In this document: in pieces, positions 1 through 64,000 of the stretch
How the letters are laid out: the number at the start of each line of letters is the position of its first letter
How positions within the stretch are numbered: the stretch's first letter is position 1
Origin: Pararhizobium mangrovi
GTDB taxonomy: Bacteria > Pseudomonadota > Alphaproteobacteria > Rhizobiales > Rhizobiaceae
Direction of reading: 5' to 3'
NCBI RefSeq assembly: GCF_006516965.1
Contig: NZ_VHLH01000024.1
Location: 1-64,000 of the forward strand
DNA: 64,000 nucleotides
The notes under the pieces: model-generated
Seen by the model: only the letters and a program-made list of their open reading frames with translations
The model's database searches: none
Told to the model about the DNA's origin: nothing
Position numbers and translations under genes: made by a program

Positions 1-81
1 TCCCTCCCTGGACTCTGAAGTCTCACAACCTCAGCATCCCCGGTCCGGACCGGATGGACAACCTAATGAAAGCTCACAACT

Positions 82-111
82 AGAGCCTTTCGGGTTCATA
101 CGGAAACGCCT
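82..111 (+). repeat. Stand-alone copy of a 30-bp dispersed repeat
   Basis: The sequence begins AGAGCCTTTCGGGTTCATAC and closely matches the two ends of the palindromic element at 5903-6210; I count only a few differences over 30 bases. It lies just downstream of the ispG stop codon. The preceding 80 bases carry nothing I recognise apart from a 14-bp perfect palindrome at 40-53 (CCGGTCCGGACCGG). Confidence 0.6.
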
Positions 112-132
112 CAAACGAACCGGGACCCTGCC

Positions 133-1389
133 CTATTCGGCAGCGTCCACGCGGCCCGTACCGAAGCGACGTTCGATGTAGTCGGCGACCATGTCCTGGA
201 AATCCTCGGCGATCTTCGGCCCGCGCAGGGTCGCTGCCTTCTCGCCGTCGACGAAGACGGGGGCGGCCGGGTTTTCGCCCGTGCCCGGCAGCGAGATGCC
301 GATATCGGCGTGCTTCGATTCGCCCGGGCCGTTGACGATGCAGCCCATCACCGCGACGTTCAGCGCCTCGACGCCGGGGTACTTCTCCCGCCATGCCGGC
401 ATGTTGGTGCGGATATCGTTCTGGATCGTCTGGGCGAGTTCCTGAAAGACGGTCGAGGTCGTGCGCCCGCAGCCCGGGCATGCGGCGACGACGGGGACGA
501 ACTGGCGAAAGCCCATTGTCTGGAGCAGTTCCTGCGCGACCTGCACCTCGCGCGTGCGGTCGCCGCCCGGTTCCGGCGTCAGCGAGACGCGGATCGTGTC
601 GCCGATCCCCTGCTGAAGGACGATGCCCATCGCGGCGGCCGAGGCGACGATGCCCTTCGTACCCATGCCGGCTTCCGTCAGGCCGAGATGCAGCGCATGG
701 TCGCAGCGCCGCGAAAGCTCGGCGTTGACGGCGATCAGGTCCTGAACCTGCGAAACCTTCACGGAGAGGATGATGCGGTTGCGCGGCAGGCCGATCTGCT
801 CGGCGAGTTCGGCCGAAAGGAGCGCCGACTGGATCGCAGCCTCGCGCGTGACGGCACGTGCCGTCATCGGGGAGCCCTTCGCCTGGTTCTCGTCCATCAG
901 CTTCGTCAGAAGCTCCTGATCGAGCGAACCCCAGTTCACGCCGATGCGAACCGGCTTGTCGTTCTCGATCGCCTTTTCGACGATCGCGGCGAACTGCGTG
1001 TCGCGCTTGTTCCTGAACCCGACATTGCCCGGGTTGATGCGATATTTGGCAAGTGCCTTCGCGCAATCGGGGTAATCGGCGAGCAGCTTGTGGCCGATGT
1101 AATGGAAATCGCCGACGAGCGGCACGTCGACGCCGAGACGGTCGAGACGTTCGCGAACCCTCGGCACGGCGGCAGCGCTTTCGTTGCGGTCGACGGTGAT
1201 GCGCACGATCTCCGATCCGGCGCGATGGAGGGCTGCGACCTGCGCGACGGTCGCGTCGACATCGGCCGTGTCCGTGTTCGTCATCGACTGGACGACGACC
1301 GGCGCACCGCCGCCGACGATCACGCCGCCGACGTCGACGGCGACCGAGGAACGGCGTTCGAGAGGATCGGAAAGGAGCGGTTGGGTCAC
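133..1389 (-). CDS. ispG: 4-hydroxy-3-methylbut-2-enyl diphosphate synthase (IspG/GcpE)
   Basis: This 418-residue cytoplasmic enzyme makes HMBPP from the cyclic diphosphate MEcPP in the non-mevalonate (MEP) isoprenoid pathway, using a [4Fe-4S] cluster. The N-terminal barrel opens with the family motif [14 protein letters not shown] (about residues 31-44). The C-terminal ferredoxin-like part keeps the three cluster cysteines: C304 and C307 in [10 protein letters not shown] and C350 in [10 protein letters not shown]. Length and motif spacing are normal for the short bacterial form. It is transcribed away from clpS; the 250-base gap between them must hold both promoters, but I see no convincing -35/-10 pair. 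Confidence 0.97.
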
Positions 1390-1641
1390 GCGAAAGCCTC
1401 GGCAGATGCGGCCGGCGCCTCGGACCGGCCGACGGGTTCGAGGTGGGCCAGAACGGCGCGCGTGTCAACCGGCATGCCTTTTCTTATGCACGCGGCGGCG
1501 TTACATGCCCGTTCAATCGAAACCTTCGCCGATCCCAAGGCCTGTTCTCGACGGGATCGCACGCGCATGCAGCCTTTTTCGCACTGACGCGTTCTATCCG
1601 GGATGGCGGAGGAAGACGCGACAGGAACAACGGATCCTCTC

Positions 1642-1947
1642 ATGAGCGACACGCCGACCACCCCGAAGACGAGGACGCGCACGAAGGTCGAACGGCCGCG
1701 CCTTCACAAGGTCATTCTCGTCAACGACGACTACACGCCGCGCGATTTCGTCACCCGCATCCTCAAGGCCGAGTTCCGCATGTCCGCGGAACAGGCGCGC
1801 AAGGTGATGATCACCGCCCATCGCAAGGGAAGCTGCGTCGTGTCCGTCTATCCGCGCGACGTCGCCGAAACGAAGGCGACCCGCGCCACCGACCAGGGAC
1901 GGCGCGAGGGCTATCCCCTGCTTTTCACCACCGAGCCGGAAGAGTAG
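1642..1947 (+). CDS. clpS: ATP-dependent Clp protease adaptor ClpS
   Basis: ClpS binds the N-domain of ClpA and delivers N-degron substrates to ClpAP. The core is unmistakable: HKVILVNDDYTPRDFVTRIL followed by a KVMITAHRKG helix and a C-terminal YPLLFTTEPEE. The diverged tail of the fold and the basic TRTRTKVERPRL N-terminus resemble the second paralogue (ClpS2) of alphaproteobacteria, which usually has a narrower substrate range; that assignment is inference. I take the ATG at 1642 (MSDTPTTPKT, 101 residues) because the family normally starts close to this basic stretch. An in-frame ATG at 1603 would add 13 residues, and neither start has a strong Shine-Dalgarno. Confidence 0.93.
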   Translation: MSDTPTTPKTRTRTKVERPRLHKVILVNDDYTPRDFVTRILKAEFRMSAEQARKVMITAHRKGSCVVSVYPRDVAETKATRATDQGRREGYPLLFTTEPEE

Positions 1948-1963
1948 CCGGCGGACGAACCGG

Positions 1964-2458
1964 TCAATGCGCGTAGGCGATGCCGAGCACGAGGCCGAAG
2001 AGCGCCTGCGCGAGCACGGTGATCGTCGGCGTCAGCCGGCCGTAGTGCAGGCCGAAGGGGCCGGGTGGCTCGACCCGCCGCCGCGACGTCGGCCCGTCAT
2101 AGTCCGTCGCCATGCGCGGATGCACGTAGGGCAGCGTCGGCAGCATGACGGTGATGAGAAACAGCCCGTGCAGGAACCCCATCAGCGCGCCGAACCACCA
2201 GCTCGAATAATCGAGCGTGTAGAAGACGCCGACATAGACGAGCCCGAAGACGAGGCCGCCGAGCGAATAGAGAATGTAGCCGATCACCTGCGCGCGGTGG
2301 CGGCTGCTGGCGAACATCGTGCCGAAGAGGAAGGGCAGGCTCATGCGCGAGATGCCGAGCATCTGCGCGCCTTCGGTCACCGTGCTCATGATCGCCGTGG
2401 CGATCAGGCCCCAGACGAGGACGAAGAGCCAGGAATGGTGAAACGCCGTGTCGATCAT
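1964..2458 (-). CDS. Conserved membrane protein of unknown function
   Basis: This 164-residue protein has about four hydrophobic segments (near residues 9-28, 57-80, 85-108 and 145-162) and a short polar, proline-rich loop (TSRRRVEPPGPFG) before the last one. I do not recognise a named family or catalytic motif. Its start codon overlaps the end of the GH15 gene by four bases (2455-2458), so the two are probably co-transcribed and translationally coupled. It converges on clpS with a 16-base gap. Confidence 0.8.
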   Translation of the reverse strand: MIDTAFHHSWLFVLVWGLIATAIMSTVTEGAQMLGISRMSLPFLFGTMFASSRHRAQVIGYILYSLGGLVFGLVYVGVFYTLDYSSWWFGALMGFLHGLFLITVMLPTLPYVHPRMATDYDGPTSRRRVEPPGPFGLHYGRLTPTITVLAQALFGLVLGIAYAH

Positions 2459-4368
2459 GTCTCGGTTTCCGGTTCGAGTTCCGCTTGGCCCTCTTCGTCG
2501 GCACCGTGCTCCAGCCCCTTGCCGGAACGTCGCCGAACGTCGGGCTTGCGGCCCTCTTCGACGCGTTCGAGCGCAAGTGCCGCGTTGATGAAGCCGGTGT
2601 GGGTGAAGGCCTGCGGGAAATTGCCGAGGAATTCGCCGGTCTCGGTGTCGACTTCCTCGGCGTAGAGGCCGACGTCGTTTGCCTCCGCGATCAGCTTTTC
2701 CAGCCGTGCGCGAGCCTCGTCGAGTTCGCCGGCACGCGCGAGATAATCCACCGCCCAGAAGCTGCAGATGCCGAACGCGCCCTCGTTGCCTTCCATGCCG
2801 TCGGTGCCATGCTCGTAGCGCAGGATCCAGCCCTTGTGGTCGAGGCGCTCGCGTATGCGCTTCCAGGTGGAGACCATGCGCGGATCGTCCGCCTCGATGA
2901 TGCCGGTGCGCGGCATCAACAGTGCGGTCGCGTCGACGAAGGTCTCGTCATAGGCGCCGACGAAGGCGCCGATCTCGGCATTGTAGGCGCGCTCCATGAT
3001 CTCCGCGCGGATGGCGTCTCGCTCGCGCACGAAGCGGTCGCGGTCGACCTTGATGACGCCCTTGTCGGCGAGTTCCACGAGATCGTGGAGCGCTGCCCAG
3101 CACATCACCTTGGAATAGGTATTGTGGCGGCGCATGCCACGCTGTTCCCAGATGCCGTCGTCGGGCTTGCGCCACTCGTCGCAGACCACGCCGCCGACCT
3201 TGCCGAGAAGCCGGCACTCCGAAGGCGTCAGCCAGTTTCCCCGGCGGATGGAATCGACCGCGGCGTTGATGACTTCGCCGTAGACGTCGAGCTGGAGCTG
3301 GTCCTTCGCCGCGTTGCCGATGCGAACCGGCGCGGAATGGCGATATCCGGTGAAGTGGTCGAGGGTGATCTCGGAGACGTCGGTGCGCCCGAACACGTCG
3401 TAGAGCGTCAGGAAATGCGGCTGGGTGCGCTGCGTCGTGTGCATCAACCAGTCGAAGAAGGCGAGGCCCTCGCGCTGGAACCCCGTATCGGCGAAGGCGC
3501 GCAGCATGAAGGAAGCGTCGCGCAGCCAGCAGAAGCGGTAGTCCCAGTTGCGCCCCCCGCCGATCGATTCGGGCAGCGACGTCGTGGCCGCGGCGACGAT
3601 CGCACCGGACGGGACGAAGTCGAGAAGCTTCAACGCCAGCACGCTGCGCTGGATCTGGGCGACGTAGCGGCCGGTGTAGCGACACTGGGAAAGCCATTCC
3701 CGCCACCAGGCCGTCGTCTCGTCGAGCTTGCGGTCGCCGTCGAAGGCGCTCGCCATGATCGCCGGATCGCGCGTCGCGCAGGTGAAGATCACCCGCCTGC
3801 GTTCACCGGCCTTCAGCCGAACCCGGCCGGCGAGACAGTCCATGCCGCGCAGTTCGAGCTGGACATCGGAATGGACGAAATGGTGCGTGCCCGAATTGCT
3901 GATCGCCCAGCCGTTGCGGGCGCGGCTGTGAATGCGGATCTTCTCCCGGCCGTAGTCGGGCCGGGGTGCGCAGACGATCTCGGCTTCCGGCATGCCCTCG
4001 ACCGCATCGACGATGCGCACCAGCTCGCGCTCCGGATCGAGCCGCCGGCCCCCTTCGGCCGCGATCGCCATGAAGTCTGTCACGGTCATGCGTCCGTCCG
4101 GCCCGGCGAACGTCGTTTCAAGGACGTTGGTGCCTTCGAGGTAGCGCCGCGAGACCATCTCTCCGCCGGCCATGCGCACGGTGAAATGCCCGCCGCGGGT
4201 CCGGTCGAGCATCGAAGCGAAGATCGACGGGCTGTCGATGTTCGGCAGGCAGAGCCATTCGACGGCGCCGCTCTTCGCGACGACCGCCGCCGTGCGGCAA
4301 TCGCCGATCAGCGCGTAATCGCGAATGGGTGGAAAATCGGACTCGGTTTGGCGGGTTTCATCGGACAC
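2455..4368 (-). CDS. Glycoside hydrolase family 15 protein (glucoamylase/trehalase-like)
   Basis: The protein starts IRDYALIGDCRTAAVVAKSG and continues EWLCLPNIDSPSIFASMLD, the standard opening of bacterial GH15 enzymes. The (alpha/alpha)6 catalytic barrel follows from about residue 220, with GGRNWDYRFCWLRDASFML and, further on, KGWILRYEHGTDGMEGNEGAF. Family members hydrolyse trehalose or the non-reducing ends of alpha-glucans; the exact substrate cannot be read here. I choose the GTG at 4368 (637 residues) because the conserved domain begins about 15 residues later. The frame stays open to 4593, but that extension is arginine/proline-rich and unlike the family. The acidic tail EPETET overlaps the downstream membrane-protein gene. 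Confidence 0.9.
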   Translation of the reverse strand: MSDETRQTESDFPPIRDYALIGDCRTAAVVAKSGAVEWLCLPNIDSPSIFASMLDRTRGGHFTVRMAGGEMVSRRYLEGTNVLETTFAGPDGRMTVTDFMAIAAEGGRRLDPERELVRIVDAVEGMPEAEIVCAPRPDYGREKIRIHSRARNGWAISNSGTHHFVHSDVQLELRGMDCLAGRVRLKAGERRRVIFTCATRDPAIMASAFDGDRKLDETTAWWREWLSQCRYTGRYVAQIQRSVLALKLLDFVPSGAIVAAATTSLPESIGGGRNWDYRFCWLRDASFMLRAFADTGFQREGLAFFDWLMHTTQRTQPHFLTLYDVFGRTDVSEITLDHFTGYRHSAPVRIGNAAKDQLQLDVYGEVINAAVDSIRRGNWLTPSECRLLGKVGGVVCDEWRKPDDGIWEQRGMRRHNTYSKVMCWAALHDLVELADKGVIKVDRDRFVRERDAIRAEIMERAYNAEIGAFVGAYDETFVDATALLMPRTGIIEADDPRMVSTWKRIRERLDHKGWILRYEHGTDGMEGNEGAFGICSFWAVDYLARAGELDEARARLEKLIAEANDVGLYAEEVDTETGEFLGNFPQAFTHTGFINAALALERVEEGRKPDVRRRSGKGLEHGADEEGQAELEPETET

Positions 4369-4645
4369 GGCTGCGAACTTAACCGGATTACGCACCGCGG
4401 CAAGCGCGCACTTCGCATTTGTGCCGCACGGCAACATGGGCGGCCCTGCCCGTGGCGCCGGTGCATCGCCGGCCGGGTGAGGTATGGTGCGTGCCTCGCT
4501 CGCCGGAGCCATGCCGACGCAGGATTGACCCCGCCGGCGCCCAAGCCCATATCGCCGGTACGCGTCGGTGCTACGGCGCGATGCGCCACGCATCCGCGTC
4601 CGCCGGGTGCCGACTTTCGATCGCGAAACGGCCGCCGGGGGCTAC

Positions 4646-5896
4646 GTGGGGACCTATCTCGACCTCTCCCACCTCAATCTGACGCTCGCCATCACCGGCG
4701 GCATCGTGCTGCTGCTGGGCCTCGTCGGCGGCTATATCCGCAATACGTTCTGGATCAGCGAGCCGATCGTCGCGACCCTCGTCGGCATCGCGCTCGGGCC
4801 TGCCCTTCTCGGCATCATGCCGGGCATCCACCCGAGCACGCATCCGGGCGCCTTCATGCACGAACTCGCCCGGCTCACGCTCGCACTCGCCGTCATGAGC
4901 GCGGCGATCCGCCTGCCGATGACCTACATCTCCGACAACTGGCGCAGCCTGACAATCGTCATCGGCGGCGGCATGATCGTCATGTGGCTGATCGGCTCGA
5001 TCCTCGCGGCGTTCTGCTTCTCCTTCGGATGGATGGCGGCCCTTCTCGTCGGCGCCGTCGTCTCGCCGACCGATCCGGTGCTGGCCGGCGTGGTGACGAG
5101 CGGCAGCATCGCCGAACGCAACATTCCCGGCCGCATCCGGCACCTCCTGTGCGCGGAAAGCGGACTGAACGACGGTCTCGCCATGGTCGTCGTCGCCCTG
5201 CCGATGATCCTGATGCAGCATGCCGACGCCGCCGCGCTTTCCGACTGGGCGATCGAGATCGTGCTTTGGGAGGTGATCGGCGGCATCGTCGTCGGTGCCG
5301 CCATCGGGTGGGTGGCAATGCATCTTCTGAAATGGTCGCGCCGGCGCGCGCTTTCGGAAACCCATTCGACGCTGACGATCGGCATCGCGCTCGCCGTCAC
5401 GACGCTCGCCGTCGTTCGCCTGATGGGTTCGGACGGTATCCTCGCGGCGTTCGTCGCCGGCGCCTTCCTCAACCGCGCCATCGACGATTCCGAACGCATC
5501 CACGAGCACATCCAGGAGGCGATCGGCCGCTTCTTCATTCTGCCGATCTTCCTCGTCTTTGGCGCCGCGCTTCCATGGCAGCAATGGTTTTCGATGGGCT
5601 GGCCGGTGCTCGTCTTCGCTCTCGCCGTGCTTTGCCTGCGCCGGATGCCGCTCTTCCTGCTCCTCGGTAAGATCGTCCCCGACATCCATACGCGGCGCGA
5701 AACACTCTTTGCCGGCTGGTTCGGCCCGATGGGCATTTCGAGCCTCTTCTATGCGACGCTCGCCGTGCAGGAGACCGGCTTCGAGCAGGTCTGGCCCATC
5801 ACCGCGCTCGTCGTCCTTGCCTCCGTGGTCGCGCACGGCATCACCGCCATGCCGCTCGTGCGCCGGATCAGCACCGACATGTGCGAGGAAACCTGA
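4646..5896 (+). CDS. CPA1-family monovalent cation:proton antiporter
   Basis: A 416-residue inner-membrane protein with about 12 hydrophobic segments. It carries the CPA1 signature VVSPTDPVLAGVV around residue 140, where the aspartate is the presumed ion-binding residue, and the paired motif CAESGLNDGLAM about 30 residues later. It should exchange Na+ or K+ for H+; specificity cannot be inferred. I prefer the GTG at 4646 (VGTYLDLSHLNL), placed behind a GGGGG stretch, because the 26 upstream in-frame codons encode an arginine-rich segment atypical of the family. It is divergent from GH15. The stop codon lies inside a palindrome that joins the adjacent repeat element (5891-5916). Confidence 0.9.
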   Translation: MGTYLDLSHLNLTLAITGGIVLLLGLVGGYIRNTFWISEPIVATLVGIALGPALLGIMPGIHPSTHPGAFMHELARLTLALAVMSAAIRLPMTYISDNWRSLTIVIGGGMIVMWLIGSILAAFCFSFGWMAALLVGAVVSPTDPVLAGVVTSGSIAERNIPGRIRHLLCAESGLNDGLAMVVVALPMILMQHADAAALSDWAIEIVLWEVIGGIVVGAAIGWVAMHLLKWSRRRALSETHSTLTIGIALAVTTLAVVRLMGSDGILAAFVAGAFLNRAIDDSERIHEHIQEAIGRFFILPIFLVFGAALPWQQWFSMGWPVLVFALAVLCLRRMPLFLLLGKIVPDIHTRRETLFAGWFGPMGISSLFYATLAVQETGFEQVWPITALVVLASVVAHGITAMPLVRRISTDMCEET

Positions 5897-5916
5897 AAGG
5901 CTAGAGCCTTTCAGGT
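5891..5916 (+). repeat. Palindrome across the antiporter stop codon and the repeat end
   Basis: ACCTGAAAGGCT (5891-5902) is the exact reverse complement of 5905-5916, with two bases between. The left arm contains the antiporter TGA stop codon and looks like the end of a further inverted copy of the 30-bp repeat. The hairpin could act in transcript 3' end formation, although it lacks a T tract. Confidence 0.6.
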
Positions 5917-6211
5917 TCATACGGAAGCGCTCTGTTCGATCGTGCCGGTTTCCCACGCGAAGGCGATCGCAGCGCGATGTGGTTCACCAGGCGAGATCGC
6001 CGACAGTGAGGCGGAGAAGCAAACGAGCCAGTGGCTCGTTTGCCCGCCGAACGGGAGAGCGGCACGGTCGAACCCTTCGGGCCGACCCTGTTTGCGCCAT
6101 GACGCTTCGACGGATGGCTCGACCGTACCACCAGTACGCTCGAGCCATCCGTCTCGGTCCTGACGCAAACAGGGTCGGCGGAGCGTTTCCGTATAAACCT
6201 GAAAGGCTCTA
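5902..6211 (+). mobile_element. MITE-like palindromic element with 30-bp terminal inverted repeats
   Basis: The ends AGAGCCTTTCAGGTTCATAC... (5903-5932) and its inverted partner (6181-6210) match at 28 of 30 positions, and both are bordered by TA, as expected for a TA-targeting (IS630/Tc1-type) non-autonomous element. Inside are a perfect 12-bp inverted repeat with one central base (6019-6030/6032-6043) and a nested cruciform: 6081-6096 pairs with 6164-6179, 6109-6122 with 6140-6153, and 6124-6128 with 6134-6138. No gene is convincing inside. Mobility is inferred from structure only. Confidence 0.75.
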
Positions 6212-6315
6212 ACGTTCGCCCGACCGCCATCGGGCACGTGCGACCCTTCGACCCGGAACCCATCGGTTCCACCCATCGTTTGCACCGCTCGCGACAACCG
6301 AACTGCGGGACGCCG

Positions 6316-7050
6316 ATGGTACCGACCTGGCTGCACATTCTTTCCATCGTGGCGATCGCCACAGGTTTCGTCTGCGCCGCGATCGTCGTCGTCGACGAGT
6401 GGCGCGATCCGCAGCACATGTGGATCATGAACCTCGTGTGGCCGCCGGTGGCGCTCTTCGCCGGACCGCTTGCGCTGGCTGGCTATTTCGTCTGGGGCCG
6501 GCTCGCCACGGACAGCCGCATGAAGGCGGCGATGGAAGCGGACGAGCCGATGCCCAATATCGCGCGCAGTTCTTTCGCGGCGATGGTGGGCAAGGGTTCG
6601 GCGCATTGCGGCGCGGGCTGCGCGCTTGGCGATATCGTCGCGGAATGGTTCGCCTTCTTCGTTCCCGCCGTCGCCCTGTGGCTCGGCTGGAAATCGGTCT
6701 TTCCCGACAAGATCTTCGCCGTCTGGATCCTCGACTTCATCGTGGCGTTCTGCTTCGGCATCGCCTTCCAGTATTTTTCGATCAAGCCGATGCGCGACCT
6801 GACGCCCCGCCAGGGCCTCGTTCAGGCCGTGAAGGCGGATACGCTCTCGCTCGCCTCCTGGCAGGTCGGCATGTACGGCTTCATGGCGATTGCCCACTTC
6901 TGGATCTTCGCACACGTTCTGGGCACCAGGCTCGAAGTCGCGAGCGTGGAATTCTGGTTCATGATGCAGATCGCCATGCTGTGCGGCTTCGCCACCTCCT
7001 ACCCGATCAACTGGTGGCTACTGAAGGCCGGCGTCAAGGAGAAGATGTGA
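6316..7050 (+). CDS. DUF4396 domain membrane protein
   Basis: This 244-residue protein has about six hydrophobic segments. The hallmark of the family is the stretch SSFAAMVGKGSAHCGAGCALGD (shown only in part here), where HCGAGC provides a histidine and two cysteines near a membrane interface, suggesting metal binding or redox chemistry; the function is not established. I start at the ATG at 6316 (MVPTWLHILSIVA), which places the first membrane helix at the N-terminus. An upstream ATG at 6238 would add a polar 26-residue leader. It lies 105 bases after the MITE-like element and converges on the DUF3008 gene. Confidence 0.8.
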   Translation: MVPTWLHILSIVAIATGFVCAAIVVVDEWRDPQHMWIMNLVWPPVALFAGPLALAGYFVWGRLATDSRMKAAMEADEPMPNIARSSFAAMVGKGSAHCGAGCALGDIVAEWFAFFVPAVALWLGWKSVFPDKIFAVWILDFIVAFCFGIAFQYFSIKPMRDLTPRQGLVQAVKADTLSLASWQVGMYGFMAIAHFWIFAHVLGTRLEVASVEFWFMMQIAMLCGFATSYPINWWLLKAGVKEKM

Positions 7051-7079
7051 AGCGGCGGCCCGCACACCGATAGAGCGGA

Positions 7080-7268
7080 TCAGTCGTCCTTCTTCTTCTG
7101 CGGCAGGTCCTTGCGCTCCGTCTCGGCGAATTCCTCGAGCTGTTTCTCGCTCATGGAATCGACCATTTCACGCGAGGCCCCCTTGAGATCCGATTTCTTC
7201 GTCTCGCCGCGCTTGGCGGAGAGCGCGGCACCCGCGGCCTTTTGCTGGGCCTTCGATTTTGCCGGCAT
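7080..7268 (-). CDS. Small DUF3008 family protein
   Basis: The 62-residue sequence begins MPAKSKAQQKAAGAALSAKR and continues with SREMVDSMSEKQLEEFAETE, matching the small lysine-rich DUF3008 proteins common in Hyphomicrobiales. These look like stress-induced hydrophilic proteins, but no biochemical role is known to me. There are no membrane segments or cysteines. A good Shine-Dalgarno (AAAGGAG) precedes the ATG. A general-stress promoter look-alike lies upstream (7309-7333). Confidence 0.88.
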   Translation of the reverse strand: MPAKSKAQQKAAGAALSAKRGETKKSDLKGASREMVDSMSEKQLEEFAETERKDLPQKKKDD

Positions 7269-7308
7269 CGTCCGGCTCCTTTCCGTTTTCGTTCAGGACG
7301 CCGTTTCA

Positions 7309-7333
7309 ATCGGCCACCGGCCGGAAAGGTTCC
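7309..7333 (-). promoter_or_regulatory. Possible EcfG-type stress promoter of the DUF3008 gene
   Basis: Read on the minus strand, GGAAC (7333-7329) is followed after 16 bases by CGAT (7312-7309). The EcfG/RpoE2 consensus is GGAAC-N16/17-CGTT, so the -35 is perfect and the -10 has three of four bases. It lies about 40 bases upstream of the start codon, a plausible distance. This is a motif match only. Confidence 0.4.
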
Positions 7334-7339
7334 GGACCG

Positions 7340-8527
7340 TCAGTTGCCTTGCGTGCCGCCGTCGGCGTGCCGTGCGAGCGAAGACAGTGCCAGCACGACC
7401 AGGAACAACATGGCCAGACAGGAATAGATCAGCCGGAAGCTGACATGCTCGGCGGCGAAGCCGATCAGGGACGGGGCGAAGAGGATGCCCGAATAGCCCA
7501 TGAAGGTGACGAGCGAGAGCGCCACGCCCTGCGCGAGGCCCGGCATGTTGCCAGCGGCCGAAAAGGCGATCGGCACCATATTCGCGATGCCGATGCCGGC
7601 AAGCGAGAAGCCGGCGATGGCGACGGCGACGTTCGGCGCGAGGCCCGCGCACAGCATGCCGACGAGGGCTGCGAACGCGCAAAGCCGCATCGTCTTCACC
7701 GCACCGAGCCGGTCGCGCACCGGATCGCCGGCAAAGCGCATCAGCGCCATCGCCGCGGAGAACGCGCCGAAGCCGAGGCCAGAAAGCACGATGTTCGCAT
7801 CCAGTGCGCGGCGCAGGTAGATCGCGCCCCAGTCGAGCACTGCACCTTCGGGCACCATCGCGAACAGCGCCATGATGCCGATGAGGTAGGGCACGATCGA
7901 TCGCGGCATGGCGAGCGGCGTTCGCGCCTCGTCGGGTTGCGGGCCGTCGGTCGCGATCATCGTCCATGCGGAGGCGAGCGCCGCCGCCTCGATCAGCGTC
8001 ACGACGACGACGTGCCAGAGCGCGCCGAAGCGGGCGATCAGCACGCCGCCGAGCACCGCGCCGACGAGGCCGCCGAGGCTCCAGAAGCCATGGCAGGACG
8101 ACATGATGGCGCGCTTCATCCGCCTTTCGACGACGATCGCGTTGGCATTCATGGCGATGTCCATCGCGCCGACCGTGGCACCGACGAGGAACATCGCCAC
8201 GGCCGCCGACGGCACGTTCGTCACGAGCGTCAGCACCAGAAGCGCCGGCACCGTCGTCATGGCGGTAAAACGCAGGATCCGGGCCGAACCGATCCGGGCG
8301 ATCAAGCTGCCGGTCAGCGGCATCATCGTCAGCGAGCCGATACCGAGCATGAGGATCATCAGCCCGAGGCCGAAATCGCTCAGGCCGAGCCGTTCGGCAA
8401 AGAACGGCACCTTCGGCGCCCAACTGCCGAGCACGAAGCCGTTGGCGAAGAAGAGCGCACCCAGTGCGCGCCGTCCGGCCGGGAAGGCCCGCGCGGTGCG
8501 TGCGCCGAGCGCCGTTCGCTGAAGCAT
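7340..8527 (-). CDS. Major facilitator superfamily transporter
   Basis: A 395-residue inner-membrane protein with about 12 predicted helices in two halves. The first half carries ANGFVLGSWAPKVPF and GLGLMILMLGIGSL, typical of the MFS group that includes the YbjJ-like transporters. The substrate is unknown. The DeoR-type regulator lies immediately upstream on the same strand (12-base gap), so the pair is probably one transcript and the transporter a likely target of that regulator; DeoR-family partners often handle sugars or sugar phosphates, which is only a hint. Confidence 0.88.
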   Translation of the reverse strand: MLQRTALGARTARAFPAGRRALGALFFANGFVLGSWAPKVPFFAERLGLSDFGLGLMILMLGIGSLTMMPLTGSLIARIGSARILRFTAMTTVPALLVLTLVTNVPSAAVAMFLVGATVGAMDIAMNANAIVVERRMKRAIMSSCHGFWSLGGLVGAVLGGVLIARFGALWHVVVVTLIEAAALASAWTMIATDGPQPDEARTPLAMPRSIVPYLIGIMALFAMVPEGAVLDWGAIYLRRALDANIVLSGLGFGAFSAAMALMRFAGDPVRDRLGAVKTMRLCAFAALVGMLCAGLAPNVAVAIAGFSLAGIGIANMVPIAFSAAGNMPGLAQGVALSLVTFMGYSGILFAPSLIGFAAEHVSFRLIYSCLAMLFLVVLALSSLARHADGGTQGN

Positions 8528-8539
8528 GTCGTCCTCCCC

Positions 8540-9322
8540 TCAGCGACCGGCTTTTCGTGCCGGGTCGCCAGCGCGTACGATGTCGCACCCGCAATTTGCA
8601 AGCGATGCGGCCGACGCATCGTGTTCGATCACGAGATGGGCGAGATCGCCGATCCGTGCGACGGAAAAGGCGCTCGCATCCTGCAGCTTCTCGTTCGTCG
8701 CCGCGACGATCACCGCCCCGGCACGCTCCACCGCGTAGCGCTTGAACGCGGCATCCTCGTATCTCTGCGCCGTGACTCCGGCCGTGTGATCGACACCGCA
8801 TGCGCCGAGCACGAGCCAGTCCGGCCTCAACCGATTGAGATCCGCGATCGCCGTCGCGCCGACCGCACCGCCGATCTGCGGATCGACCCGTCCACCGATG
8901 ACGATCAACGCGAGATCGGTGCGTTCGGCAAGCGCCGCGGCGATCGCGGGCGCATTCGTGACGACGGTCAGGTCGGCATCGCGCGCAAGGGCATGCGCCA
9001 CGGCGAGATTGGTGGACCCGGCATCGACGAAGACCGTGCTTCGGGCGGGTATCAGCGCGGCCGTCGTCCGCGCCAGCGCCATCTTGCGTTCGCGCGCCAG
9101 GGCGCTGCGCTCGGTCAGCGGCGCCGGACCCGTTTCCGGAATCAGCGCGCCACCATAGACGCGTTCACAGTACCCTCCGGCCGCAAGGTCCCGAAGGTCG
9201 CGGCGGATGGTGTCCCCCGAAACGCCGAACTCTTCCGCAAGTTCGCTTGCCACCACGCGCCCGCGTTCGGCAAGCGCCGTTCGGATACGTCGATGGCGTT
9301 CGAGCAGGAGATGATCCGTCAT
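8540..9322 (-). CDS. DeoR/GlpR-family transcriptional regulator
   Basis: Residues 5-55 form the DeoR winged helix: ERHRRIRTALAERGRV, then ASELAEEFGVSGDTIRRDL. The C-terminal sensor domain has the sugar-phosphate isomerase-like fold, with VFVDAGSTNLAVAHAL and LVLGACGVDHTAGVTA. Such proteins repress sugar catabolic genes and are released by a phosphorylated sugar. I start at the ATG at 9322 (MTDHLLLERHRR, 260 residues), since the regulator domain starts five residues later; a GTG at 9355 would add 11 residues. Direct repeats overlapping and preceding the start (9325-9358) are likely autoregulatory operators. Confidence 0.93.
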   Translation of the reverse strand: MTDHLLLERHRRIRTALAERGRVVASELAEEFGVSGDTIRRDLRDLAAGGYCERVYGGALIPETGPAPLTERSALARERKMALARTTAALIPARSTVFVDAGSTNLAVAHALARDADLTVVTNAPAIAAALAERTDLALIVIGGRVDPQIGGAVGATAIADLNRLRPDWLVLGACGVDHTAGVTAQRYEDAAFKRYAVERAGAVIVAATNEKLQDASAFSVARIGDLAHLVIEHDASAASLANCGCDIVRAGDPARKAGR

Positions 9323-9324
9323 GG

Positions 9325-9358
9325 ACTTCGTGCATAATTCGGAAACTTCGTGCACGAA
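9325..9358 (-). promoter_or_regulatory. Candidate operator: paired ACTTCGTGCA repeats upstream of the DeoR gene
   Basis: ACTTCGTGCA occurs at 9325-9334 and again at 9345-9354, exactly 20 bases (about two helical turns) apart. The second copy sits in a perfect 12-bp palindrome TTCGTGCACGAA (9347-9358). The position directly in front of the regulator start fits autoregulation by a dimeric repressor. No experimental support is implied. Confidence 0.55.
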
Positions 9359-9402
9359 TACGCACGGCCGCTCACGGGGTCAAGACCGTTTCGGGACGGT
9401 GG

Positions 9403-9831
9403 TCAATCCGGCTTTTCGGTCAGGACGCGGCCGGCAAGCGCCTCGCCGCCATAATCGCACTGCCGGTTCGTCCCGAACACGGCGTAGCGATTGCGTGCGA
9501 TCAGCCGGTAGACAGCGTCGCGAAGCGGACGCGGTACGAAACGGGCAAGCCCCACGAAGCGCCACCCCGGCAGGCGGGAGACGATGGCGATCGCGCCATC
9601 GGAACGCATGAGCGCCCGCCCGTCGAGGAGAACGGCATTGGTCTGCGGATCGGCGGGGTCGATCCCGAGCGCTTTTGCCAGCGTGGCCCCGTAAGGGCTC
9701 TGAATCGGCGTAAAGCGAAATCGTCGATCGCGGTCGCGCCGGGCCACGAAGCGGATCCAGCGTGAGCACAGCCCGCAGCGCCCGTCATAGAGAATGACGC
9801 CGTCGTCGGGCCATGAACAGGGCTGGGTCAT
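9403..9831 (-). CDS. DCC family thiol-disulfide oxidoreductase-like protein (DUF393)
   Basis: This 142-residue protein starts MTQPCSWPDDGVILYDGRCG and has the family motif YDGRCGLCSRW near residue 16, the DxxCxxC that names the DCC family. The rest follows the usual pattern: a CxxC-bearing thioredoxin-like strand-helix start, PIQSPYGATLAKALG, and a final RNRYAVFG. A redox role is inferred from the CxxC; substrates are unknown. The frame can start six residues earlier (9849), but the ATG at 9831 is the more typical start. Confidence 0.85.
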   Translation of the reverse strand: MTQPCSWPDDGVILYDGRCGLCSRWIRFVARRDRDRRFRFTPIQSPYGATLAKALGIDPADPQTNAVLLDGRALMRSDGAIAIVSRLPGWRFVGLARFVPRPLRDAVYRLIARNRYAVFGTNRQCDYGGEALAGRVLTEKPD

Positions 9832-9842
9832 GCCCGGAAGAT

Positions 9843-9889
9843 AGAGCATTTTCCAGCCGGAGTGATCCCATCGGGTCGCAAAGCGCTCT
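9843..9889 (+). repeat. 47-bp dispersed repeat with inverted ends
   Basis: The element starts AGAGCATTTTCCAGCCGGAG and ends GCGCTCT, so the terminal five bases are inverted. The first 26 bases resemble the reverse strand of 24813-24838 (about 19 matches by eye). It fills the gap between the DCC gene and the pyruvate carboxylase stop. It looks like one of the short intergenic repeats seen in many Hyphomicrobiales genomes. Confidence 0.5.
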
Positions 9890-9902
9890 GGCGGGCCTTG
9901 CC

Positions 9903-12900
9903 TTACGTTTCGTAGACGACGAGCAGGTCCTTGGTGTCGATCTGGTCGCCGGGCTTGACGATGATCTCGGCGATCTTGCCGTCATGTTCGGCATGCAGTG
10001 CGGTTTCCATCTTCATCGCCTCGATGGAAACGAGCACGTCGCCGGCCTTGACCGCCTGACCCGCCTCGACCGAGACGCCGGAGATGACGCCCGGCATCGG
10101 CGCGCCGACATGGGCCTCGTTGGTCACGTCCACCTTGCGCCGCGCACCGGCGACGGCACCCTGCATCGTACGGTCGGGCACGCGGATGACGCGCGGCTGG
10201 CCGTTCAGTTCGAAGAAGACGGTCGCCATGCCCTCGTCGTTCGTCTCGCCGATCGCCTGGTTGCGCACCACGAGCGTCTTGCCCTTTTCCAGTTCGACGA
10301 AGATCTCCTCGCCGACCGGCAGCCCGTAGAAATAGGTCGGCGTCGGCAGGACGCTCATCGGACCGTAGGACTCGCTCAGCACCGCGTAGTCGGTGAAGAC
10401 CTTCGGGTACATGAGATAGGAGGAGAGCTCACGCTCGTCGACGGACCGGCCGAGCTTTTCCTCGATCGTCGCGCGCTCGGCATTAAGATCGGCGGCGGCA
10501 AGCAGCGAGCCCGGACGCTCGGTATAGGGCTTTTCGTTCTTCAGCACCTTCTTCTGCAGCTTCTCCGGCCAGCCCGCCGGCGGCTGGCCGAGATCGCCCC
10601 GAAGCATCGAGACGACCGAATCCGGGAAGGAGATCTCTTTCTCCGGATTCTCGACGTCGGCGACCGTCAGGTCCTGGCCGACCATCATCAACGCCATGTC
10701 GCCGACGACCTTGGAGGACGGCGTGACCTTGACGATGTCGCCGAACATCAGATTCGCGTCGTGATAGGCCTTGGCGACGGCGTGCCAGCGGCTTTCCAGC
10801 CCCAGCGAACGCGCCTGTTCCTTGAGGTTAGTGAACTGGCCGCCCGGCATCTCGTGCAGGTAGACCTCGGAGGCCGGTCCCTTCAGGTCGCTTTCGAAGG
10901 CGGCATACTGGTTGCGCACGGCCTCCCAGTAGAAGGAGATGCGGCGGATCCATTCCGGATCGAGGCCGGGATCGCGCGCCGTACCCGTCAGCGCCTCGAC
11001 GATGGAGCCGAGGCAGGGCTGCGAGGTGTTGCCTGACAGCGCGTCCATCGCCGCATCCACCACGTCGACGCCGGATTCGACGGCGGCGAGCACCGTCGCA
11101 GCGGAAATGCCCGATGTGTCGTGCGTGTGGAAATGGATCGGCAGGTCGCTCGCCTCACGCAGCGCGGTGAAGAGCGTCTTCGCCGCAGCGGGCTTGAGGA
11201 GGCCGGCCATGTCCTTGACCGCGATGATGTTGGCGCCGGCGGCCTCCAGCTCCTTGGCGAGGTCGACGTAGTATCTGAGGTCGTATTGCGGGCGCGTGGC
11301 GTCGTTGAGATCGCCCGTGTAGCAGATCGTCGCCTCGCAGAGCTTGCCTTCTTCGCGCACGGCATCCATCGCCACGCGCATGTTCTCCACCCAGTTCAGG
11401 CAGTCGAACACGCGGAAAACGTCGATGCCGGTGTCGGCAGCCTGTTTGACGAAGTGACGAACGACATTGTCGGGATAGTTCGTGTAGCCGACGCCGTTCG
11501 CCCCGCGCAGCAGCATCTGCAGCAGGATGTTCGGCGCGCCTTCCCGCACGCGGGCGAGCCGGTCCCAGGGGTCTTCGGTCAGGAAGCGCATGGCGACGTC
11601 GAAGGTCGCGCCGCCCCAGCATTCGAGCGAGAAGAGGTTCGGCAGCGCGCGGGCATAGGCGCCGGAGACGGACGCGATGTCGTGCGTGCGCATGCGGGTC
11701 GCGAGCAGCGACTGGTGACCGTCGCGCATCGTCGTGTCGGTGACGAGGACGCGACTTTCGCCGCGGACCCATTCGGCGAACTTTTCCGGGCCGAGCCGGT
11801 CGAGCCGCTGCTTGGTACCGTCGGGGACCGCGCCCTCGATGAAGGGAACGACGGGCGAAGCCGCGGCTGCCGTCGGGCGCGGACGGTCGCGCGTTTCGGG
11901 ATGGCCGTTCACGGTGACGTCGGCGATGTATGTCAGAAGCTTCGTCGCCCGGTCGCGCCGGCCCACCTGCTCGAAGAGTTCCGGCGTCGTGTCGATGAAG
12001 CGGGTCATGTAGGAATTGTCCCGGAATTTCGGGTGCGTGACGATCGCTTCGAGGAAGGTCAGGTTCGTCGCCACACCCCGGATGCGGAACTCGCGCAGCG
12101 CCCGGATCATGCGCTGGATCGTCTCGTCGGCCGTCGGTGCCCAGGCCGTCACCTTTTCCAGAAGCGGATCGTAGAAGCGCGTGATGACGGCGCCGGAATA
12201 GGCCGTGCCGCCGTCGAGCCGCATGCCGAAGCCGGTCGCGCCGCGATAGGCGGTGATGCGGCCGTAATCGGGAATGAAGTTCTGCGCGGGATCCTCCGTC
12301 GTGATCCGGCACTGCATGGCATGGCCGTTGAGGCGGATGTCTTCCTGTTTCGGTACGCCGGATTCGGGAGTGCCGATGGCAAAGCCGTCGAGGATGTGGA
12401 TCTGTGCCTTGACGATGTCGACGCCGGTGACTTCCTCGGTCACCGTATGCTCCACCTGAATGCGCGGATTGACCTCGATGAAGAAGAACCGGCTGCTTTC
12501 GGCGTCCATTAGGAACTCGACGGTGCCGGCTCCGACATAGTCCGTCGCGTCGGCAAGCTTGCGCGCGTAGGCGGCGACCTCGGCACGCTGCTCGTCGGAA
12601 AGGTAAGGTGCGGGCGCACGCTCCACGACCTTCTGGTTGCGCCGCTGGATCGAACAGTCCCGCTCGAAGAGATCGACGACCGTGCCGTGCGTGTCGCCGA
12701 GGATCTGAACCTCGACGTGGCGAGCGCGCTCGACGAGCTTCTCCAGATAGACCTCGTCCTTGCCGAAGGCGGCCTTCGCCTCGCGCTTTCCTTCCGTCAC
12801 CTCGCGGGCGAGATCGGCCTTCTCGCGGATGACGCGCATGCCGCGCCCGCCGCCGCCCCAGGAAGCCTTCAGCATCAGCGGATAACCGATCGCTTCGGCA

Positions 12901-13364
12901 AGCTCGGCAACGGCGTCCATGTCGTCGGGCAGCGGATCGGTCGCCGGCACGACCGGCACGCCGACCTCCTGCGCGAGTTCACGCGCGGCGACCTTGTTGC
13001 CGAGCCGGCGCATCGTCTCCGGCGTCGGGCCGATGAAGGTGATCCCGGCTTCGCGGCAGGCATCGGCGAATTCCGGGCTTTCCGAAAGCAGGCCGTAGCC
13101 CGGATGGATCGCGTCGGCGCCGGAAAGCTTGGCGACGCGCATCACCTCCTCGATCGAAAGGTAGCTTTCGATCGGTCCCAGATCGCGACCGAGATGCGGT
13201 CCGCGGCCGACCTGATAGGATTCGTCCGCCTTGAAGCGGTGCAGCGAGAGCTTGTCTTCCTCCGCCCAGATCGCAACCGTTTTCAGGTTCAGCTCGTTCG
13301 CCGCGCGGAAGACGCGAATGGCGATCTCGGAGCGGTTCGCGACGAGGATCTTGGAGATGGGCAA
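9903..13364 (-). CDS. pyc: Pyruvate carboxylase
   Basis: This 1153-residue biotin enzyme carboxylates pyruvate to oxaloacetate, replenishing the TCA cycle. Domains in order: biotin carboxylase (about 1-460, starting ISKILVANRSEIAIRVFRA), carboxyltransferase (about 540-830, with DTTMRDGHQSLLATRMRT and the metal-site HFHTHDTSG), conserved linker domain, and C-terminal biotin carrier domain ending with the biotinylated lysine in SIEAMKMETAL. All in one chain, as in alphaproteobacterial Pyc. The start is TTG at 13364, decided by GGGAGG six bases upstream (13371-13376). A sigma-70-like promoter lies at 13419-13447. Confidence 0.97.
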   Translation of the reverse strand: MPISKILVANRSEIAIRVFRAANELNLKTVAIWAEEDKLSLHRFKADESYQVGRGPHLGRDLGPIESYLSIEEVMRVAKLSGADAIHPGYGLLSESPEFADACREAGITFIGPTPETMRRLGNKVAARELAQEVGVPVVPATDPLPDDMDAVAELAEAIGYPLMLKASWGGGGRGMRVIREKADLAREVTEGKREAKAAFGKDEVYLEKLVERARHVEVQILGDTHGTVVDLFERDCSIQRRNQKVVERAPAPYLSDEQRAEVAAYARKLADATDYVGAGTVEFLMDAESSRFFFIEVNPRIQVEHTVTEEVTGVDIVKAQIHILDGFAIGTPESGVPKQEDIRLNGHAMQCRITTEDPAQNFIPDYGRITAYRGATGFGMRLDGGTAYSGAVITRFYDPLLEKVTAWAPTADETIQRMIRALREFRIRGVATNLTFLEAIVTHPKFRDNSYMTRFIDTTPELFEQVGRRDRATKLLTYIADVTVNGHPETRDRPRPTAAAASPVVPFIEGAVPDGTKQRLDRLGPEKFAEWVRGESRVLVTDTTMRDGHQSLLATRMRTHDIASVSGAYARALPNLFSLECWGGATFDVAMRFLTEDPWDRLARVREGAPNILLQMLLRGANGVGYTNYPDNVVRHFVKQAADTGIDVFRVFDCLNWVENMRVAMDAVREEGKLCEATICYTGDLNDATRPQYDLRYYVDLAKELEAAGANIIAVKDMAGLLKPAAAKTLFTALREASDLPIHFHTHDTSGISAATVLAAVESGVDVVDAAMDALSGNTSQPCLGSIVEALTGTARDPGLDPEWIRRISFYWEAVRNQYAAFESDLKGPASEVYLHEMPGGQFTNLKEQARSLGLESRWHAVAKAYHDANLMFGDIVKVTPSSKVVGDMALMMVGQDLTVADVENPEKEISFPDSVVSMLRGDLGQPPAGWPEKLQKKVLKNEKPYTERPGSLLAAADLNAERATIEEKLGRSVDERELSSYLMYPKVFTDYAVLSESYGPMSVLPTPTYFYGLPVGEEIFVELEKGKTLVVRNQAIGETNDEGMATVFFELNGQPRVIRVPDRTMQGAVAGARRKVDVTNEAHVGAPMPGVISGVSVEAGQAVKAGDVLVSIEAMKMETALHAEHDGKIAEIIVKPGDQIDTKDLLVVYET

Positions 13365-13370
13365 AGGCGG

Positions 13371-13376
13371 CCTCCC
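13371..13376 (-). promoter_or_regulatory. Shine-Dalgarno fixing the TTG start of pyc
   Basis: GGGAGG on the minus strand, six bases before a TTG codon that begins the conserved PISKILVANRSEIA sequence. There is no ATG or GTG nearby that keeps this N-terminus intact. Confidence 0.75.
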
Positions 13377-13418
13377 TGCGATGTGCCGGTTCGAGGTCGT
13401 TCGAAGGCATGCGCAGGA

Positions 13419-13447
13419 TTAGTAGCGGCAGAATTGCTGCAGTGCAA
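13419..13447 (-). promoter_or_regulatory. Likely sigma-70 promoter of pyc
   Basis: On the minus strand TTGCAC (13447-13442) is separated by 17 bases from TACTAA (13424-13419), a good fit to the housekeeping consensus. The spacer region also contains the inverted repeat ATTGC-N6-GCAAT, which could be a regulator site. It is about 55 bases upstream of the start codon. Confidence 0.55.
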
Positions 13448-13506
13448 TCTGCGAGCGCTTCGCCGAGGGACACGGGCGAGGCTCGCGCTTCGCGCGTACG
13501 GATGGC

Positions 13507-14247
13507 TTACACCAGCAGGCCCAGCCGAAAGGCGATGGCGACGGCGTGGTGACGATTGCGCGCCTGCAACTTGCTCTGGATGCCGTTCATGTACCAGTCG
13601 ACCGTGTTGCTTGAGATTTCCAGCGCTCGTCCGATCTCGTGCGATGTCATGCCCTCGGATAGCCGGTCGAGCGCTTCGAGCTCCCGGCGCGTCAGGCGTA
13701 CGGAAACCGGCGTCGTCATGGCCTTGTATTCGTCCGGACGGCAGAGGCGAAGCAACGTCCAGACCGTGCGTTTCGCGACGGCGTCGAGAAGGCTCATCGT
13801 CACCGCCGGGAGCGGACCGGGCCTGCCCGCCATGGACACGCTGCCGACCACGCCACGGTCGCCATAGACCGGGAACGTGTACCCGTCGAGCAGGCCGTGT
13901 TCACCGGCGCGGCGCATCATCCGCGTCATGCTCGCATGCGCCGGGTCGGCGCTGAACGCTTCCAGCGCCTCGCTCCACCGAAAGCCGCCCTGGCTGCGAC
14001 GCAGGTAGCGGCGGGCGGGATCGGTCGTGCCATACCCCTTCTCGGCATAAAGCTGCCACCAGCTCTTCGGGAAGCGGTCGCCGAGGATGGTGTCGGGGAC
14101 GGGAGCGTCGAGCGGCGCGTCCCTGAAGACGACGTAATGCGGCATGCCGAGTTCGCTCAAGGGCACGCCGAGCGCGGAAAGCAACGCTTCCGGGGATTGC
14201 GCCTTGGGCGCGTCTTCCAGGAAACGGAGAATGGCATCGTGGCTCAC
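13507..14247 (-). CDS. LuxR-family quorum-sensing type regulator (LuxR solo)
   Basis: The N-terminal two thirds match the autoinducer-binding domain: SWWQLYAEKGYGTTDPARRY retains the aromatic and acidic positions that contact acyl-homoserine lactones in TraR (W, Y and D), and GGFRW supplies the later tryptophan. The C-terminal GerE helix-turn-helix runs from LTRRELEALDRLSEGMTSHE to the end. No LuxI synthase gene is in the window, so it may respond to foreign or host signals. I start at the GTG at 14247, which has GGAGG five bases upstream; another GTG six bases earlier overlaps that site. It lies between pyc and aldh on the same strand. Confidence 0.9.
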   Translation of the reverse strand: MSHDAILRFLEDAPKAQSPEALLSALGVPLSELGMPHYVVFRDAPLDAPVPDTILGDRFPKSWWQLYAEKGYGTTDPARRYLRRSQGGFRWSEALEAFSADPAHASMTRMMRRAGEHGLLDGYTFPVYGDRGVVGSVSMAGRPGPLPAVTMSLLDAVAKRTVWTLLRLCRPDEYKAMTTPVSVRLTRRELEALDRLSEGMTSHEIGRALEISSNTVDWYMNGIQSKLQARNRHHAVAIAFRLGLLV

Positions 14248-14305
14248 GCTCACCTCCGTCCGTGTCGAATATCTAGGACCCCCGTCCCTTCGTATCGCCT
14301 AATAA

Positions 14306-14331
14306 AACGCTGACGTGCAACAAAAATTTCC
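14306..14331 (-). promoter_or_regulatory. Possible EcfG-type promoter of the LuxR gene
   Basis: Minus-strand GGAAA (14331-14327) is followed after 17 bases by CGTT (14309-14306): -35 four of five, -10 perfect against GGAAC-N16/17-CGTT. The start codon is about 60 bases away. One mismatch in the -35 makes this weak. Confidence 0.3.
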
Positions 14332-14356
14332 ACACAGGGTCGAAAGAAACCGTCAT

Positions 14357-16744
14357 CTACACGCCATAGGGGATCCATATGGTCTTGATTCGGCTGGCGC
14401 GATCAAGAAGACGCCGGCCCTTGAATTCCTCGGCCGCCACGTCGACGGTGGTCTCGTCGACCATGAAGACGGGCTTGAGATTGCCCGCCGAGCGCCGCTC
14501 GCAATCGGCGATTTCGCCGGCGGTCGCCGCACCCCACAGCACGTCGACATCGTCGTGATCGGCGAGCGTGACGGCGAGATCGGCGCGTGCCCCGGTAACG
14601 ATGTTGAAGGTTCCGGCCGGCACGTCGCTCGTCTCCAGAACCTGGTAGAAGTCGGTCATCGAAAGCGGTGCCGGGGTCGAGGGGACGAGAACGATCCGGT
14701 TGCCGGCGGCAAGCAGCGGAAGCGCCAGCGAAAGGCTGCCGAGAAGCGGGCTCGCGTCGGGAGCGAGAACGCCGGCGACCCCGAAAGGCTCGTTCATGGC
14801 AAGCGTGGTATGCCGGCCGAGCGTGGAGGTGACGCGCGCATCGTGTTTGTCCGCCCATGCGGCGTAATGGAAGATCCGCCGGATCGACGCATCGATCTCG
14901 GCATCCGCCGCGCGTCGGCCGCCACCGACCTGAAGCTCGATCCGCGCGGCGAATTCCTCCGCGCGCTCGGCAAGGTTCTCGCCGAGATAATAGAGGATCT
15001 GCGCGCGCTGATGACCGGAAAGGCCCGACCAGCCCTTCGCCTTCGCGGCCGCCTCGACGGCGTTGCGGATGTCCTTGCGGTTGCCGAGCCCGGCTTCGCC
15101 CACCGCCGCGCCGCGCCGTCCGCGTACAATGTAGCTGTAGCCGCCGTCCGGACGTGCCTGTTTGCCGGCGACATAGAGTTTGGCGGTCCGGTCGACGCCG
15201 CCGGCCGGCCGTGTTTCCGGCACGGGTGCGGCTTCGGCCGGTGCCGTATCGGCAACCTTTCCGCGCGGAGCCGGCAGGCATTCCGGCTTGAGATATTCGG
15301 CCATGCCGGCCGCACCTCCCTCGCGCCCGTAGCCGCTTTCGCGATAGCCGCCGAAGGGTGCAGCCGCGTCGAAGAGGTTCGTCGCGTTGATCCATACGAC
15401 GCCCGCCTCCACGCGCTCGGCGACGTGAAGGACCGTCGAGACGTTCTCCGACCAGAGCGACGCGGCCAGCCCGTAACGCGTATCGTTGGCGAGCGCGATG
15501 GCTTCCGCCGGGGTGCGGAACGTCGTCGAGGCGAGCACGGGGCCGAAGATCTCGACGCTCGCGGCCGTCGACGCCGGTGCGACGTTCGTCAGCAGCGACG
15601 GCGGATAGAAGGTGCCGGTCTCCGGCAAAGCGGCGGCGGGCTGGAAAAGTCGCGCGCCTTCCTTCTGCGCCGTTTCGACGATCGCGCGCACGCGTGTCAG
15701 TTGCTGCTGCGAAACGATCGCGCCCATGTCGATCGCCTTGTCGAGCGGATTGCCGAGACGCATCGTCTCCATGCGTTCGCGCAGGCGCTGATGCAGGTGA
15801 TCGGCGATGCTTTCGTGGACGAGAAGACGCGAGCCGGCGCAGCAGACCTCGCCCTGGTTGAACCAGACGGCATCCACCACGCCTTCGACCGCCGCCTCGA
15901 TATCGGCGTCCTCGAAGACGACGAAGGGGGACTTTCCGCCGAGTTCCAGCGAAAGCGCCTTGCGCTGACCCGCCGTCGCGACGCGAATGGAACGCCCGAC
16001 ATCGGTCGAGCCGGTGAAGGCGACCTTGTCGACACCTTCGTGTCCGACGAGCGCGGCTCCCGTCTCGCCGTCGCCCTGGACGATGTTCACCACCCCTTTC
16101 GGCAGGCCGACCTCCATGCAGATCTCGGCAAACGCGATCGCCGAAAGCGGCGTCTGCTCCGCGGGCTTCAGGACCACGGTGCAGCCGGCGGCGAGCGCCG
16201 GCGCGACCTTCCAGGCGAGCATCAGCAGCGGGAAGTTCCACGGGATGACCTGCGCGCACACGCCGACGGGCGCCATGCCCCGAAACTCGTCCGCGGCGAG
16301 TTCGGCCCAGCCGGCATGGTGGTAGAAATGACGGGCGACGAGCGGCACGTCGATGTCGCGCGTCTCGCGGATCGGCTTGCCGTTGTCGATCGTCTCGAGG
16401 ACGGCAAGGAAGCGCGCATGGCGCTGGACCGCGCGCGCCAGCGCATAGAGCATCTTCGCGCGGTCGTGGCCAGCAAGGTCCGCCCAGCCCTTCTGCGCGG
16501 CCCGCGCCGCCGCGACGGCAGCCTCGATCGTCGTCGTGCCGGCGGCGGGCAGCTCGGCGAGGACGCGGCCGGTCGCGGGCTCAATCGTCTCGAACCGTCG
16601 CTCGTGCGTGCCGGCGACGAAGGCGCCGTCGACGAAATGGGCGAACTTTTCCGGCGTGGCCGCGAGCCATTCACGCACGATCGCGTCGTCTTCCGGTGCG
16701 GGGCCGTAGCTCATGTCCTTGAGAATGTCCGTCACGGCGTTCAT
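14357..16744 (-). CDS. Two-domain aldehyde dehydrogenase (ALDH16 type)
   Basis: At 795 residues this is a tandem ALDH. The first domain (about 35-500) is complete: N170 in VIPWNFPLLML, general base E267 in SLELGGKSPF, and the catalytic cysteine at 301/302 in GEVCCAGSR. The second domain (about 525-795) has the fold but lacks a recognisable catalytic cysteine, as in characterised bacterial ALDH16 enzymes, where it is thought to help assembly or substrate control. It follows deoC by 37 bases on the same strand, so it probably oxidises acetaldehyde released by DeoC, or a related aldehyde. The Pro/Ala-rich linker around 500-525 separates the domains. Confidence 0.9.
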   Translation of the reverse strand: MNAVTDILKDMSYGPAPEDDAIVREWLAATPEKFAHFVDGAFVAGTHERRFETIEPATGRVLAELPAAGTTTIEAAVAAARAAQKGWADLAGHDRAKMLYALARAVQRHARFLAVLETIDNGKPIRETRDIDVPLVARHFYHHAGWAELAADEFRGMAPVGVCAQVIPWNFPLLMLAWKVAPALAAGCTVVLKPAEQTPLSAIAFAEICMEVGLPKGVVNIVQGDGETGAALVGHEGVDKVAFTGSTDVGRSIRVATAGQRKALSLELGGKSPFVVFEDADIEAAVEGVVDAVWFNQGEVCCAGSRLLVHESIADHLHQRLRERMETMRLGNPLDKAIDMGAIVSQQQLTRVRAIVETAQKEGARLFQPAAALPETGTFYPPSLLTNVAPASTAASVEIFGPVLASTTFRTPAEAIALANDTRYGLAASLWSENVSTVLHVAERVEAGVVWINATNLFDAAAPFGGYRESGYGREGGAAGMAEYLKPECLPAPRGKVADTAPAEAAPVPETRPAGGVDRTAKLYVAGKQARPDGGYSYIVRGRRGAAVGEAGLGNRKDIRNAVEAAAKAKGWSGLSGHQRAQILYYLGENLAERAEEFAARIELQVGGGRRAADAEIDASIRRIFHYAAWADKHDARVTSTLGRHTTLAMNEPFGVAGVLAPDASPLLGSLSLALPLLAAGNRIVLVPSTPAPLSMTDFYQVLETSDVPAGTFNIVTGARADLAVTLADHDDVDVLWGAATAGEIADCERRSAGNLKPVFMVDETTVDVAAEEFKGRRLLDRASRIKTIWIPYGV

Positions 16745-16781
16745 GGAAACCTGCTTGCGAAGGCGAAAGGTGATCGGCCGG

Positions 16782-17783
16782 TCAGGCCATGGCGTGCCGT
16801 TCGGCGGCGGAGTATCGGCCCGTCACGGAATGCTCGATCTGCCGTTCGATGTCGGCAAGCAGCGAGGACGCGCCGATGCGGAAGCGCTCCGGCTCGGTCC
16901 AGTCCGTGCCGAGTTCCTCCTTCATCAGGACGAGCCAGGAAAGCGCATCCTTCGCCGTCTTGAGCCCGCCCGCCGGCTTGAACCCGGCGGAAAAGCCCGA
17001 AAGCCGGCGATAGTCGCGGATCGCGCGGCACATGACGAGCGAGACCGGCAGCGTGGCGTTGACGCTTTCCTTGCCGGTCGAGGTCTTGATGAAGTCCGCC
17101 CCGGCCATGAGCGCGACCATCGAGGCGTGGTAGACGTTGGTAAGCGTAGCGAGCTCGCCCGTGGCGAGGATCGCCTTCATGTGGGCCTTGCCGCAGGCGC
17201 TGCGCATCGCCGTGATCTCGTCGTGGAGCTGGCGCCAGTCGGCCTTGAAGACGAGCGAGCGCGAGATGACGATGTCGATCTCGCTCGCGCCGGCCGAAAC
17301 GGCGTATTCGATCTCCGCAAGCCGTTGCTTAAGCGGCACGAGACCGGCGGGAAAGCCGGTGGCGACGGAGGCGACCGGAACGCCGCAATCGCCGAGCGCC
17401 GCGACGGCGGCCGGCACCATCGCCGGATAGACGCAGACCGCACCCGTCTTCACGCTGCCGGGTTCCAGACCAAGCGCTTCGACGAGATCGGGACGCAGCG
17501 GGTTGCGCGCCTTGGCGCAAAGCCGCGCCACGCGTGCTTCGGTATCGTCGCCGGCAAGCGTCGTCAGGTCGATGCACTGGATCGCGCGGACGAGCCAGGC
17601 CGCCTGCCACGCCTTCTTGACCGAGCGCCGCCCGCCGAGGCTCGCAGCGCGCCGTTCGGCCGCGCTCGTGTTGACGGCGACGCGCGCGAAGGCGTCGGCA
17701 TCGAGCGGCATGCCGGGATTGAGGCGCCCGGTGTCATGTCCGATCGCGTGCTGTCCGGTCGCGATACGGTCGATTGTGTTCAC
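16782..17783 (-). CDS. deoC: Deoxyribose-phosphate aldolase
   Basis: DeoC splits 2-deoxyribose 5-phosphate into glyceraldehyde 3-phosphate and acetaldehyde. The Schiff-base lysine is in ADFIKTSTGKES, and EIDIVISRSLVFK and GFKPAGGLKTA match the second barrel half. The length of 333 residues suits the longer class of bacterial DeoC. I start at a GTG at 17783 because GGGAGGA lies four bases upstream (17788-17794); an in-frame ATG at 17798 and the further open frame have no comparable site. It is followed by ALDH16, giving a two-step route from deoxynucleoside sugar to acetate plus a glycolytic intermediate. Confidence 0.95.
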   Translation of the reverse strand: MNTIDRIATGQHAIGHDTGRLNPGMPLDADAFARVAVNTSAAERRAASLGGRRSVKKAWQAAWLVRAIQCIDLTTLAGDDTEARVARLCAKARNPLRPDLVEALGLEPGSVKTGAVCVYPAMVPAAVAALGDCGVPVASVATGFPAGLVPLKQRLAEIEYAVSAGASEIDIVISRSLVFKADWRQLHDEITAMRSACGKAHMKAILATGELATLTNVYHASMVALMAGADFIKTSTGKESVNATLPVSLVMCRAIRDYRRLSGFSAGFKPAGGLKTAKDALSWLVLMKEELGTDWTEPERFRIGASSLLADIERQIEHSVTGRYSAAERHAMA

Positions 17784-17787
17784 CAAA

Positions 17788-17794
17788 TCCTCCC
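17788..17794 (-). promoter_or_regulatory. Shine-Dalgarno fixing the GTG start of deoC
   Basis: GGGAGGA on the minus strand followed by TTTG and then GTG. This strong site overrides the ATG fifteen bases upstream as the likely start. Confidence 0.75.
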
Positions 17795-17993
17795 GCATAC
17801 GGACCCGACGCTCGAGCACCGTAAAGCGTTTCCGCCACGAACGATAGGGCGCGTTGTGACCTGCTCGAACAGGGCCCAGCGTCCTGCCTTCTTGTCCAGC
17901 GCATCGTTCACCACGCAAAACCGGAACGTTCCGGCTGGAAAATGCTCCGTCACGGGATCCTTCGCGAAGCCGGTGAGACGGACGACGATCCGT

Positions 17994-18389
17994 TTACGAG
18001 CTGCGGCGGCCGGCCAGATCGTCGTGCTCGGCGAGCGCTTCCTCCGCGGCGTCGTAGTGCGCCTGGGTGATGTGCCCGCGAATGGCCGAGATCGCAGCTG
18101 CAAGCACCGCCATGTCGTCGGTAAAGCCGAAGAAGGCGATGAAGTCCGGCACGATATCCGTGGGAATGACGAAATAGGCGAGCGCGCCGAGCAGGATCCC
18201 GCGCACCCGCATCGGCGTGTTGGGATCCATCGCGCAGTAGTAGGCGGCAACGACGTCGCGCATGAACGGCACCTGTCGCGCGGCCGATTTGAGCGTCTTC
18301 CAGAAGCGGGCTTGGACACGCTCCTTCTGGCGCTCCTGGGTCGCTTCGTCGCCGGGTTCGAGTATCTCGCCGATCTTCACGTCGTCCAT
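17994..18389 (-). CDS. YkvA family protein (DUF1232)
   Basis: This 131-residue protein starts MDDVKIGEILEPGDEATQER. The DUF1232 core follows: AYYCAMDPNTPMRVRGILLG, then ALAYFVIPTDIVPDFIAFFG with the typical PTDIVPD turn and a hydrophobic helix hairpin. Function is unknown; members are small inner-membrane-associated proteins. GGAG lies upstream of the chosen ATG; the frame stays open for another 40 codons but these are arginine/proline-rich and improbable. It is upstream of deoC on the same strand with a 210-base gap. Confidence 0.85.
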   Translation of the reverse strand: MDDVKIGEILEPGDEATQERQKERVQARFWKTLKSAARQVPFMRDVVAAYYCAMDPNTPMRVRGILLGALAYFVIPTDIVPDFIAFFGFTDDMAVLAAAISAIRGHITQAHYDAAEEALAEHDDLAGRRSS

Positions 18390-18559
18390 CGTCACGCTCC
18401 TCGTTCGTTCGTCCGCCGGTCTCACGCGTCGCGGGAATGCGCAAGGGCCATGCCGCGTTCCGGGCCTTCGAACGGGCCGGATACCATCGCTTCTTGAGCA
18501 AGCGCACAATCACCCGGCCGGTTCCCGGAAACTGCAGGGTTCCCGGAAAGGTTCGCGCG

Positions 18560-18853
18560 CTAGCCGGCGATCCGGTCCATTGCCCTGGCGAGTTCGACGT
18601 CGTTTTCGCTGACGCCGCCGATATCGTGGGTGCTCAGGCACACCTGCACGGTCTTGTAGGCGTTGAACCAGTCGGGGTGGTGGTTCATCTTCTCGGCGAC
18701 GAGCGCCACGCGGCACATGAAGCCGAACGCCTCGCTGAAATCCCTGAAGGTGAAGGTCCGCTCGATCCCGCTTCCATCGCCGTTGAGATGCCAGCCTTCG
18801 AGCGAAGGAAGGAGCGATTCGATTTGCGTGCTGTCGAGCTTTGCCGGTGACAT
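18560..18853 (-). CDS. phhB: Pterin-4a-carbinolamine dehydratase
   Basis: The 97-residue protein carries the family signature [20 protein letters not shown], whose histidines are the catalytic dehydratase residues, followed by [17 protein letters not shown]. It dehydrates 4a-hydroxytetrahydropterin during aromatic hydroxylation cofactor recycling; in bacteria without phenylalanine hydroxylase it may serve molybdopterin or other pterin pathways. No hydroxylase gene is in view. The start is the ATG at 18853 ([12 protein letters not shown]), preceded by a weak GAAGGA. Confidence 0.92.
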
Positions 18854-18976
18854 CGTCTGGCTGATCCTTCTCGTAGCCGACGGCATGAAGCCGTTCGATC
18901 CTGCATCCTGGCCGGTCGAAGGGCAATGCGCGCGCAAGCGCGACGGTTCCGGCAAGACCTGCGGCCGGCCGCACCT

Positions 18977-19570
18977 TCAGTGCGCGGGCCGGCGCTCCCG
19001 TACCGCACCTTCGGCCGGCGTCTCCCCGCGGCGAGCGGGCAGCAGCCCGTAGTCCTCCTCGACGATATACGGGCCGCCGCCGACGGATTCGCGCGATGAC
19101 ATCAGTACGAAATTGTCGACGGTGAAGGCTTGCGTGCGAAAATCCCCGTGTCCGGCAAGGTAGCGCGCCACCTCGTCCACACGCGGCTGGCGCAGGCGGG
19201 CGAGCGTGACGTGCGGCGTGAACTTGCGGGCATCGCCCGGAAGCCCAACGCGCCGGCAGGCCCGGTCGACCTCCCCCTGCAACGCGTGAAGGTCCGGCGA
19301 GGCCGAGACCCCGGCCCAGACCGCCCGTGGCTTCCTGTTTCCGAAGGCGCCGACGCCGGCGAGCGCCAGCGCGAATTCGCGCCGCCGGATGCCATGCAGC
19401 GCCGTGGCGAGATCCGCGGCGATGGGGCCTTCCACGTCGCCGACGAAGCGCAGGGTCAGATGATAGTTCTCGGTATCGATCCAGCGCGCGCCCGGCAGGC
19501 CGCCGCGAAGGAGCGAAAGGCTCAACGCGGCATCGTGCGGAATCTCCAGGGCGATGAACAGTCGTGGCAT
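18977..19570 (-). CDS. thpR: RNA 2',3'-cyclic phosphodiesterase (ThpR/LigT, 2H superfamily)
   Basis: The 197-residue protein starts MPRLFIALEIPHDAALSL and has the two catalytic HxTx motifs of the 2H phosphoesterase family: HLTL at residues 37-40 and HVTL at 120-123. Members hydrolyse 2',3'-cyclic phosphate on RNA ends and can ligate tRNA half-molecules in vitro. The open frame extends far upstream of the ATG, but that region is the antisense of the esterase gene and is not coding. It lies about 100 bases behind the TesA-like gene on the same strand. The tail after residue 175 is unusually long and charged. Confidence 0.92.
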   Translation of the reverse strand: MPRLFIALEIPHDAALSLSLLRGGLPGARWIDTENYHLTLRFVGDVEGPIAADLATALHGIRRREFALALAGVGAFGNRKPRAVWAGVSASPDLHALQGEVDRACRRVGLPGDARKFTPHVTLARLRQPRVDEVARYLAGHGDFRTQAFTVDNFVLMSSRESVGGGPYIVEEDYGLLPARRGETPAEGAVRERRPAH

Positions 19571-19668
19571 GGCCAAACTCCCCGAATCGACACTGTCGGC
19601 ACGAGCCGACCACGCATTTCCTATCGGCGCAAGCCGATCGGGCTTTCCGCTGGCCAGAAGCGGCGTCT

Positions 19669-20346
19669 TCAGCCCTTCTTTCCGGCCTCGGCCTGGCGTG
19701 CGCGCACTTCGTCGATTAGCTTTTCCGCGTAAGGCAGAAAGCGCTCGGCCATGATCGAAGTCCCCTTGTCGTTGGGGTGCAAGCCGTCGGAAAGCTGGCG
19801 GTCGGGATGCGTCGCGACCCCGTCGAGGAAGAACGGGTAAAAGACGAGGTCGTACTTCTTCGCGAGGCCGTCGAAGATGGCGTCGAACGTCTTCGTGTAC
19901 GCTTCTCCCATGTTCGGCGGGGCCAGCATGCCGACCAGGAGCACGGCGATGCCGCGATCGTGAAGACGCCCGATCATCGCGTCGAGATTGGCTTTCGTCT
20001 TTTCCGGCGAAACGCCGCGCAGCGCATCGTTGGCGCCCTGCTCCAGAAGCACCGCGTCCGTGCCGTCGGGCACCGACCAGGCGAGGCGTGAAAGTCCGTC
20101 CGAGCTCGTGTCGCCGGAAACGCCGGCATTCGCGATGACGACGTCGTAGCCCCTCTGCTTCAGTTCCGATTGCAGCTTGGCGGTAAAGGTCTGGTCTTGA
20201 GGCAGTTCGTAGCCGGCCATCAGGCTGTCGCCGAAGCCGACGATCGAAAGGGGCGCGGCGATCGCGGGCGCAGCGCTCAGGCAGATCGCCGCGATGCCGA
20301 GGGCCGTCCATCGCCGGAAATCGGCACGCTTCGCTTTGAAACCCAT
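19669..20346 (-). CDS. tesA: Secreted GDSL-family arylesterase / TesA-like lysophospholipase
   Basis: A 225-residue SGNH hydrolase. A basic N-terminus plus a hydrophobic run to APAIAA gives a signal peptide, so it acts in the periplasm. Block I is GFGDSLMAGY (nucleophile S), block II has NAGVSGDTS, block III LLEQGANDAL, and block V DGLHPND with the catalytic D and H. The gene is divergent from a YbbA/YbbP-type ABC pair, the same arrangement as E. coli tesA-ybbAP. The frame permits a start 11 residues earlier; the ATG at 20346 has AGGTGG upstream. Confidence 0.93.
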   Translation of the reverse strand: MGFKAKRADFRRWTALGIAAICLSAAPAIAAPLSIVGFGDSLMAGYELPQDQTFTAKLQSELKQRGYDVVIANAGVSGDTSSDGLSRLAWSVPDGTDAVLLEQGANDALRGVSPEKTKANLDAMIGRLHDRGIAVLLVGMLAPPNMGEAYTKTFDAIFDGLAKKYDLVFYPFFLDGVATHPDRQLSDGLHPNDKGTSIMAERFLPYAEKLIDEVRARQAEAGKKG

Positions 20347-20417
20347 TCGCCGCCACCTAAATCCAGCCACGGCCACCAAGGCGGCCGATCGTCCACACGA
20401 TATAGGAACCGGCCCGC

Positions 20418-21128
20418 GTGAGGGAAAGCATCATCGAGTTGAAGCGCGCGGACCTGACGCTCGGCCGCGGCGCCTCCGCAGTCCATGTCCTGAAGGCAAT
20501 CGACCTGTCGATCGAGGCGGGCACCGCCGTCGGCATCGTCGGGCCGTCCGGCTCCGGCAAGTCGACCCTCTTGATGGTGCTTGCCGGCCTGGAACGGCTC
20601 GATTCGGGAGAGATCGTCATCGCCGGCACCGCGCTGCACGATCTCGGCGAGGACGCCGTCGCCGCCTTCCGCGGAAAGACCATCGGCATCGTCTTCCAGT
20701 CCTTCCACCTCATTCCGAACATGACGGCGCTCGAAAACGTGGCGGTCCCGCTGGAGCTCGCCGGCGCGCACGACGCTTTCGCGCGGGCGCGTGCGGAGCT
20801 CGTCTCCGTCGGTCTCGGTGAGCGTCTCGGCCATTATCCGGGCCAGCTTTCGGGTGGCGAGCAGCAGCGCGTGGCGATCGCACGGGCGCTCGCGCCCTCG
20901 CCGGAATTGCTGATCGCCGACGAACCGACCGGCAACCTCGACGGCGAGACTGGAAAGCAGATCGCCGAGCTTCTCTTCACCAAGCAGCGCGAGCGCGGCA
21001 CGACGCTGCTTCTCGTCACCCACGATCCGGCGCTCGCCGGGCGCTGCGCGCGGCAGGTCGCCATGCGCTCGGGCACCATCGTCGAAGGCGCGGCGGCCGC
21101 TCCCGCCAGCGCGGACACCCGTCCATGA
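20418..21128 (+). CDS. ybbA: ABC transporter ATP-binding protein (YbbA-like)
   Basis: The 236-residue ATPase has Walker [10 protein letters not shown], signature [14 protein letters not shown], and Walker [14 protein letters not shown]; the last is typical of the LolD/MacB/YbbA group that works on lipids or extracytoplasmic processes rather than import. It starts at a GTG. Its stop overlaps the start of the permease by four bases (ATGA), so the two are coupled. Confidence 0.92.
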
Positions 21129-23704
21129 ACATTTCCGTCCCCGCCTCGCCGACATCGCGGACGACGCGCCTTCGCCTGGCGATCGCCTTCGCGCTGAGGG
21201 AAATGCGGGGCGGACTTTCCGGCTTCTATATCTTCCTCGCCTGCATCGCGCTTGGTGTGGCGGCGATCGCCGGCGTCAATTCGCTGTCGCAATCGATCAA
21301 CGCCTCGATCGCCGCCGAGGGGCGCACCCTGCTTGCCGGCGACCTGCGGTTCGAGCTCGACAACCGCCCCGCCAATGCCAAGGAAGAAGCCTATATCGAC
21401 GCGCTCGGCACCGTCTCGCGATCGACCGGGCTGCGCTCGATGGCGCGCCTTCCGAACGGATCCGACCAATCGCTGACCGAGGTTAAGGCCGTCGATCCGG
21501 CGTATCCGCTCTACGGCAAGCTCGAGACTTCGCCGCAGCTTTCGAACCGCACGCTGTTTGCGCGGAAGGATGGCGTCTACGGCGCCGCCGCCGCGCCGCT
21601 CCTCATGCAGCGCCTGTCGCTTTCCGTCGGCGATACGCTCCTGCTCGGCAACACGAGGGTCGTAATCCGTGCGGTGATCGACCGTGAACCCGACCTCGCC
21701 TCGGACGGCTTCGCCTTCGCGCCACGGCTGATGATCTCGCGACAGGCGCTCGACGCGAGCGGCCTCGTGACGCTCGGCAGCCTCGTCGAATACGCCTACA
21801 GGGTGCGTCTCGACGGACCGGTGACGCCCGCGCGGCTCGCCGCCATCGAGGCGAAGGCGAACGCGGACTATCCGCGTGCCGGCTGGTCGATCCGCACGAG
21901 CGCCAACGCCGCGCCCGGCCTTTCGGCCAACGTCACGCGCTTTTCCCAGTTCCTGACCCTCGTCGGGCTGACGGCACTCATCGTCGGCGGTGTCGGCGTG
22001 GCGAACGCCACCCGTGCCTTCCTTGACGCCAAGCGCGGCGTCATCGCCACCTTCAAGTGCCTCGGCGCGCCGGGACCGCTGATCTTCACGGTCTACTGCG
22101 CGCAGATCCTGATCATCACGGCGATCGGCATCGGCGTCGGCCTTGTCGTCGGCATCGTCATGCCGTTCGTGGCGATCGGCATGCTTGCCGACGTCCTGCC
22201 GGTCACGGCCCATGCCGGCATCTATCCCGGCGCGCTGGCGCTGGCCGCCGCGTTCGGCGTGACGACCGCGCTCGCCTTCGCGATCCTGCCGCTCGGGCGC
22301 ACGCGCGACGTGCCCGCCACCGCGCTCTTTCGCGACCAGGCCGGCGGTCAGAAGCGATGGCCGCGGCGCAGCTACGTCCTCGTCACGGGGCTGCTCGTGC
22401 TGGCGCTCGCCGGCATGGCGGTGGCGAGCGCCAGCGACCGGCACATCGCCCTCGTCTTCCTCGGCGGCATCGCCTTTTCCTTCCTGGTCCTGCGTGGCGT
22501 CGGCTGGCTCGTGCAATGGCTCGCGAAGCGCGCACCCACGGTGCGCTCGACGCCGCTCAGGCTGGCGGTCGGCAACATCCACCGGCCGGGCGCACTGACG
22601 CCCTCCGTTGTGCTTTCGCTCGGCCTCGGGCTGACGCTGCTCGTGGCGCTGGCGCTGATCGACGGCAATCTGCGCCGCGAGGTCGGCGAAAGCATTCCCG
22701 AACGCGCGCCGAACTTCTTCTTCGTCGACATCCAGAACGATGCGATCGAATCCTTCCGCGCCCTGCTCGCCAGGGAAGACCCGCGGGCTACGGTGAAATC
22801 CGTGCCGATGCTGCGCGGTCGCATCGTCGCGCTGAAGGGTACGGACGTCACCAGGCTCAAGGACATTCCGCCCAGCGGGCGCTGGGTGCTGAAGGGCGAC
22901 CGCGGCATCACCTACGACGCGAAGAAGCCCAAGAACGCGCAGGTCACCGCCGGCAAGTGGTGGGCCAAAGACTATACCGGCAAACCGCTCGTCTCGTTTT
23001 CCGACGAGGAGGCGCACGATCTCGGCCTTGCCATCGGCGACACGATCACCGTCAACGTGCTCGGCCGCGAGATCACGGCCACGGTCGCGAACCTGCGCAA
23101 GGTGAAGTGGGAACAGATGGGCATCAATTTCGTGATGATCTTCTCGCCCAACACCTTCGCCGGTGCGCCGCATGCCTGGCTGGCGACCCTGACGGACACG
23201 AAGGCGACCACGAACGAGGAAGGCCGGATCCTGCGCGCGGTGACCAACCGGTTTCCGACCGTCACCTCCGTCAGCGTGCGCGAGGCGATCGACGTGGTGA
23301 ACACGCTGATCGGCCAGCTGGCGACGGCGATACGTGCGGCTTCGGCCGTCGCGCTCGTCGCTTCCGTCCTGGTGCTGGCCGGCGCGCTGGCGGCCGGCAA
23401 CCGGGCCCGCACGCACGACGCCGTGGTGTTAAAGACGCTCGGCGCGACGCGCCGCACGCTCATCACCGCGTTCTCGCTCGAATACCTGCTGCTCGGCCTC
23501 TTCACGGCGATCTTCGCGCTCGCAGCCGGCGGCGTGGCTGCGTGGTACGTCGTCGCCCGCATCATGATGCTTCCCTACGCCTTCGACCCGCGCGTCGCCG
23601 TGACGACCACGGTGATCGCGCTCGTCGTCACCGTCGGCGTCGGGCTGGCGGGCACTTGGCGGGTGCTCGGATGCAAGGCGGCCCCGGTCCTGCGCACCCT
23701 CTGA
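21125..23704 (+). CDS. ybbP: FtsX-like ABC transporter permease (YbbP-like)
   Basis: This 859-residue inner-membrane protein has an N-terminal helix (FYIFLACIALGVAAIAGV), a large periplasmic domain, then two FtsX-type four-helix blocks (about 270-400 and 720-855) with helices between. The order matches YbbP, partner of YbbA; in E. coli their genes are next to tesA, as here. It does not look like a classical importer and has no substrate-binding protein. Function in the family is poorly understood; envelope lipid or hydrophobic-compound export is a guess. Confidence 0.9.
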   Translation: MNISVPASPTSRTTRLRLAIAFALREMRGGLSGFYIFLACIALGVAAIAGVNSLSQSINASIAAEGRTLLAGDLRFELDNRPANAKEEAYIDALGTVSRSTGLRSMARLPNGSDQSLTEVKAVDPAYPLYGKLETSPQLSNRTLFARKDGVYGAAAAPLLMQRLSLSVGDTLLLGNTRVVIRAVIDREPDLASDGFAFAPRLMISRQALDASGLVTLGSLVEYAYRVRLDGPVTPARLAAIEAKANADYPRAGWSIRTSANAAPGLSANVTRFSQFLTLVGLTALIVGGVGVANATRAFLDAKRGVIATFKCLGAPGPLIFTVYCAQILIITAIGIGVGLVVGIVMPFVAIGMLADVLPVTAHAGIYPGALALAAAFGVTTALAFAILPLGRTRDVPATALFRDQAGGQKRWPRRSYVLVTGLLVLALAGMAVASASDRHIALVFLGGIAFSFLVLRGVGWLVQWLAKRAPTVRSTPLRLAVGNIHRPGALTPSVVLSLGLGLTLLVALALIDGNLRREVGESIPERAPNFFFVDIQNDAIESFRALLAREDPRATVKSVPMLRGRIVALKGTDVTRLKDIPPSGRWVLKGDRGITYDAKKPKNAQVTAGKWWAKDYTGKPLVSFSDEEAHDLGLAIGDTITVNVLGREITATVANLRKVKWEQMGINFVMIFSPNTFAGAPHAWLATLTDTKATTNEEGRILRAVTNRFPTVTSVSVREAIDVVNTLIGQLATAIRAASAVALVASVLVLAGALAAGNRARTHDAVVLKTLGATRRTLITAFSLEYLLLGLFTAIFALAAGGVAAWYVVARIMMLPYAFDPRVAVTTTVIALVVTVGVGLAGTWRVLGCKAAPVLRTL

Positions 23705-23908
23705 CAGCCGGGCACCGGGACGACGGCGCCCGCCATGCGCATTAAATTTTCGTCATACGGGCGTTATCCGGGCCGCTGCGACACCGCACAGGCTTGCAGC
23801 ACGGGGTCCGAAACCGCATATTGCGCGCAAGGCTTGCTGGAGCTCCGCAGCGGCGCCTGGGGTGAACCCGACACCGTGACCACCATCCGGAGCTTGAAAG
23901 AGGAAACC

Positions 23909-24685
23909 ATGGCTGACCTTCGCAATCTCCAGTCGCGTATGGGCGCCGGTGCCGGCACGCGAACGGGCGCCGACGTCGACCAGGGCCTGCGCTCATACAT
24001 GCTGCGGGTCTACAACATCATGGCTCTCGGGCTCGCGCTCACGGGCTTCGCCGCGCTCGGCACCCTGATGGTGACCGTGAGCGACCAGCCGACGCAATAC
24101 GCGATCCACGGCGGGCTCTACCTGACCCAGGCCGGTGCGGTGCTCTACGGCTCGCCGCTTCGCTGGGTCGTCATGTTCGCGCCGCTCGCCATGGTCTTCT
24201 GGCTCGGCTTCCGCATCCAGAACATGAGCGTCACCAAGGCACAGACCGTCTTCGGTGTCTACGCGGCGCTGATGGGCCTTTCGCTCTCCTCGATCTTCCT
24301 CGTCTTCACGGGCGAATCGATCGTGCAGACGTTCTTCATCTCGGCGACCGCCTTCGGCGCGCTCTCGCTCTACGGTTATTCGACCAAGCGCGACCTCTCG
24401 CCCGTCGGCTCGTTCCTGATCATGGGCGTCTTCGGCCTCTTCATCGCGATGATCGTCAACATCTTCCTGCAGTCGAGCGCGCTGGCCTTCGCCATCTCCG
24501 CGATCGGCGTCGTGATCTTCGCCGGCCTGACGGCCTACGACACGCAGCAGATCAAGGAGATGTACTACGAGGGCGATTCGGACACCGTCGCCGGCCACAA
24601 GGCGGTGATGGGCGCGCTCCGGCTCTATCTCGACTTCATCAACCTCTTCATGTTCATGCTGCAGCTTCTCGGCAATCGCCGCTAA
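23909..24685 (+). CDS. Bax inhibitor-1 / YccA family membrane protein
   Basis: This 258-residue protein starts MADLRNLQSRMGAGAG and has seven hydrophobic segments, with the family C-terminus GLTAYDTQQIKEMYYEG and ALRLYLDFINLFMFMLQLLG. Bacterial members (YccA, YbhL) modulate FtsH proteolysis or transport calcium or protons. The upstream open frame extends to 23735, but the AGAGG site before the ATG at 23909 and the family start decide the choice. A strong terminator follows at 24711. Confidence 0.94.
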   Translation: MADLRNLQSRMGAGAGTRTGADVDQGLRSYMLRVYNIMALGLALTGFAALGTLMVTVSDQPTQYAIHGGLYLTQAGAVLYGSPLRWVVMFAPLAMVFWLGFRIQNMSVTKAQTVFGVYAALMGLSLSSIFLVFTGESIVQTFFISATAFGALSLYGYSTKRDLSPVGSFLIMGVFGLFIAMIVNIFLQSSALAFAISAIGVVIFAGLTAYDTQQIKEMYYEGDSDTVAGHKAVMGALRLYLDFINLFMFMLQLLGNRR

Positions 24686-24710
24686 GCGGACCAGCGAACT
24701 GAAACGAACG

Positions 24711-24739
24711 AAAGGGCGGTCTTCGGACCGCCCTTTTTT
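24711..24739 (+). terminator. Rho-independent terminator after the BI-1 gene
   Basis: An 11-bp perfect stem AAAGGGCGGTC, TTCG tetraloop, then GACCGCCCTTT followed by further T residues. It lies 26 bases after the stop codon. Confidence 0.93.
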
Positions 24740-24780
24740 ATTGTCCTTCGGAAGGCAGGTATGCGAAGCGATCCTGCGCC

Positions 24781-24838
24781 AGAGCATCATCGGTTGTTCG
24801 CGAAGCCGGCCCGGATCGGTCTGGCTGAAGAATGCTCC
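24781..24838 (-). repeat. Dispersed repeat related to 9843-9889
   Basis: On the minus strand it reads GGAGCATTCTTCAGCCAGAC, resembling the first part of 9843-9889. The ends (AGAGCAT and ATGCTCC) are inverted with one mismatch. It sits in the gap before the acetyltransferase gene. Confidence 0.45.
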
Positions 24839-24877
24839 AGACCGTAAAGTCCATTTTGCCTATTCGGAAACTCCGCC

Positions 24878-25438
24878 ATGCCCAGCGATCCAATCATCCG
24901 AGATGCCGGCCCCGACGATCTCGACGCGATCACCCGGATCTATGCCGAAGCGGTCGAGAACGGCGTCGCCTCCTACGAGCTGACCCCGCCCGATAAGGCC
25001 GAGATGCAGGCACGTTTCGATGGCATGCTGGAGAAGGGCTATCCTTACCTCGTGGCGCAAGCGGGGGACGTCGTGGTCGGCTACGCCTATGCGAACGCCT
25101 TTCGCACGCGCCCTGCCTATCGCTGGATCGTCGAAAGCTCGATCTATCTTTCGGTGGACGCGCGCGGGCTCGGCATCGGCCGCGTCCTTCTCGACGCGCT
25201 CGTCGAACGCGCGAGCGCCCTCGGCTTCCGGCAGATGATTGCCGTCATCGGCGGCGCGCACCCCGCCTCGATCGGCGTGCATCGCGCGTGCGGCTTCACC
25301 GAGTGCGGCCGCATGACCGCCACCGGCTACAAGCACGGCCGGTGGCTGGATACGGTGCTGATGCAAAAGGCGCTGGGCGACGGTGGCGAGACCCCACCGG
25401 ACCTCGATGCCTATCCGGGAACGCTCTTTACCGAATAG
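24878..25438 (+). CDS. GNAT N-acetyltransferase of the phosphinothricin/methionine sulfone type
   Basis: This 186-residue enzyme begins PIIRDAGPDDLDAITRIYAE and keeps the PAT-family sequence YRWIVESSIYLSVDARGLGI, with acetyl-CoA-binding GLGIGRVLLDAL. Related enzymes acetylate phosphinothricin, methionine sulfoximine or methionine sulfone; without a structure the substrate is uncertain. It stands alone between a terminated gene and an intergenic repeat region. Confidence 0.88.
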   Translation: MPSDPIIRDAGPDDLDAITRIYAEAVENGVASYELTPPDKAEMQARFDGMLEKGYPYLVAQAGDVVVGYAYANAFRTRPAYRWIVESSIYLSVDARGLGIGRVLLDALVERASALGFRQMIAVIGGAHPASIGVHRACGFTECGRMTATGYKHGRWLDTVLMQKALGDGGETPPDLDAYPGTLFTE

Positions 25439-25539
25439 CTTTTCGGAGCGACCCGTTCTTCGCGGGAAACGCCCACCATCTCGCTTCGACACGGCATGGT
25501 TACCGAAACGGTCGAGCGGACGTCCAACCTCTCACCGCG

Positions 25540-25671
25540 TCATCCTCGGGCCGAGCCCTAGATGTGAGCGGCGTGCCGGATCGAACGCGGCCAGTGCCGT
25601 ACTGCGGGCATCCGATACCTCGATCGTGTTGACAAGTGGTTGGATCCTCGGGTCGAGCCCGAGGATGACGT
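25540..25671. repeat. REP-like inverted pair around CATCCTCGGGC
   Basis: CGTCATCCTCGGGC at about 25538-25551 recurs inverted within 25644-25671. The second copy is a perfect hairpin: ATCCTCGGG (25644-25652), five bases, CCCGAGGAT (25658-25666). The gap 25439-25741 holds these repeats and no gene that I can support. Confidence 0.6.
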
Positions 25672-25741
25672 CGTGGCGAGGGGACAGCGCGAACGCTTCC
25701 CCAAGCGCCAGCCCCTACGGTTCAAACTAGGATGAACAGTT

Positions 25742-26131
25742 CTAACCGCGCACGACCCGCGGACCCTTGTCGAAGACCTTCAGCACCTGATCGAGCTCGT
25801 GTCCGCGCTTGAGGATCATTCCCGATGCGGCGACGACGGAAAAGGCGCCCTGCTTGCGGGCAAGCCTGGGGTTCTTCTCGATCCGGAAGAGCGGCACTTC
25901 GCTGGTGCGCCGGTAGACGGAGAAGACGGCCATGTCCTTGGTGTGGTCGATGGCGTAGTCGCGCCATTCGTTGGCAGCGACCATCCGGCCGTAGACGCGC
26001 AGGATCGCGTCAAGTTCGCGACGGTGGAACGTGACCGGCGGCGGGTTCTTTTCCTTGCGGAATTCATCCATTCCCACCACGACGCGGCCACCGGCCGATA
26101 CCCAGTCCGATCCGTGCGATTGATCCGTCAT
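25742..26131 (-). CDS. DUF2794 domain protein
   Basis: The 129-residue protein contains VTFHRRELDAILRVYGRMVA, DWR-like EWRDYAID and the highly conserved middle YRRTSEVPLFRIEKNPRLAR, the pattern of DUF2794, an alphaproteobacterial family of unknown function. No membrane helix or signal peptide. Two adjacent ATG codons (26134 and 26131) are possible starts; I list the second. It stands alone. Confidence 0.85.
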   Translation of the reverse strand: MTDQSHGSDWVSAGGRVVVGMDEFRKEKNPPPVTFHRRELDAILRVYGRMVAANEWRDYAIDHTKDMAVFSVYRRTSEVPLFRIEKNPRLARKQGAFSVVAASGMILKRGHELDQVLKVFDKGPRVVRG

Positions 26132-26158
26132 CATCACCCCATAGCGGCAGTGTACCAA

Positions 26159-26574
26159 TGCTTCGAAGCCGTGCCCGAATGCGGGGCCGGTTCGAAGCTC
26201 TCGGTCGGGCCGCCGCGAAGCCGCCCCGAAAGTGCGATTCTGCCCGAACCGGACACGAATGCAAGGCGGGTGAGCACATGCGAAATGGAAACCGGCAACC
26301 GCGCGTCCACGTCACGGTCACCCCTTGCCGAACCGGCAGCACGGGACCCGGAACCGGTCGGAAATTCCGTGCTTCCGCCGCATTTCAGTCAAAAGCGCGC
26401 CGGAATCCCCATGCATCTTCCGATCGTTGCCTCAGACGGTTCGGTCCGGGGCGTTCGTATCGAAAGCCCCCCAGCCCCTCGATCGTCCCGGGCCGAACCA
26501 CCTTTTTCCCATTCTCCTCAATCGAAATAAGACGGGCCGCTACGTTTGCGAGCCTGCGTCTGCGCGTTCCCGCG
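26159..26574. other. 416-base gap without a recognisable gene
   Basis: Open frames here are short, arginine/serine-rich or the antisense of neighbours. I see no terminator with a T tract, no structured RNA and no clear promoter. Confidence 0.5.
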
Positions 26575-27315
26575 TTAGTGCGTCGTCTTGACGACCGCTG
26601 CGCCGAGGATCGCGCCCGGCCGGTTATGCGCGCCCATGCGCTGCAGAAGCACCACGCAGCCGTCGCTCTCCCCGCTTTCGAGCGCTCCGGCCGGTACGAC
26701 GAGCTTCTTGCCGTCGCCCTTCCACATGCCGACACCCTGGACATCGCGCACGACGTGCCAGTAGGTGATCGACCGGCCACGGTTTTCGCCGCGGTCGATG
26801 CGCACGGTCTTCTTGTGGTCGAAGTAGACGACGACGATGTCGGCTTCGCCCTTGCCGGTACCGATCGCGATCCGCAGCTCGTTGCCGCTCAGCTGCACGT
26901 TCACGGGCACGGTGAGCCCGCCTCCGTTGCGGTCGAGGCGATCGATCGCCGCTTCGATGGCCGGTTTGTGCGATCCGACGGCATCGGCCCGGCCGTTCAC
27001 CACCATCTGCGGGGTGTAGACGTTCTTGCCGCCGAGCGTGTGGGCGTATCCCTTCTGGCGCAACGTGAACTCGTGGGTCGCGAGCGTGTCGTCCCAGCCG
27101 AGATAGTTCCAGTAGTCGACGTGATAGGAAAGCGCGATGAGATCGTCGCGGTGCGCGAGTTCGCCGAGCACCGCATCGGCCGGCGGGCAGGACGAGCATC
27201 CCTGGCTGGTGAAGAGTTCGACGACCGCCTTCGGCTGCGCCGTTCCCGCTTCGGCCCCGTCCGCCGCGACAAGCCCCGTGGCAAGGAGAAGCGATAGGGC
27301 GAGAAAGACCTTCAT
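26575..27315 (-). CDS. Secreted DUF1223 thioredoxin-like protein
   Basis: The 246-residue precursor has a signal peptide (MKVFLALSLLLATGLVAADG) and then the DUF1223 opening AVVELFTSQGCSSCPPADAV, with a CxxC redox pair, followed by LIALSYHVDYWNYLGWDD and GRADAVGS. The fold is probably thioredoxin-like and periplasmic. It follows acnA on the same strand, as in many Hyphomicrobiales. Its redox partner is unknown, though the ccm genes nearby also need periplasmic thiol chemistry. Confidence 0.88.
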   Translation of the reverse strand: MKVFLALSLLLATGLVAADGAEAGTAQPKAVVELFTSQGCSSCPPADAVLGELAHRDDLIALSYHVDYWNYLGWDDTLATHEFTLRQKGYAHTLGGKNVYTPQMVVNGRADAVGSHKPAIEAAIDRLDRNGGGLTVPVNVQLSGNELRIAIGTGKGEADIVVVYFDHKKTVRIDRGENRGRSITYWHVVRDVQGVGMWKGDGKKLVVPAGALESGESDGCVVLLQRMGAHNRPGAILGAAVVKTTH

Positions 27316-27494
27316 GATCGATCCTTCTTCCTGTGCCGACCGCCTTCGGCGAGCCCGACGATGCCCCCCACCCGCGCAAGCTCCCTACGTACTGTGCCCA
27401 CGCGGGAAGAGAAAGTCACGATGGGGTGACGGATGCGCGAGGACGCCTGCGAAGCGAAGGCCGTCGGCCCCGCTTCGCAGGCGTCGATCCCGTG

Positions 27495-30188
<2,694 letters not shown>

Positions 30189-30488
30189 CGGATGGACCCC
30201 GCTTTCTTCGTATCGGCCGAACACCGACGGGCGATCGCCCCCGCGCGAAGAACGCGCGCATGAAGGCTGCGGGTACGGCCATTTCCGCGGATGCCCGCGG
30301 CCCGCTCCTCCTCAAGGAAATCGGACCACGTTCGGCGCATGGGAACTTCGGACACGCCGGCCGCTGGCGTGGTTGCCGGGGTTATAGATAATTTCACGAT
30401 GCCATGCCAGTAGAGGAAGAAGACGAATTTTGCGCTTTTTGCGCGCGGGCGAACTGCGAGGCGACGTGGCAGCCAGACGAACCGCACG

Positions 30489-31136
30489 ATGCGACTGACG
30501 GCAGAAAACCTCGCTGTGCGACGCGGCCCGGACCTTCTCTTCGAAGGCATCGCGTTCGAACTGGCGGCTGGTGACGCGCTCGTGCTGACGGGCCCGAACG
30601 GCACCGGCAAATCCACCCTTCTGCGCCTCGTCGCCGGCCTGCTTGCGCGCGAGCACGGCACGGTCCGCCTCGTCGACACAGCGGGCACGACCCTTCGTCT
30701 TGCCGAGGAAGCCCACTACCTCGGCCACGCGAACGCGATGAAGCGCGACCTGACCGTTCGCGAGAACCTCGCCTTCTGGCAGGCCTTCCTGCGCCGAGAC
30801 GGCGAGCCGCCGGCGCTCTCACTGACCGAAGCGGCCGAAGCCGTGGACCTCGGCAGCCTCCTGCACCTGCCCTTCGGCGTGCTTTCGGCCGGCCAGCAGC
30901 GGCGCATGGCCATCGCCCGCCTCCTCGTCGCCCACCGCCCGATCTGGCTTCTCGACGAACCGACCGCCGCCGTCGACACGGCTTCGGAGGAGCGCATCGC
31001 TGCGCTCATCGAAAAACACCGTAAGGCCGGCGGCATCGCCATCGCCGCCACCCACCGCCCGCTCGGCCTGGAAGAGCCCCACCACCTCGACATGCGAGAC
31101 CACCGCGCCGAACCGGAAGCGGAGATGGACTTTTGA
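30489..31136 (+). CDS. ccmA: Heme ABC exporter ATP-binding protein CcmA
   Basis: The 215-residue ATPase of the CcmABC(D) complex that handles heme delivery to CcmE for cytochrome c maturation. Walker A GPNGTGKST, signature LSAGQQRRMAIARLL, Walker B IWLLDEPTAAVD. It opens the ccmABCDG operon, with a 300-base gap to acnA on the other strand. It starts at an ATG without a strong Shine-Dalgarno. Confidence 0.95.
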   Translation: MRLTAENLAVRRGPDLLFEGIAFELAAGDALVLTGPNGTGKSTLLRLVAGLLAREHGTVRLVDTAGTTLRLAEEAHYLGHANAMKRDLTVRENLAFWQAFLRRDGEPPALSLTEAAEAVDLGSLLHLPFGVLSAGQQRRMAIARLLVAHRPIWLLDEPTAAVDTASEERIAALIEKHRKAGGIAIAATHRPLGLEEPHHLDMRDHRAEPEAEMDF

Positions 31137-31191
31137 GCGTTGCACCTCGGACCGCTCTCCCGCGACACCGCCAGTCACGAGCGGAAAGTTC

Positions 31192-31851
31192 ATGATCTCG
31201 CTGTTCCTGCGGGACCTCAAGCTTTCCGTGCGAGCCGGCGGCGGGGCGCTCGTGGGGGTACTGTTCTTCCTGACCGTGGTCGCCGTCATTCCATTTGCGG
31301 TCGGGCCGGATCTCACGCTTCTGGCACGGATCGGGCCGGCGATGTTGTGGGTCGGGGCGTTGCTTGCGTGCCTACTCGGGCTCGATCGGCTGTTCCAGGG
31401 CGATCGCGAGGACGGGTCGCTCGACCTCTTCCTGATGCAAGAAACGCCGATGGCGCTCACCGTGCTCGTCAAGTGCTGCGCGCACTGGGTGGGAACCGCC
31501 CTTCCCGTCGTCGTCGCGGCCCCGGTGCTCGGCCTCTTCATGAACATGAGCGCGACGGCGATCGGCGCGACGACGCTGACGCTGCTTGCCGGCTCGCCGG
31601 CGATCACCTTCGTCGGCGCGGTGGGTGCGGCGGTCGCCGTCGCCCTGCCGCGCGGCGGGCTGCTCGTCTCGATCCTGATCCTGCCGCTCGCCGTGCCGGT
31701 GCTCATTTTCGGCGTGGCGGCCGCCTACGCCACGACGGCGGCCGGCGGCGCGTTTCTACCGCCCTTCCTTATCCTGCTCGCGCTAACGCTTTTCTTCGCC
31801 GTCGTCGGGCCGCTCGCGGCGAGTTTCGCGCTCGGTGCAGCGACGGACTGA
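31192..31851 (+). CDS. ccmB: Heme exporter permease CcmB
   Basis: This 219-residue membrane protein begins MISLFLRDLKLSVRAGGGA and has six hydrophobic segments, with the CcmB pattern EDGSLDLFLMQETPM in its loop and PLAVPVLIFGV near the end. It is the permease half that pairs with CcmA in the inner membrane. The gap to ccmA is 55 bases. Confidence 0.95.
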   Translation: MISLFLRDLKLSVRAGGGALVGVLFFLTVVAVIPFAVGPDLTLLARIGPAMLWVGALLACLLGLDRLFQGDREDGSLDLFLMQETPMALTVLVKCCAHWVGTALPVVVAAPVLGLFMNMSATAIGATTLTLLAGSPAITFVGAVGAAVAVALPRGGLLVSILILPLAVPVLIFGVAAAYATTAAGGAFLPPFLILLALTLFFAVVGPLAASFALGAATD

Positions 31852-31928
31852 CACGTTTGATTGAAACGGCCGGCGTTTGACGCGCTACGCGATTGCCGGA
31901 AACGATGCGAAGCGATAGAAATTTTCGC

Positions 31929-32681
31929 ATGAGTGACGGCACGCTTGCGATCACGAGACTGAGCGGTCTCGCCAACCCGACGCGCTTCGTCGCGCTTGCC
32001 GGCCGCATGCTGCCATGGCTGTGGGGCGTGACCCTGGCGCTTCTGGCCGTCGGGCTCTTCATGGCGCTCACCGCACCCGACGACTACCAGCAGGGCTCGA
32101 CGGTGCATATCATGTACATCCACGTGCCGTCCGCCTGGCTCGCGATGCTGTGCTACACGCTGATGACGGCCTCCTCCATCGGCACGCTCGTCTGGCGCCA
32201 TCCGCTCGCCGACGTCGCGGCGAAGGCCGCCGCCCCGATCGGCGCGGTCTTCACCTTCACCGCGCTCGTCACCGGCGCACTATGGGGCCGGCCCACCTGG
32301 GGCACCTACTGGGTGTGGGACGCGCGGCTGACGTCTTTTCTCATCCTCTTCATCATGTATCTCGGGCTGATCGCCCTCGTACGGGCGATCGACGATCCGT
32401 CGAAATCGGCGCGCGTGGCGGCGGTGCTGACGGTCGTCGGCTTCATCAACATCCCGATCATCAAGTTCTCCGTCGATTGGTGGAACACGCTGCACCAGTC
32501 GTCCAGCGTGCTTACGATGCAGGGCTCTCAGATCGCGCCGTCGCTGCTTTGGCCGCTGCTCGTCATGGCGCTCGCCTTCACCATGCTTTTCTTCACGCTG
32601 CACGTTGTGGCGATGCGCACGGAAATCTGGCGCCGGCGGGTGACGGCCCTGCGCCGGCAGGCTGCGCGGCAGGCCCGCTAG
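31929..32681 (+). CDS. ccmC: Heme-handling protein CcmC
   Basis: A 250-residue, six-helix inner-membrane protein with the tryptophan-rich WWD-type motif WGRPTWGTYWVWDARLTS on the periplasmic side, flanked by the conserved histidines (HIMYIHVPSAW before it and WWNTLHQ after it). It loads heme onto CcmE. I start at the ATG at 31929 (MSDGTLAITRLSGLANPTRF); an earlier ATG at 31893 would add 12 residues. Confidence 0.95.
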   Translation: MSDGTLAITRLSGLANPTRFVALAGRMLPWLWGVTLALLAVGLFMALTAPDDYQQGSTVHIMYIHVPSAWLAMLCYTLMTASSIGTLVWRHPLADVAAKAAAPIGAVFTFTALVTGALWGRPTWGTYWVWDARLTSFLILFIMYLGLIALVRAIDDPSKSARVAAVLTVVGFINIPIIKFSVDWWNTLHQSSSVLTMQGSQIAPSLLWPLLVMALAFTMLFFTLHVVAMRTEIWRRRVTALRRQAARQAR

Positions 32682-32709
32682 AGCCTTTCAAGCCACGGAA
32701 AGGAATACG

Positions 32710-32889
32710 ATGAACGACGACGCCTTCGTGCTCGCCGCCTACCTCGTCACCGCATTCGCAGTGATGGCGCTCGTCGGCTTCGTCTTCCTCGACCAGCGCG
32801 GACGCCGACGCGAGCTTGCCGAACTGGAAGCCATGGGCATTCGCCGCCGCTCGGCGCGCCGCCGTGATGGGGAAGGCACCGCGCCATGA
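32710..32889 (+). CDS. ccmD: Small heme-complex subunit CcmD
   Basis: A 59-residue single-helix protein: MNDDAFVLAAYLVTAFAVMA leads into a basic tail, RRRELAELEAMG and RRRSARRRDGEG. Topology and position between ccmC and ccmG match CcmD, which helps release holo-CcmE from the complex. AGGA lies seven bases before the ATG. Its stop overlaps the ccmG start (ATGA at 32886-32889), so translation is coupled. A stretch resembling the AGAGCCTTTC repeat start lies in the preceding gap (32680-32690). Confidence 0.9.
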   Translation: MNDDAFVLAAYLVTAFAVMALVGFVFLDQRGRRRELAELEAMGIRRRSARRRDGEGTAP

Positions 32890-33548
32890 GCGAGAACGAG
32901 CCGACCGGCTACGACGCACCGGAGGCCGCCGCTTCGCCGCCGGCAGACCAGCGCGGCCGCGGACGGGGCCTGCGTGTCGCCCTCGCGCTGCTGCCGCTCG
33001 TGGTCTTCGCCGGCCTTGCCGGAATCTTCTACGTGCAGCTTCATTCCGGCGAGGATGCGAGCACCGTGCCCTCGGCATTGATCGGCCAGAGCGTGCCGGA
33101 CTTCGACCTGCCCGCACTCGCCGGATTGAAGGAACATGGGCAGCCCGTGCCCGGTCTTTCCGCTGCAACCCTCAAGAACGCCGACAAGCCGACGCTCGTC
33201 AACGTCTTCGCCTCCTGGTGCGTGCCGTGCCGGCAGGAGCAGCCGCTTCTGATGGCGCTCGCCAAGGACGATCGCTACAATCTGGTCGGCATCAACTACA
33301 AGGACGATCCGAAGAACGCCGAGGCTTTCCTCAACGGGCTCGGCAATCCGTTCTCCGCCGTCGGCGCGGACCGTTCGGGCACGACGGGCATCGAATGGGG
33401 CGTCTACGGCGTACCGGAAACCTATCTCGTCTCGAAGGACGGGACCATTCTCTACAAACGCGTCGGCCCCTTCGACGAGGCCGCGATCGGCGAGGATCTG
33501 ATGCCCGCCATCGAAAAGGCGTTGAAGAAGGAAGACGCGCCCGGCTGA
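32886..33548 (+). CDS. ccmG: Thiol:disulfide interchange protein CcmG/DsbE
   Basis: The 220-residue protein has a cytoplasmic polar N-terminus, a membrane anchor (about residues 31-52) and a periplasmic thioredoxin fold with FASWCVPCRQEQPLL; the CxxC reduces apocytochrome c cysteines before heme attachment. The later cis-proline GVYGVPETYLV is present. It closes the ccm operon. CcmE, CcmF and CcmH are not in the window and are presumably elsewhere. Confidence 0.95.
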   Translation: MSENEPTGYDAPEAAASPPADQRGRGRGLRVALALLPLVVFAGLAGIFYVQLHSGEDASTVPSALIGQSVPDFDLPALAGLKEHGQPVPGLSAATLKNADKPTLVNVFASWCVPCRQEQPLLMALAKDDRYNLVGINYKDDPKNAEAFLNGLGNPFSAVGADRSGTTGIEWGVYGVPETYLVSKDGTILYKRVGPFDEAAIGEDLMPAIEKALKKEDAPG

Positions 33549-33578
33549 TACGAGCGAACTTTCCGGCGGTAAGACGCC

Positions 33579-34336
33579 TCAGCTCTTCAGCCGATACCCC
33601 GTCTTGAAGATCCACCAGACGAGGCCGAGGCAGATCGCGAGGAAGACCAGAATCATCGCCAGCGACACCGCGACGCCGACGTCCGACACCTCGTAGAAGC
33701 TCCATCGGAAGCCGGAGATGAGGTAGAGGACCGGGTTGAACAGCGTCACCGTCTGCCAGAAAGGCGGCAGCATCCGGATCGAGTAGAACGATCCGCCGAG
33801 GAAGACGAGCGGCGTGACGATCAGGAGCGGGATCAGCTGCAGCTTCTCGAACGTGTCCGCCCAGATGCCGATGATGAAGCCGAACAGGCTGAACGAGATT
33901 GCCGTCAGCGCGAAGAAGAGCACCATCCAGAACGGATGATCGATGCGCACATGCACGAAGAAGGTCGCCGTGATGAGGATGATCGTGCCGAGAATGATCG
34001 ATTTCGTCGCCGCCGCGCCGACATAGCCAAGCACGATCTCGAGGAACGAGACCGGCGCCGAAAGCACCTCGTAGATCGTGCCGATGAACTTCGGGAAATA
34101 GATGCCGAAGGAGGCCGCGGCGATCGACTGCTGCAAAAGCGTCAGCATGATGAGTCCCGGCACGATGTATGCGCCGTAGCTCACTCCGTCGATCGTGTTG
34201 ATGCGCGAGCCGATCGCCGCGCCGAAGACGATGAAATAGAGCGACGTCGAAATGACCGGCGAGACGACGCTCTGCAGGATCGTGCGCCAGGCGCGGTGCA
34301 TTTCGAAGAGATAGATGGACTTGACCGCGTAGAGGT

Positions 34337-34340
<4 letters not shown>
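33579..34340 (-). CDS. ABC-2 type transporter permease
   Basis: The 253-residue, six-helix permease starts [20 protein letters not shown] and has the ABC-2 core with [20 protein letters not shown] and [16 protein letters not shown], typical of drug, polysaccharide or lipid exporters. Its start overlaps the stop of the upstream ATPase (ATGA, 34337-34340). The substrate is unknown. Confidence 0.9.
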
Positions 34341-35263
<923 letters not shown>

Positions 35264-35373
35264 GAAGGCTCTTGTCTGTTGGTTTATGCAAAAGACTACG
35301 GGTGGGCGCGCCGGGATATGGCGCGCCGCATGCCACCTTCAAGTCTGGTCGGGCGATCGGCCGGAACGTCGCT

Positions 35374-35814
35374 TCAGTTGCTGTCGCCGCCATTGGGAAG
35401 ATCGCGAAGCTGCTGGCGCGAGAGCGCCGTCACCAGCTTTCCGTCCTTGAGCTTCACGTCGTCGAGCATGATGATGACGGTCTTCTGGCCCATGCCGAGG
35501 AAGCCGCCGACATTGACGCTGATCGCCTTTGCCTGGCCCTTGCTGTCGCCGAGCACCTTGTTCACGTCGCCGATCTCCTTGCCGTCGGAGCCGACCACGG
35601 TCATGTCCTCGACCTGATCGACCATCAGGTTGAGGCTCGGCACCGGCGCATCGTCGTCGTCGAGCGCGACGAGGAGCGAGCTGGAGCCGGCGGACGAGCC
35701 TTGCGAAGTGGCATCACCGCCGTTCGATCCGGAATCGGAGGCGTTCTGCGCGGCCGCCGGAAGGGCGGTCGCGGCGATCAGGAGACACGAAAATGCGACG
35801 GTAACGGCTTTCAC
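35374..35814 (-). CDS. Secreted PRC-barrel domain protein
   Basis: The 146-residue protein has a signal peptide (MKAVTVAFSCLLIAATALPA, cleaved after AQ), a Ser/Gly-rich spacer (DSGSNGGDATSQGSSAGSSS) and a PRC-barrel-like domain with EDMTVVGSDGKEIGDVNKVL and the later VIIMLDDVKLKDGKLVTALS. Such proteins are common in Hyphomicrobiales, often stress-associated and periplasmic; function is unknown. A stress-promoter look-alike precedes it (35900-35924). Confidence 0.85.
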   Translation of the reverse strand: MKAVTVAFSCLLIAATALPAAAQNASDSGSNGGDATSQGSSAGSSSLLVALDDDDAPVPSLNLMVDQVEDMTVVGSDGKEIGDVNKVLGDSKGQAKAISVNVGGFLGMGQKTVIIMLDDVKLKDGKLVTALSRQQLRDLPNGGDSN

Positions 35815-35899
35815 GGCGGCCTATCCTTTTATTCAAATCGTTCTGGCGGCGGCGTGCCGGGCCGGTTTCACGACCGCGGCGAACCCCTTACGCCACGGT

Positions 35900-35924
35900 A
35901 ACGGACAAACGGCCGTTCGGTTCG
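35900..35924 (-). promoter_or_regulatory. Possible EcfG-type promoter of the PRC-barrel gene
   Basis: Minus-strand CGAAC (35924-35920), 16 bases, then CGTT (35903-35900) followed by AC. The -35 has four of five consensus bases (GGAAC) and the -10 is perfect. It is about 86 bases upstream of the ATG. Confidence 0.4.
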
Positions 35925-35979
35925 CTTTTTCCGTGCAACACGACGACGACGAACTGCGATAAGTCGGTCCACCGCCATT

Positions 35980-37062
35980 TCATCTGGGAATGTCCTCGAT
36001 CCGCGACGGGTCGGCGGCCTCGATGCCGTTTTCGGAGTGCCGAAAATCCGACAGTGCCGCGTAGACCTGAAGACGCGCCCGCATGATGCTGCCGAGAGGA
36101 CGGTGCGCTTCCAGGCTGTGAGCCGGCCGAAAGGTCATGCGCTTGTCGAAATAGCGCACGCGCTCGTCGCCATAGGCTGCCTGTTTCGGCAGGACGAGCG
36201 TCGCGACGGTACGAAACGGTGTCTCGTCGCTCGACCACTCGACCGACGCGTCCTCGATCGGCTGCGTCTTCGCGTCGGTCCATAGCTGTGCGCGGATCTC
36301 GAAGACGGCATCGTGCTCGCCGAAGAAGGCGATCGCCGCATGGCGAAATCCGTTGTCGTCGGCACGCGCATCGAGGCGCCAATCGCGAAGCGCGGCCTGT
36401 TCGGGCGATACCGGCACGGCGGCGAGCTTGGCCACGTAATCGCCGAAGCGCATCGGCGCCTGGCTGAAATAGCTTTCGGCGAGCGGATGGTAGAACGGGT
36501 GCCCGAAGAAATCGGCCATCGGACTGACGGTGCCGGCACGTTCCAGAACCCGGTTGAGGTTGCGCGCGAAGGAGGCGACGGCGCTCTTGGCCTCTTCCGG
36601 CAGGCCGGTCGCCTTGCCGATCACCGTCCCGTCGCGCAGGAACCCTTTCGCCGTGCCGGAAGGAAAGGTCGTGCCGGTGGCGAGCACGAAGTCCTGCACG
36701 TCGCTGGTATGGCCTTCCATCTTCTCGCCGCCGACGCCGAAGACCTTGATCGACATGCCGCGGTGGACCGAGACGCGGTCGTTCAGCTTTTCGCCCGGCC
36801 CCTGTGCGAAGCGCACCGCGACCGGCAGCGTGCGCGCCGTCGCGAACAGGCCCTGCGCGAGTTCCTCCGGCAGACCGTCGGCGATCCTCAGTTCGCCGGT
36901 GACGCAGGCCGTGCTCTTGGCATGGCTCGCCCGCACCGCCTCGCCGTCGCGCCTTTCGACCGTGCGCGACTGCTCCTTCATACCGGAAACGATGCCGTCG
37001 ATCGTCTTCTGCTCGTCCGCCGCGGGGCTTTCGATCTCGGGAGAATAACGGAGATAGCTCAT
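35980..37062 (-). CDS. Catalase-like heme protein (y4iL type)
   Basis: The 360-residue protein starts MSYLRYSPEIESPAADEQKT. RASHAKSTACVTGEL corresponds to the catalytic-histidine segment of heme catalases (family form HARG.GAHG), and VRFAQGPGEKLNDRV, RGMSIKVFGV and TDVQDFV-like HTSDVQDFVLATGTTF follow the small catalase-related group. It is shorter than true catalases and may be a peroxidase or heme-binding lipid-oxidising enzyme rather than a catalase. AAAGG lies before the ATG at 37062; the open frame upstream is not convincing. It follows the DUF2061 gene by 46 bases. Confidence 0.8.
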   Translation of the reverse strand: MSYLRYSPEIESPAADEQKTIDGIVSGMKEQSRTVERRDGEAVRASHAKSTACVTGELRIADGLPEELAQGLFATARTLPVAVRFAQGPGEKLNDRVSVHRGMSIKVFGVGGEKMEGHTSDVQDFVLATGTTFPSGTAKGFLRDGTVIGKATGLPEEAKSAVASFARNLNRVLERAGTVSPMADFFGHPFYHPLAESYFSQAPMRFGDYVAKLAAVPVSPEQAALRDWRLDARADDNGFRHAAIAFFGEHDAVFEIRAQLWTDAKTQPIEDASVEWSSDETPFRTVATLVLPKQAAYGDERVRYFDKRMTFRPAHSLEAHRPLGSIMRARLQVYAALSDFRHSENGIEAADPSRIEDIPR

Positions 37063-37108
37063 TCGGCGGCCTTTCGCGGAGCGGACCGGGGATGGTCGCT
37101 CGACCCCG

Positions 37109-37324
37109 TCAAACGCGTGAGACATGCAAGCGATCCATCGCCCGCGCGCGATCGGCGCTGGTGCTGCCGGTGCGCCGACCCCAGGCGACGCGTGCCCATA
37201 TGCGTTCGTGGACCAAATAGACCACGGTTCCACTCGCCATCGAAACAAGCGCAAGGCGACCGCCCGCCGAAAGGGAACCCGTGAAGAGATAACCGAGACC
37301 GGTCATCGCGAAAAAGCCGATCAC
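37109..37324 (-). CDS. DUF2061 membrane protein, start region apparently disrupted
   Basis: From the GTG at 37324 the frame encodes 71 residues with one strong and one weaker hydrophobic helix and the DUF2061 hallmark VVYLVHERIWARVAWGR. The frame remains open upstream to a TGA at about 37389 and there encodes TKARSVAKAASWQ, which is the usual conserved DUF2061 N-terminus, but contains no ATG, GTG or TTG. A neighbouring frame offers ATG ATC TCT GAC AAT just upstream. The gene may carry a frameshift, or use an unusual start. It could be a pseudogene. Confidence 0.6.
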   Translation of the reverse strand: MIGFFAMTGLGYLFTGSLSAGGRLALVSMASGTVVYLVHERIWARVAWGRRTGSTSADRARAMDRLHVSRV

Positions 37325-37516
37325 CTGCCAACTCGCGGCCTTGGCTACGCTTCGCGCTTTCGTCTCCGCAGTCGGTCTCCAGAATTGTCAGAGATCATCC
37401 CTCTGCGACGGTCAGTGACCTATCGCAAAACGGCACGCGGTGATATTCGGTAATCGATCTCGCATCGAGTCCCGTTTGCTGAAAAAAGTCACTCTAAGGA
37501 GACCGTAGTCAATCCA

Positions 37517-38362
37517 ATGCGAAAACTCGAACGGGCCCGCCTCTTCCAGCGACGGTTGAGCGAAGCGATGGCCCGTGCCGCCCTGTCCAAGAGCGCACTC
37601 GCACGCCAGATCGGCGCCGATCGTTCCACCATCTCCCTGCTGGTCAGTTCGGACGACGCACGCCTGCCGAACGCCCATTTCGCCGCCGAATGCGCGGCGG
37701 CGCTGAACGTTTCCTCGGACTGGCTGCTGGGCCTTACCGATCGGCCGGAGCGCTCCGCCGAGATCGTGTCGGCAACGATGGAGATGACCGAAGCGGCCCG
37801 CACGCCTTCGGACGAGCAGATCTTCCTGTGGCATCAGGAGGCCAGCGGCTACAAGATCCGCCACGTGCCGGCGACGATGCCGGACCTGCTGAAGTCCGAG
37901 GCGGTCCTGCAGTTCGAATACAGCCAGTATGTCGGCCGCACCTCCGAACAGGCGATCACCGACATGCGCGACAAGCTCGATTATCTGCGCGCGCCGGAAA
38001 CGGACTACGAGATTGCCGTGCCGGCCGACGTGCTGGAAAATTTCGCCGCCGGACAGGGCTACTGGGCCGGTCTTCCGCGCGAGGTCCGGCGCGACCAGTT
38101 GGCAAGGCTCAGCAACATCTGCAGCGAACTCTACCCGTCGCTGCGCCTCTACCTCTTCGACCGGAAGATGCTCTATTCCGCGCCGCTGACGATCTTCGGG
38201 CCACTCATCGCCTCGATCTATGTCGGCGAGATCCACATGGTCTTCCGCCAGCGCCGGCAGATCCTCGCGCTGACGAAGCACTTCGACGGCCTCGTGCGCG
38301 GTGCCGTCACCGACGCCCGCCACATGCCAGAACGCATCGAGCGCCTGCTTGCCGAGATTTGA
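37517..38362 (+). CDS. XRE/Cro-CI family transcriptional regulator
   Basis: The 281-residue protein has an N-terminal helix-turn-helix (AMARAALSKSALARQIGADR through STISLLVSSDDARLP) followed by SSDWLLGLTDRPE, typical of XRE regulators. Residues 100-281 form a sensor-like domain with DYLRAPETDYEIAVP and an aromatic PLIASIYVGEIHMVF; I do not recognise the ligand. GGAG precedes the ATG. It faces away from the DUF2061/catalase-like pair and could regulate it. Confidence 0.88.
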   Translation: MRKLERARLFQRRLSEAMARAALSKSALARQIGADRSTISLLVSSDDARLPNAHFAAECAAALNVSSDWLLGLTDRPERSAEIVSATMEMTEAARTPSDEQIFLWHQEASGYKIRHVPATMPDLLKSEAVLQFEYSQYVGRTSEQAITDMRDKLDYLRAPETDYEIAVPADVLENFAAGQGYWAGLPREVRRDQLARLSNICSELYPSLRLYLFDRKMLYSAPLTIFGPLIASIYVGEIHMVFRQRRQILALTKHFDGLVRGAVTDARHMPERIERLLAEI

Positions 38363-38682
38363 GAAAAGCGGCGGTTTCGAATGTCGTGGATCCGGATGCG
38401 TTTGAAAGATCGATAGCCGCTTGCTCGGCTGGCGGACCATTCACCCCGCCCGTGCCCGGCGCGATCTCCCCATCGAAGGAGAAGGTGGATCGCTGGGCAC
38501 CGCCTCGCCATGGCCGCACCCTCCCTTGATGGCAAGGGTCGGCGCGCATGTGCCGGGGTGGGTGAAAGCCGCTTGCTCCGACCCTGAAGAAGCCTCCCGT
38601 CGCGCCGTCACGAAATCGGTTTCCGTTTTTGCGATCCCGTTCTACCGTTGCTTGTCGACAGATCGATGCGGGAGGGATTGCG
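38363..38682. other. 320-base gap without a recognisable gene
   Basis: It contains a phrase (CCATTCACCCCGCC... TCTCCCCATCGAAGGAGAAG) that resembles dispersed intergenic sequence, but no complete repeat, RNA or terminator that I can support. The VOC gene's GGAGGG lies at its end. Confidence 0.4.
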
Positions 38683-39033
38683 ATGGCTGTGAAGCGGGTC
38701 GTCGCCAACATCGCCACGCCGGACGTAGCGCGGGCACGCGCCTTCTACGGCGAGATTCTCGGCATGCGCGTGGCGATGGATCACGGCTGGATCGTCACCT
38801 TCGTCGGCGAGGAGAGCGCGATCGCGCAACTCGGCGTGGCGAGCGAAGGGGGTTCCGGAACGCCGGTGCCGGACCTTTCGGTCGAGGTGGACGACCTCGA
38901 CGCCGTGTTGGCGCGCATCAAGGGAGCGGGACTGAAGCTCGAATACGGCCCTGCGGACGAACCCTGGGGCGTGCGCCGCTTCTACGTGCGCGATCCCTTC
39001 GGCCGTCTGGTTAATATTCTCGAACACGCCTGA
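38683..39033 (+). CDS. VOC/glyoxalase superfamily protein
   Basis: The 116-residue protein starts MAVKRVVANIATPDVARARA and has the betaalphabetabetabeta pattern of VOC proteins: FYGEILGMRVAMDHG, later SVEVDDLDAVLARIKGAG, and the C-terminal metal-site strand RRFYVRDPFGRLVNILEH. It could be an antibiotic-resistance-like or dioxygenase-like protein; the substrate is unknown. The start is decided by a GGAGGG site. Confidence 0.85.
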   Translation: MAVKRVVANIATPDVARARAFYGEILGMRVAMDHGWIVTFVGEESAIAQLGVASEGGSGTPVPDLSVEVDDLDAVLARIKGAGLKLEYGPADEPWGVRRFYVRDPFGRLVNILEHA

Positions 39034-39049
39034 GCCGGTGCGCCATACG

Positions 39050-39083
39050 AAAAAGGGCCCATCGGCAAACCGGCAGGCCCTTT
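39050..39083 (-). terminator. Rho-independent terminator after rplS
   Basis: Read on the minus strand, AAAGGGCC (39083-39076), a GC-rich loop, then GGCCCTTTTT ending at 39050. It closes the ffh-rplS operon and may also stop readthrough from the VOC gene, although its plus-strand T tract is short. Confidence 0.85.
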
Positions 39084-39099
39084 CGATCGGTTGAGCTTC

Positions 39100-39129
39100 G
39101 GAGCGTTTCCAGCGAATACGGAAGCGCCC
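39100..39129. repeat. Short imperfect hairpin resembling the fused ends of the 30-bp repeat
   Basis: GGAGCGTTTCC, nine bases, then GGAAGCGCCC forms an imperfect stem. Its two halves resemble the inner ends of the repeat at 5903-5932, as though the middle were missing. It lies between the rplS stop and its terminator. Confidence 0.4.
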
Positions 39130-39143
39130 GGAAGAACGAGCGC

Positions 39144-39626
39144 CTATTCGGCGCCGCCTTCTTCCTTCTTCGCGGCTTCCTGCTTGGCCGCGTCCTTTTC
39201 GGCCTGGACGCGGGCGCGCTCGTCGGCGGCGGCCTTGCGGTCGGCGTCGTTCAGGCGACGGGCGCGAACGCGCGTATCCTCGACGATACGGGCCGACTTG
39301 CCGCGGCGCTCACGCAGATAATAGAGCTTGGCGCGGCGAACCTTGCCGCGGCGCAGGACTTCGACACCCTCGATGATCGGCGAATAGAGCGGAAAGACGC
39401 GCTCGATGCCCTCGCCGTACGAAATCTTGCGCACGGTGAAGTTCTCATGGAGGCCGCGTCCGGCACGGGCGATGCACACCCCGTCGAACGCCTGCGTACG
39501 GGTACGCGAGCCTTCCTTGACGCGGACGAGCACGCGAACGGTGTCACCCGGCGAGAACTGCGGAATGGTGCGCTGCGCTTCGATTTTTTCGGCCTGCTCG
39601 GCCTCGATCTGGCGGATCAGATCCAT
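39144..39626 (-). CDS. rplS: 50S ribosomal protein L19
   Basis: A 160-residue L19. The core is standard: [40 protein letters not shown] and [17 protein letters not shown]. The C-terminal 35 residues form an alanine/lysine/glutamate-rich tail not present in E. coli (about 115 residues) but frequent in Hyphomicrobiales. It follows trmD by 184 bases. Confidence 0.97.
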
Positions 39627-39810
39627 GGTCTCGAACCCTTTCGTTCTTCTAAAACGGTCAGAGCGCTCGCGGATCGCATCGTCGTATCAAACGGCGGCAC
39701 GATGCCTGCGCGGCAGGAGCGGTTTCACCATTCTTTGCTTGGCGGCACGTCCCGGCCGATGATCGGCATGGGACGAACAGCCGCGCGGATACACCATCGG
39801 CACGACCATG

Positions 39811-40527
39811 TCACCTGCCCGGCGGCATTTTTACCGCCGTTTCATGCGAAGCGAGCAGGTCCGGCCGACGCTCGCGCGTCAGCGACGTGGCCCGTTCGTT
39901 TCTCCACGCTTCGATCGCCGCATGGTTTCCGGAGGTCAGGACCGGCGGAATCCCGCGCCCCTCGAAGGAGGCGGGGCGCGTATAATGCGGGTGTTCGAGG
40001 AGGCCCGTCTCGAAGCTTTCGAAAGTCCCGGACCGGGCATTGCCCATCACGCCGGGGAGCAGGCGCACCACCGCGTCGAGAAGCACGATCGCCGCCGGCT
40101 CTCCGCCGGAAAGCACATAGTCGCCGATCGAGACCTCTTCGAGCGATCGCGCTTCGATGACGCGCTCGTCCACGCCCTCGAACCGGCCGCATACCACGAG
40201 GACGCCTGGCCCTTCGGCAAGCGCGCGAACGCGGGCCTGCGTCAGCGGCTTCCCGCGCGGGCTCATCAGGAGCCGCGGCCGCTCGTCGCCGGGCGGGCAC
40301 GCATGGTCGATCGCGCTCGCCAGCACATCGGCCCGCAACACCATGCCGGCGCCGCCGCCTGCCGGCGTGTCGTCGACGCTGCGATGGCGGTCGGTCGCGA
40401 AATCGCGGATCTGGATCGCGTCGAGCGAGACGTCGCCGCGTTCCATGGCGCGCCCGCTCAGCGACCGGCCGAGCGGGCCCGGAAACATCTCGGGATAAAG
40501 CGTCAGCACGCTCGCCCGGAAGGTCAT
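39811..40527 (-). CDS. trmD: tRNA (guanine-37-N1)-methyltransferase
   Basis: TrmD methylates G37 of tRNAs that read CNN codons, preventing +1 frameshifting. The 238 residues include the trefoil-knot SAM site [30 protein letters not shown], and the catalytic-region [19 protein letters not shown]. The ATG at 40527 starts [20 protein letters not shown]. It follows rimM with a one-base gap (stop at 40529). Confidence 0.97.
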
Positions 40528-40528
40528 C

Positions 40529-41062
40529 TCACGCGTCGCGATCGTCGTCGACGAGGCCCGCCGCCAGCGGATCGACGAAAAGGCGGCCGCCTTCGAGATC
40601 GATCTCGAGGACGGCCGTTTCCGAAAACGGAATGAACAGGGTGCGCCGGCCGTCCGGCTGGATCTCGAGCAGATCGCCACCACCGAAATCATGGATGCCG
40701 CAGACCGCACCGTAGACGCGGCCTTCGCCATCCACCACCTCGAGCCCTTCGAGGTCGGCGTAGAAGAACTCGTCCTCGTCGAGATCGCCGTCGGGAAGGC
40801 TCGCGCGGTCGACGTAGAGGTCCTGTCCGCGCAGCGCCTCGGCCGCCTCCCGGTCGTTCACCCCGAGAAAGCGGATGACCGCCATCGCCTTGAGCGGCCG
40901 GATCTCGAGAATTTCGAGATCGCGGCCGTTCTCGGTGAACAGGCGATGATACGCGCCGAGCGCCATTGGCTCGTCGGTGAAGGTACGCACGCGCACCTCG
41001 CCGCGAAGCCCCTGTGGCGCCCCGACGGTTCCCATCAGCACGGGATTTTCCGGCTTCGCCAT
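40529..41062 (-). CDS. rimM: Ribosome maturation factor RimM
   Basis: The 177-residue protein starts [20 protein letters not shown], the RimM N-domain, then a PRC-barrel-type C-domain with [20 protein letters not shown] and [20 protein letters not shown]. RimM helps assemble the head of the 30S subunit and binds S19. It sits between rpsP and trmD, as in most bacteria. Confidence 0.96.
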
Positions 41063-41099
41063 CGCCTGTGCCTTTCGGGCAGACAACGAGCAGGACGGC

Positions 41100-41498
41100 C
41101 TATTCGGCCGCCGTCTCCTCGGCCGGTGCGCTGCTCGCCTCGGCGGCGGCCGCCTTGGCGTCTTCCTCGCGCTGGCGCTGCTCTTCGGCACGCTCCTTGG
41201 CCTTGGTGCCCGGCTCGCCCTTCTTCGGGTTCTTGCGCGGCGCGCGCTTGGCGAGGCCCGCCTCGTCGAGGAAGCGCAGCACGCGATCGGTCGGGATGGC
41301 GCCATGGTCCATCCACGTCTTGATGCGTTCCTCGTTGAGCGCGACGCGGTTCTCGCCGTCCTTCGGCTGCATCGGATCCCAATGGCCGACACGCTCGATG
41401 TAGCGGCCGTCGCGGGGCGTGCGCTCGTCGGCGATGACGATGTGATAGTAGGGACGACGCTTGGAACCACCGCGCGCGAGACGAATTTTCACTGCCAT
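41100..41498 (-). CDS. rpsP: 30S ribosomal protein S16
   Basis: At 132 residues this is longer than E. coli S16 (82). The core [20 protein letters not shown] and [14 protein letters not shown] is normal; the extra 40-50 residues are a lysine/glutamate/alanine-rich tail ending PAEETAAE, common in alphaproteobacteria. It lies between the chorismate mutase gene and rimM, and the short gaps indicate one transcript. Confidence 0.96.
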
Positions 41499-41547
41499 TT
41501 CATTCTTTCCTTCGTTGATCGGGATCGCCGTGACGTGACGATCGGGT

Positions 41548-41853
41548 CTATTTGCCGCCGGCTTCGGCGGCGATGGCTTCATGGTGGCGGATGACTTCCT
41601 TCACGACGAAGTTCAGGAAGGTCTCCGCGAAGTCGGGGTCGAGATCGGATTCGTCGGCGAGCCGGCGTAGCCGATCGATCTGGTAGGCCTCGCGCGCCGG
41701 ATCGGCCGGCGGCAGGGTATGCGCGGCCTTGAGGCGGCCGACGGCCTTGGTGCAGCGGAAACGCTCCGCGAGGATGTGGATCAGCGCGGCGTCAAAATTG
41801 TCGATCGAGCGGCGGAGCTGCCGAAGCTCTTCGAGGGCCTCTTCGTCCTTCAT
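41548..41853 (-). CDS. Chorismate mutase (AroQ class)
   Basis: The 101-residue all-helical protein starts [20 protein letters not shown]. It has the AroQ layout: [20 protein letters not shown] followed by [10 protein letters not shown] and a C-terminal [14 protein letters not shown]. It would convert chorismate to prephenate on the way to phenylalanine and tyrosine, if catalytically complete. It lies between ffh and rpsP, a placement often seen in Hyphomicrobiales, and begins 13 bases after the ffh stop. Confidence 0.9.
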
Positions 41854-41866
41854 CGTGGAACCGCCC

Positions 41867-43474
41867 TCACCGCTTCTTCTTGCCGGCGGCGCGCCCGGCG
41901 CCGAGGCCCGGAAGGCCGCCGCGTCCGCCGCCGAAACCGCCCATGCCCGGCATGCTGCCGCCCGGGAACCCCCCGGGCAGACCACCAGGCATTCCGCCTG
42001 GAAGACCGCCGGCCCCCGGCATGCCGCCGGCGCCCATCTGCTTCTGCAGGGCTTCGAGTTCCTTCGGGTCCATCTTCGAAGGGTCGGGCATACCGGGCGG
42101 CATGCCGCCGCCCATGCCGCCCATTCCGCCGCCCATGCCACCGAGCATCTTGCCGAGCATGCCGGCCTTCTTGCCCTTGCCGCCCATCGCCTTCATCACG
42201 TCGGCCATCTGACGGTGCATCTTCAGGAGCTTGTTGATGTCGGCCGACGTGGTGCCGGATCCGGTGGCGATGCGCTTCTTGCGCGAATGCTTGAGGACGT
42301 CCGGATGCGCGCGCTCGTGCTTCGTCATCGACTGGATGATGGCGAGCTGGCGCGCGAACGCCTTGTCGTCGAAGCCGGCGGCGGCCATCTGGTCCGTCAT
42401 CTTTCCGGCGCCGGGCATCATGCCCATGATGCCGCCCATGCCGCCCATCTTCGACATCTGGCGAAGCTGGTCGGCGAGGTCGTTCAGGTCGAACTTGCCG
42501 GCCTTCATCCGATCGGCCATCGCCTGGGCTTTTTCCTGGTCGATGGTCTGCGCGGCCTTCTCGACCAGCGAGACGATGTCGCCCATGCCGAGGATACGGT
42601 CGGCAATGCGCTTGGGGTGGAACTCCTCCAGCGCATCCATCTTCTCGCCGACGCCGATGAGCTTGATCGGCTTGCCGGTGACCGCGCGCATGGAAAGGGC
42701 GGCGCCGCCGCGCCCGTCGCCATCCATGCGGGTCAGCACGAGGCCGGTGATGCCGACGCGCTCGTCGAAGCTCTGCGCGACGTTGACGGCGTCCTGGCCG
42801 GTCAGCGCGTCGGCGACGAGCAGCGTCTCGTGCGGCCTGGAGCGCGCACGGATCTCCGCCATCTCCTGCATCAGCGGCTCGTCGATATGCGTGCGGCCGG
42901 CGGTATCGAGGATGACGACGTCGTGACCGCCGAGCTTCGCCGCCTGCACGGCGCGCGAGGCGATGTCGGTCGGCTTCTGGCCGGCGATGACCGGCAGCGT
43001 GTCGATGCCGGTCTGCTCCCCGAGCTGCTTCAACTGCTCCTGCGCGGCCGGGCGCTGGGTATCCAGCGAGGCCATCAGGACCTTCTTCCTCTCGCGGTCC
43101 GTGATGCGCTTGGCAATCTTGCCGGTCGTCGTCGTCTTGCCCGAACCCTGCAGGCCGACCATCATGACGACGACGGGCGCCGCCGCGTTGAGGTCGATCG
43201 TTACGCCCTCGGAGCCAAGCGTCTCGACGAGTTCGTCATGGACGATCTTGACGACCATCTGGCCGGGCTTGATTGACTTGACGATCTCCGCGCCGACGGC
43301 CTTCTCGCGCACGCGCTCGACGAAGCCGCGCACGACTTCGAGCGAAACGTCGGCCTCGAGCAGCGCCCGGCGCACCTCGCGAAGGGCCGCCTGCACGTCC
43401 TTGTCCGACAGCGAGCCGCGGCCGGTGAGGCCGTTCAGGATGGAGCCGAGGCGGTCCTGCAGATTGTCGAACAT
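41867..43474 (-). CDS. ffh: Signal recognition particle GTPase Ffh
   Basis: The 535-residue SRP protein binds hydrophobic signal sequences and, with FtsY, targets them to SecYEG or YidC. The NG domain includes the P-loop GLQGSGKTTTTGKIA (about residue 107), DTAGRTHIDEPLM and LTRMDGDGRGGAA. The M domain is methionine-rich (QLRQMSKMGGMGG). The final 75 residues are an unusual Gly/Met/Pro-rich tail (PGMPDPSKMDPKELEALQKQ, then repeated GG/PGG) ending AAGKKKR. It heads the ribosome operon. A hairpin with a T tract lies upstream (43553-43587). Confidence 0.97.
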   Translation of the reverse strand: MFDNLQDRLGSILNGLTGRGSLSDKDVQAALREVRRALLEADVSLEVVRGFVERVREKAVGAEIVKSIKPGQMVVKIVHDELVETLGSEGVTIDLNAAAPVVVMMVGLQGSGKTTTTGKIAKRITDRERKKVLMASLDTQRPAAQEQLKQLGEQTGIDTLPVIAGQKPTDIASRAVQAAKLGGHDVVILDTAGRTHIDEPLMQEMAEIRARSRPHETLLVADALTGQDAVNVAQSFDERVGITGLVLTRMDGDGRGGAALSMRAVTGKPIKLIGVGEKMDALEEFHPKRIADRILGMGDIVSLVEKAAQTIDQEKAQAMADRMKAGKFDLNDLADQLRQMSKMGGMGGIMGMMPGAGKMTDQMAAAGFDDKAFARQLAIIQSMTKHERAHPDVLKHSRKKRIATGSGTTSADINKLLKMHRQMADVMKAMGGKGKKAGMLGKMLGGMGGGMGGMGGGMPPGMPDPSKMDPKELEALQKQMGAGGMPGAGGLPGGMPGGLPGGFPGGSMPGMGGFGGGRGGLPGLGAGRAAGKKKR

Positions 43475-43552
43475 GCTCGTTTCCTTTCGTCCTTCGCGCG
43501 CAGATGCACCGAAGGTCGGACGTCACGGCGACGCGCGCAAGGCGCTCAAAGC

Positions 43553-43587
43553 AAAAAGCACCCGAGGGCGCAACGCGCTGTCGGGTG
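43553..43587 (-). terminator. Hairpin with T tract upstream of ffh
   Basis: On the minus strand CACCCGA pairs with TCGGGTG, with a GCGC-GTT-GCGC inner stem, followed by CTTTTT (complement of 43553-43557). It could end transcripts of the small membrane-protein pair, or act as a leader attenuator of ffh, because a TATAAA box lies just upstream at about 43604-43610. Confidence 0.7.
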
Positions 43588-43807
43588 GTGACCTCCGGGA
43601 TCGCTTTATACCTGATCGGGTCCCGGTCGGTTGCTCGGAGCGTCGGCTCGTCGCTGAATTGCGGTCTGGATAATGAGAGGGGGCGGCGAAGTCAAGCGAG
43701 GCCGCAATAATGGCAGGCTGTTCGACGATCGCGAGGACTACCGAACCCTAGACGCCGTATGTACGTCACACGCCAGATACGGTTACGCATCAAACGACAT
43801 CGAGAAA

Positions 43808-43984
43808 CTACTGACGCTTACGCGGCGCAGCATGCGTTGCGGAGGCGGCCCCACGGCGCAGGTTTGTAATGCGCCCGACCCAGGGAACGGCAATATATCC
43901 TTCAATCATCATAAGTACCAAAACGATCAACATAAAGACGACCGGCGGCGCTATGGCGAGAAGGAGAAGGACGGTGTTGCTCAT
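43808..43984 (-). CDS. Small single-helix membrane protein, unknown function
   Basis: This 58-residue frame begins MSNTVLLLLAIAPPVVFMLI, a single long hydrophobic segment (about residues 4-26), followed by EGYIAVPWVGRITNLRRGAA and a basic end. Its ATG overlaps the TGA stop of the preceding gene (ATGA, 43981-43984), the classic sign of coupled translation. I recognise no family. Base composition is less GC-rich than the flanking operons. The possibilities include a holin-like, toxin-like or transporter accessory peptide; none is supported beyond topology. Confidence 0.6.
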   Translation of the reverse strand: MSNTVLLLLAIAPPVVFMLIVLVLMMIEGYIAVPWVGRITNLRRGAASATHAAPRKRQ

Positions 43985-44292
43985 AATCGTTCAAGCACCT
44001 TTCTTGCGCCAAGATGTAGACATACGCCGATGAATGTAAAGGCGCAGAAGACCCCCCAGCCGATCGAGATGGCCCAGACGGGATCGACCGGTATCTGTGA
44101 AGCGCGTTGGGTTGCCGTAAGCGACACACTCGGCGAGCGCGTGAGATACACGGCAACGAGCGACGCTGTCGGCGAGATGACGCCAGCCGCAGCAATCGTC
44201 GTCCCGGCGATCGAGAGTGCGCTGGCGTCGAGCTTGATACGCTCGGCGTTCCTTGCTTCCCGACGGCGGCGGCGTACTTTCTCGCGGATCAT
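43981..44292 (-). CDS. Small two-helix membrane protein, unknown function
   Basis: The 103-residue protein has a strongly basic N-terminus (MIREKVRRRRREARNAERIK), a first hydrophobic segment (about 25-49) and a second (about 72-92, SIGWGVFCAFTFIGVCLHLG). GAGGCGG precedes the ATG. The next gene begins inside its stop codon. It lies 54 bases downstream of sulP on the same strand, so it may belong to that transcript. I recognise no family; conservation is untested. Confidence 0.6.
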   Translation of the reverse strand: MIREKVRRRRREARNAERIKLDASALSIAGTTIAAAGVISPTASLVAVYLTRSPSVSLTATQRASQIPVDPVWAISIGWGVFCAFTFIGVCLHLGARKVLERL

Positions 44293-44346
44293 ACGCCGCC
44301 TCTATCAGACGGAGCTTAATAAGTCACACTGAGCGAACGAAGGTGC

Positions 44347-45828
44347 TCAGTGCCCCATCGCCGGCTCCATGCCGGGCTTGTCGTGCACCGCGAGGCGGTC
44401 GACGATCGTTTCGCTGGCGGCGTTCATGCCGACGAGGTCGACCTCCGTGCCCTCCTTGCGGAACTTCAGCACCACGTTGTCCAGCGCCGCCACACTGGAA
44501 ATGTCCCAGATATGGGCGCGGGATACGTCGACGGTGACGTGATCGACCTTTTCCTTGAAGTCGAAGGAGGCGACGAAGTCCTCCGCCGAAGCGAAGAAGA
44601 CCTGACCCTCGACCGTATAGGTGCGGTGCGTGCCGTCCTGGGAGAGCGCGGAATCGACGGAGAAGATCCGCGAGATCTTCCAGGAGAAGAAGATGCCCGA
44701 CAGGAGCACGCCGACGAGCACGCCGAGTGCGAGGTTGTGGGTCGAGACCACCACGACCACGGTCGCCAGCATGACGACGCTCGACGGCCAGGGATGATGG
44801 CGCAGATCGGCAAAGGACGACCATTTGAAGGTCGAGATTGACACCATGATCATGACGGCGACGAGGGCAGGCATCGGGATCTGGCGCACGAAATCGCCGA
44901 GCACGACGATCAGGAAGAGCAGGAACACGCCCGCGACGAAGCACGAGAGCCGCCCTCGCCCGCCAGATTCCATATTGATCATCGACTGGCCGATCATCGC
45001 GCAGCCCGCCATGCCACCAACGAAGCCGGTGCAGAAATTGGAAAAGCCCTGGCCGATGCATTCGCGGTTCTTGCTACTCGGCGTGTCGGTGATGTCGTCG
45101 ATCAATGTCGCCGTCATCAGGGATTCAAGCAGGCCGACGGCTGCAACGCCCGCCGAATAGGGCAGGATGATTTCGAGCGTCTCGAAGGTGAACGGCACGT
45201 TCGGCAGCAGGAAGTGCGGCAGGCTCGAAGGCAGTTCGCCCATGTCGCCGACGGTGCGCAGGTCGAAGCCGAAGGCCATGGCGAGGCCCGTCAGCACGAT
45301 GATGCACACGAGCGGCGACGGAATCGCCTTCGTCACGTACGGAAAGAGATAGATGATCGCGAGACCGGCGAGCACCATCGGATAGGTGAGCATCGGCACG
45401 CCGACGAGCTGCGGCATCTGTGCCAGGAAGATGAGGATCGCGAGCGCGTTGACGAAGCCCGTCATGACGGAGCGCGAAACGAAGCGCATCAGGTAACCGA
45501 GCCGGGCATAACCGGCACCGATCTGCAGGAGCCCGGCGAGGATCGTCGCGGCGAGCAGGTATTGCAGGCCGTGATCGTGAACGAGACCGACCATGAGGAC
45601 GGCCGTCGAGGCGGTCGCGGCGGAAATCATGCCCGGCCTGCCGCCCGTGAAGGCGATCAGGACGGCGATCGAGAAGGAGGCGTAGAGGCCGACTTCCGGG
45701 TCGACGCCGGCGATGATGGAAAAGGCGATGGCTTCCGGGATCAGGGCAAGTGCCACGACGACGCCCGACAGAATGTCGGCGCGAACGTTCCCGAACCACT
45801 GGTCGCGATAGGCGGTCAATGAACGCAT
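44347..45828 (-). CDS. SulP family anion transporter with STAS domain
   Basis: This 493-residue protein starts [20 protein letters not shown]. It has ten to twelve hydrophobic segments, the SulP signature [20 protein letters not shown] and, later, [19 protein letters not shown]. The C-terminal STAS domain (about 400-493) includes [20 protein letters not shown]. Members carry sulfate, bicarbonate (BicA type) or other anions; which one is undetermined. A possible sigma-70 promoter (TTGCAT-N16-CATACT, 45985-45958) lies upstream. The gap 45829-46150 is shared with the fasciclin gene. Confidence 0.92.
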
Positions 45829-46150
45829 GAAAATCCGAATTTTGAAGAAGGGCTCGCGACCGATGAGGCTCGTTGGCGTCGCAACCCAATTGTCCGGCGG
45901 ATCGGCGGCCGGAAGAGCCACCCGGGTTTTCACCGGGTCCTGACGAGTCGTCGCGACAGTATGGCGATTGCTTCCCGCAATGCAACATACGCTGATGCAT
46001 ACCTGCCTTGCGGCGCGTCTCTTCCGGGCGAAACCGCACCCGAACACTACCTAAGCGCGATCACTCTTCAGTGAATGTGAAACTTAATCAGCCGGGACCT
46101 CGTTTATCGCTGGCAGTCACACTGAACGCGTCACGACATGGAGGTTTTTC
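45829..46150. other. 322-base divergent intergenic region
   Basis: It contains the sulP-side TTGCAT/CATACT pair, an inverted repeat TCACT-CTT-CAGTGA, the stress-promoter look-alike of the fasciclin gene (46079-46104), and GGAGG at 46139-46143 for the fasciclin start. I see no other gene. Confidence 0.6.
46079..46104 (+). promoter_or_regulatory. Possible EcfG-type promoter of the fasciclin gene
   Basis: GAAAC (46079-46083), 17 bases, CGTT (46101-46104). Compared with GGAAC-N16/17-CGTT, one base differs in the -35. It lies 47 bases before the ATG, leaving room for a short leader with GGAGG. Confidence 0.45.
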
Positions 46151-47062
46151 ATGACCCGTAGAATTCTCACTGCTTCCGCCCTCGCCGCTTCGCTGATGCT
46201 CGGCACGTCCGCGCTCGCCTACGCACAATCCAGCAGCGGTTCCGGCCAGAGCGTCGAGAAGAAGTCGCAGACGATGCAGAGCGGCGAGCAGCAGCCCGAA
46301 GGCTCTTCCGGTACCGACACCAACGGAATGTCTTCGGAAGACATGAACGGCAGTTCGTCGGGCACCATGAACTCCGACGGTTCGTCCGGTACGATGAACT
46401 CGGACGACTCGAGCGGAACCATGAATTCCGATGACTCGAGCGGAACGATGAATTCCGACGATTCTTCCGGCACCATGAACTCCGACAGTTCGGACAAGAT
46501 GAACTCCGACGATAGCTCGGGGTCCGGCACGTCCGGCTCGATGAACTCCGACAGCTCGATGAAGTCGGACGACAGCGCCGGCTCGGGCGACTCCGTCATG
46601 GTCGGCGGCGCACCGATGTCGCCAAGCAAGACCATTGTCGAGAATGCCTCCCAGGCCAACAATCTGACGACGCTCGTCAAGGCCGTGAAGGCCGCCGGCC
46701 TCGTCGACACACTTTCGGGTGACGGACCTTTCACCGTCTTCGCGCCGACCAACGCCGCCTTCAACAAGCTGCCGGACGGCACCGTTTCGAGCTTGATGGA
46801 CAACACCGACAAGCTGAAGAAGATCCTAACCTACCACGTCGTTCCGGGCGATCTCGACGCCGCGACGCTGATGCAGAAGATCAAGGACGGCAACGGCTCC
46901 GCCAACCTGACGACGGTCGAGGGCGAGCCGCTGACGGCCAAGATGGACGGCAAGAAGCTCGTCATCATCGACAAGAAGGGCGGCGGCGCGGTCGTGCAGA
47001 CGCCCGACGTCAAGCAGTCGAACGGCGTCGTGCACGTCATCGGCGCGGTGCTGATGCCGTAA
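46151..47062 (+). CDS. Secreted fasciclin-domain protein with a repeat linker
   Basis: The 303-residue precursor has a signal peptide (MTRRILTASALAASLMLGTS, cleaved after AYA). A Ser/Asp/Gly-rich linker contains five copies of the 9-residue unit SSGTMNSDD (residues 69-113; 46355-46489), then degenerate copies. Residues about 160-303 form one fasciclin (FAS1) domain with TLVKAVKAAGLVDTLSGDGP and the hallmark FTVFAPTNAAFNKLPDGTVS, ending NGVVHVIGAVLMP. Such proteins mediate adhesion, often in biofilm or host contact. A strong terminator follows. Confidence 0.93.
   Translation: MTRRILTASALAASLMLGTSALAYAQSSSGSGQSVEKKSQTMQSGEQQPEGSSGTDTNGMSSEDMNGSSSGTMNSDGSSGTMNSDDSSGTMNSDDSSGTMNSDDSSGTMNSDSSDKMNSDDSSGSGTSGSMNSDSSMKSDDSAGSGDSVMVGGAPMSPSKTIVENASQANNLTTLVKAVKAAGLVDTLSGDGPFTVFAPTNAAFNKLPDGTVSSLMDNTDKLKKILTYHVVPGDLDAATLMQKIKDGNGSANLTTVEGEPLTAKMDGKKLVIIDKKGGGAVVQTPDVKQSNGVVHVIGAVLMP
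46355..46489 (+). repeat. Five-copy 27-bp tandem repeat in the fasciclin gene
   Basis: The units encode SSGTMNSDD/G/S in frame. Third-base changes between copies show it is not a very recent amplification, but length variation between strains would be expected. Confidence 0.85.
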
Positions 47063-47104
47063 TCGCGTATCGTCGCGGCCGGTTCGACAATCGGCCTGGC
47101 GATC

Positions 47105-47135
47105 GGGCTCCCCACCTCGGCGGGGAGCCCTTTTT
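47105..47135 (+). terminator. Rho-independent terminator after the fasciclin gene
   Basis: GGGCTCCCC, eight-base loop, GGGGAGCCC, then TTTTTATTT. A perfect 9-bp stem, 43 bases after the stop codon. Confidence 0.93.
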
Positions 47136-47180
47136 ATTTCTCCGGTTCATGCCGGCTTTCCTGCAAGGCCTTCGATCTCT

Positions 47181-48377
47181 TCACGTCCGCCCGCGCCATT
47201 CCGGTTCGAAGGTGATGTCGGCGACCTTCGCAAGACGGGCCATTCGGACGAGTTCGCTTTCGAGCGCTCGGGAAAACGCCGCGGAATCCCGCACGCCCTT
47301 CTCGGGCCAGAAGCGGCGTACGATCAGCCGATCGGTCCGCCGGTCGGCCCGCATGTCGATGCGCCCGACGAGGCGATCGCCGCGCAGCACGGGGAAGACG
47401 TAATATCCGTATTCACGCTTGTGCTCGGGCACGAAGACCTCGATGCGATAGCGAAAGCCGAACAGGCGTTCGGCCCGCGCACGGTCCCTGAGCACGGGAT
47501 CGAAGGGGCTGAGGATACGCAGCCGCCCCGGCGGTTCCGGCGTATCGCTGAGCCGGTCGAGCGTTTCGGGCAACGCGAAGGCTTCCCGCGTGCCGCGGCC
47601 ACCCACCCCCTCGACGGCGACCGGAACGAGGCCGTCGCCGTTGCGCGTCATCCATTCCCCGACTTCGGCCGGCGAAAGCAGCCACCAGAATGCGGCGATC
47701 TCTCCGCGCGTCGCAAAACCGAGGCGTTCGAGCGCGCTGCGGCAGGCCCAGTCCACGAACGTCTCGCGATCCACCTTGGCCAGCCGATCCGCTTCGGGCA
47801 CGACGCGCTCGGTCAGGTCGTAGACCTTCTGGAAGCCGTCGCGTCTGGCGATGGCGAGATCGCCGGTCCGCCAGAGATATTCGAGTGCGGTCTTGGATGG
47901 ATGCCAGTCCCACCACCCCGTCGAGGCACCGGCGCGCCCCTCGAAGTCGCGCGTCATCAGCGGGCCTTCCGCTTCGATCCGCTTCAGTACGGCGTCGAGT
48001 TCGCCGTGATAGGCGGGATCGCGCCATTTCTCCCAACGCTGGTGCAGCCGCGCCTTTTCCCGCGCGAAGCGGTGGCGCCAGTAGCGAAAGAAGGCGCTCG
48101 GGATCACGGCTGCGTCGTGCGTCCAATTCTCGAAGAGCACGCCGTCGCGTTCGACCAGGCGGTGAAGCTGAACGGGCCGATAGGTCTGCCGGCGCGAGAA
48201 GAGAATGTGGTGGTGCGCACGGGCGACCGTGTTGATGCTGTCGACCTGGACGAAGCCGAGCTGGTGGATGAGCGCGGCGACATCGCCATCCGAAACGCTT
48301 CGGCCCGGAGCGGCCCCGAGGCCCTGCAGATCGAGAAAGCTCGCCCGGGCGAGACGGTTGGGAATCAGCGTCGACAT
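47181..48377 (-). CDS. Winged-helix protein of the YcaQ/AlkZ DNA glycosylase family
   Basis: The 398-residue protein starts MSTLIPNRLARASFLDLQGL and has the HTH_42 family pattern: HQLGFVQVDSINTVARAHHH, ENWTHDAAVIPSAFFRYWRH, and near the end ILSPFDPVLRDRARAERLFG. E. coli YcaQ unhooks DNA interstrand crosslinks and AlkZ removes azinomycin adducts, using a Q-x-Q type motif; here QVD sits at the corresponding place (residues 44-46), so catalytic capacity should be tested. It is convergent with the fasciclin gene. Divergent dapF follows. Confidence 0.87.
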   Translation of the reverse strand: MSTLIPNRLARASFLDLQGLGAAPGRSVSDGDVAALIHQLGFVQVDSINTVARAHHHILFSRRQTYRPVQLHRLVERDGVLFENWTHDAAVIPSAFFRYWRHRFAREKARLHQRWEKWRDPAYHGELDAVLKRIEAEGPLMTRDFEGRAGASTGWWDWHPSKTALEYLWRTGDLAIARRDGFQKVYDLTERVVPEADRLAKVDRETFVDWACRSALERLGFATRGEIAAFWWLLSPAEVGEWMTRNGDGLVPVAVEGVGGRGTREAFALPETLDRLSDTPEPPGRLRILSPFDPVLRDRARAERLFGFRYRIEVFVPEHKREYGYYVFPVLRGDRLVGRIDMRADRRTDRLIVRRFWPEKGVRDSAAFSRALESELVRMARLAKVADITFEPEWRGRT

Positions 48378-48536
48378 GCCTTGAAGCCTAGCGTGCCCAT
48401 ACCGCACGGGGCTACCGCGATCCGTGCCGATATCGCCCGTAGCCGAATTTACGATCGCCGTCCGCGCCGCGGCGCCTCTGGCATTCGCGGGCCGTATCGG
48501 CCATATAGTCGGCGAAAGCGGTCTTGAGGAAAGACG

Positions 48537-49430
48537 ATGACCACGCGTGTTCCCTTCGCGAAGATGAACGGTCTCGGCAACGCGATCCTCGTCGTCGACA
48601 TGCGCGGACGTGACGATCGCGTCCTGCCCGAAGCGGCGGTGACGCTTGCAGCCGGTGCCGAGATGCATTTCGACCAGATCATGGCCGTCCACGATGCGCG
48701 CGCGGCGGGCACCGACGCCTTTATCGCCATCCTCAATGCCGACGGGTCGGAAGCCGGTGCGTGCGGCAACGGCACGCGTTGCGTCGTGCAGGCGCTCGCG
48801 GCCGAAACCGGCAAACGTGCGTTCACCTTCCAGACCGCAGGCGGCGTGCTGGACGCCAAGGAGCACGAGGACGGGACGATCTCCGTCGACATGGGCGTAC
48901 CGGCTTTCGAGTGGGACCGGATCCCGCTTTCGGAAGAATTCCACGACACCACGCAGATCGAACTCCAGGTCGGGCCGATCGACGGGCCGGCGCACCATTC
49001 GCCGTCCGTCGCTTCCATGGGCAATCCGCACTGCGTCTTCTGGGTCGAGAACGACGTGTGGTCCTACGATCTCGACCGCTTCGGACCGCTGCTCGAACAT
49101 CATCCGATCTTTCCCGAACGCGCCAACATCTCGATCGCGCGGGTGACGGGGGAACGCGCGCTCGATCTTCGCACCTGGGAACGTGGCGCCGGCCTGACGA
49201 AGGCCTGCGGCTCCGCGGCATGCGCGGCTGCCGTGCTTGCAAATCGTACCGGGCGCACCGGCCGGGACGTTACCGTGACGGTACCGGGCGGGTCGCTCGC
49301 CATCGAATGGCGCGAGGATGGCCACGTGATCATGACCGGTCCCGCGGAATGGGAGTTTTCCGGCCTTCTCGACCCCGCGAGCGGAGCCTGGGAACGCGAA
49401 GATGCCGCAGGCGAACGGGCTACGGGCTGA
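48537..49430 (+). CDS. dapF: Diaminopimelate epimerase
   Basis: The 297-residue enzyme converts LL- to meso-diaminopimelate for peptidoglycan and lysine. Both active-site cysteines are visible: [10 protein letters not shown] near residue 77 and [12 protein letters not shown] near residue 223, with [11 protein letters not shown] between. The tail of about 20 residues is longer than in E. coli. The mtaB start lies four bases after the stop codon. Confidence 0.96.
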
Positions 49431-49434
49431 AGGC

Positions 49435-50709
49435 ATGGGCGAGGTTTGCGTCAAGACCTTCGGCTGCCGCCTGAACGCCGTCGAGTCCGAAACGATCCGC
49501 GAGCATGCGAACGCCGCGGGCCTCGGCGATACGGTGATCGTCAACACCTGTGCCGTCACCGGCGAGGCGGTGCGCCAGGCGCGCCAGTCGATCCGCCGGG
49601 CCCGGCGCGCCGATGCGAATGCGCGCATCGTGGTGACCGGCTGCGCCGCGCAGACCCAGCCCGAAACCTTCGCCGCCATGCCGGAAGTCGACGCCGTGCT
49701 CGGCAATGCGGAAAAGCTTCTTGCGGAGAGCTATCGCGCCCTGCCGGATTTTGGCGTTTCGGCCGAGGAAAAGCTGCGCGTCAACGACATCATGGCCGTG
49801 ACGGAGACCGCGCCACAGATGATCGAGGGGCTGGAGGGCCAGACACGCGCCTTCCTGCAGATACAGAACGGCTGCGACCATCGCTGCACCTTCTGCGTCA
49901 TTCCCTATGGTCGGGGCAATTCGCGTTCCGTGCCGATGGGGGCCGTGGTCGACCAGGCCCACCGCCTCGCCGATGCCGGCTATCGCGAAATCGTGCTGAC
50001 CGGTGTCGACGCGACGAGCTACGGCGCCGATCTGCCGGGCAAGCCGACGCTCGGCCGGCTTGCGCGCACGCTTCTCGATCAGGTGCCGGCGATCGCGCGG
50101 CTGCGCCTTTCCTCGATCGATTCCATCGAGGTCGACGACGACCTCATGCGGCTGATCGCCGACGAACCGCGCTTCATGCCCTATCTGCACCTTTCGCTGC
50201 AGCACGGCGACGATATGATCCTCAAGCGCATGAAGCGCCGCCATTCGCGCGCCGACGCCGTGCGGCTGACGGACGAGATCCGCCGCCTGCGCCCGGACGT
50301 CGCCTTCGGTGCCGATATCATCGCAGGCTTTCCGACGGAAACGGAGGCGATGTTCGAGAACGCGCTTTCGATCGTGGAAGACTGCGGCATCGCCTTCCTA
50401 CACGCCTTTCCCTATAGCCCGCGCCCCGGCACGCCGGCGGCGCGCATGCCGCAGATCGACCGCAGGCTCGTCAAGGAACGCGCCGCCCGGCTGCGTGCGG
50501 TTGGCGAACGGGGCCTGAAGCGCCATCTTCATTCCATGGTCGGCCGCACCGCGACGCTGCTTGCCGAGCGCGGCGGCATCGCGCGCACGGAAAACTTCAC
50601 CTCCGTGCGCCTGGCAAACGTCACGCCGGGTACGCTTGTCGCAAGGCGGCTGAGCGGCCATGATGGCCGATACCTGATCGCGTCACCGGCACGCGACGCC
50701 GCGGCCTGA
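49435..50709 (+). CDS. mtaB: tRNA (N6-threonylcarbamoyladenosine-37-C2)-methylthiotransferase MtaB
   Basis: This 424-residue enzyme adds a methylthio group to t6A37 in ANN-decoding tRNAs. The N-terminal domain has three cluster cysteines (FGCRLNAVES, VNTCAVT, VTGCAAQ). The radical SAM core has CDHRCTFCVIPYGRG (CxxxCxxC), and the C-terminal TRAM-like part ends LSGHDGRYLIA. The ATG at 49435 follows dapF by four bases. The open frame allows a start 33 bases earlier inside dapF, which is less likely. Confidence 0.94.
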   Translation: MGEVCVKTFGCRLNAVESETIREHANAAGLGDTVIVNTCAVTGEAVRQARQSIRRARRADANARIVVTGCAAQTQPETFAAMPEVDAVLGNAEKLLAESYRALPDFGVSAEEKLRVNDIMAVTETAPQMIEGLEGQTRAFLQIQNGCDHRCTFCVIPYGRGNSRSVPMGAVVDQAHRLADAGYREIVLTGVDATSYGADLPGKPTLGRLARTLLDQVPAIARLRLSSIDSIEVDDDLMRLIADEPRFMPYLHLSLQHGDDMILKRMKRRHSRADAVRLTDEIRRLRPDVAFGADIIAGFPTETEAMFENALSIVEDCGIAFLHAFPYSPRPGTPAARMPQIDRRLVKERAARLRAVGERGLKRHLHSMVGRTATLLAERGGIARTENFTSVRLANVTPGTLVARRLSGHDGRYLIASPARDAAA

Positions 50710-50766
50710 CCGCCCGCGCCCTGCGGCCCCGCCGCCCGAACGCCGGATCGAGAAAGACGAACACCG

Positions 50767-52200
50767 ATGGCCAAGCCGTTCTTCAAGAAGTTCTTCTCCT
50801 TCGGCAGGAAGGATGCCGAGCCCGTCGATCCCCCGGAAGTCGAGGAAGCGTCCGAGGTACGCGGACAGACCGCCGCGACGGCCCCGGACGAGCCGACCCC
50901 CGGCCGCCCGAAACCGCAGCCCGACGTTCCCGACGAGCCCTCGCGTGAACCGAAGCCGGAGCAGCCCGCACCGCGACCGGACGTACCGGAAGAACCCGCG
51001 CCCGAACCGGATACGCCGGAACGGCCTGCGACGCCGGACATTCCCGATCATCCGGAGCCGCAGCCGGAGATACCGGAAGAGACGCCGGGCAGCCCGGGCA
51101 TCTCGCCGCCGATCGATCCCGGCGTTCCACCCTCACCGCCCTCGCAACCCGAACCGCGTCTGGAGATGGCCGCTGCCGCGAACGCACCGGCTGCGACTAC
51201 CTACGCGATGCCTGCCGGGCTTCGCATCGGCGCGCCTGCCGAGCAGGCCGAGCCCGAAGCTTCCGAGGCGGCCAGAAGCTCCTGGTTCCGGCGCATGCGC
51301 GAAGGGCTCTCGCGGACCTCTTCCCAGCTCACGGGGCAGATCTCGGGCATCTTCACCAAGCGCAAGCTCGACGAGGACACGCTACAGGACCTGGAGGACG
51401 TGCTCATTCAGGCCGATCTCGGCGTCGAGACGGCGATGCGCGTGACGGACAGCCTTGCCTCCGGCCGCTACGGCCGCGACATCGCACCGGCCGAAGTCTC
51501 CTCGATCATGGCCGGCGAGATCGAGAAGGTGCTGACGCCGGTGGCAAAGCCGCTCGAGCTCGACCTTTCCGTCAAGCCGCACGTCATCCTCGTCGTCGGC
51601 GTCAACGGGACCGGCAAGACGACGACGATCGGCAAGCTCGCCGCCAAGCTCACTCGTGGCGGCCTCACCGTCACGCTCGCCGCCGGCGATACCTTCCGCG
51701 CCGCGGCGATCGAGCAGCTCAGGATCTGGGGCGAGCGCACGGGGTCTCCGGTCGTATCATCCAAGCTCGGCGCGGATGCGGCCGGCCTCGCCTTCGACGC
51801 CTACGAGCAGGCCAAGCGCAACGGTTCCGACGTCGTCATCATCGATACCGCCGGCCGGCTGCAGAACAAGGCCGAGCTGATGAGCGAACTGGAAAAGATC
51901 GTCCGCGTGCTCGGCAAGCACGATCCCGACGCCCCGCACACCGTTCTTCAGACGCTCGACGCCACGACCGGGCAGAACGCCATGAACCAGGTGGAAATCT
52001 TCCGGAACGTCGCCGGCGTGAACGGCCTCGTCATGACCAAGCTCGACGGCACGGCGCGCGGCGGCATCCTCGTCGCGATCTCCGCCAAGCACAAGCTGCC
52101 GGTCTATTTCATCGGCGTCGGCGAGGGCATCGACGACCTGGAACCCTTCGAGGCGAAGGAGTTCGCCGGTGCCATTGCGGGCGTGCCGGAAGCTGCGTGA
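50767..52200 (+). CDS. ftsY: Signal recognition particle receptor FtsY
   Basis: A 477-residue SRP receptor GTPase. The NG domain (about 170-475) has GVNGTGKTTTIGKLAAKL, AAGDTFRAAAIEQL, DTAGRLQNKAELM and TKLDGTARGG. The first 150 residues are unusual: after KPFFKKFFSFGRKDAEP there is a proline/glutamate-rich region with repeated P-E-x-P motifs, for example RPDVPEEPAPEPDTPERPAT. In other bacteria this acidic A domain aids membrane and translocon binding. It follows mtaB by 57 bases. Confidence 0.95.
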   Translation: MAKPFFKKFFSFGRKDAEPVDPPEVEEASEVRGQTAATAPDEPTPGRPKPQPDVPDEPSREPKPEQPAPRPDVPEEPAPEPDTPERPATPDIPDHPEPQPEIPEETPGSPGISPPIDPGVPPSPPSQPEPRLEMAAAANAPAATTYAMPAGLRIGAPAEQAEPEASEAARSSWFRRMREGLSRTSSQLTGQISGIFTKRKLDEDTLQDLEDVLIQADLGVETAMRVTDSLASGRYGRDIAPAEVSSIMAGEIEKVLTPVAKPLELDLSVKPHVILVVGVNGTGKTTTIGKLAAKLTRGGLTVTLAAGDTFRAAAIEQLRIWGERTGSPVVSSKLGADAAGLAFDAYEQAKRNGSDVVIIDTAGRLQNKAELMSELEKIVRVLGKHDPDAPHTVLQTLDATTGQNAMNQVEIFRNVAGVNGLVMTKLDGTARGGILVAISAKHKLPVYFIGVGEGIDDLEPFEAKEFAGAIAGVPEAA

Positions 52201-52331
52201 CATCGCGCCGCGCGTCGCGGTCGGCCCCTGACGGCGCAACGTCCGCCGACGCCCGAATAGCGCCGCAATCGCCCCTTTTCACAGAGCTCGGCAGCTTCTA
52301 TTGAGGTCCGGAACCTCAAGCACGGGATGCG

Positions 52332-52982
52332 ATGACCGAAGAGACCTCGAACGAGTTCGCCACCAAGACCGAGCGCACCCAACCGGGCCTGAAGATGGCG
52401 CTGGAGCTCGGGCCGCTGCTCGTCTTCTTCTTCGCCAACACCAAGGGCGAATGGATCGCGAAGACCTTTCCCGCGCTGAACGTGCTGGGCGGGCCGATCT
52501 TCATCGCGACGGCAGCCTTCATGGCGGCGACGGCGATCTCGCTCGTCGCGTCCAAGATCATCATGAAGACGCTGCCGATCATGCCGCTCGTCTCGGGCGT
52601 CGTCGTCTTCGTCTTCGGCGCGCTGACGCTCTATCTGCACGACGCCGTCTTCATCAAGATGAAGCCGACGATCATCAACGCCATGTTCGGCCTCATCCTG
52701 CTCGGCGGGCTTGCCTTCGGCAAGTCGCTGCTCGGCTACGTCTTCGATTCCGCCTTCAAGCTCGACGCGGAAGGCTGGCGCAAGATGACGATCCGCTGGG
52801 GCGTCTTCTTCCTTTTCCTCGCCGCCCTGAACGAGGTGGTCTGGCGCAACGTCTCGACCGACACCTGGGTGCTCTTCAAGGTCTGGGGCACGATGCCGAT
52901 CACCATCGTCTTCACCATGGCGCAGATGCCGCTCATCATACGCCACAGCATCCGCGAGCCGGAAGGCGACGGTGCCGGCTGA
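52332..52982 (+). CDS. ispZ: Inner membrane septation/intracellular spread protein (IspZ/YciB)
   Basis: The 216-residue protein starts [20 protein letters not shown]. It has five to six hydrophobic segments with the family sequence [40 protein letters not shown] and [12 protein letters not shown]. In other bacteria YciB affects envelope integrity, septation and intracellular growth. It follows ftsY by 130 bases and its stop overlaps the next gene by 11 bases. Confidence 0.93.
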
Positions 52983-53622
52983 TCTTCGCTCCTGCCGCGT
53001 CTGTGCGGAAGGCGAACCGCGGCCCTTCGCCAAGATCGACGGACGGCGCTACGTCCGCTGCCCGTCCTGCCTGGCGACGCTCGAGGAGCCTCCGCTGCCA
53101 ACGCGCGAACAGGAACGCGCGGTCTACGCGAACCACGAGAACGACCCCGACGATCCACGCTACCGCGCCTTTCTCGCCCGCCTCGCAGATCCCCTCCTCG
53201 CACGCCTTCCGCCTGAAAGCGAAGTGCTCGACTATGGCTGCGGACCCGGCCCGGCACTCGCCGCGATGCTGCGCGAAGCCGGCCACCGGGTCGCACTCTA
53301 CGATCCGTTCTTCTTCTCCGAGACCGCGCCGCTTTCGCAAACCTTCGACGCGGTGACGTGCACGGAAGCGGCCGAGCATTTCCATGACCCGGCCGCAGCC
53401 TTCTCGCTCATGATGGCATGCGTGCGCCCCGGCGGACTGCTGGCGATCATGACATGCTTCCAGACCGACGACGCGGCATTCGCCAACTGGCACTATCGCC
53501 GCGACCCGACGCATGTCGTCTTCTATCGCGCGGAGACGCTCGCCCGTTTGGCCGAACGGGCGGGATGGTCCATCGATATCCCTTGCAAGAATGTCGCCAT
53601 CATGCAGCGGCCGCCGCGCTGA
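52972..53622 (+). CDS. Class I SAM-dependent methyltransferase with an N-terminal zinc-ribbon-like motif
   Basis: This 216-residue protein begins at a GTG within the ispZ end. The N-terminus carries two CxxC pairs (SCRVCAEG and [10 protein letters not shown]), which resemble the zinc-binding head of a group of small Methyltransf_23 enzymes. The Rossmann core has motif [35 protein letters not shown], and then [18 protein letters not shown]. The substrate is unknown. There is no other gene in this transcript. Confidence 0.85.
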
Positions 53623-53768
53623 GCGTTGGACCGTCGGGAACGGCCGGCCCCGCCGGCCCGGGCCGGGTTGTCTTTTAGGATCCACTCGTGAAAGATCGTC
53701 GGCGACGTGACCGCTCGCCCGCAGGCGCGTGCGGACCATCCAGCCACCAGGGACACCCGCACGAAACG

Positions 53769-54566
53769 ATGACCTTCCTCAAAGCCGCATTCGCCGTCGC
53801 GCTCGCTGCCGCCTCCGCTGCGCCGGCGCTCGCCGACTCCCTGCCCGATCTGAAGGGCCGTGACGTGACCGTCGTGACGGAAAACGCCTATCCGCCCCTG
53901 CAGTTCGTCGATCCGAAGACGGGCAAGCAGGTCGGCTGGGAGTACGATGCCGTCAACGAGATGGCGAAGCGGCTGAACTTCGACGCGCACTACCAGAACA
54001 CCAGCTGGGACGCGATGATCCAGGCCGTCTCCTCTGGCCAGTACGACATGGGTATGGACGGCATCACCATCACCGACGAGCGCAAGCAGAAGGTCGCGTT
54101 CTCCAACCCCTACATGCACTCCGAATCCTTCATGCTGGTGCGTGCCGACGAGGATCGCTTCGACGATCCGAAGTCCTTCGCCAAGGACCAGGACCTGCTC
54201 ATCGGCGCACAGCCGGGCACGACCAATTTCTACACCGCCGTCTACGACGTGCTCGACGGCAACGAGCAGAACCCGCGCATCAAGCTCTTCCAGACGTTCG
54301 GTGCCGAGGTTCAGGCGCTTCGCACCGGCGACGTGGACATGGTGCTGACCGACGGCACCGCAGGCCGCGGCTACGTGAAGGCGACCGATGGAGCCCTGAA
54401 GCTCATCGCCGACCATCCGCTCGGCAGCGAGGATTTCGGCTTCATCTTTCCGAAAGGATCGAAGCTGATCGCGCCGATCAATGCCGCGATCGCCCAGATG
54501 AAACAGGACGGCACCTTCGACAAGCTGACGAAGAAGTGGTTCCTGGACTACAAGATGGGCAATTAG
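53769..54566 (+). CDS. Amino-acid ABC transporter substrate-binding protein
   Basis: The 265-residue precursor has a signal peptide (MTFLKAAFAVALAAASAAPA, cleaved after ALA) and the SBP_bac_3 sequence TVVTENAYPPLQFVDPKTGK, GWEYDAVNEMAKRLNF and YDMGMDGITITDERKQKVAF. It should bind a polar amino acid. It is the upstream partner of the permease. No ATP-binding subunit gene is in the window for this system. Confidence 0.92.
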   Translation: MTFLKAAFAVALAAASAAPALADSLPDLKGRDVTVVTENAYPPLQFVDPKTGKQVGWEYDAVNEMAKRLNFDAHYQNTSWDAMIQAVSSGQYDMGMDGITITDERKQKVAFSNPYMHSESFMLVRADEDRFDDPKSFAKDQDLLIGAQPGTTNFYTAVYDVLDGNEQNPRIKLFQTFGAEVQALRTGDVDMVLTDGTAGRGYVKATDGALKLIADHPLGSEDFGFIFPKGSKLIAPINAAIAQMKQDGTFDKLTKKWFLDYKMGN

Positions 54567-54693
54567 CCCACTCGCCGGATCGAGCCTAGGGTGCGGGCTT
54601 TTGCCCGGCGGAAACAGGCATTTCCGCGCTTTCTCCCCTCCGTTTGCCCATCGTCCGCGACGGCAGCGCGCGACCGTCCTTCGGGGAAAATCG

Positions 54694-55506
54694 ATGCCCG
54701 TACCGTCTTCCCTTCGTGGCCGCGAGTTTCCCTACTGGCTCGCAGCCGCCGTCGCTCTTGGCGTCTTCGCCGCGATCGTCATCGCATCGAGCGACCTTTA
54801 CTCGCAGATCATCCTGATCTGTTCGAAGGGCGTGGCGATCACCGTGTTCGTCACGGCGGTAAGTTTCGCGCTCGCCTGTCTCGTGGGGCTCGTCTTCGCG
54901 GTCATGGCGCTTTCCGGCAGCCGGACGCTGCGGGAGGTCTCGCGCTTCTACGTCGAGATCATTCGCGGCGTGCCTATCCTCGTGCTCCTCTTTTATATCG
55001 CCTTCGTCGGGGCGCCAGCGCTCGTCACGGCCGTCAACTGGCTCGCAACGCCGGTCCGCGACACCGGTCTCGTCGGCGAACTGCGCACCCGCGACCTTTC
55101 CTTCCTGTGGCGGGCGATCATCGCGCTGACGATCGGCTATTCGGCCTTCATCGCGGAGGTCTTTCGCGCGGGCATCCTGGCCGTCGACCCGGGCCAGGTC
55201 GAAGCGGCGAACGCACTCGGACTGAAGCGCTGGCACCGCTTCCGCTTCGTCGTCATGCCGCAGGCGATCCGCACCATCCTGCCGCCGCTCGGCAACGACT
55301 TCGTGGCGATGGTGAAGGACTCCTCGCTCGTCTCCGTGCTCGGCGTCGCCGACCTCACGCAGATCGGCAAGGTCTACGCGTCGGGCTCGTTCCGCTTCTT
55401 CGAGACCTACTCGATCGTCGCCTATCTCTACCTGATCCTGACCGTCAGCCTCTCGCTCGCGCTGCGCGCGCTGGAACGACGCATGCGCCGCCATGCCGCC
55501 GGCTGA
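54694..55506 (+). CDS. Amino-acid ABC transporter permease
   Basis: The 270-residue permease has five to six hydrophobic segments. The signature of the polar amino acid family is FRAGILAVDPGQVEAANALG followed by LPPLGNDFVAMVKDSSLVSV. I start at the ATG at 54694 (MPVPSSLRGREFPYWLAAA), 128 bases after the binding-protein stop; an upstream ATG at 54601 is possible but gives an atypical polar leader. There is one permease rather than the common pair, so it may form a homodimer. Confidence 0.92.
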   Translation: MPVPSSLRGREFPYWLAAAVALGVFAAIVIASSDLYSQIILICSKGVAITVFVTAVSFALACLVGLVFAVMALSGSRTLREVSRFYVEIIRGVPILVLLFYIAFVGAPALVTAVNWLATPVRDTGLVGELRTRDLSFLWRAIIALTIGYSAFIAEVFRAGILAVDPGQVEAANALGLKRWHRFRFVVMPQAIRTILPPLGNDFVAMVKDSSLVSVLGVADLTQIGKVYASGSFRFFETYSIVAYLYLILTVSLSLALRALERRMRRHAAG

Positions 55507-55975
55507 TCCCGGGCGCGGCGCGCGCAAGCCGGCGATCCGGCTTGCCGAACCAGGCGATCTCGCGGCAATCCAGGCCATCGTGGAGCGGGCCTACACGCCC
55601 TATATCGCGCGCATGGGCCGCAAACCCGGCCCGATGCTCGACGATTACGGGGGCCTGATCGCGGCGGGACGCGTCAACGTCGCCACGATCGAGGGCGTCG
55701 CCGCCGGTTTCATCGTGCTCGTTCCCGAAGGCCGCACCCTGCTCCTCGACAACGTCGCCATCGATCCCGGACATCGCGGCACGGGCCTCGGTCGCCGCCT
55801 CCTTTCCTTCGCCGAAGAAACGGCACGCGCGAAGGGCTGTTCGCGCATTCGCCTCTACACCCACCAGACGATGACCGAGAACGTCGCGCTCTACACCCGC
55901 CTCGGCTATCGAGAGACGCACCGGGCAAGCGAACGCGGCTTCGCACGGATCTTCATGGCGAAAGACCTCGCATAG
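55493..55975 (+). CDS. GNAT family N-acetyltransferase
   Basis: A 160-residue acetyltransferase: IRLAEPGDLAAIQAIVERAY opens the GNAT fold, LLLDNVAIDPGHRGTGLGRR gives the acetyl-CoA site (G-x-G-x-G-R type), and VALYTRLGYRETHRASER closes it. Its start overlaps the permease end by 14 bases, so it is probably cotranscribed with the transporter. The substrate is unknown. Confidence 0.9.
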   Translation: MPPADPGRGARKPAIRLAEPGDLAAIQAIVERAYTPYIARMGRKPGPMLDDYGGLIAAGRVNVATIEGVAAGFIVLVPEGRTLLLDNVAIDPGHRGTGLGRRLLSFAEETARAKGCSRIRLYTHQTMTENVALYTRLGYRETHRASERGFARIFMAKDLA

Positions 55976-56046
55976 CACCGACCAAGTCCCCGCAGCGGTC
56001 GCGATGTGAATTGCCCAACCCTGCGAACACTGCTATCGAAAGCATC

Positions 56047-56205
56047 ATGACATTCCACCCGATCATCGATGGATTGCGCTTTCGCGGACGCCTTCATGCC
56101 CGCTCGTCGCTGGCCTTTCTGCCGGTGCACGATCACAAGCGCCTGCCCGGCCGCTTCTTCGCGAAGCTTTCCGGCGCCGACGGCAGCTTCGCGCTCGCGC
56201 GCTGA
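56047..56205 (+). CDS. Possible small protein, unknown function
   Basis: This 52-codon frame (MTFHPIIDGLRFRGRLHARS...) has codon third positions dominated by G and C, as in real genes of this window. There is a weak GAAAG before the ATG. No similarity or membrane segment is recognisable. It lies between the GNAT and leuC. It may be spurious. Confidence 0.35.
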   Translation: MTFHPIIDGLRFRGRLHARSSLAFLPVHDHKRLPGRFFAKLSGADGSFALAR

Positions 56206-56269
56206 CGCGTGATCGGCTCCATCGCCGATCGACACGAGCCTTCCAGCGAACGCATTTTCGGAAAAGATC

Positions 56270-57682
56270 ATGACCGACACACCCCGCACGCTCTACGACA
56301 AGATCTGGGACGATCACCTCGTCGACAGCCAGGACGACGGCACCTGCCTTCTCTACATCGACCGGCACCTCGTCCACGAAGTGACGAGCCCGCAGGCCTT
56401 CGAGGGCCTTCGCCTGACGGGGCGCTCCGTGCGCCAGCCGCAGAAGACGCTCGCCGTGGTCGACCACAACGTGCCGACGACGGCCGACCGCTACGAGGGC
56501 ATCAAGAACGAGGAAAGCCGCATCCAGGTCGAGGCGCTGGCGAAGAACGCGCTCGATTTCGGTGTCGACTATTTCAACGAACGCGACGACCGGCAGGGTA
56601 TCGTCCATATCGTCGGTCCGGAACAGGGCTTCACCCTGCCCGGCACGACCATCGTGTGCGGCGACAGCCATACCTCGACGCACGGCGCCTTCGGTGCGCT
56701 CGCCCACGGCATCGGCACGTCGGAGGTCGAGCACGTTCTCGCCACGCAGACGCTGATCCAGTCGAAGGCGAAGAACATGCTCGTCCAGGTGGATGGTACA
56801 TTGCCGGAAGGCGTCGGCGCCAAGGACATCATCCTCGCCATCATCGGCGAGATCGGCACGGCCGGCGGCACGGGCCACGTCATCGAATATGCCGGCGAAG
56901 CCATCCGCTCGCTTTCGATGGAAGGGCGCATGACGATCTGCAACATGTCGATCGAAGGCGGTGCGCGCGCCGGGCTGATCGCCCCGGACGAGACGACCTA
57001 CGCCTACCTCAAGGACCGCCCTCGTTCCCCGAAGGGCACGGCCTGGGACATGGCCGTCGGTTACTGGGAAGGGCTGAAGACGGACGAGGGTGCCGTCTAC
57101 GACAAGGTCGTGCGCCTCGACGCGGCGAACCTGCCGCCGATCATCTCTTGGGGGTCTTCGCCCGAGGACGTGGTTTCGGTGACCGGCGAAGTGCCGAACC
57201 CCGACGATATCCAGCAGGAAGCCAAGCGCGCTTCGAAGTGGCGCGCGCTGAAATACATGGGCCTGACGCCGGGAACGAAGATGACGGACATCGCGCTCGA
57301 CCGCGTCTTCATCGGCTCGTGCACGAACGGGCGGATCGAGGATCTGCGCGCCGCGGCGAAGGTCGTGGAAGGGCGCACCGTGGCCGAAGGCATCGACGCG
57401 ATGGTGGTTCCCGGTTCCGGCCTTGTGAAGAAGCAGGCCGAGGAAGAAGGACTCGATGCGATCTTCAAGGCGGCCGGCTTCGAATGGCGCGAGCCGGGCT
57501 GTTCCATGTGCCTCGCCATGAACGACGACCGGCTGAAGCCGGAAGAGCGCTGCGCCTCCACCTCGAACCGCAACTTCGAAGGGCGGCAGGGCTTCAAGGG
57601 CCGCACACACCTCGTTTCGCCGTCGATGGCGGCGGCCGCGGCGATCGCCGGCCATTTCGTGGATATCCGCGAATGGCGCTGA
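56270..57682 (+). CDS. leuC: 3-isopropylmalate dehydratase large subunit
   Basis: The 470-residue LeuC isomerises 2- to 3-isopropylmalate in leucine synthesis with LeuD, through a [4Fe-4S] cluster. Cluster cysteines are in [18 protein letters not shown] and [15 protein letters not shown]; the opening is [20 protein letters not shown]. In many Hyphomicrobiales leuC lies next to rplS; here they are about 16 kb apart, which suggests a rearrangement. No leuD gene is visible. A terminator follows. Confidence 0.96.
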
Positions 57683-57704
57683 GGCGCACATCCTTCCGAT
57701 AAAG

Positions 57705-57740
57705 AAAAGGCCGTCGGCGGGAATACGCCGGCGGCCTTTT
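57705..57740 (+). terminator. Rho-independent terminator after leuC
   Basis: AAAAGGCCGTCGGCG, six-base loop, CGCCGGCGGCCTTTT. The 15-bp stem has one G-T mismatch. It lies 23 bases after the leuC stop and can also serve the convergent yihY side, because the arms carry A and T runs on both ends. Confidence 0.9.
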
Positions 57741-57808
57741 ACCTTGCTCGATCGGTTGCGCCACTCGCCGCTTCCAACCGCACGATCACATCGCGAGGTG
57801 CCGACCGC

Positions 57809-58795
57809 TCACTGTTCGTTGGCGCTCGCGCCGAGGGTGTCGGCAGCCCGCGCGCCGCGTTCGCCCATCGGCTTGTCCTCGCCGATGGTCGAATCCATTC
57901 CCGTCTGGTGCTCCATCTCGGCGTTGATCTCGGCGCCGACGATGAGGATCACCAGCGAGATCCAGGTCCACATCAGGAAGCCGATCGCCGCACCCAGCGA
58001 GCCGTAGGTGGCGTTGTAGTTGGCGAAGCTCTGCAGGTACCAGGAAAAGGCGATCGAGGCGATGATCCACACGACCGTCGCAAGCACCGCTCCCGGCACC
58101 TGCCAGCGCCATTTCGCGCGGCGACGGCTCGGCCCGAAGCGGTAGATGATGGATATGCCGAAGGCGATGAAGATCAGCATCAGCGGCCAGCGGACGATGC
58201 GGATCAGGAGATCGGCGACGGTCGTCAGACGCAGGAAGGCGAGCAGCGCCGGGATCACGCCGACGACGACGATCAGGAGCGCGGCGATGATCATCGCGCC
58301 GAAGGTGAAGACGAAGCTCACGAGGTTGAGCCGGATGAAGCTGCGGTGCTCGCGCTCCTCGTAGGCGATGTTCATCGCGTCGAAGAGCGTCTTGATGCCG
58401 TTGTTCGCGCTCCACAGCGCGGCAAGCAGGCCGAAGACGAAGCCGAAGCTCAAGGCGTTGGAGTTCGCCGTCGCGAAGGCCTTCAACTGGCTGTTGATCA
58501 GGTCGAAGGCGGCCTCCGGCATCAGCCGCGAGAGGAAGGCGATGTGATCGGCGATCGTCGAAGGATCGGCGACCAGCCCGTAGAGCGAGACGAAGGCGGC
58601 AAGCGCCGGGAAGATCGCAAGCAGCAGGTAGAAGGTCGACCCGGCGGCGATCAGCATCACCCGGTCTTCGGATATTTTGGTGAACACGCGCCGTGCGATA
58701 TCCCACCAGCCGAGCCTGGGAATGCGCTGGGGCCAGTAGGCTCTGCGGCCCCTGCCCTTTTCGGTCAGTCTCTGCCGATCCATGTCGGTAACCAT
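57809..58795 (-). CDS. YihY/BrkB family inner-membrane protein
   Basis: The 328-residue protein has six hydrophobic segments and the family sequence EDRVMLIAAGSTFYLLLAIF, and later WKWQVPGA-like WRWQVPGAVLATVVWIIASI and YGSLGAAIGFLMWTWIS. Despite the old names (virulence factor BrkB, RNase BN) the function is unknown. The end is polar and acidic. The ATG at 58795 has AGGCGG in front; an internal ATG at 58783 is an alternative. It diverges from the ku operon. Confidence 0.9.
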   Translation of the reverse strand: MVTDMDRQRLTEKGRGRRAYWPQRIPRLGWWDIARRVFTKISEDRVMLIAAGSTFYLLLAIFPALAAFVSLYGLVADPSTIADHIAFLSRLMPEAAFDLINSQLKAFATANSNALSFGFVFGLLAALWSANNGIKTLFDAMNIAYEEREHRSFIRLNLVSFVFTFGAMIIAALLIVVVGVIPALLAFLRLTTVADLLIRIVRWPLMLIFIAFGISIIYRFGPSRRRAKWRWQVPGAVLATVVWIIASIAFSWYLQSFANYNATYGSLGAAIGFLMWTWISLVILIVGAEINAEMEHQTGMDSTIGEDKPMGERGARAADTLGASANEQ

Positions 58796-58960
58796 AACAA
58801 TCCGCCTGCGGCGCCGAGCCGCCTACATGGGTGATACTACAATAGGCGATCGCACGAATCGTTCCCGGCATTGTGCGCCGCACGCGGATGCGAACGTGGC
58901 GACAAGATGGCCCGGTTGCGCGTTTGTGATGTTGCGGGAAGTCCGATCGTCGCAGGCGCT

Positions 58961-58985
58961 GGAACGTCCGGCCCGACGTTTCGTT
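58961..58985 (+). promoter_or_regulatory. EcfG/RpoE2-type general-stress promoter upstream of the ku-ligD cluster
   Basis: GGAAC at 58961-58965, exactly 16 bases, CGTT at 58982-58985: a perfect match to the alphaproteobacterial general-stress sigma factor consensus. The start codon of the small membrane protein (59022) lies 36 bases after the -10. In Sinorhizobium meliloti ku and ligD genes are reported under RpoE2 control, which supports the assignment. Confidence 0.75.
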
Positions 58986-59021
58986 ACCGTGAGCGAAGAA
59001 GAAAATCCGGGAAACGCAGGA

Positions 59022-59276
59022 ATGGCCGAAAAACAAGTCGATCGCCGTGAGGCTCGTCAGGGCCGCAACGGTCCGCGCATGCTCATTGTTCTGGTCGCGG
59101 CGCTCGTTCTGGCCGCGATCGCATGGGGCATCGCGAACCTCTACTTCGACAGCGTCGAACCGCAGCGCAATTTCACGACGGACCAGGAATCGCACAGCAA
59201 CGCGGAACAGCCGGCCAATCCGGTTCCCAACGGGGAGAACAAGCCTTCGGCTCAACCCCGAAACGACAACCAGTAG
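59022..59276 (+). CDS. Small membrane-anchored protein, first gene of the ku-ligD cluster
   Basis: The 84-residue protein starts MAEKQVDRREARQGRNGPRM, has one membrane helix (about residues 20-43, LIVLVAALVLAAIAWGIANL), and a polar, Asn/Gln/Pro-rich tail (NGENKPSAQPRNDNQ). The likely topology is inside N-terminus, outside C-terminus. It lies 45 bases before ku and directly behind the stress promoter, so it probably shares its transcript. I recognise no family. A GTG at 58989 would lie too close to the transcription start to be used. Confidence 0.7.
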   Translation: MAEKQVDRREARQGRNGPRMLIVLVAALVLAAIAWGIANLYFDSVEPQRNFTTDQESHSNAEQPANPVPNGENKPSAQPRNDNQ

Positions 59277-59321
59277 GCTCACGACCAGGCAGCGGGCCGA
59301 ACGCAGCGAGGGATTTGCCGC

Positions 59322-60314
59322 ATGGCAGCGCGTGCAGCATGGAAGGGACAGCTTCGTCTCTCCCTCGTTTCCATCCCCGTGGAACTCTACCCGGCGACGC
59401 GCCGCAGCGCGCATATCAGCTTTCGCCAGATCCACGAGCCTTCCGGCAAGCCGGTACACTATCAGTCGGTCGTGGACGGCGTGGGACCGATCGACAAGAG
59501 CGACATCGTCAAGGGCTACGAGGTGGAAAAGGGCGAGTACGTCCTTCTCGACCCGGAAGAGATCGACGCGATCAAGCTCGAGACGAAACGTACGCTCGAA
59601 CTGGTGCAGTTCGTCTCCTCCGACGAGATCCCGCCGCTCTACTACGACAAGCCGTATTACCTCGTCCCGACCGACGAACTGGCCGAAGACGCCTACAGGG
59701 TCGTGCGCGACGCTCTGCGCGACAGCCGCAAGACCGGGCTCGGCCAGCTGACCCTGCGCGGGCAGGAATACCTTGCCGCCGTACGCCCGTGCGGAGACGG
59801 CCTGCTGCTCGAGACGCTGCACTACGCCGACGAGATCCGGAACGCCGACCCGATGTTTTCCGACATCACGCATCGGGAGCCCGACCAGGACCTCCTGAGC
59901 GTCGCGACGGAACTCATCGACAAGAAGACCGCGCCCTTCGACGCGAGCGTCTTCAAGGACCATTATTCCGTCGCCCTTCGCGACCTCGTCAAGCGCAAGA
60001 CGGGCGACCGCAAGGCCAAGCGCGCCGAGACCGACGACGACGAAAAGCCGGAGAACCGGGGAGACAACGTCGTCGACCTGATGTCGGCACTGAAGAAGAG
60101 CCTGGAGGGATCCGGGGAAGACGACAACAAGCAGGGCGGCGGCAAGAAGACCGCTTCCGGCAAGGGCACGCGAAGCGGCGGCACGAAGAAGGCCGCCTCG
60201 TCCTCGACCAAGTCGTCCTCCGGCAAGTCTTCCTCGACGAAATCGTCGAAGGCGAAGAGTTCTTCCGGTTCGTCTAAATCCGCCGCCTCCGGATCCCGCA
60301 AGAAGTCGGCCTGA
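59322..60314 (+). CDS. ku: Non-homologous end joining protein Ku
   Basis: The 330-residue homodimeric Ku binds and holds double-strand DNA breaks for LigD. The beta-barrel core starts ARAAWKGQLRLSLVSIPVEL, with SGKPVHYQSVVDGVGPIDKS, DPEEIDAIKLETKRTLELVQ and YYLVPTDELAEDAYRVVRDA. Residues about 265-330 form a Lys/Ser-rich extension (GGKKTASGKGTRSGGTKKAA), longer and more basic than minimal Ku; such tails help DNA threading and LigD contact. The next gene is ligD, 11 bases on. Confidence 0.95.
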   Translation: MAARAAWKGQLRLSLVSIPVELYPATRRSAHISFRQIHEPSGKPVHYQSVVDGVGPIDKSDIVKGYEVEKGEYVLLDPEEIDAIKLETKRTLELVQFVSSDEIPPLYYDKPYYLVPTDELAEDAYRVVRDALRDSRKTGLGQLTLRGQEYLAAVRPCGDGLLLETLHYADEIRNADPMFSDITHREPDQDLLSVATELIDKKTAPFDASVFKDHYSVALRDLVKRKTGDRKAKRAETDDDEKPENRGDNVVDLMSALKKSLEGSGEDDNKQGGGKKTASGKGTRSGGTKKAASSSTKSSSGKSSSTKSSKAKSSSGSSKSAASGSRKKSA

Positions 60315-60325
60315 GGGAAGCCCCG

Positions 60326-62917
60326 ATGGCAGGCAAGGCCGACCCGCTCGCCGAATACAAACGCCGCCGCGACTTCAGCCAGACGCGTGAGCCGAAGGGC
60401 AAGGCCGGCCGGAAACCGCCCGTGAAGGAGCGGCTCGCCTTTCTCGTCCAGAAGCACGACGCGACGAGGCTGCACTACGATTTCCGGCTCGAAAACGAAG
60501 GCGTGCTCCTGAGCTGGGCGGTGACGAAGGGACCGAGCGCGGACCCGGAAGACAAGCGGCTCGCCGTGCGCACCGAGGACCATCCGCTCGAATACGGCAC
60601 CTTCGAGGGCACGATTCCGAAGGGCCAGTACGGCGGCGGTACGGTGATGCTGTGGGACACCGGATGGTGGGAACCGCTGCACGACCCGGCCGAGGGCATC
60701 GCCGAGGGAAAGCTGCACTTCATTCTTCACGGCGCACGCATGACGGGCGGCTGGGCGCTCGTGCGCATGCGTGCGCGCAAGGGGGAAAAGCGCGAGAACT
60801 GGCTCCTCGTGAAGGAGCGAGACGACGACGCCCGCGACGACGGCGATGCGCTGCTTTCCGAAAACGAGAAGAGCGTCGCGAGCGATCGCACGATGAAGGA
60901 GATCGCCGAGGAGAAGGGCGAGACGGCTCAAGGCAAACGCGTGAAGACCGCGAAGCGGACCGCCAGCACCCGTTCGGGGAAGCGGGCGAAGTCTTCCGGT
61001 CCACCGCGTTTCCAAAAGCCGCAACTCGCAACGCTCTACGACACCGCGCCCGAGGGCGCGGACTGGCTCCACGAGGTCAAGTTCGACGGTTACCGCGTAC
61101 TGGCCGCCGTCGGCGGTGGCAAGACACGGTTCTTCACGCGCAACGGGCACGACTGGAGCGACAAGTTCGCCGTCCTGCAGGCACCTTTCGCGGAGATCGG
61201 TTGCGACGCGGCACTCGTCGACGGCGAGGTGACCGCGGCGTCGAAGACGGACAACTCGGACTTTTCCGCCCTGCAGAAGGTGCTGAAATCCGGCGCCGAC
61301 CTGACCTTCCACGCATTCGACCTTCTTTCGCTCGACGGCGACGACTGGCGCGACAGCCCGCAGATCGAGCGCAAGGAACGGCTGCGCTCCCTGCTTTCCG
61401 ACTTGCCGAAGGGGTCTGCCCTGCACTACAGCGACCATGTCCGCGGCCATGGGCCGGAGGTTCATACGCGCGTCTGCAAGGCGGGCGAGGAAGGCATCGT
61501 CTCCAAACGCGCCGATGCACCCTATCGCGGCGAACGCTCGAAGAACTGGCGCAAGGTGAAGTGCACGAAGCGCCAGGAATTCGTGATCGGCGGCTATTCG
61601 CCCTCCGACAAGAAGGCGCGCCCCTTCGCTTCGCTCCTCGTCGGCACCCACGAGGACGGTGCGCTTATCTATCGCGGACGGGTGGGAACGGGCTTCGACC
61701 AGGACCTGCTCGACGCGCTTTCCGCGCGCTTCGAAAAGCTTGCCCGCAAGACGATGCCCTTCGAGAGCGTGCCGAAGGAACGGGCGAAGGACGCACGATG
61801 GCTGACGCCCAGCCTCGTCGCCGAGATCGAGTTTACGGAATTCACCGACGACGGCCATGTTCGCCACGGCGCGTTCATCGGCCTGCGCGAGGACAAGGAG
61901 GCAAGCGACGTGACGCTCGAATCCAGGCCTTCACCGTCGCGCAAGAAGGCCGCATCGTCGCGCAAGAAAACCGGTGAAGCGAAGAAGGAAAAGACGCCGT
62001 CCACGGCCGAAAAGCTCGAACGCGCCGAGGGCGAGAGTGGCGACCGCATTCTCGGCGTGCGCATCTCGCACCCCGACCGGACGCTCTTCGAGGAACAGGG
62101 CGTCGCAAAGATCGATCTGGCACGCTACTACGCCGTAGTCGCCGAACGGATGCTCGCCCATGCCGCACGGCGGCCGCTTTCGCTCGTGCGCTGCCCGCAG
62201 GGGCCGCAAAAGGCCTGCTTCTTCCAGAAGCACGCGAGCGAAGGGTTTCCCGAGGCGATCCGCACGGTGCCGATCGCCGAGAAATCCGGCGAGAAGCAGG
62301 ACTACCTCTACGTCGAAGACGGCAGCGGCCTCGTCTCCTGCGTACAGATGGGCACGCTCGAATTCCACGTATGGGGGTCTTCGATCGACAATCTCGAAAA
62401 GCCCGAACGCATGATCTTCGATCTCGATCCCGACGAGGGGCTCGGCTTCGCGAAGGTACGCGAAGCGGCATGGGACATGCGCGCGCGCCTATCCGACCTC
62501 GGCCTTCAATCCGTGGTGATGGCGACCGGCGGCAAGGGCCTTCACGTGATCGTACCGATCGAACGACGCGCCGGCTGGGACCGGATCAAGGCTTTCGCGC
62601 GCGGCTTTGCGACCGTCATGGCGAGCGAAGACCCCGAGCGCTACACGGCGACGATGTCGAAGGAAAAGCGCAAGGGTCGCATCTTCGTCGACTGGCTGCG
62701 CAATGAACGCGGCGCGACGGCGATCACGCCCTATTCCACCCGATCCCGGCCGGGCGCGCCGGTGGCGACGCCCCTCGCCTGGGAGGAACTGGACGATCTC
62801 GAAGCCGGCAACACCTTCACGGTACGCACCGTCATCGACCGGCTGGACGATGAACCATGGCCGCAGCCGCCGCGCCAGTCGGTCACCAAGGCCATGGAAA
62901 AGGCGGTTACCCGCTGA
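60326..62917 (+). CDS. ligD: Multifunctional ATP-dependent DNA ligase D
   Basis: At 863 residues this is the full three-activity LigD of bacterial NHEJ. Order: phosphoesterase domain (about 35-165; QKHDATRLHYDFRLENEGVL, GTIPKGQYGGGTVMLWDTG), ligase (about 230-545; nucleotidyl lysine K252 in HEVKFDGYRVLA), a basic linker (SRKKAASSRKKTGEAKKEK), and polymerase/primase (about 573-863; ISHPDRTLF, metal-binding DLDPDEGLGFA). This PE-Lig-Pol order is like Pseudomonas and other proteobacteria rather than the mycobacterial Pol-PE-Lig order. Confidence 0.96.
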   Translation: MAGKADPLAEYKRRRDFSQTREPKGKAGRKPPVKERLAFLVQKHDATRLHYDFRLENEGVLLSWAVTKGPSADPEDKRLAVRTEDHPLEYGTFEGTIPKGQYGGGTVMLWDTGWWEPLHDPAEGIAEGKLHFILHGARMTGGWALVRMRARKGEKRENWLLVKERDDDARDDGDALLSENEKSVASDRTMKEIAEEKGETAQGKRVKTAKRTASTRSGKRAKSSGPPRFQKPQLATLYDTAPEGADWLHEVKFDGYRVLAAVGGGKTRFFTRNGHDWSDKFAVLQAPFAEIGCDAALVDGEVTAASKTDNSDFSALQKVLKSGADLTFHAFDLLSLDGDDWRDSPQIERKERLRSLLSDLPKGSALHYSDHVRGHGPEVHTRVCKAGEEGIVSKRADAPYRGERSKNWRKVKCTKRQEFVIGGYSPSDKKARPFASLLVGTHEDGALIYRGRVGTGFDQDLLDALSARFEKLARKTMPFESVPKERAKDARWLTPSLVAEIEFTEFTDDGHVRHGAFIGLREDKEASDVTLESRPSPSRKKAASSRKKTGEAKKEKTPSTAEKLERAEGESGDRILGVRISHPDRTLFEEQGVAKIDLARYYAVVAERMLAHAARRPLSLVRCPQGPQKACFFQKHASEGFPEAIRTVPIAEKSGEKQDYLYVEDGSGLVSCVQMGTLEFHVWGSSIDNLEKPERMIFDLDPDEGLGFAKVREAAWDMRARLSDLGLQSVVMATGGKGLHVIVPIERRAGWDRIKAFARGFATVMASEDPERYTATMSKEKRKGRIFVDWLRNERGATAITPYSTRSRPGAPVATPLAWEELDDLEAGNTFTVRTVIDRLDDEPWPQPPRQSVTKAMEKAVTR

Positions 62918-62955
62918 GTGCTGCGCTCGGGACCGCGCGATCAAGTGCTCTGCAC

Positions 62956-63031
62956 CCTGATCGGATCAGGTCCAGCGCTCCGGCCCGTTATCTCGGGCAT
63001 CGTCCGCGACGCCGGACCGGATCGGTCCGGC
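62956..63031. repeat. Two perfect palindromes between the convergent ligD and ribbon-helix-helix genes
   Basis: CCTGATC-G-GATCAGG at 62956-62970 and GCCGGACC-GGATC-GGTCCGGC at 63011-63031. Neither has a T tract. They could be hairpin 3' ends for both genes or protein-binding palindromes. Confidence 0.6.
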
Positions 63032-63042
63032 CGGACAATGCG

Positions 63043-63264
63043 CTACCCGTCGTTTGCCGAGTTCAGCGCTTCGGGCCGTGTACCGGCATCGTCGTGCGGG
63101 CCGTCGAAGCCGTTCTCGCGCAGCCAGCGCCGCAAGATCTCGCGAACGGCATGGGCATCGTCGCTCAGATGGCCGTTTTGCGACCGGAAGGCTTCGAGAC
63201 GCGCGACGAGGTCGTCGTCGAGTTTCAGCGTGATGGTCTCGGCTTCGCTTCCGGATGCGCTCAT
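63043..63264 (-). CDS. Ribbon-helix-helix (CopG/Arc-type) protein
   Basis: The 73-residue protein starts MSASGSEAETITLKLDDDLV and has ARLEAFRSQNGHLSDDAHAV followed by REILRRWLREN: one beta strand, two helices. Such proteins are DNA-binding antitoxins or small regulators. No toxin gene is next to it in the window. A perfect 5-bp inverted repeat GGCGC-N8-GCGCC (63284-63301) upstream could be its own operator. The ATG at 63303 is possible but gives a longer N-terminus. Confidence 0.72.
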   Translation of the reverse strand: MSASGSEAETITLKLDDDLVARLEAFRSQNGHLSDDAHAVREILRRWLRENGFDGPHDDAGTRPEALNSANDG

Positions 63265-63412
63265 CGATCTCGTCTCCCTGCGCGGCGCTACATAATGCGC
63301 CATTTCCTGTCCTCAACGACTATGGAGCGCAAACGCGATGCGGCGCGAGGCGGTTCCGCCGGATGCCGGTACCGGTGCCGGTCGGGTTGGCCTTTCGTAT
63401 CGGACCGGGAGA

Positions 63413-64000
63413 TCAGCGGAATGCGCGGCTGACGAAGCGCGTGCCGCGCAGGCCGAAACGCCAGGTGCGGTCGACGTCGCGAGTGATGCCGACACGCGGA
63501 CCGGAGACGACGGACGGTGCGCTCAGGCCTTCCGCCAGCAGGAAGGGCGGCTGGTCGAGCGGCCGGCGGTCGTGTCCGCCATCGATGGCGAGCGCCTGGG
63601 TCAGCCGGCCCGGCCCGCTGCACAGCTTGCGTTCGTCCTCGACACCCCGGCGCGCATACATCGCCTCGATGCCCACGAGCGGCATGAGCGCACGCACCAG
63701 GACGGCACTTCCCGGTTCGGTCACCACGTTGAAGCACCAGTGCAGGCCGTAGGAACGGTAGACATAGGCATGCCCGGCAGGACCGAACATTGCCGAGTTG
63801 CGCGGCGTCACGCCGCCATAGCTGTGCGAGGCCGCGTCGTCGGGCGCATAGGCTTCCGTTTCGACGATGATGCCGCCCGCACCGTCGACCTCGAGCCACG
63901 CGCCGACGAGCGCGCGCGCGACGGTGACGGCGTCCCGCTCGTAGAACTCGGCGGTGAGACGGCGGCCCGGACCAGGCGGACCCTCCTCCGGTCGAAGTTG
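63413..64000 (-). CDS. 3-methyladenine DNA glycosylase (Aag/MPG type), 5' end outside the window
   Basis: The visible 195 codons, reading from the window edge, carry the Aag core: TAEFYERDAVTVARALVGAW, the catalytic-glutamate motif ETEAYAPDDAASHSYGGVTP and RNSAMFGPAGHAYVYRSYGL, ending at FVSRAFR. The enzyme excises alkylated and deaminated purines in base excision repair. Only the N-terminal start is missing. Its position beside the ku-ligD block is suggestive of a small DNA-repair neighbourhood. Confidence 0.9.
   Translation of the reverse strand, partial: QLRPEEGPPGPGRRLTAEFYERDAVTVARALVGAWLEVDGAGGIIVETEAYAPDDAASHSYGGVTPRNSAMFGPAGHAYVYRSYGLHWCFNVVTEPGSAVLVRALMPLVGIEAMYARRGVEDERKLCSGPGRLTQALAIDGGHDRRPLDQPPFLLAEGLSAPSVVSGPRVGITRDVDRTWRFGLRGTRFVSRAFR

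Follow-up and report, generated by a model that had tools for sequence, protein, structure and literature searches.

The 64-kb stretch of DNA analyzed here (the window) carries ku and ligD behind a general stress response (GSR)-type promoter, with a gene for an 84-residue membrane protein lying between promoter and ku. This raises the question of what the small protein is and whether it belongs with nonhomologous end joining (NHEJ) or with the GSR. The answer that we favor, and hold to be rather probable, is that it serves the GSR as a generic inner-membrane output, driven by EcfG along with ku-ligD and placed between an EcfG promoter of the type found before ku and ku itself.

Organization of the predicted promoter and operon in the window

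A motif search placed an EcfG/RpoE2-type promoter on the forward strand at 58961 to 58985, where GGAAC (58961 to 58965) is followed by 16 nt and then by CGTT (58982 to 58985). The first-pass annotation had called this an exact consensus, and the letters agree; the box is identical to the Rhizobium etli sigma-EcfG1 motif, GGAAC-N16-CGTT, as given in PMC3892343. It lies at promoter distance from the small gene, the ATG of which (59022) is 36 nt after the box, within the 40 bases first reported. The start was chosen from the alignment of relatives together with the box, as the list of open reading frames (ORFs) gives the frame with an upstream start; from there 84 codons run to a stop ending at 59276. 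The product (59022 to 59276, forward strand) is, from its reading frame, the alignment of relatives and a profile, a member of a conserved A(R/K)QG family, predicted to cross the inner membrane once. As also described in the first-pass annotation, ku (59322 to 60314; TIGR02772 Ku_bact, 298 bits; PF02735) and ligD (60326 to 62917; PRK05972, 1,014 bits; PF13298, PF01068, PF04679, and PF21686) follow on the same strand in tight succession, after gaps of 45 nt and 11 nt. The pair has the makeup of a two-gene NHEJ system, namely, a Ku beta-barrel core and a LigD with phosphoesterase (3'-phosphoesterase), ligase, and polymerase domains.

The motif by itself is not rare, and it is its position before the small gene-ku-ligD operon that gives it meaning. 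At spacer lengths of 16 and 17 nt it occurs four times in the window against 1.05 expected, a number reached by 1 of 100 shuffles, and the whole genome holds 62 matches against 42 for a reversed-pattern control.

The small protein belongs to a widespread family

A family profile search gave matches in 111 of 151 Rhizobiaceae genomes, at 126 places; by this comparison the 84-aa protein is a member of a widespread, apparently unnamed family and not a stray ORF. The 120 regions fetched covered all of these places except two of G021 and one each of G115 and G026. Nothing was found in L264 on rescanning, leaving 119 loci to be counted, and the better place was used in the two regions that held two. 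The family escapes domain libraries: no match for the window's protein was found in Pfam and NCBIfam at an E value of ≤0.01, and when 24 members were compared with these libraries, each weak family match touched one member only. FliL, TrgA, TrbK, and SARAF, near-misses in NCBIfam/Pfam, were far below the cutoffs and were rejected as its identity. A PDB search (E ≤ 0.01) returned no relative and a plasmid collection no match. A single-sequence scan of the genome contigs also returned no relatives, which reflects its limited sensitivity, as the profile found the family in 111 of the 151 genomes.

In the alignment of 24 members, A11, Q13, L21, and W35 are invariant and G14, G17, L24, L30, A31, and G42 nearly so. 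The window's protein shows the family pattern, in which A(R/K)QG-x2-G precedes a single helix bearing L-x2-L and LA/W, and has F instead of the near-invariant G at residue 42. Across the 119 loci, (R/K)QG stands beside a helix-like stretch in 108 and the full A(R/K)QG-x2-G is present in 89. A hydrophobic stretch of 19 residues was detected in 118 loci and a more positive N-terminal side in all 119, so that hydropathy and charge, the only properties considered, predict a single-pass protein with its N terminus inside.

The family is associated with the general stress response

An EcfG-type box of its own was found within 250 nt of the small gene in 66 of the 119 loci (with strict CGTT in 41), with each start codon placed at the ATG nearest ahead of the profile match, a rule that can put box distances off. 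Spacings of 8 to 15 and 18 to 25 nt gave zero or one locus each and the reverse strand four, while 300 permuted motifs matched a mean of 0.26 and a maximum of six loci. Another 12 loci, making 78 in all, have the box ahead of a DUF883 or YqjE-like gene that lies upstream on the same strand; in the remaining 41, no box, own or operonic, was recognized. A codirectional DUF883 or YqjE-like gene precedes the small gene within 1,300 nt in 42 loci. Neighbors were labeled by BLAST comparison with clusters, each named from the Pfam assignment of its representative (Crp-type genes by eye), and some reverse-strand AI-2E labels may be shadow frames.

The family is also linked to the GSR genes themselves. 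ecfG or phyR lies within about 4 kb in 49 of the 119 loci, against about 0.26 expected on a rough estimate of uniform placement, and as neighbors were mostly sought within 4 kb, the linkage counts are lower bounds. Of the 136 genomes that encode a PhyR-sigma2 domain, 111 carry the small gene; of the 15 in which the domain was not detected, none does (Fisher, 2e-10). Many members are housed at the phyR-nepR-ecfG locus of Alphaproteobacteria, together with HWE kinase, receiver-domain, Crp-type, DUF883, Dps, and PRC-barrel genes; in the available text of the literature searched, the small gene was not found named as part of this locus. The window's genome encodes both EcfG (ecfG at G000:C16:28589-29116, reverse strand) and PhyR, the latter adjoining ecfG along with an HWE-kinase match. 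Within 20 kb around this locus there is a box before a DUF883 gene and a YqjE-like gene is present, but the small gene is absent.

Such linkage might instead point to a protein that regulates the GSR by feedback or serves as its membrane sensor, acting on HWE kinases or on PhyR/NepR signaling. Besides proximity to ecfG or phyR, this explanation draws on the HWE kinase gene contained in 34 of the 119 loci, which is the immediate divergent neighbor in 10 of the first 60, and on the concentration of conserved residues in a short N-terminal segment and the helix, as would suit protein-protein contact. However, 70 of the 119 loci are away from ecfG and phyR, and the window's copy is on a different contig from its genome's ecfG-phyR locus. 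We regard a regulatory role as unlikely, though it is the strongest of the competing explanations, and prefer a generic GSR output.

EcfG boxes often precede ku in related genomes

Among 29 ku loci of family members, which were the best-scoring of the ku places listed and lean towards the window's type of ku, 15 have GGAAC-N16/17-C[G/A]TT within 600 nt upstream of ku, 14 of these boxes lying no more than 150 nt away; any other spacing between 8 and 25 nt gave zero to two loci. Comparative evidence lends good support to the EcfG-type control of the operon proposed in the first-pass annotation. It also bears on whether the three genes would share one transcript. The box might serve the small gene alone, or be a chance match, with ku-ligD starting separately, and the motif is indeed common by chance in the genome; this is nonetheless improbable given the frequency of boxes before ku and the narrow gaps between the genes. 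Nor was a sigma70-like promoter found at the small gene-ku-ligD operon, or a terminator-like site on the forward strand from the small gene to the end of ligD. We therefore infer cotranscription from the box.

The window holds a small membrane gene between box and ku, whereas in the relatives with a box nearly all boxes are too close to ku to accommodate one. The base after GGAAC is G in the window's box, as in 9 of the 15 ku boxes but only 5 of 64 small-gene boxes not linked to ku. The box of L094 also has this ku-type G, while the ku-linked loci L092 and L129 are without such an EcfG-type box; the comparison of this base is post hoc and rests on two ku-linked boxes. The EcfG-type control of the ku-ligD operon predicted for the window is shared with Sphingopyxis granuli and reportedly with Sinorhizobium meliloti, in which NHEJ is said to be RpoE2 dependent. 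For Sphingopyxis granuli, GSR control of ku-ligD (SGRAN_4136/4135) is in print in PMC7083833. The first-pass annotation had treated such control as known, and the novelty lies in the small protein.

Linkage to ku is exceptional

A search of related genomes for the same gene order, as the first-pass annotation had proposed, was successful in part: the small gene also heads ku-ligD in loci of G007 and G030, and in L129 it is upstream of ku with an opposite-strand ORF between, but only 4 of the 119 family loci are near ku. As the window's Ku is only 34 to 36% identical to those of G007 and G030, linkage to ku probably arose at least twice. Across the 151 genomes, 91 have both the small gene and ku, 20 the small gene only, 4 ku only, and 36 neither; restricted to GSR-positive genomes, the counts are 91, 20, 3, and 22. 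This co-occurrence is uncontrolled for genome reduction, which may explain it.

A dedicated role of the protein in NHEJ, for example in tethering Ku/LigD or broken ends to the membrane, would suit the recurrent linkage and the strong co-occurrence even among GSR-positive genomes, but is the least probable explanation and was rejected as the main reading on linkage counts, since the consistent linkage expected of an accessory factor is lacking. In addition, no Ku match was obtained in 20 of the 111 genomes that carry the small gene. G006, the one 99%-complete genome to have Ku without the small gene, also gave no match to a PhyR/EcfG domain, and copies at the GSR locus are among the best BLAST matches of those linked to ku. 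The protein is thus probably not an NHEJ factor; the literature searched also does not describe it as belonging to NHEJ, in line with what the first-pass annotation had suspected.

A probable generic membrane output of the GSR

As a generic GSR output, the small protein would be made through the established PhyR-NepR-EcfG switch: under general stress, PhyR would free EcfG from NepR, and EcfG would transcribe the small gene, ku, and ligD as a single message from the box at 58961 to 58985. The short positive N terminus with A(R/K)QG would lie in the cytoplasm, followed by one membrane helix and a tail outside. Most likely the protein would act in concert or side by side with two kinds of membrane protein, DUF883 (YqjD-like) and YqjE-like, its target being the membrane, or machinery docked to it, that is adjusted in nongrowing cells. 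The small gene would have entered the space between ku and an EcfG promoter belonging to ku, and no function in end joining has to be assumed for its product.

The membrane role is suggested by the neighboring genes and by analogy to YqjD-YqjE operons. In E. coli the gene order is yqjDEK. Both this operon and PA3040-PA3042 of P. aeruginosa encode a DUF883 protein, a YqjE-like protein, and a small uncharacterized third protein, the likeness to the family loci being one of gene order only. According to PMC11302039, YqjD-YqjE operons are growth-phase dependent and tied to envelope stress, with PA3042 detected in 2 of 113 Pseudomonas species. That sparse distribution contrasts with the A(R/K)QG family, which is widespread in Rhizobiaceae and stands under EcfG-type boxes.

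More tentatively, the family may form an overlooked membrane arm of the GSR, accompanying PhyR-EcfG across Hyphomicrobiales and, in more diverged form, other alphaproteobacterial orders, acting with DUF883/YqjE-like proteins on the inner membrane of nongrowing cells, and repeatedly captured into ku-ligD operons; if so, envelope and genome protection would be made from one message. Beyond the first-pass annotation, the small protein's family is tied to the GSR, mostly away from ku, and membership in it accounts for the odd gene ahead of ku-ligD. Its presence in most GSR-positive Rhizobiaceae genomes, often inside the master locus, makes it a clear candidate for an important output missed by domain libraries.

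Candidate family members outside Rhizobiaceae

All 24 loci read directly, order- and class-level matches included, have (R/K)QG before a hydrophobic stretch; L156, L163, L170, L172, and L174, order- or class-level matches considered as possibly spurious, were retained because (R/K)QG is present. A broader profile built with such members matched 34 of 289 genomes of the class; the draw of genomes itself supplied three rows of this profile, and scoring was limited to the 24 best candidates in each genome. Among 28 of these class loci checked with a quick script, 12 outside the order show the motif; two more (L276 and L277) show it on direct reading, and for the other 14 the script gave either no output or an incorrect frame. 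In 5 of the 28, the 1.5-kb flanks contain a match resembling phyR or ecfG.

An EcfG-type box precedes a small gene, ku, and ligD

The first-pass annotation had placed an EcfG/RpoE2-type box (GGAAC-N16-CGTT; 58961-58985, plus strand) before a gene for an 84-residue membrane protein (59022-59276, plus strand), followed by ku (59322-60314) and ligD (60326-62917), and all of these positions were borne out by a motif search and the reading frames. Curated models agreed with the identities given to ku and ligD, the LigD being of the three-domain type. The box is separated by 36 nt from the ATG of the small gene, which in turn lies 45 nt from ku, with 11 nt between ku and ligD; no terminator-like site was found on the plus strand inside this operon, nor any sigma70-like promoter between 58790 and 63310. 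Motif matches exceeded chance only modestly, both in the window (4 versus 1.05 expected) and in the whole genome (62 versus 42 for the reversed pattern). Upstream and divergent from the box is a gene for a YihY/BrkB-family membrane protein (57809-58795, minus strand); a YihY homologue is also close to the small gene at L103, a locus from a relative. After ligD, the minus strand carries a gene (63043-63303) whose 86-aa product weakly matches NikR-like proteins at its N terminus, below the cut-off, and then a methylpurine-DNA glycosylase frame running past the window end (63413-64000), a second DNA repair gene next to the NHEJ operon.

The small protein defines a family

Searches of Pfam, NCBIfam, and solved structures yielded no named family and no structural match for the small protein. 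Used as a single query, it had matches in 100 of 151 genomes of the Rhizobiaceae as delimited in GTDB (E ≤ 0.01), and a 24-member profile in 111. In the order sample, with scoring confined to the top 13 candidates in each genome, this profile matched 95 of 397 genomes, 72 of them outside the Rhizobiaceae and with mostly weaker scores; in the class sample it matched 5 of 289 genomes (E ≤ 1e-4), and a broader profile matched 34 (E ≤ 1e-3). The 24 aligned members share invariant A, Q, L, and W residues and carry A(R/K)QG-x2-G directly N-terminal of the single helix, with E-x-YG often coming after. The (R/K)QG motif was visible in 12 loci outside the order from the broader-profile matches, plus two more on separate reading. 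Among 119 small-gene loci examined in Rhizobiaceae, (R/K)QG was present in 108 and the full A(R/K)QG-x2-G in 89, a 19-residue window exceeded a mean hydropathy of 1.6 in 118, and the N side was the more positive in all.

Ties to the general stress response

Judged from sequence, the family is tied to the general stress response (GSR; PhyR-NepR-EcfG) in three ways: promoters, position, and presence. The source for the R. etli EcfG motif was PMC3892343. In the relaxed form GGAAC-N16/17-C[G/A]TT, a box lay within 250 nt upstream of the small gene in 66 of the 119 loci (strict CGTT in 41), versus a mean of 0.26 and a maximum of 6 loci for 300 permuted motifs; other spacings gave 0 or 1 locus each and the reverse strand 4. 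In the first 60 loci the box occurred in 38, versus a mean of 2.7 and a maximum of 8 in 250-nt windows drawn at random from these regions. In a further 12 loci, a box stood ahead of a DUF883/YqjE-like gene that is codirectional with the small gene, bringing the total to 78, and 41 had neither.

ecfG or phyR was found within approximately 4 kb of the small gene in 49 of the 119 loci and within 6 kb in 18 of 39 further loci from named genomes, which are partly shared with the larger set. Representatives of recurring neighbours were assigned by Pfam to an ECF sigma factor, PhyR, HWE kinase, a receiver-domain protein, DUF883, diacylglycerol kinase, PRC-barrel, AI-2E transporter, and ferritin/Dps, while a holin-like (YqjE-like) neighbour matched below the cut-off. 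Nitratireductor, Pseudaminobacter, Aliihoeflea, and others have in common the order phyR, ecfG, receiver, crp, box, DUF883, YqjE-like, small gene, Dps/diacylglycerol kinase, PRC-barrel, and in a Caulobacter MAG (L211) the small gene adjoins phyR-ecfG. The small gene was present in 111 of 136 genomes with a PhyR-sigma2 domain and in none of the 15 without. A codirectional Dps-like ferritin gene follows it in 10 of the 119 loci (including L112, L120, L122, L123, and L149), possibly as another shared EcfG transcript. At L093, L102, and L128, all with an EcfG-type box at the small gene, it directly precedes a 434-aa gene that by eye is nicotinate phosphoribosyltransferase-like.

In E. coli, a DUF883/YqjE-like gene pair is followed by a small third gene. 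The same arrangement is described for Pseudomonas (PMC11302039). From this parallel and the promoter evidence, we infer that the small protein has an inner-membrane role in cells that are not growing; the main rival explanation would make it a regulator acting on HWE kinases. The majority of RpoE2-dependent genes are described as having no predicted function (PMC6180224). In a literature search limited mainly to open-access main texts, no paper naming the small gene was found; it may sit in a published regulon table as a hypothetical protein.

Linkage to ku

NHEJ is reportedly RpoE2-dependent in S. meliloti. GSR control of ku-ligD has been described in Sphingopyxis (PMC7083833), and in Mesorhizobium loti, ku and ligD genes are induced by heat (PMC3989490). 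The small protein has no tie to ku of the kind that it has to the GSR. ku lay within approximately 4 kb in just 4 of the 119 loci, namely, the window, L092 (G007), L094 (G030), and L129 (G089), the last with an opposite-strand ORF between the two genes. It was near the small gene in two of the 39 named-genome loci: L185, on the contig of L094, and L192 of Chelativorans alearense, where a run of DUF883, YqjE-like, and small genes is divergent from ku. Ku identity was 62% between the window and L129 and 64% between L092 and L094 but only 34 to 38% between these pairs; the linkage thus probably arose at least twice. Four linkages were observed versus 0.44 expected from a rough uniform-placement estimate, an excess that may reflect only clustering of GSR targets.

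The small gene and ku were correlated in their occurrence, also among GSR-positive genomes. In counts uncorrected for genome size, 91 genomes had both, 20 the small gene only, 4 ku only, and 36 neither (GSR-positive genomes: 91, 20, 3, and 22, respectively). The three GSR-positive ku-only genomes were 76 to 90% complete; the 99%-complete G006, with ku and no small gene, had no PhyR/EcfG-domain match. Among the relatives' listed ku places (e.g., G028:C1693, G072:C61, G102:C6, and G017:C8), several relatives have a tandem ku pair and others have two ku genes on opposite strands, 3 to 4 kb apart.

Origin of the arrangement in the window

Among the relatives' best-scoring ku loci, 15 of 29 had a box upstream of ku, 14 of these at -50 to -150. 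A G follows GGAAC in 9 of these 15 boxes versus 5 of 64 boxes of unlinked small genes (Fisher, 3e-5). Both ku-linked small genes having a box (the window and L094) carry this ku-type G, which suggests, post hoc and from two cases, an insertion of the small gene between the EcfG promoter of ku and ku itself. The window genome has one copy only of the small gene, and none was found in the 20 kb around its ecfG-phyR (L151), where the box, DUF883, and YqjE-like genes are present. This region also holds a divergent pair of EcfG-type boxes with 70 nt between them (L151 6976-7095; G000:C16); the box that precedes the DUF883 gene is approximately 2.5 kb away.
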